Position numbers and translations under genes: made by a program. 33,715 nucleotides of DNA from NCBI RefSeq assembly GCF_029265375.1, contig NZ_JAJUJJ010000029.1, forward strand, positions 1-33,715, written 5' to 3'. Positions 1 through 33,715 of this stretch are shown here, in pieces (the stretch's first letter is position 1; each line of letters starts with the position of its first letter). The notes below the pieces were generated by a model. It saw nothing but the letters and a program-made list of their open reading frames with translations, ran no database searches and had not been told where the DNA came from. Origin of the DNA: Nesterenkonia sp. (GTDB taxonomy: Bacteria; Actinomycetota; Actinomycetes; Actinomycetales; Micrococcaceae).

Positions 1-40
1 CACATTCATGCCGCTTGCCCGTGCGCTATTCTCTCCAATG

Positions 41-84
41 AAAAAGAGCCCCTGACCGGTAAATTTACTGGTCAGAGGCTCTTC
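41..84 (-). terminator. Intrinsic terminator after the tRNA-Gln/tRNA-Glu unit
   Basis: Read on the minus strand, a stem of about 20 base pairs (with a few mismatches or G-U pairs) starts just after the CCA end of tRNA-Glu and is followed by a run of five U. The outer arms are AAGAGCC and GGCTCTT (plus-strand positions 44-50 and 77-83). It is the clearest intrinsic terminator in the window. Positions 1-40 show nothing recognisable. Confidence 0.9.
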
Positions 85-87
85 AGG

Positions 88-163
88 TGGTGACCCCAGC
101 GGGATTCGAACCCGCGTTACCGCCGTGAGAGGGCGGCGTACTAGGCCGCTATACGATGGGGCC
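88..163 (-). tRNA. tRNA-Glu (anticodon CUC)
   Basis: The minus strand folds as a cloverleaf. The 7-bp acceptor stem begins GGCCCCA, the T-loop has the usual GTTCGAATC, and a 7-base anticodon loop CTCTCAC sits between GCCGCC and GGCGGT, giving anticodon CUC. The 3' CCA is encoded (88-90), so the mature tRNA is 76 nt. It is the second tRNA of a two-tRNA transcript and ends four bases before the terminator. It lies next to gltX, whose product charges it. Confidence 0.97.
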
Positions 164-207
164 ATATTCGTTTTTCGAAGGTTGTCGCCCTCATTTATGA
201 GAGCTTC

Positions 208-247
208 GATAGCCTATCAGGCTATCTGTCTGATTCGCAAATCAGAC
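208..247 (-). other. Back-to-back hairpins in the spacer between the two tRNAs
   Basis: Two perfect inverted repeats fill half of the 86-bp spacer: GATAGCC/GGCTATC with a 5-base loop (208-226) and GTCTGATT/AATCAGAC with a 4-base loop (228-247). Weaker ones follow (CTCAT/ATGAG and TTCG/CGAA). There is no U tract, so they are not intrinsic terminators. Structured spacers in multi-tRNA precursors usually serve processing; that role is inferred here. Confidence 0.55.
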
Positions 248-249
248 CG

Positions 250-321
250 CTGGGCTACTAGGACTCGAACCTAGAATAACGGTACCAGAAACCGTCGTGT
301 TGCCAATTACACCATAGCCCA
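250..321 (-). tRNA. tRNA-Gln (anticodon CUG)
   Basis: The minus-strand cloverleaf has acceptor stem TGGGCTA/TAGCCCA, discriminator G, T-loop GGTTCGAGTCC, and anticodon loop TTCTGGT between ACGGT and ACCGT, giving CUG. CCA is not encoded, unlike the neighbouring tRNA-Glu. Length is 72 nt. It is the first tRNA of the two-tRNA unit. In most actinobacteria Gln-tRNA is made by mischarging with Glu and amidation by GatCAB, which fits its position beside gltX. Confidence 0.97.
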
Positions 322-355
322 AGGCTGTCTCTGCCCGTTCGGGCAACGCCACAAT

Positions 356-385
356 ACTTTACACGACTCCAGGCCGAGACGGCAA
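356..385 (-). promoter_or_regulatory. Promoter of the tRNA-Gln/tRNA-Glu unit
   Basis: On the minus strand, TTGCCG (385-380) is followed after 18 bases by TAAAGT (361-356), a fair match to the -35/-10 of the primary sigma factor. A small GCCCG/CGGGC hairpin lies between this promoter and the 5' end of tRNA-Gln. Readthrough from gltX, which ends at 400, is also possible. Confidence 0.55.
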
Positions 386-399
386 ACCAGCTCCAGCGC

Positions 400-1941
400 T
401 CAGGCGCGGTCCTCGACCAGGCCTCGGAACCGAGCGATCCGCTTCAGGGAAGACTCCCGTCCCAGCAGCTCCATGGACTCGAACAGCGGCGGGGAGACCT
501 TCCGCCCGGAGACTGCTGAACGCACTGCCCCGAAGGCTTTGCGCGGCTTGAGTCCCAGCCCATCGATCAGCGCCTCGCGCAGGGCCTGCTCGATGCTGCC
601 AGTGGTCCAGTCCTGCTCCGTGATGGCCTCCAGCGCCGCCGTGGAGGAGTCCAGCACCTGGAGCACCTCCTCCGGCTGTCCGATTCCGCTGAATGCCTTG
701 TCCTCAATCTCCAGCTGCTCATCCGGGACAAAGAGGAATGCCATCATGTCCGCACCCTCACCCAGCAGTGCAATGCGCTCCTGCACCAGCGGCGCAGCGC
801 CGTCCACCAGCTGAGCCTCCCGCTCGGAGAGCTCCTGACCTACCAGCCCCTGGGCTCGCAGGTACGGCACCAGGCGGTCGCGAAAGTCCTTGGCCTCCAG
901 CCGGCGAATATGGGTGCCGTTGATCGCCTCGGCTTTCTTCACATCAAAGCGGGCCGGATTGCCCAGCACATCGACGACGTCGAAGTTCTCCACCAGCTCC
1001 TCCACGGTGAAGATGTCCTCATCGGCCGAGAGGGACCAGCCCAGCAGAGCCAGATAGTTCAGCAGTCCCTCACGGATGAACCCGCGGTCCCGGTGGTGGA
1101 AGAGATTGGACTCCGGGTCACGCTTAGAGAGCTTCTTATTGCCCTCCCCCATCACATAGGGAAGGTGCCCGAAGGCCGGGAGCCGTTCGGCGACCCCCAC
1201 CGCGTACAGGGCGCGGTAGAGCGCGATCTGCCGCGGTGTGGAGGAGAGCAGATCTTCTCCACGCAGCACGTGGGTGATCCCCATCAGCGCATCATCCACC
1301 GGATTCACAAACGGGTAGAGCGGCTGGCCGTTGCCGCGGGCCACCACGAAGTCCGGGGTGGAGCCGGCGGAGAAGGTGATCTCCCCGCGCACCAGGTCGG
1401 TGAAGGTGATGTCCTCATCCGGCATCCGCAGTCGCAGCACCGGCTGACGGCCCTCAGCGCGGAAGGACTCGATCTGTTCAGCGGACAGCTCGCGGTCGTA
1501 GTTGTCGTAGCCCAGCTGCGGGTCCCGGCCGGCGGCCTCATGCCGGGCCTTGATCTCCTCCGGGGTCGAGTAGGACTCATAGACGTAGCCGGCCTCCACC
1601 AGCTTGCCGAGCACCTCTGCGTAGATCTCGCTGCGCTGGGACTGGCGGTAGGGCTCGTGGGGGCCGCCGGTCTCTACGCCCTCATCCCAGTCCAGACCCA
1701 GCCAGCGCAGGGCCTCCAGCAGCTGGAGGTAGGACTCTTCGCTGTCACGCTTGGCGTCGGTGTCCTCAATGCGGAAGATCAGCTTCCCGCCGGTGTGCCG
1801 GGCATAGGCCCAGTTGAACAGGGCGGTGCGGATCAGCCCCACATGCGGTGTTCCGGTCGGTGACGGGCAGAACCTCACGCGCACCGGAGTATCGGCGTCG
1901 ACGGTGGGGATGGCGGCCTCGGGAGCAGCGGGTGTGCTCAT
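400..1941 (-). CDS. gltX: Glutamate--tRNA ligase
   Basis: Class I aminoacyl-tRNA synthetase that attaches glutamate to tRNA-Glu in the cytoplasm. The HIGH-type signature is in [11 protein letters not shown] near residue 40 and the KMSKS-type signature is KKLSKRD in the middle of the protein. The 513-residue length is usual for the family, with the anticodon-binding domain in the C-terminal third. The ATG at 1941 follows a GAAAGGA ribosome site at somewhat long spacing. It lies 41 bp downstream of the FAH-family gene and is probably co-transcribed with it. The two tRNAs just downstream are tRNA-Gln and tRNA-Glu. If the enzyme is non-discriminating, as is common in actinobacteria, both are its substrates; the sequence alone does not prove this. 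Confidence 0.97.
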
Positions 1942-1982
1942 AGTGTGCTGGTGGGTCCTTTCATCAGCAGTGGTGAACCGGC

Positions 1983-2756
1983 TCAGCGCCGGAAGAAGTT
2001 GGTCAGGGTGCCGATGCCTTCGACTTCGGCTTCGAAGCGGTCGCCGTCAGTGATGGGTCCAACGCCGGCCGGGGTGCCGGTGAGGATCACATCGCCGGGA
2101 AGCAGGGTCATGGCTTGGGAGATGTAGGAGATCAGCTCAGCGACGCCGAAGACCATATCCGCCGTGGTGCCATCCTGCACGGTGGTCCCGTTGAGCCGTC
2201 CGGTGATCCGCAGATCTTCGGGATCCAGATCGGTCTCGATCCACGGACCCAGCGGAGCCGAGCCGTCGAAGCCCTTTGCGCGGGCCCACTGCCCGTCGGT
2301 GCGCTGAGCATCGCGGGCGGTGATGTCATTGGAGACGGTGTAGCCGAAGACCACCTCCGGCACCCGCTCAAGCGGCACATCCTTGCAGATCCGCCCGATG
2401 ACCACCGCGAGTTCGGCCTCATAGCTGAACTCCTCGGCGAAGGCCGGCAGGGTGATGGGCTCATTGGGGCCGACCACCGCAGTGTTGGGCATCAGGAACA
2501 GCATGGGCGAGGTGGGCACCTCATTGCCCAGCTCCTGGGCGTGGTCCACATAGTTGCGGCCGACTCCCACGAGTTTGGAGCGGGGAATGATGGGAGCCAC
2601 CAGCCGCACGTCGTCGAGCTTATGAGCGACCCCAGCCTCTTGGATGCCCTGGTAGAAGGGATCTCCCACCAGCTGGGTGATCATTTCCTCGCCCGGCTCG
2701 CCGGTGATGACTCCGTAGGCAGGATCAGCGTCGGTGACGAATCGGCAGATCTTCAT
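1983..2756 (-). CDS. Fumarylacetoacetate hydrolase (FAH) family protein
   Basis: A 257-residue protein with the FAH fold. A short N-terminal domain precedes the catalytic domain starting near [15 protein letters not shown]. The metal-binding acidic cluster is visible in [11 protein letters not shown], and [11 protein letters not shown] and [16 protein letters not shown] are typical of bacterial 2-hydroxyhepta-2,4-diene-1,7-dioate isomerase, oxaloacetate decarboxylase or acylpyruvase-like members. The substrate cannot be told from sequence. No other aromatic catabolism gene is present, so a housekeeping role such as oxaloacetate decarboxylation or acylpyruvate hydrolysis is as likely as degradation. 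The ATG at 2756 has no ribosome site, but a -10 hexamer ends six bases before it, which suggests a leaderless mRNA. It is followed 41 bp later by gltX. Confidence 0.9.
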
Positions 2757-2762
2757 GGTCTC

Positions 2763-2790
2763 ACTCTATCGCCCGCAGGGTCTTGTCAGT
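2763..2790 (-). promoter_or_regulatory. Leaderless promoter of the FAH-gltX unit
   Basis: On the minus strand CTGACA (2790-2785), 16 bases, TAGAGT (2768-2763), then six bases and the ATG. Transcription would start on or next to the A of the start codon. Its -35 box overlaps that of the divergent gene. Confidence 0.55.
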
Positions 2791-2810
2791 GAGCCTCAGA
2801 CTGGCAGGAT
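2783..2810 (+). promoter_or_regulatory. Leaderless promoter of the DUF885 gene
   Basis: TTGTCA (2783-2788), 16 bases, CAGGAT (2805-2810), then seven bases and the ATG at 2818. There is no ribosome site. The -35 box overlaps the minus-strand -35 box (2785-2790), so polymerase probably occupies only one of the two at a time. Confidence 0.45.
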
Positions 2811-2817
2811 AGTTCGC

Positions 2818-4500
2818 ATGAGCAACCTTTCTGATGCGCGGACGCCCCGCCAGCTTGCCGATGCTTTCGTCTACGCCCTGGCCGACTTGGAACCCTCCGT
2901 CGCCACGACGCTGGGGCTGCGCCCCGGGGATGACCGGATGCCGGACTACTCTCCTGCCGCCCATCAGGCCCGGGCGGAGCTGGGCCGCAGCGTACTGGCC
3001 CGGTTGGAGGAGCTCGACGACGCCGGCTCGGCGGCGCACAGCGAGATCGAATCCCGATGCGCCCGGCTGCTGCGCGACCGAATCTCCGTGGAGCTGGAGG
3101 TCTACGAATCCGGCGAGCATCTGCGTGTGCTGCGCAATATCGCCTCTCCGGTGCACTCAGCCCGCTCCCTGTTCCTGCTCATGCCCACCGCCACTGAGGA
3201 GGACTGGGCGGTGATCGCCCGCCGGCTGGCGAAGTTCAACCAGTCCTATGCCAGCCTGCAGGAGACTCTGGAGGAGGGCCGGCGTCGTGGGATCTTCTCC
3301 GCGCCCCGGCAGGTGGAGACCATCATCGGCCAACTAGGCGAATGGACTGGCGGTGAGACCAGCTGGTTCCACGACTTCGTCTCCTCCGGACCGGAGCCGC
3401 TGGCCGGGGAGCTGCAGCGCGCCGCCGACGACGCCGCCGCCGCAGTGGAGAGGATGCGCCGCTACCTGCAGCAGACCTACCTGCCGGCTGCCGAGGGCAC
3501 GCCCGACGCCGCAGGACGCGAGCGGTATCTGCTGAGCACCCGCAGATGGATGGGCGCATCCATCGACCCTGAGGAGGTCTACGCCTGGGGCTGGGCCGAG
3601 TATCAGCGGATCGATGGCCAGATGCGCGAGCTGGCCGAGCAGATCCGGCCCGGCTGCACGCCGGTGGAGACCATGCGGTGGCTGGACGAGCACGGCCGCC
3701 GGGTGGAAGGGGTGGATGAGGTCCAGACGTGGCTGCAGCGCATGATGGACACCGCCATCGACGAGCTGGACGGCACCCACTTTGACATCGCTGAGCCGAT
3801 CCGGACAGTGGAGGCGATGATCGCCCCTGCCGGAAGCGCCGCAGCGCCCTACTACACCCGTCCGGCGGTGGATTTCTCCCGGCCCGGTCGCACCTGGCTG
3901 CCGACTCTGGGCCGGACAGTCTTCCCGGTCTACGACCTGGTCTCCACCTGGTACCACGAAGGTGTGCCGGGCCACCACCTGCAGCTGGCCCAGTGGGCCT
4001 ACAAGTCGGAGGACCTCTCCCTGTTCCAGACCACCATCGGCTCCTCCTCCGGCACCACTGAAGGCTGGGCGCTGTATGCGGAGCGGCTGATGGATGAACT
4101 GGGCTACCTGGACGCCGAGGAGCGGATGGGATACCTGGATGCGCAGATGATGCGCGCCATCCGGGTGGTGATCGACCTGGGCATGCACCTGCAGCTGCGC
4201 ATCCCGCAGGACTCGCCCATCGCCCCCGGAGAGACATGGACCCCGCAGCGGGCCGAAGAGTTCTTCGCCGCCCACTCCGGCCGGCCGGCGGACTTCATCG
4301 CCTCAGAGATCGTCCGGTATCTGGGCTGGCCCGGGCAGGCGATCAGCTACAAGCTCGGCGAGCGCGCCTGGCTCAACGGCCGCGACGCTGCCCGCCGTGC
4401 GCACGGGGACAGCTTCGACCTCAAGCAGTGGCATATGAAAGCCCTCAGCCTGGGCGCCTTGGGTCTGGATGACCTGGAGGAGACCCTGGCGCAGCTGTAG
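2818..4500 (+). CDS. DUF885 family protein, putative zinc metallopeptidase
   Basis: A 560-residue soluble protein of the DUF885 family. The family signature H-E-x-x-P-G-H-H is at residues 380-387 (HEGVPGHH), and a downstream glutamate in TTEGWALYAERL (E415) fits the third zinc ligand of gluzincin-type peptidases. No signal peptide or membrane segment is seen, so it is probably cytoplasmic. The reading frame is open to 2734, but that would extend into the divergent FAH gene. The ATG at 2818 has a -10 hexamer ending seven bases before it and the protein begins naturally as MSNLSDARTP, so I use it. Substrate and pathway are unknown. It converges on ilvE, separated by a perfect 9-bp hairpin. Confidence 0.88.
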   Translation: MSNLSDARTPRQLADAFVYALADLEPSVATTLGLRPGDDRMPDYSPAAHQARAELGRSVLARLEELDDAGSAAHSEIESRCARLLRDRISVELEVYESGEHLRVLRNIASPVHSARSLFLLMPTATEEDWAVIARRLAKFNQSYASLQETLEEGRRRGIFSAPRQVETIIGQLGEWTGGETSWFHDFVSSGPEPLAGELQRAADDAAAAVERMRRYLQQTYLPAAEGTPDAAGRERYLLSTRRWMGASIDPEEVYAWGWAEYQRIDGQMRELAEQIRPGCTPVETMRWLDEHGRRVEGVDEVQTWLQRMMDTAIDELDGTHFDIAEPIRTVEAMIAPAGSAAAPYYTRPAVDFSRPGRTWLPTLGRTVFPVYDLVSTWYHEGVPGHHLQLAQWAYKSEDLSLFQTTIGSSSGTTEGWALYAERLMDELGYLDAEERMGYLDAQMMRAIRVVIDLGMHLQLRIPQDSPIAPGETWTPQRAEEFFAAHSGRPADFIASEIVRYLGWPGQAISYKLGERAWLNGRDAARRAHGDSFDLKQWHMKALSLGALGLDDLEETLAQL

Positions 4501-4506
4501 GCCCGC

Positions 4507-4534
4507 GGTCCGGGGCCGCCCCGCACCCCGGACC
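4507..4534. terminator. Hairpin between convergent DUF885 and ilvE genes
   Basis: A perfect inverted repeat, GGTCCGGGG at 4507-4515 and CCCCGGACC at 4526-4534 with a 10-base loop, lies seven bases after the DUF885 stop and 46 bases after the ilvE stop on the other strand. No U run is present on either strand. It is probably a bidirectional terminator or RNA 3'-end stabiliser. Confidence 0.55.
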
Positions 4535-4580
4535 GGTGGCGCACGGAGCTGGGGCCGACGCAGCCCCGACCGCGGCAGCC

Positions 4581-5657
4581 TCAGGCCAGCTTATGCAGCC
4601 ACCCGTGGCGGTCCTCCACAGTGCCGGTCTGGATGCCCAGCAGCTCCTCGCGGATCGCCTGGGTGACTTCCCCGGTGCCGGTGGAGGCGATGGTCTTCTC
4701 CCCGTCGACCAGCTCACCGATCGGGGTGATGACCGCTGCGGTGCCGCAGGCGAAGACCTCGGTGATGGTGCCGTCGGAGACGCCGCGGTCCCATTCCTCC
4801 AGAGTAATGCGCCGCTCTTCCACCCTCAGGCCGCGGTCCTGGGCCAGCTGGATCACCGAGGAGCGGGTCACGCCCTCCAGGATGGTGCCGGTCAGCTGCG
4901 GGGTGAGCAGCCGGCCGTCGTTGGTCACCAGGAACACGTTCATGCCGCCGAGCTCTTCGATGGCGTTGTCATGCAGCGGGTCCAGGAACAGCACCTGGTC
5001 GCAGCCCTTCTCGATGGCCTGCTGCTGCGGGGCCAGTGAGGCGGCGTAGTTGCCGCCGGTCTTGGCGTCACCGGTGCCTCCCGGGGCGGCACGGCTGTAG
5101 TCGCGGGAGACCCAGATCCGCACCGGCTTGAGCTCCCCTCCGAAGTAGTTGCCGGCCGGTGAGGCGATCACCCGGTAGCTGACCTCCTTGGCCGGACGCA
5201 CTCCCAGGAACGCTTCGGTGGCGAACATGAAGGGGCGCAGGTAGAGGGCTTCGCCCTCGCCGGAGGGCACCCAGTCGCGGTCGACGGCGACCAGCTGCTC
5301 CAGGGAGGCCAGGAAGAGCTCCTGGTCCATCTCCGGCAGCGCCAGCCGGCGGGCGGACTTGTTCATGCGGGCCGCATTCGCCTCCGGCCGGAAGGTGTAG
5401 ATGCTGCCGTCGGCATGCCGGTAGGCCTTCATGCCTTCGAAGATCTCCTGGGCGTAGTGCAGCACACTGGCGGCCGGATCCAGGCTGATCGGCCCATAGG
5501 GCTCAATGCGCGCGTTGTGCCATCCGGCATCGGCAGTCCAGTCCACCACCGCGGTGCGGTCGGAGAAGTTGGTGCCGAACCCCGGGTTCTGCAGGACCTC
5601 AGCGATCCGCTCAGCCGGAGTGGGGTTGGGATGATCGACGACGTCGAACTGAGTCAT
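4581..5657 (-). CDS. ilvE: Branched-chain amino acid aminotransferase
   Basis: PLP-dependent fold-type IV aminotransferase that exchanges the amino group between glutamate and the oxo-acids of valine, leucine and isoleucine, the last step of all three pathways. The 358-residue length matches the actinobacterial enzyme. The PLP lysine is K199 in DAKTGGNYAAS, and the EIFEGMKAYR and GTAAVITPIG motifs are present. The ATG at 5657 is preceded by GAAAGG about ten bases upstream. It is the last gene of the minus-strand branched-chain block, 111 bp after leuB. I see no convincing promoter in that gap, so it may be read from leuB. Glutamate for the reaction comes from GltBD, encoded at the other end of the window. 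Confidence 0.97.
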   Translation of the reverse strand: MTQFDVVDHPNPTPAERIAEVLQNPGFGTNFSDRTAVVDWTADAGWHNARIEPYGPISLDPAASVLHYAQEIFEGMKAYRHADGSIYTFRPEANAARMNKSARRLALPEMDQELFLASLEQLVAVDRDWVPSGEGEALYLRPFMFATEAFLGVRPAKEVSYRVIASPAGNYFGGELKPVRIWVSRDYSRAAPGGTGDAKTGGNYAASLAPQQQAIEKGCDQVLFLDPLHDNAIEELGGMNVFLVTNDGRLLTPQLTGTILEGVTRSSVIQLAQDRGLRVEERRITLEEWDRGVSDGTITEVFACGTAAVITPIGELVDGEKTIASTGTGEVTQAIREELLGIQTGTVEDRHGWLHKLA

Positions 5658-5768
5658 GGCTGGGTGGCCTTTCGTTCCGGTGTGGACGTGTATGGCACCA
5701 CACTATCGCCGCATCACCGGCTGTGGGAGACCGCCCGGCGTCACCGCAGGCCGCAGTGGCCGCGCAGC

Positions 5769-6872
5769 TCAGCTGCTGCGCACCCGCTCAGCGAAGGCGT
5801 CGCCCCGCTCAGTGGTGCTCAGCCCCGCTGCGCCGTCGTCGCTGCGGGCCCAGTGGCTCAGCTGAGCGTGCACCGCCTGCTCCAGCCGGTTCGCCGCCGC
5901 GTCCAGTCCCAGGTGGTGGAGCATCAGCCCGGCCGAGAGCACCGCGGCGGTGGGGTCTGCAATGCCCTGTCCGGCGATGTCCGGGGCGGAGCCGTGCACC
6001 GGTTCGAACATGGAGGGGGCGGTGCCTTCGACGTTGATGGACCCGGAGGCGGCCAGGCCGATGCCGCCGGAGACGGCGCCGGCCAGGTCGGTGAGGATAT
6101 CGCCGAAGAGGTTATCGGTGACGATCACGTCGAATCGCTGCGGGGAGGTCACCATATGGATGGTGGCGGCGTCGACGTGCATATAGTCCCAGCTGACCTG
6201 CGGATGACGGGAGGCCTCTGCCTCCACAGTGCGGCGCCACAGGCTGCCGGCGTGGACCAGCACATTGTGCTTGTGCACCAGGGTCAGGTGCTGGCCGCGG
6301 GCCTCGGCGCGGTCGAAAGCATCAGCGACCACCCTCCGCACCCCGTGGGCGGTGTTGATGGAGGTCTCGGTGGCGATCTCCTCGGCGCTGCCGCGGCGGA
6401 TCACTCCCCCATTGCCCACATAGGGGCCTTCGGTGCCCTCCCGGACCACCACGAAGTCGAAGGGCTCCTGGGATGCCAGCGGAGTGCTGACTCCCGGATA
6501 GGTGCGCACCGGGCGGAGGTTCACGCTGTGGTCGAGTTCGAACCGCAGCTTCAGCAGCAGGTCCCGTTCGATCACCCCGGAGGGGATCCGCTCATCCTGC
6601 GGATCGGCGCCCACGGCGCCGAAGAGAATGGCGTCATGACCGCGCAGCTGGGCCAGGGTCTCATCGCTGAGGGTCTCGCCGGTCTCCAGCCAGTGGGCGG
6701 TGCCCAGGGAATACTCGGTGAAGCTGACCTGGGCATCTTCGGGCTCCAGGGCGGCGGCGAGGACCTTGCGGGCCTCGGCGATGACTTCCGGGCCGATGCC
6801 GTCGCCGCCGATCACGGCGATATCCAGGGACTGCGGGGAGTGCGCGCTCCGGGCGCCGGACTGCTCAGTCAT
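5769..6872 (-). CDS. leuB: 3-isopropylmalate dehydrogenase
   Basis: Oxidatively decarboxylates 3-isopropylmalate to 2-oxoisocaproate with NAD, the third step of leucine synthesis. The 367 residues belong to the isocitrate/isopropylmalate dehydrogenase family: [13 protein letters not shown] at the N-terminus, the substrate-binding arginines around [19 protein letters not shown], and the metal/NAD segment [23 protein letters not shown]-terminal tail past [10 protein letters not shown] is specific to this lineage as far as I can tell. The first ~15 residues before SLDIAVIGG are extra. The ATG at 6872 has no ribosome site but a TACTGT hexamer ending seven bases upstream. leuA, leuC and leuD are not in the window. 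Upstream repeats (see separate entries) suggest dedicated control. Confidence 0.96.
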
Positions 6873-6879
6873 GGATCAC

Positions 6880-6898
6880 ACAGTAGTGAAGTGTCACT
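6880..6898 (-). promoter_or_regulatory. leuB promoter -10 with overlapping operator-like palindrome
   Basis: TACTGT (minus, 6885-6880) ends seven bases before the leuB ATG. Abutting it upstream, 6885-6898 is a palindrome AGTGA-AGTG-TCACT, placed where a repressor would block polymerase. No clear -35 is visible, so an activator may also be needed. Confidence 0.4.
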
Positions 6899-6928
6899 GA
6901 TACGACGACGGCGGCCGGCGCAGGTCTC

Positions 6929-6960
6929 AGCATCTGGAACCCGGAGCACGTGGAACCCGG
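6929..6960. repeat. Tandem 16-bp repeat upstream of leuB
   Basis: Two adjacent copies: AGCATCTGGAACCCGG (6929-6944) and AGCACGTGGAACCCGG (6945-6960), identical at 14 of 16 positions. If leuB is leaderless they lie at about -57 to -88 from its start, the usual place for an activator. Neither the leuB nor the metG reading frame covers them. Confidence 0.6.
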
Positions 6961-7057
6961 CCCCGCGGTCCCAGGCCTCGGCGAAATCTCGGACCTGGGC
7001 GCGGCGTGCGCCCGCGCGTAGGCCCGGGGATGGCTTCGCCGGCAGGGGGCTTAGGGC

Positions 7058-8668
7058 TCAGCCCTCCTCGGGTTCCTCGTGGCGGGGGAAGATCGGCTTC
7101 GGCTTGGCGATGGAGGTGCCCGGTGCAAGCTGATCCGCGTACGCTGCGAAGGAGCGCGGGCCGGTGTTGGAGGCGTTGGTGGCCCCGGCGTCCCCGGATG
7201 CGGGCACGCCCAGCGCGTCCAGCAGCTGGGTGGCCGAGCCCGGCATCACCGGCTGGATGAGCAGCGCGACCTTGCGGATGACCTCAGCGGTCACATACAG
7301 CACTGTGCGCATCCGCTCCGGGTCGTCATTCTTCAGCTTCCAGGGCGCCTGCTCGGCGAAGTAGGCATTGGCCTCCCCCAGCACGTACCAGGTGCGCTCC
7401 AGGGCCCGGTGGAACTCCTGGACCTCGTAGGCGTCTCTGCTGATCTGCAGCAGCGATTCTGCCTGCTGGAGGATCTGCCGGTCGGCGTCGTCGTACTCCC
7501 CCGGCTGCGGAATAGCGCCGTCGCAGTTCTTCACGATCATCGACAGCGACCGCTGGGCGAGGTTGCCCAGATTATTGGCCAGGTCCGAGTTCTTCCGCGA
7601 GACGACGGCGTCGTGGGTGTAGGAGCCGTCCTGGCCGTAGGGGAACTCGCGCAGCAGGAAGAAGCGCACCGCGTCCAGCCCGTAGGTCTCCACCCAGGCT
7701 TCCGGCGCCACCACATTGCCCACCGACTTGGACATCTTCTCCCCGGCGTTGTGCAGGAAGCCGTGGATGATGACCCGTTTGGGCAGCGGCAGGCCTGCGC
7801 TCATCAGGAATGCCGGCCAGAACACGCAGTGGAAGCGGGAGATGTCCTTGCCGATCAGGTGCAGGTCGGCCGGCCAGAACTTCTTAAACCGTTCGGAGTC
7901 GGTGTCCGGGAAGCCGGCGCCGGTGAGGTAGTTGGTCAGCGCGTCGACCCACACGTACATCACGTGGTCCAGGGAGGTTTCGGACTCGGTGAGGTCCTTG
8001 GGCACCGGCACCCCCCAGTCGAAGGTGGTGCGGGAGATGGACAGGTCGTTCAGGCCGGCTTCGACGAACCGGATGACCTCGTTGAACCGGCTGCGCGGCC
8101 CTCCGTAGTCGGGATTGTCCCGGTAGAAGTCCAGCAGCGGCTGGGTGTACTTCGAGAGCCGGAAGAAGTAGGACTCCTCCTCCACCCACTCGACCGGCGT
8201 TCCGGTCTCTGCGGCGCAGCGCACGCCGTCCTCGCGCACCTCGGTCTCGCCCTCGGTGTAGAACGCCTCGTCGCGCACCGAGTACCAGCCGGCGTACTTG
8301 TCCAGATAGATATCCCCGGCTTCAACCATGCGCCGCCAGATCGCCTGCGAGGCCTCATAGTGGTCGGGGTCGGTGGTGCGGATGAACCGGTCGTAGGAGA
8401 TGTCCAGCACCTCGTCGTCGACCTTCTTGAACGCCTCAGCGTTGCGGGTGGCCAGCTCGTAGGGGGTCAGTCCCTGGGCCTCAGCGTTCTGCTGCATCTT
8501 TTGGCCGTGCTCATCGGTGCCGGTGAGGAAGAAGGTCTCGTAGCCGTCCAGCCGCTTGAACCGGGCCATGACATCTGCGGAGATGTACTCATAGGCGTGG
8601 CCGATGTGCGGCTCCCCATTGGGATAGGAGATGGCCGTGGTGATGTAGTAGGCCGGCTTGTCTGCCAT
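7058..8668 (-). CDS. metG: Methionine--tRNA ligase
   Basis: Class I synthetase that charges initiator and elongator tRNA-Met. HIGH-type motif [12 protein letters not shown] near residue 20 and KMSKS in [12 protein letters not shown] in the middle. At 536 residues it is the short form, without the C-terminal tRNA-binding dimerisation domain. In the connective-peptide knuckle I see only isolated cysteines (for example VRCAAETG), so it looks like the zinc-free type found in mycobacteria and relatives. The C-terminal end carries a low-complexity alanine/serine stretch. The ATG at 8668 is only 15 bp after serA, so the two are probably one transcript. The stop codon lies in a small AGGGCT-C-AGCCCT palindrome. 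Confidence 0.95.
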
Positions 8669-8683
8669 ATCGGTTCTTCGCTC

Positions 8684-10279
8684 CTACTTCTCTTCGAGAT
8701 CCACTTCCGCGGCCAGGGCGGCGTCGACCTCCGTGCTGATGGTCTCCAGCACCCCTGCCGGCAGCGCGGAGTCGATCGCCAGCACCGCCAGGGCGCGGCC
8801 TGCCTTGGTGTTCTGGCTGACCTGCATACCGGCGATGTTGATCTGGTGCTCGCCGAGGATCTTGCCCAGGCTCGCCACCACACCGGGGCGATCGTCATAT
8901 TCGAAGACGATCAGATGCTCGGTCAGCGCGATCTCCAGATCGTAGCCGTTGATGCCGACGATCTTCTCGATCTGCTTCGGCCCGGTGAGCGTGCCGCGGA
9001 CCGAGAGGTTGGTCCCGGAGGAGGTGGCCGCCCGGATAGTCAGGGCATTCCGGTAGTCCTCCACCTCGCTGGTGGTGGTCAGCCGGGTGGAGATGCCGCG
9101 CTGTTCGGCCAGCACCGGGGCGTTGACGTAGCTGACCGGGTCGTTGACCACATCGGTGAAGATGCCCTTCAGCGCGGCCAGCTGCAGGGCGGAGACGTTG
9201 AGTTCGGCGATCTCTCCGGCGGCTTCGGTCTCGACGTCGGTCAGCGCATCCTCCGCCAGGGCGGTGAGCACTCGTCCGAGCTTCTCGATCAGCGGGATGC
9301 CGGGGCGGACCAGCTCGTCGATGGCGCCACCGGCCACATTGACCGCGTCCGGCACCAGCTCACCGTCCAGGGCGAGCCGGACCGAGCGGGCCACCGAGAC
9401 CCCGGCCTTCTCCTGGGCTTCGTGGGTGGAGGCGCCCAGATGCGGGGTGACCACCACGTTCTCCCGGGCGAAGAACGGCAGGTCGACGGTGGGTTCGGTG
9501 GCGAAGACGTCGACGGCGGCCCCGGCGATCTCTCCGGCCTCCAGCGCCTTCTCCAGGGCGTCTTCGTCGATCAGGCCGCCGCGGGCGACGTTGACCACAT
9601 AGGCGGAGCTCTTCATGGCTGAGAAGGCTTCAGCTCCGAGCATGCCGATGGTTTCGGGGGTCTTAGGCATGTGGATGGTGACCACATCGGCCTTCTGGTA
9701 CAGCTCCTCCAGGGTGACCAGCTGGGCGCCGAGCTGGTGGGCCCGGGCGGCGGTGACATAGGGGTCGTAGGCCAGGATCTCCATGCCGAAGGCGGCCATC
9801 CGCTCGGCGACCAGGCCCCCGATGCGGCCGAGGCCGATCACCCCGAGGGTCTTCTCCGACAGTTCCACGCCGGTGTACTTGGAGCGCTTCCACTCTCCGC
9901 GCTGCAGCGCCTGGTGGGCTGGGGAGATGTTCCGGGCCAGGCCCAGGATGTGGGCGCAGGTCAGTTCGGCGGCGGAGACGATGTTGGAGGTCGGGGCATT
10001 GACCACCATGACCCCGGCCTCGGTGGCGGCGGAGATGTCCACATTGTCCAGGCCGACTCCGGCACGGGCGACCACCTTCAGCCGGGGGGCGTGGGAGAGC
10101 ACCTCGGCGTCCACCTGGGTGGCCGAACGCACCATGAGCGCATCCGCGTCGGCGATGTCGGAGAACAGCCGCGGACGGTCGGTGCCGTCGGACTGGCGGA
10201 TCTCGAAGTCGGGGCCGAGAGCTTCAACGGTGGCGGGTGAGAGTTCCTCGGCGAGGACAACAACGGGACGAGTGCTCAC
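8684..10279 (-). CDS. serA: D-3-phosphoglycerate dehydrogenase
   Basis: First committed enzyme of serine synthesis; oxidises 3-phosphoglycerate to 3-phosphohydroxypyruvate with NAD. The 531 residues follow the long mycobacterial-type layout: a split substrate domain, a Rossmann nucleotide domain with GLGRIGGLVAERM, the catalytic histidine region TPHLGASTHEAQEK, an intervening allosteric domain (about 320-450), and a C-terminal ACT domain beginning near LIVFEYDDRPGVVASLG, which binds serine for feedback inhibition in this family. The start is GTG at 10279, preceded by AAGAAGGA at good spacing. It follows ilvC after 232 bp that contain a candidate -10 and a strong hairpin, so it probably has its own promoter. 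metG follows 15 bp later. Confidence 0.97.
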   Translation of the reverse strand: MSTRPVVVLAEELSPATVEALGPDFEIRQSDGTDRPRLFSDIADADALMVRSATQVDAEVLSHAPRLKVVARAGVGLDNVDISAATEAGVMVVNAPTSNIVSAAELTCAHILGLARNISPAHQALQRGEWKRSKYTGVELSEKTLGVIGLGRIGGLVAERMAAFGMEILAYDPYVTAARAHQLGAQLVTLEELYQKADVVTIHMPKTPETIGMLGAEAFSAMKSSAYVVNVARGGLIDEDALEKALEAGEIAGAAVDVFATEPTVDLPFFARENVVVTPHLGASTHEAQEKAGVSVARSVRLALDGELVPDAVNVAGGAIDELVRPGIPLIEKLGRVLTALAEDALTDVETEAAGEIAELNVSALQLAALKGIFTDVVNDPVSYVNAPVLAEQRGISTRLTTTSEVEDYRNALTIRAATSSGTNLSVRGTLTGPKQIEKIVGINGYDLEIALTEHLIVFEYDDRPGVVASLGKILGEHQINIAGMQVSQNTKAGRALAVLAIDSALPAGVLETISTEVDAALAAEVDLEEK

Positions 10280-10352
10280 AGAATCCTTCTTTGCGTGGTC
10301 AGCGTGGTCGCAGGGTCTGCCTCTTTCCGGAGGCTCCGGGGCGGAATCAGGC

Positions 10353-10392
10353 GGTGGGGGCCGACGTCGTATGCCGACCCCCCACCATCCTA
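10353..10392 (-). promoter_or_regulatory. Hairpin and -10 candidate between ilvC and serA
   Basis: GGTGGGGG (10353-10360) pairs with CCCCCACC (10379-10386), enclosing a smaller GTCG/CGAC hairpin. A TAGGAT hexamer (minus, 10392-10387) abuts it on the promoter side. The hairpin could end the ilvBNC transcript, although no U run follows, or fold at the start of the serA mRNA. I see no good -35. Confidence 0.35.
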
Positions 10393-10511
10393 GAGAGTTC
10401 TCACAGCCGATGAGGTGCCGACTGGGCTATCCCCGCCGGCGGACCGGCTGCAGGCCCGCGCCGCTGCGGCGGTCCTGGACCGTGGCGGGTTCCCCCGCCG
10501 GCGGGATGTCC

Positions 10512-11567
<1,056 letters not shown>

Positions 11568-12098
11568 TTATTTGAAGGCTTTGTCGGTCATGGATTTGGC
11601 CCCGCGGGAGATGGCCAGCGTTCCGGAGCGGACGATCTCGCGCACTCCGAAGGGCTCGAGCACTGAGAGCAGGGCGTCGAGCTTATCGGCGGCGCCGGTG
11701 GCCTCCACGGTCAGCGAGTCGGTGGAGACGTCCACGATCTTGGCGCGGAACAGCTCCACCGCCTGGGTGACCTGCAGCCGGGCGGCGGCGTCGGCGCGGA
11801 CCTTGATCAGCAGGTGCTCGCGCTGCACGGAGGCGGCCGGCTCCAGCTCGATGATCTTGATGACGTTGATCAGCTTGTTCAGCTGCTTGGTGATCTGCTC
11901 CAGCAGGTGGGGGTCGGCATCGACCACCACGGTGATCCGGCTCAGGCCCTGAACTTCGCTGGGGCCGACGGCGAGTGAGTGGATGTTGAAGGCCCGGCGG
12001 GCGAAGAGGCCGGAGACTTTGGCCAGCACCCCGGGGACGTCTTCGACCAGCACGGAGAGGGTGCGGCGGGCCTCGGGTCCGGCGTCGGCTGCTGGCAT
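11568..12098 (-). CDS. ilvN: Acetolactate synthase, regulatory small subunit
   Basis: Regulatory partner of IlvB; it binds valine through an N-terminal ACT domain and increases activity of the large subunit. The 176 residues begin with LSVLVEDVPGVLAKVSGLFARRAFNI, the ACT signature, and continue into the second ferredoxin-like domain typical of the longer actinobacterial subunit (about residues 85-165). The ATG at 12098 starts two bases after the ilvB stop. Its ribosome site, GAGGAGG, is embedded in the last codons of ilvB, so translation of the two subunits is probably coupled, which helps keep the complex in ratio. ilvC follows after 30 bp. Confidence 0.96.
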   Translation of the reverse strand: MPAADAGPEARRTLSVLVEDVPGVLAKVSGLFARRAFNIHSLAVGPSEVQGLSRITVVVDADPHLLEQITKQLNKLINVIKIIELEPAASVQREHLLIKVRADAAARLQVTQAVELFRAKIVDVSTDSLTVEATGAADKLDALLSVLEPFGVREIVRSGTLAISRGAKSMTDKAFK

Positions 12099-12100
12099 GG

Positions 12101-13978
12101 TCAGTCCTCCTCGTCGAAGTCGGGGGTCAGGTTGCGGGCGACTTGGATGTCGCTGTTGGAGACCCCGGCCGGGACCATGGGCCAGACCATGGAGTCGCGG
12201 GAGACCACGAAGTCGATGACCACTGGGCGGTCGTTGATCTCAAGCGCCTGGGCGATGACTGAGTCGATGTCCTCCTCGCGTTCGCAGCGCAGGCCGGCGC
12301 AGCCGTAGGCCTCAGCCAGGGCCACGAAGTCCGGGATCCGCACCACCTGTTCGCCGGAGGGGCTCACCGCGGTGTTCAGGTGCGTATTGGAGTAGCGGGA
12401 CTCGTAGAACAGGGTCTGCCACTGCCGCACCATGCCCAGCGAGGAGTTGTTGATGACCGCGACTTTGATGGGGATCTTGTTGATCGCGCAGGTGGCCAGC
12501 TCCTGGTTGGTCATCTGGAAGCAGCCGTCGCCGTCGATGGCCCATACGGTGCGGTCCGGGTTTCCGACCGCTGCGCCCATGGCCGCCGGCACCGCGTAGC
12601 CCATAGTGCCCAGGCCGCCGGAGTTCAGCCACTGCCGGGGCCGTTCGTAGCCGATGAACTGGGCTGCCCACATCTGGTGCTGACCCACGCCGGCGGCGTA
12701 GACGGCCTCGGGGCCGGAGGCTTCGCCGATGCGCTGGATGACTTTCTGCGGGGCGATCTTGCCGTCCTCCGGTTCGGTCCAGCCCAGCGGATAGGTCTCG
12801 CGCAGCCGGTTCAGCCGGGTCCACCAGGGGCTGTAGTCCGGCGCGCCGGTGCTGGCGGTGACCTCCCGCAGGGCGGCGGTCAGCTCCGGGATGATCGCCT
12901 CCAGTGACCCGACGATCGGCACATCGGCGTACCGGTTCTTGGAGATCTCGGCGGGGTCGATGTCGGCGTGGATGACCTTGGCCTCCGGGGCGAAGGTGTC
13001 CAGCTGGCCGGTGACCCGATCGTCGAAGCGGGCGCCGAGGGTGATCAGCAGATCCGCCTGTTGCAGGGCGGCGACCGCGGAGACGCTGCCGTGCATGCCG
13101 GGCATCCCCACGTTCAGCGGGTGGGAGTCCGGGAAGGCGCCGCGGGCCATGAGCGTGTTGACCACCGGGGCGCCGGCGGTCTCAGCGAGTTCGCGGAACT
13201 CCTGGTGCGCCTCGGCCTTGATGATGCCCCCGCCGATGTAGAACACCGGCCGGTGGGCTGCGGCGATCATGCGGGCGGCCTCGCGGATCTGCTTGGCGTG
13301 GCCCCGGGTGACCGGCTTGTACCCGGCCAGGCCCAGGCGCGGGGGCCAGGAGAACGTGGTGGTGGCGGCCTGGGCGCTCTTGGTGATGTCCACCAGCACC
13401 GGTCCCGGCCTGCCGGAGGAGGCGATGTGGAAGGCCTCGGCCATCACCTGGGGGATCTCATCGGCGTCGGTCACCAGGAAGGTGTGTTTGGTGATGGGGG
13501 TGGCGATGCCGACGATATCGGCCTCTTGGAAGGCGTCGGTTCCGATGACGCTGGCGTTGACCTGCCCGGTGATGGCCACCATGGGAACTGAGTCCATATG
13601 CGCATCAGCCAGGGGGGTGACCAGGTTGGTGGCCCCGGGCCCGGAGGTGGCGAAGCAGACGCCGACCTTCCCGGTGGCCATGGCATAGCCCTGGGCGGCG
13701 TGGCCGGCGCCCTGTTCGTGACGGACCAGGATGTGGTTGATCACCGGGGAGTCCATCAGCGGGTCGTAGGTCGGCAGGATGGCGCCGCCGGGGATGCCGA
13801 ATACGTCGGTGACTCCGAGCTCTTCGAGGCTGCGCACAATGGCCTGGCTGCCGGTCATGGTCTCCGGCGCTGTGCTGCGTCCGGGGCCGTAGAGGCGCGC
13901 ATCAGCGGTGGTGATGCGCCCGGCCCGCTCAGGATGCGCGGCGGCCGCTGCGGGGCTTTCCTGTGTGGGAGTGCTCAT
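12101..13978 (-). CDS. ilvB: Acetolactate synthase, catalytic large subunit
   Basis: Thiamine-diphosphate enzyme that condenses two pyruvates to acetolactate, or pyruvate with 2-oxobutyrate, the first shared step for branched-chain amino acids. The 625 residues carry the catalytic glutamate E88 in [15 protein letters not shown], the central FAD-binding domain, and the ThDP/Mg motif beginning [12 protein letters not shown] and ending near VAVINN. About 40 N-terminal residues before the first domain are low-complexity. The ATG at 13978 has an AGGAAGA ribosome site. It heads ilvB-ilvN-ilvC and is preceded by a leader with a branched-chain leader peptide and an attenuator. Pyruvate could come from the pyruvate kinase encoded further on. 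Confidence 0.97.
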
Positions 13979-14030
13979 GAGTTCTTCCTGATCCCTTGAG
14001 TAGTGTTCCGACCCGTCCGATGCCCCTGCA

Positions 14031-14081
14031 CAGACGAAACCCCGGCTCGCGGAGTCCCTGTCCAGGGCCCTCGTGCCGGGG
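14031..14081 (-). terminator. ilvB attenuator: terminator hairpin and competing antiterminator arm
   Basis: On the minus strand CCCCGGC (14081-14075) and GCCGGGG (14046-14040) form the terminator stem around an inner CCCTG/CAGGG hairpin, followed by the U-rich TTTCGTCT. A second copy of GCCGGGG (14131-14125), in the last codons of the leader peptide, can pair with the same CCCCGGC arm. Pairing that way would prevent the terminator. GCCCC (14137-14133) can in turn sequester that copy. This is the four-segment layout of ribosome-mediated attenuation. Confidence 0.75.
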
Positions 14082-14119
14082 TGAGCTGTGGTATGCGTCA
14101 GTGCGTGCCAACGGGCCGC

Positions 14120-14173
14120 TCATGCCCCGGCGGGGGCGATGACGGGTACTACTACCGCTAGCATCTGGCGCAT
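14120..14173 (-). CDS. ilvB leader peptide (branched-chain attenuator)
   Basis: A 17-codon reading frame, MRQMLAVVVPVIAPAGA, upstream of ilvB. It contains Leu, three consecutive Val, then Val-Ile, all products of the operon. The Leu codon is CTA and the three Val codons are GTA; both are rare in a genome this rich in GC, which would sharpen stalling. The ATG at 14173 lies six bases after a -10-like AACCAT that is 17 bases from TTGACT, so the leader itself appears leaderless; an in-frame ATG at 14164 is the alternative start. Its stop codon is next to the antiterminator arm, so a ribosome that finishes the peptide would cover that arm and allow termination, while one stalled at the Val codons would leave it free. 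Sequence-only inference; the peptide has no other expected function. Confidence 0.8.
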   Translation of the reverse strand: MRQMLAVVVPVIAPAGA

Positions 14174-14179
14174 ATCCCC

Positions 14180-14208
14180 ATGGTTGCCGCCGGTGTGAGG
14201 GAAGTCAA
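14180..14208 (-). promoter_or_regulatory. Promoter of the ilvBNC operon
   Basis: TTGACT (minus, 14208-14203), a 17-base spacer, and AACCAT (14185-14180), followed after six bases by the first ATG of the leader peptide. The -35 is a good match and the -10 a moderate one (three of six positions). It lies just after the ilvD stop at 14260, so ilvBNC has its own start of transcription. Confidence 0.6.
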
Positions 14209-14259
14209 TGCTCTGTCAGGGCGTCTCATCATGTGGACCGCACTGCTGCCGGCGGGTGC

Positions 14260-16032
14260 TCAGCCGCAGTAGGCGCCCTCTGCCGCGGAGCGCACCAGCT
14301 TGGCGTACTTGCCCAGCACCCCGGTGGTCACATAGGGCGGCAGCGGGGCCCAGTCCGGATCTGCCCGGCGGCCGGCCAGCTCATCCTCGTCGACCAGCAG
14401 GTCGATGGTGCGAGCGGCGATGTCCACCCGGATCCGGTCGCCGTCGGCGATATAGGCGATGGGGCCGCCGTCGACCGCTTCGGGTGCGATATGCCCGATG
14501 CACAATCCGGTGGTGCCCCCGGAGAAGCGGCCGTCGGTGATCAGCAGCACGTCTTTGCCCAGGCCTGCGCCCTTGATGGCACCGGTGATGGCCAGCATCT
14601 CGCGCATACCGGGGCCGCCCTTGGGGCCCTCGTAGCGGATGACGACGACGTCTCCGGGCTGGATGGCTCCGTCCTCCAGGGCTTTCAGGGCCGCCTGTTC
14701 GCGTTCGAATACGCGGGCGGTTCCTTCGAAGACTTCGGCGTCGAAGCCGGCGGACTTCACCACGGCTCCTTCAGGAGCCAGGGAGCCGCGCAGCACGGCG
14801 ATGCCGCCGTTGTGGTGCATGGGGTTGTCCAGGCTGCGGATGATGGTGCCGTCGATATCGGGGGGATTGATGTCGGCCAGGTTCTCCGCCAGGGTCTTGC
14901 CGGTGACGGTCAGGGCATCTCCGTGCAGAAGCCCGGCGTCGAGCAGGGCGCGCATGACCACCGGCACTCCGCCGACGCGGTCCACATCGGCCATCACGTG
15001 CTGCCCGAAGGGCTTGAGGTCTCCCAGGTGGGGGACGCGGTCCCCGATGCGGTTGAAGTCCTCCAGGGTCAGGTCCACCTCGGCTTCGCGGGCGATGGCC
15101 AGCAGATGCAGCACGGCGTTGGTGGAGCCGCCGAAGGCCATGGTGACGGCGATGGCGTTTTCGAAGGCCTCGCGGGTGAGGATGTCGCGGGTGGTGATGC
15201 CTCTGCGCAGCAGCTCGACGACGGCTTCGCCGGATTTGTGCGCGTAGTAGTCGCGCCGCCGGTCGGCCGAGGGTGGGGCGGCTGAGCCCGGCAGGGACAG
15301 GCCCAGCGCCTCCCCGATGCACGCCATGGTGTTGGCGGTGTACATGCCGCCGCAGGCTCCCTCCCCGGGGCAGATGGCACGCTCGATGACGTCCAGCTCG
15401 GCCTCGGTCATGGTGCCGCGTGCGCAGGCTCCGACGCCTTCGAAGGCGTCGATGAGCGTGACTTCCTTCTCGGTGCCGTCGGCGAAGCGGGCCACGCCGG
15501 GCATGATGGTTCCGGCATAGAGGAACACGCTGGCCAGGTCCAGGCGAGCGGCGGCCATGAGCATTCCGGGCAGGGACTTGTCGCAGCCGGCCAGCAGGAC
15601 CGAGCCGTCCAGCCGCTCGGCCTGCATCACAGTTTCCACGCTGTCTGCGATGACCTCGCGGGAGACCAGGGAGTAGTGCATGCCCTCGTGCCCCATGGAG
15701 ATGCCGTCGGAGACGGAGATGGTGCCGAACTCCAGGGGGTAGCCGCCGCCGGCGTGGACGCCCTCCTTGGAGGCTTTGGCCAGCCGGTCCAGGGAGAGGT
15801 TGCAGGGGGTGATCTCATTCCACGAGCTGGCGATGCCGATCTGTGCCTTGGACCAGTCGTCGTCGCCCATGCCGACGGCTCGCAGCATGCCGCGGGCAGG
15901 AGCGCGGGTATAGCCGTCGGTGACCTGCCAGGAGCGCGGCTTCTCCGGCGTGGAGGGGCCGGTCACCGGCTGCGGGCGGGAGGCGGGCTGCGCCGCCTGC
16001 TGGGACGCGGAGGTGGAAGTGGTCTCTGCCAT
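14260..16032 (-). CDS. ilvD: Dihydroxy-acid dehydratase
   Basis: Dehydrates dihydroxyisovalerate and dihydroxymethylvalerate to the oxo-acids, the third shared step of valine and isoleucine synthesis. It uses an iron-sulfur cluster. The expected cysteines are seen in [24 protein letters not shown] and [14 protein letters not shown]. From the ATG at 16032 the protein has 590 residues with a ~45-residue N-terminal extension rich in Ser, Gln and Pro. The frame is open eight codons further up (16056), but TACGAT lies exactly at -12 to -7 of the 16032 ATG and there is no ribosome site for either start, so I choose the leaderless 16032. ilvB follows after a 281-bp leader. The gene diverges from the DUF2243-CtaG gene. 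Confidence 0.96.
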
Positions 16033-16038
16033 AGCCAG

Positions 16039-16044
16039 ATCGTA
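16039..16044 (-). promoter_or_regulatory. Leaderless -10 element of ilvD
   Basis: TACGAT on the minus strand ends six bases before the ilvD ATG. A TGAC-containing -35 candidate (CTGACG, 16069-16064) is 19 bases upstream, longer than ideal. Confidence 0.45.
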
Positions 16045-16185
16045 TACCCGCCGCACCGGGCCGCGTCAGGCCCACCTCCCTCGTTCTGCTATGTGAGACG
16101 GCGGCAGAGAACTGCGGCTTCTCAGGCTGTGCGCAGCACCTTCACGGGGTCCTGTCATGCGGCAGCCGCAGCCGGCCGCGGCCCC

Positions 16186-16214
16186 TTGACCGTGGTGCGG
16201 GGCGGTTCTAGCGT
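16186..16214 (+). promoter_or_regulatory. Leaderless promoter of the DUF2243-CtaG gene
   Basis: TTGACC (16186-16191), a 17-base spacer, TAGCGT (16209-16214), then six bases and the ATG at 16221. Spacing and match are close to ideal and there is no ribosome site. A promoter this intact argues that the gene downstream is, or recently was, expressed. Confidence 0.65.
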
Positions 16215-16220
16215 CGAGAG

Positions 16221-17405
16221 ATGAGCCGAATCGAGCCTGGTCAGCGGGCTGCCGGAGGGCCGCGGAATCGCCGTCTCTCGGTGCTGGCCGCCAGCATGGT
16301 GGGGGTGGGCGTGATGGCGGCGGTGGATGAAATCGTCTTCCACCAGATCCCGGCCTGGCATCACTTCTACGATCTGTCCACCCCCCGAGATCGGTCTGCT
16401 CGCCGACGGACTGCTCCATGCCGGCCAGCTGGTGCTGCTGGTGGCTGGATTCTTCATGATCGCGGAACTGAGGCACCGCCGCGACCTGGCAGCACGTTCT
16501 GCGTGGGCCGGCTTCTTCCTCGGCGCCGGCGGCTTCCAGGTGTTCGACGGGCTGGTCAACCATAAGGTGCTGCGCATCCACCAGATCCGTTATGACGTGG
16601 AGAATCTCGGCTGGCAGCTCGCCGCGGCAGCGCTGGCGCTGCTGCTGGGCCTCTACATGATGCTGCTGGTGCGCCGCCAGCTGCAGGTCCCCCGCCGCTG
16701 GAGCCGGTGGCGCACGGCGAGCTGGACGGCAGGCTCACTGCTGATCGCTGCCGGGATCTCGCCGATCATCGGCGGAACCGCTGAGGGCCACATGGCCGAG
16801 CATCTGCTGGTGGGCATGTACGGTCCGGTGCTGCTGGTGCTGACGGCACCGGTGACTCTGGCGCTGGGTGCTGCTCCGCCTCGCTGGCGACGCCGCTTCG
16901 CCGGGCTGCTGCAGCGGCGCATCCGTTCACCGCCGCCGGTCTGCATATTGTGCCGCTGTTCCTGCTGTACCTGACCCCGCTGTACGCGGCGGCGATGAGC
17001 AGCGCGGCAGGCCATATGGTCATGACGCTGCACTTCGGCCTGGCCGGGTGCCTCTACGCCTGGGCGATAGCGGGGCCGGACCCCATGCGCCGGCGGCCGT
17101 CAGTGCCGCTGCGCGCCGTGGTGCTGGTTCTCAGCGCCGGGCTGCATGCCTGGCTGGCCAAGCTGGTCTACGCCCGGGCAGAGACCCTGCACGCGGCGGT
17201 GATGCATACCCCCGAGGATCTGCGCGGCGCGGCGGTGCTGATGTACTACGGCGGCGACGGCGCCGAGCTGATGCTGGCGGTCGCACTGTTCGCCGGGTGG
17301 TCCCGGGACCGGGTCAGGCGGCATCGGCGCGACGCCGCGAGACGTGCAGCACCGCTCCGCCGAGTGCAATCAGCCCAAGCGCTCCCAGCAGGACCGCGGC
17401 GATAG
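16221..17405 (+). pseudogene. DUF2243-CtaG fusion membrane protein, two frameshifts
   Basis: An integral membrane protein read in three pieces. Residues from 16221 start as DUF2243 (VDEIVFHQIPAWHHFYDLST). At the run of six C at 16381-16386 the conserved sequence moves to another frame (PEIGLLADGLLHAGQ to RRFAGLLQRR). Near 16905-16925 it returns to the first frame (AAGLHIVPLFLLYLTPLYAAA). The second half is the caa3-type cytochrome oxidase assembly domain CtaG (HMAEHLLVGMYGPVLLVLTAPVTLALG), which in this family helps deliver copper to the oxidase. One base extra in the first run and one missing at the second site would restore a 394-residue protein with about ten membrane segments. Two compensating indels look like sequencing errors, but real decay cannot be excluded. 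The 3' end overlaps the convergent xylanase gene by 92 bp. Confidence 0.8.
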
Positions 17406-20400
17406 TCGCACCGGTGGCGGCAAGTCCCGCGCCGTCGTCGTCCTGATCGGATGCACCATCTGGTGCGGCCAGCACAGTCACCTCGGTCCAGCCCAGCAGC
17501 TCACCGTCGGAGGTGTAGACGGCGAAGCGGTGCTCGCCCTCGGCGTCGGCCGGCACGGTGACGGTGATGATCCCGTCCTCATCCGCGGTGACCTCGCCGA
17601 GGTCGGCCGGCTCGGAGAAGAACCAGGACCGCACGGTCTGGCCAGCGGCTGCTGCCCCGAGGGCGGCCTGCATCGGCTCGCCGGCGCGCACCGGGTCGGT
17701 GAGGATCTCGACGTCGCCGCGATTGGCGTCGGTGAGCTCATCGGCGTCCGGGGGCCAGGGGCCGTCCTGGTCAGCCGGGTCCGTGGGCGACGGATCCGTG
17801 GGTTCGGGATCGGTGGGCTCCGCGGGGTCCGTCGGATCTGCCGGGTCGGTGGGATCCGGATCCGTGGGGGCTGGGTCTGTCGGTGCGGGATCGATGGGAT
17901 CCTCCCCCTCTGCCAGCAGTCGGATAACGCCCCACCGCTCAGTGGACTGGTACCCGTTTCCGGTGGGGTCCGCCCAGGTGGTGACGAGCCGGGCGCCGTC
18001 GTGCGAGTCATTGACCTGGACGTCGAAGCCGTGGATGCTGCCCGCTCCCCCGTACTCACGCAGGTCGATGGCGGCCTGGACGATGTAGCCGTCCTCGGTG
18101 ATGGAGGTGGCCGACTCCAGCTGTTCGAGCTGGAACTGCTCGTCGCCGGACCCGACGGAGACCTCGTTCTCCGCGGAGATGCGGAACTGGAAGTCGTACT
18201 GCTCGGAGAGCAGATGGTGGCCGTCGCGGGTGGCGGTCCGGTAAGGGCCATTGCGCTCATTGCCCAGGTCCAGGAAGAACTCCACGGAGTCCTGAACCCA
18301 GGGATCGGAGGCGGAGACATCCACGTCCGGGTCTGTGACATCGGCCAGCAGGTGCAGAGTGCCGTTCTCCCAGAGGGTGTAGACCTCCGCGGTGGCACCT
18401 TCACGGGCACCGGTTTCGATCTCAGTCTCGGTGACCAGTGAGGTGGCCTCCGTCCATGCGTCGCTGAGCTCGGCGTTCAGCTCCGGAGCGGCGTCGGCCT
18501 CGGGCGCCTCGTGGTAGCTGAGCGGCTCCACCAGGCTCAGCGTGCCGTTGAGCCAGGAGTCGTCGTCGGCGTGCAGGTCGATCGTGAGGCTCTCGCCCTG
18601 GCTGAGTCCCTCGATCTCGGCCAGCGTCACGCCCTGCGGGCTGAGCTCGTAGGTGTCGCCGTCGTGCTCCACAGTGACTGACTCCGCCTCAGACTCCACG
18701 TGGAAGACCAGGCCCTCGGGGCTCCAGCGGAGCTGGAACTCGGCGGTGCCGCCTTCGGTGGAGTGCAGCGGCAGCTGAGTCCAGTAGCTCTCCGGGTCAG
18801 CCTCGGCGGCGTCGTCGTCATGGGCGAAGACCACAGCCCGGTTCTCCCGCGGGGGGAGCTCCCCGCCGATAATGCCGGTGTAGGCCAGCTTGGGGCTGAA
18901 GTCATCGTTGAAGATGAGCGGAAGCTGGGCCGCACGCCAGCTGCGGCCGTCGTTGAGGCCCCAGACGGCCACTGAGTCCAGCTGGTTGGTCTCGGCCCAC
19001 TCGCGGAAGAGGTCGAAGGCGTCCCGGTAGTGGTAGGCCTGGTCGATCAGCAGGCCCTCGGTGGGGCTGTCGCCGATGGTGATGTCCAGCTCGGTGACCA
19101 GCTGCGGGATGCCGGGGAAGGCGGCCTCCACGTCCTGGAATGCCTGCCGCAGGTTGTCGATGGGCATCGAGAGGTTGAGGTGGAACTGGTGGGCGAAGCC
19201 ATCCACCGGGACGCCGCGGTCGAAGAGCCGCTCGGTCAGCTCGATCATGCGGCCCCGCTTGGCCGAAAGCTCGGTGTTGTAGTCGTTGATGTACAGGGCC
19301 ACCGGGCGGTCGGCGCTCGGGTCGGCGTAGACGCCGTTGAAGTAGTGCTCCGCGTACTCGAAGGCGGCGTCCACATAGGTCTCATCGCCCCAGGCCTGGT
19401 ACCAGTTGGAACGCCGCATGCCGTCGGAGTAGGAGGCCCCATCATCGATGACCTCGTTGACCACGTCCCAGGCGACCACGGGATTGGTGTCTGAGCCGAA
19501 GGGCCCGTACTCCTCGGCGATGGCCTCGGCCACACTGCGGATGTGGAACTCCATACGTTCATCCATCTCCGCCTGCGAGGAGACGTCGAAGAACCAGTCC
19601 GGGGTTTGGGAGTGCCAGACCAGCACGTGGCCGTAGACATCCAGATCATGCTCCACGGCGTAGTCCAGGATGGCTTCGGCCTGGGGGTGCATGCCGAAGG
19701 TGTCCAGTCCCTCGCCCGAGTACCAGGCCTCGGGCTTCATGTGGTTCTCCGCGGTGACCCGGTCGAAGTGGTGGTCGACCACCTGAGCGGCGGTGCCGGT
19801 GGTCTCGCGCTCGTCGATGGCCACGCCGAGCGGGAAGGTCACCGTGTCCTTCAGCGGGGTCAGCGAGTCGTCGAAGTCTTCGTCGACTCGGGTGACTTCG
19901 ATGTCGTCGACGTAGAAGGTGGAGGTCACGCCGGGATCGTCGTTGTCGCAGGTGGTCTCGAAGTAGATAGTCAGCTCCTCGGCCTCAGCGGCGGTGAACC
20001 GCTGTTCGACCTGCACCCACTCCGAGTTGGAGAGTCCGCTGAACTGGCCGAGGGTCTGGTAGCTGGTGGATCCGCCGGAGGTCACTGCGGCCGCGAGCAA
20101 GATGTCATCGGTCTCCTCCCCGTCGGCGAAGCGGACCCAGGCGGAGAGGTCATACTGCTGGCCGGCGGCGAGCGCCTCGGTGGCGTCGGCGCCCATGCCC
20201 TGCCCCTGATGGGTGCGGTCGGTGACGACGGCGGAGTACTGACCCTGGTGGGCCTGGGAGTCGGTGACGGCGACGGTGTGCTGGTCCTCGTTGACGTAGC
20301 GCGGTCCCCAGGCGCCGAGTTCGCCGTCCTCGAAGTCGTGGCTGAGGGATTCGGGGCTGTCGGCGACCGGGCCGGAGTCGCCGTCGTCGTCCTCTCCCGG

Positions 20401-21516
20401 CTGGTGCTCGATGGTGACCGAGTCGATGAGGAACTCGGTGTCTGCGCCCTCGGCCTCCACGTAGAAGACCTGGGCCGGTGCGCTGGATTCGGCCTCGTAC
20501 TCACCGGTGAGCTCCACCCATTCGTCGGCTCCCACGATCTCGCGGCCGGAGACCCACGGATACTCGTTCTCCGCGGAGCCCGGAACGTGCATGGAGGTGC
20601 CGATGGTCTCAGTCCCCTCGGCGTCGGCCGGCAGTTTGGCCCACGCTGTGATGCGGAAGGTCCCGGAGTTCTCGAATTCCTCCATGGGCAGCTCGGGGCC
20701 GTGCCAGCCGGCGCTGCGCCCGGTGGTCAGCAGGGCCTGCTCGCCTTGGTGGGCGTCATTGCTGAGCTCCACGGAGGCATCTCCGCGGCCGCGCCATGGC
20801 TCCACGGTCTCTTCAAAGTCGTAGCTGGCCAGCTCAGTCCACTCGCCGCCGTCGCTGGTGCCGTCGTCGTCGTTGCTGTCCTCGTTGCTTCTGTCCTCGC
20901 TGCCGGCGTCGTCGTTCTCCTCCCCGCCGTCGTCGCCGTCGGATTCCTCCTGCGCTGCCGGCTGCAGCGTGAGGGAGGCGGAGCGGATGTAGAAGTCATA
21001 GGCGTCGAGACCCTCGACGTCGGGCAGGCCAGTGTAGGCGCGGAACGCGTCGAGGTCTGTCTCCTCGGTGATCTCAAAACTGCTGGTCACCTCGGTCCAG
21101 TCCGAGGCATCCACGGCAGCCGCCTCACCCCATTCATAGGTGTGGCCTGCGCCGTCGTCGTGAGCGACCCACCGAGCCTCCACTGCGTCTTCCACCTGGT
21201 CCGAGAGCCGGACCTCCGCGGTGTAGATGACCGTATCGCCCGGCTCGGCCTGGTCGGCGAGGACCCCGTGGGGCGACTGGATGCCGTGATAGTCCGCGCC
21301 GCGGTCCACCTGAAGCACGGTTTCGCCCTCCAGCTCGGTGAAGCTGATCCGCTCGGCTCCGCCGTTGTCCCACCACTGGCCCAACTCGCCGGTGGAGAAC
21401 TGTGAGCTGAGGACCTCGACGGGAGCGGAGGGCTCGGTCTCTGCAGTGGCGGCTGCCAGCGGAGTGGCGGCAAGTACCGCTGCTGTGACCAGGGCCAAAC
21501 GTGCACGTGTACTCAT
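17314..21516 (-). CDS. Secreted, wall-anchored GH10 endo-1,4-beta-xylanase
   Basis: A 1400-residue extracellular enzyme that cleaves the xylan backbone. Order of parts: signal peptide (1-25, ending AAATA); three carbohydrate-binding modules resembling CBM4/9/22 (about 32-188, 226-373, 391-544), the first two separated by a very acidic linker; the GH10 catalytic domain (about 553-883) with AENHMKPEAW, the acid/base E688 in WDVVNE and nucleophile E809 in TELDI; a CBM9-like module (about 1003-1201); a Pro-Thr-Asp repeat linker; an Ig-like domain; and a C-terminal sorting signal LAATG (1365-1369), hydrophobic segment and RRR tail, the pattern used by class E sortases. I chose the ATG at 21516, not 21522, because GAGGG lies six bases before it. 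The strong acidity fits a salt- or alkali-tolerant host. Confidence 0.95.
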   Translation of the reverse strand: MSTRARLALVTAAVLAATPLAAATAETEPSAPVEVLSSQFSTGELGQWWDNGGAERISFTELEGETVLQVDRGADYHGIQSPHGVLADQAEPGDTVIYTAEVRLSDQVEDAVEARWVAHDDGAGHTYEWGEAAAVDASDWTEVTSSFEITEETDLDAFRAYTGLPDVEGLDAYDFYIRSASLTLQPAAQEESDGDDGGEENDDAGSEDRSNEDSNDDDGTSDGGEWTELASYDFEETVEPWRGRGDASVELSNDAHQGEQALLTTGRSAGWHGPELPMEEFENSGTFRITAWAKLPADAEGTETIGTSMHVPGSAENEYPWVSGREIVGADEWVELTGEYEAESSAPAQVFYVEAEGADTEFLIDSVTIEHQPGEDDDGDSGPVADSPESLSHDFEDGELGAWGPRYVNEDQHTVAVTDSQAHQGQYSAVVTDRTHQGQGMGADATEALAAGQQYDLSAWVRFADGEETDDILLAAAVTSGGSTSYQTLGQFSGLSNSEWVQVEQRFTAAEAEELTIYFETTCDNDDPGVTSTFYVDDIEVTRVDEDFDDSLTPLKDTVTFPLGVAIDERETTGTAAQVVDHHFDRVTAENHMKPEAWYSGEGLDTFGMHPQAEAILDYAVEHDLDVYGHVLVWHSQTPDWFFDVSSQAEMDERMEFHIRSVAEAIAEEYGPFGSDTNPVVAWDVVNEVIDDGASYSDGMRRSNWYQAWGDETYVDAAFEYAEHYFNGVYADPSADRPVALYINDYNTELSAKRGRMIELTERLFDRGVPVDGFAHQFHLNLSMPIDNLRQAFQDVEAAFPGIPQLVTELDITIGDSPTEGLLIDQAYHYRDAFDLFREWAETNQLDSVAVWGLNDGRSWRAAQLPLIFNDDFSPKLAYTGIIGGELPPRENRAVVFAHDDDAAEADPESYWTQLPLHSTEGGTAEFQLRWSPEGLVFHVESEAESVTVEHDGDTYELSPQGVTLAEIEGLSQGESLTIDLHADDDSWLNGTLSLVEPLSYHEAPEADAAPELNAELSDAWTEATSLVTETEIETGAREGATAEVYTLWENGTLHLLADVTDPDVDVSASDPWVQDSVEFFLDLGNERNGPYRTATRDGHHLLSEQYDFQFRISAENEVSVGSGDEQFQLEQLESATSITEDGYIVQAAIDLREYGGAGSIHGFDVQVNDSHDGARLVTTWADPTGNGYQSTERWGVIRLLAEGEDPIDPAPTDPAPTDPDPTDPADPTDPAEPTDPEPTDPSPTDPADQDGPWPPDADELTDANRGDVEILTDPVRAGEPMQAALGAAAAGQTVRSWFFSEPADLGEVTADEDGIITVTVPADAEGEHRFAVYTSDGELLGWTEVTVLAAPDGASDQDDDGAGLAATGATIAAVLLGALGLIALGGAVLHVSRRRADAA
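17772..17892 (-). repeat. Pro-Thr-Asp repeat linker in the xylanase
   Basis: About 40 residues of degenerate DPxPT / DPAxPT units near residues 1209-1249. It is a rigid, extended spacer of the kind that lifts catalytic modules off the cell wall. The DNA is repetitive (recurring gatccg/gggtc units) and could slip during replication or assembly. Confidence 0.85.
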
Positions 21517-21564
21517 CTGCATCCCTCAAGGTGGTCGAGTGGCTTCCGGCGCGTCCCAGATCTG

Positions 21565-21578
21565 AGCAAACGCTTACT
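21565..21578. promoter_or_regulatory. LacI-type operator of the xylanase gene
   Basis: AGCAAACGCTTACT, with the core AAnCGnTT on the minus strand and near-perfect symmetry about the central CG, matches operators of LacI-family sugar repressors. It lies about +10 to +23 from the predicted xylanase transcription start, where a bound repressor would block elongation. The repressor gene is not in the window. Confidence 0.65.
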
Positions 21579-21594
21579 GTGGGCTTGGCGATCG

Positions 21595-21623
21595 ATCCTA
21601 GTGTGATGTGATTCACAGCACAA
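21595..21623 (-). promoter_or_regulatory. Xylanase promoter with CRP/GlxR-like site in the spacer
   Basis: On the minus strand TTGTGC (21623-21618), a 17-base spacer and TAGGAT (21600-21595). The spacer holds a perfect TGTGA-N6-TCACA palindrome (21602-21617), the CRP/GlxR consensus. In this position a bound regulator would cover the core promoter and most likely repress. If it activates, the true start must be elsewhere. Confidence 0.6.
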
Positions 21624-21702
21624 GGGTTTAGTGCACTTCATACAACAAAGCCGCTGTCACCCCAACCGCTGCGTGACCAGCCGACGTCAAACCACCTAAT
21701 AT

Positions 21703-21757
21703 TCGAATAAAGTTTCGCAAACTACTTGACGTTCGTCACATTCGAACATAGAATCGA
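21703..21757 (+). promoter_or_regulatory. Leaderless promoter of the DUF222/HNH gene with SOS-box-like sites
   Basis: TTGACG (21726-21731), 17 bases, TAGAAT (21749-21754), six bases, then the ATG at 21761. TCGAACATAGAATCGA (21742-21757) overlaps the -10, and TCGAATAAAGTTTCGC (21703-21718) lies just upstream of the -35. Each matches the actinobacterial LexA box CGAAC-N4-GTTCG at 8 of 10 positions. LexA control of related 13E12-family genes is known in Mycobacterium tuberculosis; here it is a hypothesis. Confidence 0.55.
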
Positions 21758-21760
21758 ATC

Positions 21761-23298
21761 ATGAACGACGACGGCGGTCGCTGCGAGCTCCCCTCTCCTG
21801 TGCTGCCTGGGGAGCTCTCGCACCTGACGCAGGAGCCCGAACTGCAGGAGGCATGGGGGCACTGTGCAGCTATGCGGCGCGCGGAGGCTGCGGCCATAGA
21901 GGCGCTGCATGCCTATCGGGTCCGCCGACTCGCTGAAGCCTCGGGCGAACACGCATTCCGCCGCCGGGCGGTGGAGAAAGCTGTCCCCAATGAGGCTGGA
22001 GCCGTTCTGGGTCTGACCAGCAGCGAGGTGAGGCGGTACCTGGACTGCGCGGATTTCGTACAGGACAAGCTGCCGCAGACCTGGAGAGCCTTCCGATCCG
22101 GAGCGACTGACATCAAACGCGTTCGCCGTATTGCCCAGGCTGCCGAGGGCATCGCCCACCGCCGGGATCTCATGCCGGTCTTCGATGCTGAAGCGGCAGA
22201 GAAGGCGTCCGCTATGAACATCCATGAGATCGATCGCTGGGCGAAGCGCCGAGTGCCAGAGCTGGATGCCGAGGCCCACAGGACCCGGTGCGAACGAGCA
22301 CGGCAGAACCGTTTCGTGGCGTTCACTCACCGCGACGACGGCATGACCAAGATAGACGCGCTGCTTCCGACAGTCTCAGTCGTCGCTGTGGAGCGGCAGC
22401 TGCAGCAGGAGGCGCTGCGCGCGGTTCGCCGCGGCGGAGGCTCCCCAAGCAGCCGCACCGACTCCGATACTCCGCACGATGAGCAGAAGCTCACCCTCGT
22501 CCAGGCAATGGCAGATGCTTTCGCCGCACGCGTGGCAGGAATTCCTGAGCCTTCAGCTTCCGGCGCCGGTGCCGCAAACTCGGCGTCAGCGCGCGGGAGA
22601 GTCACTGAACCCGCTCACCCCGGAGCCTCGGAGAACCAGGGGGCGGACCAGCTGCCGCTGGAATCATCTGAGGCCCCCGAGCCGGCTGACACTGCTGCTC
22701 CGCAACCCCCGATCAGCGCCAGAATCGGCATCCTGGTCCCGGCCGAAACTCTCACCGGCGAAGGCGAGACGCCTGCGGTCAGCGAGGACGGCTCGTTCGT
22801 GCTGCCGGCACCGAAGCACGGCGGATCGCGAACGACCCTGCCGCCGAGCATGAGTGGTACGCCGCGAGCGCCCAGGACGGTCCCGACGGCGAGCAGACCG
22901 TTACTGCCGTGGTCCCCCTGACCTCCGCGCAGGTCCGCCAGATGCTGCAAGGGACCGCCAAGCTTCCGGCCGCGCAGAACCTTCTGAACAGGTCCTCCGC
23001 TGCACGGTTTGCCGGAGGAAAACTCAAGGAGGCAGTTGTGCTCAGAGACGGCACCTGCCAGGCCTACGGGTGCACCCGTCCGGCACACAGCGCAGAAATT
23101 GACCACCGGATCCCGCATGAGCGCGGCGGTAAGACAGCTGCCGAGAACCTTCAAGCCCTCTGCAAGGAGCATCACGACATCAAGTCCCACGGACTGCTGC
23201 TGCAGACCAAGCGCGCCGGGGCCCGGCAGACCAGCCGCGCCGGTCCCCCGCGGACCGATCCCGTCACCTCACCCTTGGCCGGAGCAGATCCTGGCTAG
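21761..23298 (+). pseudogene. DUF222/HNH endonuclease (13E12 family), one frameshift
   Basis: The family joins an N-terminal DUF222 helical domain to a C-terminal HNH nuclease. The first frame runs from the ATG at 21761 to a stop at 22921. Its conserved sequence (PAETLTGEG, then VSEDGSFVLP) leaves the frame near 22807, where the alternative frame continues as GTEARRIANDPAAEHEWYAASAQ and reaches the HNH motif (RDGTCQAYGCTRP, EIDHRIPHERGG, ENLQALCKEHHDIKSH) before the stop at 23298. One extra G in CCGGCA would give an intact protein of about 512 residues. So this is either a recent one-base loss or an assembly error; all nuclease residues are intact. The family recurs as multicopy genes in actinobacteria and its role is not settled. 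The promoter looks functional and leaderless. Confidence 0.82.
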
Positions 23299-23344
23299 CT
23301 CCTGGCTGCGCCCCAGCGCGCGCAAGACGCTGCCGGTGCCCCGA

Positions 23345-23938
23345 TCAGGCCATCTGGTCGATCACAGTCTCGGCGACCTCACGCATGGTCAGGCGACGGT
23401 CCATCGAGGTCTTCTGGATCCAGCGGAAGGCCTCGGGCTCACTGAGGCCCATATTCGTAGTGAGCAGGGACTTGGCACGATCCACCAGCTTGCGGGTCTC
23501 GAACTTGTCCGCCAGCGTGGTGACTTCCTCCTCCAGCGCGCGGATCTCGTCAAAGCGGGCTGCAGCCACTTCGATGGCGGGAATGAGGTCGTTCTCGCCG
23601 AACGGCTTGACCACATAGGCCATGGCGCCGGCCTCACGGGCCGATTCCACCAGGTCACGTTGGGAGAACGCAGTGAGCATCACCACCGGAGCAATACGCT
23701 CCTCTGCGATGGTTTTAGCAGCTGTGATGCCGTCCATCACCGGCATCTTCACGTCCATTACCACCAGGTCAGGTTCATGCTCGCGTGCCAACTCCACGGC
23801 CTTCTCGCCGTTCTCGGCTTCGCCAACCACCTCGTACCCGGCTCCGGTGAGGATCTCGACAATGTCGAGACGGATGAGTGTCTCGTCTTCGGCCACCAGC
23901 ACGCGGCGCTTACGGCCGTGCTCTGTCTCCTCTGTCAC
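23345..23938 (-). CDS. pdtaR: ANTAR-domain response regulator (PdtaR-like)
   Basis: A two-component response regulator that acts on RNA and not DNA. The 197 residues contain a receiver domain with acidic pair E17/D18 in VAEDET, phospho-acceptor D62 in VVMDVKMP, T89 and K111 in VVKPF, then a coiled linker and a C-terminal ANTAR RNA-binding domain (about 135-190: TNMGLSEPEAFRWIQKTSMDRRLTMREVAETVI). ANTAR proteins bind paired hexaloop hairpins and act by antitermination; the family partner is the histidine kinase PdtaS, not present here. The frame is open to 23971 (TTG), but GGAAGGAG lies four bases before the GTG at 23938, so I use that start. It lies 25 bp after the SNF2 gene and probably shares its transcript. 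Confidence 0.93.
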   Translation of the reverse strand: MTEETEHGRKRRVLVAEDETLIRLDIVEILTGAGYEVVGEAENGEKAVELAREHEPDLVVMDVKMPVMDGITAAKTIAEERIAPVVMLTAFSQRDLVESAREAGAMAYVVKPFGENDLIPAIEVAAARFDEIRALEEEVTTLADKFETRKLVDRAKSLLTTNMGLSEPEAFRWIQKTSMDRRLTMREVAETVIDQMA

Positions 23939-23963
23939 TGAACTCCTTCCATTGGGTGTGATT

Positions 23964-25961
23964 CTACTCAAAGAGCGTGCGGAGCTGGTCCGGACTCAGA
24001 TCTGGGGCGTCTCCGGAGGCCAGCACGGTGCGGAAAAGCTCGCGCTTGGACCGCTGGAGGTCGATCACCTTGGACTCCACGGTGTTCCGTGCGACCAAGC
24101 GGTACACCATGACGCGGCGGTGCTGGCCGATGCGATGCGTCCGGTCGATCGCCTGTTCCTCGGCTGCCGGGTTCCACCAGGGGTCCAGCAGCAGCACATA
24201 GTCCGCTTCGACCAGATTGAGTCCGAAGCCGCCTGCCTTCAGTGAGATGAAGAAGGCGTCCGTGTCTCCCCTACGGAATTGGTCGATCACCTGCTGCCGG
24301 CGGCGGGTGGACCCGTCCAGGTAGGAGGTGCTCACACCCGCCCGCTCGGCCACCTCCCGCGCCTTGGTGAGGAAGCGGGTGTACTGACTCAGCACCAGAG
24401 CCCGGTGGCCCTCAGCGGTGATTTCGGGCAGCAGCTCCCCGACGGCCTCCAGTTTGGCCGAAGGGATGCTGCGGTAGCCGACCAGTTCCGCATCGAGTGC
24501 CAATTGGCGCAAGTGGTTCAGCGCCGCCAGAATCTCGAAGCGGTGGGCGCCGACGTCTTCGATCAGTCCCAGCACCTTCTGGCGCTGCCGCTGCAGGTCC
24601 CGGTCGTAGAGGCTGCGGTGCTCGGGGTGCAGATCCAGCATGAGGATCTGCTCCTGTTTGGCCGGAAGCTCTTCGGCCACCTGGTCCTTGGTGCGGCGCA
24701 GCAGAAACGGATTCAGCCGGCGGCGGAGCTTCTCCAGGGCCTGTCGGTCTTTGTGCTTCTCTATGGGGGTGCGGTAGAAGCGGGCGAATGCGTCGCGGCG
24801 CCCCAGCAGACCCGGGCAGCACAGGGAGACGATGGCCCACAGCTCGTCGAGGTTGTTCTCCATCGGGGTGCCGGTGATGGCGATGGTGAATGGGGCGTGA
24901 AGGTCCCGGGCGGCGCGGTAGCCGCGGGAGGCCGGGTTCTTCAGCATCTGTGCCTCGTCCAGCACCAGTCCTGCCCAATGCAGCTCCTGGTAGCCAGAAG
25001 CGTCCAAGCGAAAGAGCGCGTAACTGGTGATCACCAGGTCGGCGCCGGCGACCTGGTCGCGCAGGCTCCGCCCGGACTTGGCAACCGTCTCAGACAGTAC
25101 GACGACGTCGAGCTCCGGGGTGTGCTTCTGCGCCTCGGCCTGCCAGTTGCCCACCACCGAGGTGGGAGCCACCACCAGAAAGGGATCCTCGGCGGCGGCG
25201 CGCTGGATCATGGCCAGGGTCTGCAGCGTTTTGCCCAGCCCCATGTCGTCGGCGAGCACACCGCCGAGTCCGTGGTCGCTCAGTCTGCTGAGCCACTGGA
25301 ATCCGGCGCGCTGATAGTCCCGCAGCGGCGTCTGCAGACCGGGCGGAGGATCGATCGGGTCGGTGATCTCCGGCATCGTGGCCACCCGGTGCCGCCACTG
25401 GTCGGCGGCGGCAGGGTCGAGGTGGCTCAGTTCGTCGAAAAGGTCGGTCTGATAGCGGCTGATCCGCAGGCTCTCAGCAGTGGAGTCGTTGAGCTCCTTG
25501 GCTTCTTCGATCACGGCGCGCAGCTTCTGCAGCTGAGGCGTGTCCAAGGAAAAGTACCGGCCGTCAGGCAGCAGATAGACGCTCTCGCCGCGCACCAAGG
25601 CCGCAAAGAGGTCCCGGAAGGCGATCTCTTCCCCATCGACGGTGACCCGGATCTGCAGGTCGAACCAGTCACCGGTGGTGGTGGAGGCGCCGATGTGCAG
25701 CTGGGGGGCCTCCGAGGTCTGCCGGCGGCCGGGTACGAGGCCGGGAAGCCTCGCACCGGCGGCCTCCAGGGCAGAATCGACGTGGACGCAGCGGGAGTCC
25801 GCTTCACAGGTGCAGGTGAAACTCAGCTGGCTGCCGTCTTCCTGGCCGAGCAGCACCACTCGCTCATACCAGCGACCGGGGCGCTCGGAGGCGACGACGG
25901 CTTCGATCCGGTGCCGCGCTCCCTGGGAGTCGTGGCTGACGATGAACGCGGCGTCGTTCAC
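23964..25961 (-). CDS. SNF2-family helicase with SWIM-like zinc motif, short form
   Basis: A 665-residue DNA-dependent ATPase of the Swi2/Snf2 family. A SWIM-like zinc motif (C50, C52, C58, H60 in CTCEADSRCVH) precedes the short domain that normally joins SNF2, then the ATPase core: Walker A DMGLGKT (239-245), DEAQ (335-338), ITGTPMENN, and the C-terminal helicase lobe ending with DPWWNPAAEEQAIDRTHRIGQ. Actinobacterial relatives with a SWIM finger are, to my knowledge, usually about 1000 residues; here roughly 350-400 residues between the finger and the core are absent. The frame is open into tRNA-Leu, but that start would lie in the T-arm. The GTG at 25961, one base past the tRNA, is the first usable start. 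pdtaR follows by 25 bp. Confidence 0.85.
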   Translation of the reverse strand: MNDAAFIVSHDSQGARHRIEAVVASERPGRWYERVVLLGQEDGSQLSFTCTCEADSRCVHVDSALEAAGARLPGLVPGRRQTSEAPQLHIGASTTTGDWFDLQIRVTVDGEEIAFRDLFAALVRGESVYLLPDGRYFSLDTPQLQKLRAVIEEAKELNDSTAESLRISRYQTDLFDELSHLDPAAADQWRHRVATMPEITDPIDPPPGLQTPLRDYQRAGFQWLSRLSDHGLGGVLADDMGLGKTLQTLAMIQRAAAEDPFLVVAPTSVVGNWQAEAQKHTPELDVVVLSETVAKSGRSLRDQVAGADLVITSYALFRLDASGYQELHWAGLVLDEAQMLKNPASRGYRAARDLHAPFTIAITGTPMENNLDELWAIVSLCCPGLLGRRDAFARFYRTPIEKHKDRQALEKLRRRLNPFLLRRTKDQVAEELPAKQEQILMLDLHPEHRSLYDRDLQRQRQKVLGLIEDVGAHRFEILAALNHLRQLALDAELVGYRSIPSAKLEAVGELLPEITAEGHRALVLSQYTRFLTKAREVAERAGVSTSYLDGSTRRRQQVIDQFRRGDTDAFFISLKAGGFGLNLVEADYVLLLDPWWNPAAEEQAIDRTHRIGQHRRVMVYRLVARNTVESKVIDLQRSKRELFRTVLASGDAPDLSPDQLRTLFE

Positions 25962-25962
25962 G

Positions 25963-26044
25963 TGCCCGAAGTGGGACTCGAACCCACACACCGTGAGGTA
26001 CTCGATTTTGAGTCGAGCGCGTCTACCAATTCCGCCATTCGGGC
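25963..26044 (-). tRNA. tRNA-Leu (anticodon CAA)
   Basis: An 82-nt minus-strand tRNA with a long variable arm. Acceptor stem GCCCGAA/TTCGGGC, discriminator A, T-loop GGTTCGAGTCC, and anticodon loop CTCAAAA between CTCGA and TCGAG (anticodon 26008-26010) reading UUG. CCA is not encoded. The start codon of the SNF2 gene follows after a single base, so the two must lie on one transcript or the helicase lacks its own promoter. Confidence 0.97.
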
Positions 26045-26045
26045 G

Positions 26046-26063
26046 CAGAGCCCGCAGGCTCTG
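26046..26063 (-). other. Hairpin directly before tRNA-Leu
   Basis: CAGAGCC (26046-26052) and GGCTCTG (26057-26063) form a 7-bp stem with a 4-base loop. It ends one base before the mature tRNA 5' end. It may shape RNase P cleavage or end the pyk transcript; no U run follows. Confidence 0.4.
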
Positions 26064-26114
26064 AACCCGTACAGCCTACCGTGTCGGCGGCAAAGCGGAC
26101 GAACCGCACACCCG

Positions 26115-26129
26115 CTCGCCGGTGGCGAG
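26115..26129 (-). terminator. Hairpin downstream of pyk
   Basis: CTCGCC (26115-26120) and GGCGAG (26124-26129) form a tight GC-rich stem with a 3-base loop, about 34 bases after the pyk stop. No U tract follows, so termination here is only a possibility; it may instead protect the pyk 3' end. Confidence 0.3.
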
Positions 26130-26162
26130 GAATCTGAATCGTGCGCCCAGCAATACTCCCAC

Positions 26163-27680
26163 TCAGAGCGCGCTGGAGGCACTGCGGGCGGGCCAGGGGC
26201 CCACCGGTTCCTTGAGCGGAAGGGCGGAGGGGTCGCCGCGCCGCAGGGCGTCCAGGTCTGCTCCGTCGGGCAGGTCGCCGATGCGGTGGACCTTCACCAT
26301 ATTGGTGGTGCCGGCCTGGCCGGGAGGGGATCCGGCAGCGATCACCACCAGGTCGCCGACCTCGGCGATGCCTTCCTCCAGCAGGAGCTTGTCCACCTGT
26401 GAGGTCATCTTGTCCGTGTGCGAGGCGAACTCCACCCAGCGCGGCTGGACTCCCCAGGACAGGCAGAGGATGCGGTGAGTGTGCTCGACGTGGGTGAACG
26501 CGAAGATCGGCTGCTTCGGGCGCAGCCGGGAGAGCCGCCGGGCGGAGTCGCCGGAGCGGGTGAACGTGGCCAGATATGGCACTTCCAGCTGCTCTGCGAT
26601 CTCGTTGGCGGCACGGGTGATGGCACCGCCGCGTGTCTTGGGCTTGGTGCCCAATTGAGGTATCCGCTCCAGCCCCTTGACCTCTGTGGCCTGGATGATC
26701 TTGGCCATGGTCTGCACGGTCTCCACCGGGTACTTGCCGATCGAGGTCTCCCCGGAGAGCATGACCGCGTCGGCGCCGTCGAGCACCGCGTTGGCGCAGT
26801 CGGAGGCCTCCGCCCGGGTCGGGCGGGGGTTATCAATCATAGACTCCAGCACCTGGGTGGCCACGATGACCGGCTTGGCCCAGCGCCGGGCCAGCTCCAC
26901 GACGCGCTTCTGAACCACCGGCACCTCCTCCAGCGGCAGCTCCACGCCGAGGTCACCGCGGGCGACCATGACCGCGTCGAAGGCGTCGATGACGTCCTGC
27001 AGCGCCTCGACTGCCTGAGGCTTCTCCAGCTTGGCGATGACCGGGACCCTGCGGCCCTCCTCGTCCATGATGCGGTGCACAGACTCGATGTCTGCGGCAT
27101 CGCGGACGAAGCTGAGGGCCACCATGTCGAAGCCGGTGCGCAGCGCCCACCGCAGGTCCGCCTCATCCTTTTCGCTGAGTGCGGGCACTGAGACGGCCAC
27201 GCCGGGAAGGTTGATGCCCTTATTGTTGGAGACCGGTCCCGGGACCTCCACCTCGGTGATGACGTCGGTGTCGGTGACTTCCACGGCCCGCAGCGCCACT
27301 TTGCCGTCGTCGATGAGGAGCGTGTCTCCGGGCTTCACGTCACCGGGCAGCCCCTTGAACGTGGTGGAGCAGCGTTCCTTGGTGCCTTCAATGTCCTCGG
27401 TGGTGATGGTGAACCGGTCGCCGGCTGCCAGCTCGTGGGGGCCGTCGGCGAAGCGTCCGAGCCGGATCTTGGGGCCCTGCAGGTCGGCGAAGATGGCCAC
27501 CGCCTGGCGCAGATCCTTGGAAACCTCGCGGACTGTGTTGTAGGTGGCCTCGTGCACCGGGTAGTCACCGTGGCTCATATTGACGCGGACCACGTCCACG
27601 CCCGCCTCGATGAGCTCCCGGGTCTTTTCGTATCCGGCGGTGGCAGGTCCGAATGTGGCGACGATCTTCGCGTGTCTCAT
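26163..27680 (-). CDS. pyk: Pyruvate kinase
   Basis: Transfers the phosphate of phosphoenolpyruvate to ADP, the last step of glycolysis. The 505 residues contain the substrate and metal motifs RVNMSHG near the N-terminus, FADLQGPKIRLG, the active-site VIAKLEKPQAVEAL with its lysine, VARGDLGVELP, and the MLSGETSIGKYPVETVQTM loop. The B domain is between about residues 70 and 165 and the allosteric C domain follows. The ATG at 27680 has an AGAGGTGAGG ribosome site. A 22-codon reading frame upstream ends on the overlapping ATGA. pyk lies between gltD and tRNA-Leu on the same strand. Confidence 0.97.
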   Translation of the reverse strand: MRHAKIVATFGPATAGYEKTRELIEAGVDVVRVNMSHGDYPVHEATYNTVREVSKDLRQAVAIFADLQGPKIRLGRFADGPHELAAGDRFTITTEDIEGTKERCSTTFKGLPGDVKPGDTLLIDDGKVALRAVEVTDTDVITEVEVPGPVSNNKGINLPGVAVSVPALSEKDEADLRWALRTGFDMVALSFVRDAADIESVHRIMDEEGRRVPVIAKLEKPQAVEALQDVIDAFDAVMVARGDLGVELPLEEVPVVQKRVVELARRWAKPVIVATQVLESMIDNPRPTRAEASDCANAVLDGADAVMLSGETSIGKYPVETVQTMAKIIQATEVKGLERIPQLGTKPKTRGGAITRAANEIAEQLEVPYLATFTRSGDSARRLSRLRPKQPIFAFTHVEHTHRILCLSWGVQPRWVEFASHTDKMTSQVDKLLLEEGIAEVGDLVVIAAGSPPGQAGTTNMVKVHRIGDLPDGADLDALRRGDPSALPLKEPVGPWPARSASSAL

Positions 27681-27745
27681 GCCTCACCTCTGTGGAATGC
27701 GGTGTGTGTGTTCCTGGCACGGCGCTGGACCAGATCTTCTGTCAT
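27677..27745 (-). CDS. Possible 22-codon upstream reading frame coupled to pyk
   Basis: An ATG at 27745 opens 22 codons (MTEDLVQRRARNTHTAFHRG, then EA) whose TGA overlaps the pyk ATG as ATGA. A TAGGGT or TGAGAT hexamer lies just upstream, so the frame could be leaderless, but the -35 is poor. Stop-start overlap suggests translational coupling. The peptide has no recognisable function and the frame may be chance. Confidence 0.3.
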   Translation of the reverse strand: MTEDLVQRRARNTHTAFHRGEA

Positions 27746-27790
27746 GACCCTATCTCACAGCAGTGACTTGCAACACCGAAGACGGGTCAA

Positions 27791-27859
27791 GCAATCCTGC
27801 TTCGATCATGCACTCAGTTAAGAGGTCCCCTGTCACGCACCCGGTTGAGGCAATCCTGC
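27791..27859. repeat. Repeated GCAATCCTGC in the gltD-pyk gap
   Basis: GCAATCCTGC occurs at 27791-27800 and again at 27850-27859, with similar flanks (gggtcaa and ggttgag). The copies are 59 bp apart in the 196-bp gap upstream of pyk. They could be operator sites; the pattern is short and may be chance. Confidence 0.35.
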
Positions 27860-27876
27860 CCCTTCACCCACCAGGC

Positions 27877-29340
27877 TCAAGCACTCAGCGAGATGGCCCG
27901 GTCGCTGGGTGCCACCGGCGCAGGCAGCCGGGTGGAGCCTTCGAGGTACTCGTCCACCTTGGCGGCTGCTGCCCGGCCCTCGGCAATGGCCCACACCACC
28001 AGGGACGCTCCGCGCCCGGCGTCGCCGACGGTGAAGACCCCCTCCACATTGGTGTGGTAGTCCTCATCACGGCCGACGGTTCCGCCGATGAACTCCACCC
28101 CGAGCTGCTCGGTCAGGGTCTCCGGCTCGGCGCCGGTGAAGCCGAGGGCCAGCAGCACCAGGTCGGCCTCAATCTCGCGTTCAGTGCCGGGCTTCGGTGT
28201 GCGGCTGCCGTCGGGGTTGTACTGGGTCTCGGCGACCTTCAGGGCACGGACCGAACCATTCTCATCGCCGAGGAACTCCACGGTGGAGGCCAGCCAGCGC
28301 CGCTCGCCGCCCTCCTCATCGGCGCTGGAAACTTCGAAGATCCGCGGGTCCATGGGCCAGGGCTCATGCTCTGGCCGCTGCCGCGGAAGCTCTTTGCCGA
28401 TGGCCAGAGTGGTCACCGAGGAGGCCCCGTGGCGGTGCGCGGTGCCGATGCAGTCTGCACCGGTGTCGCCGCCGCCGAGGATCACGACCTTCTTGTCCTT
28501 GGCGTGGATCTGGTCAGGAACATCTTCGCCGGAGACGGCGCGGTTGGACTGGACCAGGTACTCCATGGCGAAGTGGATGCCGGAGAGGCTCCTGCCGTGG
28601 ACATTGAGATCGCGCGGCACCATGGCGCCGGTGGCCACCACGACGGCGTCGTAGGACTCCCGCAGCGAGTCCCAGGTGATATCGCTGCCGATCTCCGTGG
28701 AGGGGTAGAAGCGGGCGCCTTCGGCCTCCATCTGCTCGATTCGCGTGTCGATCAGCGGCTTCTCCATTTTGAAGTCGGGGATGCCGTAGCGCAGCAGGCC
28801 GCCGAGCTTGTCGTCACGTTCATAGACCGCCACCGTGTGGCCGGCGCGGGTCAGCTGCTGGGCAGCGACCAGCCCGGCGGGGCCGGAGCCGACGACGGCG
28901 ACCGTCTTGCCGGTCAGCCGGTGCGGTGGGATGGGCTCGACCCATCCCCGCTCCAGGGACTCATCGGCGATCTCGGCCTCAGACTGCTTAATCGTCACCG
29001 CCGGCTGGTTGATGCCCAACACGCAGGAAGTCTCACAGGGGGCCGGGCAGACCCGCCCCGTGAACTCCGGGAAGTTGTTGGTCATATGCAGCCGCTTGGA
29101 GGCCTCCTGCCACTGGTCGCGCCAGATGAGGTCATTCCACTCGGGGATGAGGTTGCCCAACGGGCACCCGGTGTGGCAGAACGGGATGCCGCAGTCCATG
29201 CAGCGGCCTGCCTGGGTGCGGGTCACCTCCCGGTCTTGGCGCTCGTAGACCTCCTTGAAGTCCATAATGCGCACCGGCACCGGGCGTGAGGGCCGGTCCT
29301 GGCGCTCACGGTGCTTCAGAAATCCGCGCGGATCAGCCAC
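27877..29340 (-). CDS. gltD: Glutamate synthase (NADPH) small subunit
   Basis: Passes electrons from NADPH through FAD and two [4Fe-4S] clusters to the large subunit GltB. The 487 residues carry N-terminal cluster cysteines C47, C50, C55, C59 ([14 protein letters not shown]) and C98, C102, C106, then the FAD motif [15 protein letters not shown] (around 150-165) and the NADPH motif [10 protein letters not shown] (288-297). The start is GTG at 29340, inside the end of gltB: GTGGCTGA gives an 8-base overlap with the gltB stop. GGAGGTGA three bases upstream is close to the full anti-ribosome-site complement, so translation is efficient and coupled to gltB. This makes glutamate, the amino donor of IlvE. 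Confidence 0.97.
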
Positions 29341-32300
29341 GGGTCACCTCCAGAATCTTCTGCCATGCGGCGTCGCCGTCGGGGTCCAGGCCCTCGTCCA
29401 GGGCCTGGCTGCGGGCAGTGAGCACGGCGTCGTAGTCGCGCGGCAGGATCTTGGTGATCCGCCCCAATGTCCCGGGCTCGCTGAGGAGCCTTTGGGCCAG
29501 TGCAGAGGAGGTCTCCTCCGCGTGGCGGCGCAGCAGGTCGAGGATGATCTGCTGGTCCTCCTCATCAGGATCCAGCAGCAGCAGGTCTCCGTTGGCGGCG
29601 GCCTGGGAGTTCAGCTGGGCTTCGTCGAAGTCCAGCACATACGCGGTGCCGCCGGACATGCCGGCGCCGAAGTTGCGGCCGACTGCTCCGAGGATCAGCG
29701 CCTGACCTCCGGTCATGTACTCGCATCCATGGTCGCCGATGCCCTCGACCACTGCGGTGGCACCGGAGTTGCGGACCAGGAACCGTTCGCCGACCTGCCC
29801 GGAGAGGAACATCTCTCCTGCGGTGGCGCCGTAGCCGATCACATTGCCGGCGATCACGTTCTCCTCGGCCTCCAGCGGGGCTGAGGGGTCCGGCCGCAGG
29901 ACGATGCGTCCGCCAGAGAGGCCCTTGCCCACATAGTCGTTGGCGTCGCCGGCCAGCCGGATGGTGATCCCATGGGGCAGGAAGGCGCCCAGGGACTGGC
30001 CCGCCTCACCGGTGAGGTCCAGTTCGATCGTGTTGTGCTCCAGGGTCTCCAGGCCGAGGGTCTTGGTGACCTCGTGGCCGAGCATGGTGCCCACGGCCCG
30101 GTCGGTGTTGACCACCTGCTTGGAGATGCGCACCGGCTTGCGGTGCCGGATGGCGGCGCGGGACTGCTCGATCAGCCCGACGTCGAAGTGCTTCTCCAGC
30201 TCGTGGTCCTGCTCGGTGGTCCTGCGCAGCATGGCGGCGGTCTTCTCATCAGTGGGATCCCAGCCGGTGAGCACAGCGTCCAGGTTCAGACCTTCGGCCT
30301 TCCAGTGACGCTTGGCCTCGTCGATGTCGAGCGCCTCGATATGCCCGATCGCCTCGTCCAGGCTGCGGAAGCCCAGTTCCGCCAGGTATTCGCGGACCTC
30401 CTGGGCGATGAACTCGAAGAAGTTCACCACATGGTCGGCCTTTCCGGTGTAGCGCTCGCGCAGGGTCGGGTTCTGGGTGGCGACCCCTACCGGGCAGGTG
30501 TCCAGGTGGCAGACCCGCATCATCACGCAGCCGGAGACCACCAGGGCGCTGGTGGCGAATCCGTACTCCTCGGCGCCCAGCAGCGCCGCGATGATCACGT
30601 CGCGGCCGGTCTTCAGCTGTCCGTCCACCTGCACTGTGACGCGTTCGCGCAGCCCGTTGAGCATCAGGGTCTGCTGCGCCTCGGCCAGGCCGAGCTCCCA
30701 GGGGGTCCCGGCGTGCTTGAGTGAGTTCAGCGGGGAGGCTCCGGTGCCGCCGTCGTGTCCGGAGATCAGGACGACGTCGGCGCTGGCCTTGGCCACCCCG
30801 GCAGCCACAGTGCCCACCCCGTGCAGGGAGACCAGCTTCACGTGCACCCGGGCGCCGGTGTTGGCGCGCTTGAGGTCGTAGATGAGCTGTTTGAGGTCCT
30901 CAATGGAGTAGATGTCATGGTGCGGCGGGGGTGAGACCAATGACACCCCGGGGGTGGAGTGCCGGGTCTCTGCCACCCACGGGTAGACCTTCTTGCCCAT
31001 CAGCTGCCCGCCCTCGCCGGGCTTGGCGCCTTGGGCCATCTTGATCTGCAGATCATCGGCGTGGGTGAGGTACTGGCTGGTGACACCGAAGCGTCCGGAG
31101 GCGATCTGCTTGATGGCGCTGCGCCGCTCCGGATCCACCAGACGCTGGGGATGCTCGCCGCCCTCACCGGTGTTGGAGCGCCCGCCGAGCCGGTTCATGG
31201 CGATGGCCAGCGTTTCGTGAGCCTCCTGGGAGATGGAGCCGTAGCTCATTGCCCCGGTGTTGAACCGTTTGACGATCTCGCTGACCGGCTCCACCTCGCT
31301 GATCGGCACCGACGGGCGGGTGCCTTTGAGCGTGAAGAGTCCGCGCAGCGTCATCAGCGCTCGGGACTGGTCGTCCACCGCCTGGGTGTACTGCTTGAAG
31401 ATGTCGTAGCGGCGGGTGCGTGAGGAGTGCTGGAGCTTGAAGACGGTCTCCGGGTTGAACAGGTGGGGCGGCCCTTCGCGGCGCCACTGGTACTCCCCGC
31501 CGACCTCCAGCTCGTCCCCGCGGCCCAGATCATTGCCGTCTGCCGGGTAGGCCTTGGCGTGGCGTTGCAGGGTCTCGGCGGCGATGACGTCCAGGCCCAC
31601 CCCGCCCATCAGCGAGTGGGTGCCGGAGAAGTACTGGTCGACGACGTTTTGGGCCAGTCCCACAGCCTCGAATGTTTGGGCTCCGCAGTAGGAGGTCACG
31701 GTGGAGATGCCCATCTTGGACATGATCTTCAGCACGCCTTTGCCCAACGCCGTAATCAGGTTGTCCACCGCCTGCTCTTCGGTGACGGTGGTGAGGTCTC
31801 CGCGGCGGACCATGTCCTCGGCGGTCTCCATGGCCAGGTAGGGGTTCACCGCGGCGGCGCCGTAGCCGATCAGGCAGGCCACATGGTGGACTTCGCGCAC
31901 ATCGCCGGCTTCAACGATCAGGGAGGCCTTGGTGCGGTTGGCCGACTTCAGCAGGTGGTGGTGGATCGCCGAAAGCAGCAGCAGGGAGGGGATCGGTGCC
32001 CACTGCGCGTTCGAGTCGCGGTCGGAGATCACGATGTAGCCGACCCCGCGGTTCACCGCCGCGGAGACCTGCTCACAGAGGGTGCGGATCCGTTCACGGA
32101 ACTCCTCTTCGGTGGAGCCGACGCGGAAGAGTCCGCGGATGCGCAGTGCGGCCTTGCTTCCGTCCTCGTTGCGGATATTGGCGATCTTGGCCAGCTGGTC
32201 GTTGTTGAGGACGGGGAAGTCCAAATGCACCTGGGGGCTGCGCACCTGTTCGGTGCTCAGCAGGTTGCCTCTGGGGCCGATGTGCAGCCCCAGGGAGGTC

Positions 32301-33715
32301 ACCAGCTCTTCGCGGATGGCGTCCAGCGGCGGGTTGGTGACCTGCGCGAAGGTCTGGACGAAGTAGTCGAACAGCAGCCGCGGCCGGTCGGCCAGCGCCG
32401 CGATGGGTGTATCGGTGCCCATAGCCCCCAATGGTTCTGCCCCAGTGGAGGCCATGGGTCCGATGAGGATCTTCAGCTCTTCATGCGTGTACCCGAATGT
32501 CTGCTGGCGCAGCCGCACGGACCCCGCAGGGTGCCGAACGTGGAGCCGCTCGGGCAGGTCCTCCAGCCGCACCAGGTTTTCGCTGACCCATTCCTGCCAC
32601 GGCTGTTTGGAGGCGAAGTCGGCCTTGATCTCCTCGTCCTCGATGATGCGGCCGTCCACAGTGTCCAGCAGGAACATCATTCCCGGTGCCACGCGGCCCT
32701 TGCGCACCACTGTGGAGGGGTCGACGTCGACCACACCGACTTCCGAGGACATGATGACCAGGCCGTCGTCGGTGACCCAATACCTCGCCGGCCGCAGCCC
32801 ATTGCGGTCCAGCACGGCCCCGACTTGGCGACCGTCGGTGAAGGCGATGGCTGCCGGACCGTCCCAGGCCTCCATGAGCATGGAGTGATACTCGTAGAAC
32901 GCCCGCAGGTGGGGGTCCATCGATTCATGGTTCTCCCAGGCTTCGGGGATCATCATCCGCATGGCTTGGGCCAGCGGGCGGCCGGAGAGCATCAGCAGTT
33001 CGGCGGCCTCGTCGAAGCTGGTGGAGTCGGAGGCCCCGGGGGTGCAGATGGGGAACAGGTACTCCGGGTCGTCGCCGAGAATCTCCCCGGCCATGGTGGA
33101 CTGGCGGGCGCGCATCCAGTTGCGGTTGCCTTCTACTGTGTTGATCTCCCCGTTGTGGGCGATCTGGCGCAGCGGCTGGGCCAGCGGCCAGGACGGGAAG
33201 GTGTTGGTGGAGAACCGGGAGTGCACGATTCCCAGGGACGTCTTATACCGCGGGTCCGAGAGGTCTGGATAGAAGGGCTCGAGCTGGGCGGTGGTCAGCA
33301 TGCCCTTATACGTGATGGTGCGGCTGGACAGTGAGGGGAAGTAGATGCCTAATCGCACCTGCGCGCGTTTGCGCAGCCGCCAGGCGCGCTGGTCCAACGT
33401 TCCGGCGGCCGATTCCTGGTACTTGAAGGAGTCTTCATCGGCTATGGTCAGGAAGACTTGGCGGAAGTGCGGCATCGCGCCGCGGGCCAGCGAGCCGATC
33501 ATCGAGTCGTCGACCGGGACTTCGCGCCATCCCAGCACCTGGAGTCCTTGGTCAGCAGCCATCTCTTCGAAGCTGGCGGTCATCTGCTCCCGCTCGGCTT
33601 CCTCGCGGGGCAGGAATGCGGTGCCGGCTGCGTAGTCCCCGGCCTCGGGCAGCGGGAAGTCGCAGACGGCGCGGAAGAACTCGTCGGGGATCTGGGTCAG
33701 GATGCCGGCGCCGTC
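29333..33715 (-). CDS. gltB: Glutamate synthase large subunit (5' end outside window)
   Basis: Makes two glutamates from glutamine and 2-oxoglutarate. The reading frame stays open to the right edge: 44 residues upstream of the first internal Met (33583) continue the family sequence ([14 protein letters not shown]), so 1460 residues of a roughly 1500-residue protein are in view and the N-terminal Cys of the amidotransferase domain is missing. Visible are the rest of the glutaminase domain, the central domain, the FMN-binding synthase domain ([22 protein letters not shown], then [13 protein letters not shown]), the [3Fe-4S] cysteines in [15 protein letters not shown], and the C-terminal beta-helix of GxxxG repeats. 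It overlaps gltD by eight bases and the two form one operon. The promoter is outside the window. Confidence 0.97.

Follow-up and report, generated by a model that had tools for sequence, protein, structure and literature searches.

The window, by which we mean the whole 33,715-nucleotide stretch of Nesterenkonia DNA that was analysed, carries the ilvBNC operon on its minus strand. Directly 5' of ilvB lies a candidate attenuator made up of a promoter, a small open reading frame rich in branched-chain amino acid (BCAA) codons and a set of complementary RNA arms, and an element of this kind is found 5' of ilvB in all 30 Nesterenkonia genomes of our genus set (the window's included). From the end of the U-rich tail at 14031 it is 52 bases to 13978, where the ilvB ORF begins. 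The ilvD gene lies upstream of the leader on the same strand and ends 51 nt before the -35 element in the window; an ilvD 3'-end pattern directly precedes the leader in 22 of the 30 genomes. The features are listed in the direction of transcription.

14223..14238, minus strand: operator-like site GTCCACATGATGAGAC, proposed for an IclR-type (NdgR/LtbR-like) regulator from its conserved position
14203..14208, minus strand: -35 element TTGACT (TTGAC in 30/30 genus genomes)
14180..14185, minus strand: -10 element AACCAT, spacer 17 (AAnnAT-like hexamer at the same place in most relatives)
14120..14173, minus strand: leader peptide ORF MRQMLAVVVPVIAPAGA*, putatively leaderless, ATG 6 nt past the -10 element (ORF found in 30/30 genus genomes)
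14165..14173, minus strand: 5' strand of the start-codon helix P1, AUGCGCCAG (predicted fold)
14147..14161, minus strand: candidate control codons, CTA at 14161-14159 and GTA GTA GTA at 14155-14147 (codon statistics and stall simulation)
14133..14145, minus strand: segment 1, the 5' strand of the stop-codon hairpin P2 (predicted fold)
14125..14131, minus strand: segment 2, first GCCGGGG, putative antiterminator arm (GCCGGG in 30/30, GCCGGGG in 27/30)
14116..14128, minus strand: 3' strand of P2, which holds the stop codon and overlaps segment 2 (predicted fold)
14093..14101, minus strand: 3' strand of P1, CUGACGCAU (predicted fold)
14075..14081, minus strand: segment 3, CCCCGGC, shared arm (exact in 28/30)
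14040..14046, minus strand: segment 4, second GCCGGGG, 3' arm of the putative terminator (exact in 27/30)
14031..14039, minus strand: U-rich tail UUUCGUCUG of the putative terminator (shared unchanged by 14 short leaders and with a single base different in the fifteenth)
12101..13978, minus strand: ilvB, acetolactate synthase large subunit, first gene after the attenuator (NCBIfam TIGR00118 and PRK07789 over cut-off)
11568..12098, minus strand: ilvN, acetolactate synthase small subunit (TIGR00119 over cut-off)
10512..11537, minus strand: ilvC, ketol-acid reductoisomerase (TIGR00465 over cut-off)

On the minus strand, TTGACT (14208-14203) is followed after 17 nt by AACCAT (14185-14180) and, 6 nt further on, by an ATG at 14173, as an earlier note on this DNA had described. 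The ORF that opens there (14173-14120) encodes the peptide described in that note, 17 residues with Leu, Val-Val-Val and Val-Ile, through the mid-ORF codons CTA GCG GTA GTA GTA CCC GTC ATC. The two copies of GCCGGGG, of which the first ends 2 nt before the leader TGA stop, and the single CCCCGGC were likewise as claimed, and all are near-invariant in the 30 genus genomes: the first copy is GCCGGG in L014, L016 and L032, the second differs in L018, L031 and L033 (GUCGGGG), and the middle arm reads CCCCGGU in L018 and L033. The second GCCGGGG (14046-14040) is followed by TTTCGTCTG, which runs to 14031. The order of a 7-mer, its complement, the same 7-mer and a T-rich tail occurred in none of 5000 dinucleotide shuffles of the stretch.

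The leader, its GTA and CTA codons, the GCCGGG arm, the partner arm and the terminator stem were found upstream of ilvB in every genus genome, which excludes chance, each of the 30 BCAA leaders holding at least one GTA and at least one CTA; relatives lacking the Val codons and both arm copies, which the earlier note had named as evidence against attenuation, were not encountered in the genus. The genomes fall into two clades, clade A with 15 short leaders, the window's among them, that measure 128-150 nt up to the tail end, and clade B with 15 long leaders of 182-189 nt. Two leaders, L028 and L030, retain GCCGGGG in a different reading frame (codons CCG CCG GGG GAA, encoding PPGE and not PAG or AGG), and this frame shift under a constant 7-mer suggests that selection acts on the RNA rather than on the peptide. 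Of the terminator with a U-rich run proposed in the earlier note, the stem and a T-rich tail (at least 5 T in 9) are kept in 30/30 genomes; the window's tail is only moderately U-rich, and a simple consensus scan of 13900-16400 returned no terminator. The same scan returned no sigma-70 promoter; AACCAT matches TATAAT at 3 of 6 positions, and the terminator loop is longer than the scan allows. At cut-off, Rfam gave no family at the leader and only three tRNA matches in the window; at E<=10 it gave seven weak, unrelated matches in 13950-14300 and no ilvB motif (ilvB-II may not be in Rfam 15), and neither an ilvB ppGpp riboswitch nor a T-box appeared at cut-off or among those seven.

The distance from the -35 element to the leader ATG is 35-37 nt in 30/30 genus genomes, which adds comparative support to the leaderless start put forward in the earlier note. 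From this promoter spacing, RNA polymerase would start at or beside the A of the ATG, and the leader peptide would therefore be translated without a ribosome-binding site. The true start might instead lie upstream, for example in ilvD read-through, with the leader translated from an ordinary site or never. The proximity of the ilvD end to the -35 element and a GGGG found 2 nt before the ATG in the window fit such a transcript; that GGGG, however, is too close to the ATG for a Shine-Dalgarno site. The uniform -35 to ATG distance in the genus and the recurrence of a 5-8 nt gap between the -10 element and the ATG in 22 other genera argue against it, as do two relatives, Corynebacterium glutamicum, where 1 nt separates the transcription start from the leader AUG (Morbach 2000, via PMC11857589), and Streptomyces lividans, whose ilvL is described as leaderless by RNA-seq (PMC8079986). 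We regard a leadered transcript as highly improbable.

Codon usage of the leader

The earlier note had pointed to CTA and GTA as codons rare in high-GC genomes, and the counts bear this out. Across the genus leaders GTA makes up 76 of 118 Val codons (GTC 22, GTG 20, GTT 0), CTA 43 of 54 Leu codons and ATT 12 of 14 Ile codons. In the genus ilvB genes (n=30, two of them fragments) GTA accounts for 26 of 1658 Val codons and CTA for 4 of 1121 Leu codons, and in seven genes of the window the figures are 5/337 and 0/335. The P values of Fisher tests on the codon counts are not to be taken literally, as they come from related genomes and from 122 Val codons (starts were then un-normalised). In all 30 leaders the earliest CTA is either the fourth or the fifth codon. 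Among the loci of 30 of the 46 tRNA matches plus the window, there is one tRNA-Val(UAC) gene and one tRNA-Leu(UAG) gene. It is established that an attenuator may rely on the codon read by the most starvation-sensitive isoacceptor, CUA in the leu leader being an example (PMC1183508).

The bias was also seen outside the genus. In 47 distinct leaders of other genera GTA makes up 36 of 168 Val codons and CTA 23 of 69 Leu codons, compared with 35/1395 and 5/908 in the ilvB genes of 23 relatives; CTT is enriched too (27/69 vs 24/908). For these family counts, and for the duplex test described below, identical leaders were counted once and nine loci were left out (L138-L140, L152-L154 and L157-L159, which have no convincing leader or belong to genus g3).

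Ribosome-mediated attenuation could operate here with a GTA/CTA/ATT bias that stems from RNA pairing and not from tRNA sensing. The Ile codons fit this explanation: ATC and ATT are both read by one tRNA-Ile(GAU), so that the use of ATT over ATC is unexplained by isoacceptors, and RNA structure or slow decoding may contribute. In addition, leader codons lie within predicted helices, most of all in clade B, with the GTC at codon 11 inside P2, and A-ending codons are frequent for some other amino acids (Glu GAA 9/15, Gln CAA 10/28, Gly GGA 14/45), a mixed pattern. Against it, the leaders show no A-ending preference for Ala (GCA 7/75), Pro (CCA 0/46), Thr (ACA 1/10) or Arg (CGA 5/36), and GTA and CTA are also enriched in the 47 other-genus leaders, whose sequences are different. 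We consider an origin of the bias in RNA pairing unlikely, if deserving of some weight.

RNA folding and the simulated switch

The free RNA of the window's leader folds with a z of -2.29 relative to shuffles. Given the alignments only, RNAalifold recovered three elements for each clade: P1, a hairpin at the stop codon, and the terminator. In clade A the predicted structure consists of P1 (the start-codon region paired with CUGACGC before the terminator), P2, whose 3' strand contains the stop codon and within which segment 2 lies, a small hairpin of 3 bp within the GUA run, and the terminator; in clade B it consists of an extended P1, the stop-codon hairpin, further helices and the terminator. 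The clade B leaders (L018-L031 and L033), upstream of ilvB, are about 40 nt longer and carry an extra hairpin with two-sided changes (A2 columns 83-105), and in most long-clade leaders a GUGA loop holds the stop codon.

In clade A, 90.9% of the cells were paired, 6 pairs and 11 cells were changed on both sides and the covariation score was 0.116, values of which none was reached in 500 shuffles; the 14 further pair types were reached by 38/500. The two-sided changes comprise three pairs each in P1 (of its 8 pairs) and P2. Those of P1 sit in codon 3 and not in the start codon, and the first P1 pair is formed in 1 of the 15 clade A leaders. The clade A terminator is nearly invariant, 7 of its 8 stem pairs never varying. 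In clade B, 90.9% paired cells, 13 changed cells and a score of 0.139 were again reached by 0/500 shuffles, and the 4 two-sided pairs (317/500) and the further pair types (414/500) were ordinary; all four two-sided pairs lie in the stop-codon hairpin and none in P1. Because the aligned rows are related, all these pair-change numbers are supportive and are not probabilities. They back the hairpins, not the antiterminator.

P1 was clearly better than shuffles (<= 15/300) in only 16 of the 30 genus genomes, and the best duplex was not always at the P1 site (e.g., L010, L017, L028, L030 and L033). When P1 strands were swapped between leaders, the outcome was weak: 20/2000 over both clades, 290/2000 within clade A and 1733/2000 within clade B. 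For the antiterminator, the 6-8 bp core, GCCGGG(G) with the CCCCGG arm, is able to form in 30/30 genomes. The covariation of the 7-bp arms that the earlier note had suggested examining cannot decide the matter because the arms hardly vary, and none was observed for the core in either clade. With its extension, the antiterminator had a paired percentage no better than that of shuffled partners (451/500), and own pairs did no better than swapped ones (354/2000 in clade A, 1984/2000 in clade B, 219/2000 together); a possible extension of the helix in the window, UGAGC with GCUCA, thus gains no support from counts or swaps.

The switch was simulated with equilibrium folds and assumed ribosome footprints, masking the RNA to +12 of the A-site codon and computing pairing on the transcript up to segment 3. 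With the ribosome stalled at the first GUA, the predicted antiterminator probability exceeded 0.5 in 30/30 leaders (mean 0.98). A stall at codon 5 gave this result in 13/15 clade A and 15/15 clade B leaders, and a stall at the last GUA in 17/30 (15/15 in clade A, 2/15 in clade B); in the other 13 clade B leaders that last stall hides segment 2, so that only the first codons can work there. With the ribosome at the stop codon the antiterminator exceeded 0.5 in 0/30, a result that is largely geometry as the mask covers segment 2. For the terminator, the value was above 0.5 in 30/30 full-length molecules, both ribosome-free and with the stop codon occupied by a ribosome. In the absence of a ribosome the antiterminator exceeded 0.5 in 3/15 clade A and 11/15 clade B leaders, with a value of 0.01 in the window, and the folds therefore predict a default-off state in clade A, the window's own, but not in clade B. 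When nothing but the P1 strand was masked, the clade A count was 5/15, against 3/15 in free RNA.

Attenuation, as the earlier note had proposed it, thus gains comparative support from the conservation in 30/30 genus genomes and from the stall simulation. We put at roughly 0.86 the probability that the ilvBNC element is a leaderless ribosome-mediated transcription attenuator sensing charged tRNA-Val(UAC) and tRNA-Leu(UAG), a reading that draws on sequence comparison and modelling and for which we infer the 5' end, leader translation, termination, the amino-acid response and regulator binding. A ribosome stalled at the CUA/GUA cluster (codons 5-9) would cover part of segment 1 and the start-codon strand, leaving the first GCCGGGG to pair with CCCCGGC, and transcription would go on. 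A ribosome that reaches the stop codon would cover the first GCCGGGG, CCCCGGC would pair with the second GCCGGGG, and the terminator so formed would end transcription near 14031. In the short-leader clade, P1 and P2 would keep the ribosome-free RNA in the terminating form.

It might be argued that the hairpin at 14081-14040 is a constitutive or partial terminator, which ends ilvD read-through or lowers ilvB transcription, and that the small ORF is incidental. The terminator stem is indeed the best-conserved part of the element (7/8 pairs invariant in clade A), and the ilvD 3' end lies directly upstream in 22/30 genomes. Against this stand the retention of a GTA/CTA ORF and of the GCCGGG arm in 30/30 genomes, the 7-mer retained in L028 and L030 despite the change of frame, and a promoter positioned throughout the genus to start at the ORF; we hold a constitutive terminator to be very improbable.

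Within the attenuation reading, the leaderless start may itself be part of the switch: only an AUG-started transcript would load a ribosome, and the element would both sense Val/Leu and insulate ilvBNC. P1 would later seal the start codon, such that the first ribosome alone decides, and any ilvD read-through RNA, in which the AUG is internal and has no ribosome site, would adopt the terminating form as its default. This extension is suggested by the two-sided changes in 3 of 8 P1 pairs (clade A), by the terminator favoured in all 30 ribosome-free full-length folds, by the antiterminator disfavoured in 12/15 clade A prefixes and by the ilvD end upstream in 22/30 genomes. However, in 11/15 ribosome-free prefixes of clade B the antiterminator is the favoured form and P1 masking alters few clade A genomes, and we advance insulation tentatively, as a speculation that is rather doubtful.

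Related systems and distribution beyond the genus

Leaderless ilvB leaders and ilvB attenuation of this kind have been described before (PMC11857589, PMC8079986). For Corynebacterium, Mycobacterium and Streptomyces, Seliverstov and others had predicted that ilvB is preceded by a BCAA leader peptide with a terminator (PMC1262725), and experiments in C. glutamicum and M. tuberculosis back the attenuation logic (PMC11857589, PMC13236596). In C. glutamicum, changing three valines to alanine abolishes valine-dependent expression and loss of the ATG cuts expression by 80% (Morbach 2000, via PMC11857589). The Corynebacterium ilvBNC attenuator (IlvL MTIIRLVVVTARRLP; ilvB-II motif) resembles the present one, as described in PMC11857589 and PMC10272879, in its position upstream of ilvBNC and, on the reading proposed above, in its leaderless start, its Leu-Val-Val-Val control codons, its terminator and antiterminator and its 5' helix including the start region (H1/P1). 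The window differs in that its peptide ends PAGA, not ARRLP, its putative antiterminator arm is a GCCGGGG repeat and its stop codon lies in a predicted hairpin; the strong GTA/CTA bias was measured only for Nesterenkonia and the family.

The S. lividans ilvBHC attenuator likewise has a leaderless BCAA leader (ilvL, MRTRILVLGKRVG) and a terminator upstream of ilvB (PMC8079986), but its peptide is of the KRVG/KRVA type, which many Micrococcaceae leaders resemble and those of the window's genus do not. The function of the Streptomyces ilvB attenuator is contested in S. coelicolor, where altering candidate ilvB control codons was without effect, as told in PMC1262725. The M. tuberculosis ilvB1NC attenuator has a BCAA-rich uORF, LVVI control codons, a terminator and antiterminator and reporter support (PMC13236596); it is likened to ours by description, a leaderless uORF start not being stated in the available text of PMC13236596.

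The Salmonella leu leader has a conventional ribosome site. Its attenuator is similar in using rare CUA control codons, whose replacement by CUG lowers sensitivity (told in PMC1183508), but it belongs to an enterobacterial leu operon and its RNA is unrelated. A search of the open-access literature, with subscription journals mostly outside its range, returned no account of a Nesterenkonia or Arthrobacter ilvB attenuator. The locus brings to the known systems a new lineage with an extreme codon bias, together with two predicted structures: a hairpin at the stop codon and a helix at the start codon, the latter analogous to the Corynebacterium H1/P1. With it, a regulatory principle that experiments support elsewhere would reach the Micrococcaceae. 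The 30 natural variants, which include a changed reading frame beneath an unchanged RNA arm and an extreme synonymous bias toward rare codons, make it testable in one short RNA how leaderless initiation competes with co-transcriptional folding and whether control codons are picked for the most starvation-sensitive isoacceptor.

The family sample comprised 63 loci of 30 genera, out of 142 other-genus genomes searched (genus g29 was left out). A strict leaderless test, which asks for a promoter, a 5-8 nt gap from the -10 element to the ATG and a BCAA-rich ORF of 8-25 codons, was passed outside the genus by 41/63 loci in 22/30 genera, compared with 1/3150 shuffled regions. It failed 22/63 family loci, including every locus examined of g2, g9, g11, g12, g13, g14, g20 and g23. 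Within the genus only 12/30 pass, because many leaders break the test's rules on the hexamers, the spacer or three successive BCAA codons. A less strict listing, scored in favour of promoters, gave BCAA leaders, many of the xxVVVLxKRVA type, in several genera that fail the strict test; for g11, g12 and g14 (L152-L154, L157-L159) it gave no convincing BCAA leader upstream of ilvB, and loss of the attenuator is possible there. Among named organisms (80 loci, of which two were too short, leaving 78 examinable), 33/78 pass the strict test, including Nocardia, Rhodococcus, Mycobacterium, Lentzea, Actinomadura and Brevibacterium; none of the passes among these 78 loci lies outside the Actinobacteria.

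A start-codon helix common to the family was not supported, the mean duplex z being -0.33 for 47 leaders and 0.16 for 188 control 14-mers (P 0.098). A z below -2 was found in 7/47 leaders and 2/188 control 14-mers. In L123, L134, L148, L160, L161, L174 and L175, all of other genera, the first leader bases are strongly complementary to a stretch past the stop (z -2.4 to -4.0), and sealing of the start codon may have arisen more than once.

An operator-like site upstream of the promoter

The earlier note overlooked the stop-codon hairpin, the start-codon helix and an operator-like site upstream of the promoter. At this site [TC]GAGAC occurs at -19 to -21 from the -35 element in 30/30 genus genomes, and in the sequences displayed a half resembling GTCC or TTCC comes before it. 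Of 28 leuC upstream regions, 25 contain TGAGAC or GTCTCA, compared with 68/560 shuffles; a related two-sided site is present in 20/28 loci and the exact palindrome GTCTCACATAATGAGAC in 4. In the window's genome, the one checked for this, the leuC site is ATCTCACATAATGAGAC and a divergent IclR-family gene adjoins it. Genome-wide, the operator pattern with at most 2 mismatches showed no excess (118 places vs 130 for the reversed control), and its sole exact match was the ilvB site. The conserved position and the leuC counterpart support a candidate operator. In Streptomyces, NdgR recognises GTCC...GGAC-like sites ahead of ilvB, ahead of ilvD and in the ndgR-leuC interval (PMC4340878), and an NdgR/LtbR motif is given in PMC8222616; the likeness of our site to NdgR sites is one of analogy, as the half-site differs. 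By this analogy an IclR-type regulator probably acts on the ilvB promoter from 14223-14238.

Before ilvD, GTCTCACATAGCAGAAC at 16083-16099 (minus strand) resembles the leuC palindrome and may be one more site, the third, for this IclR-type regulator. At 16030-16044 (minus strand) TACGAT is followed after 6 nt by an ATG (16032), so that ilvD itself looks leaderless; this apparent start lies 24 bases inside the ORF that opens at GTG 16056. Near the ilv genes, 17314-21522 (minus strand) encodes a large protein of several domains, among them a GH10 xylanase domain and modules of the CBM4/9 and CBM9 types.
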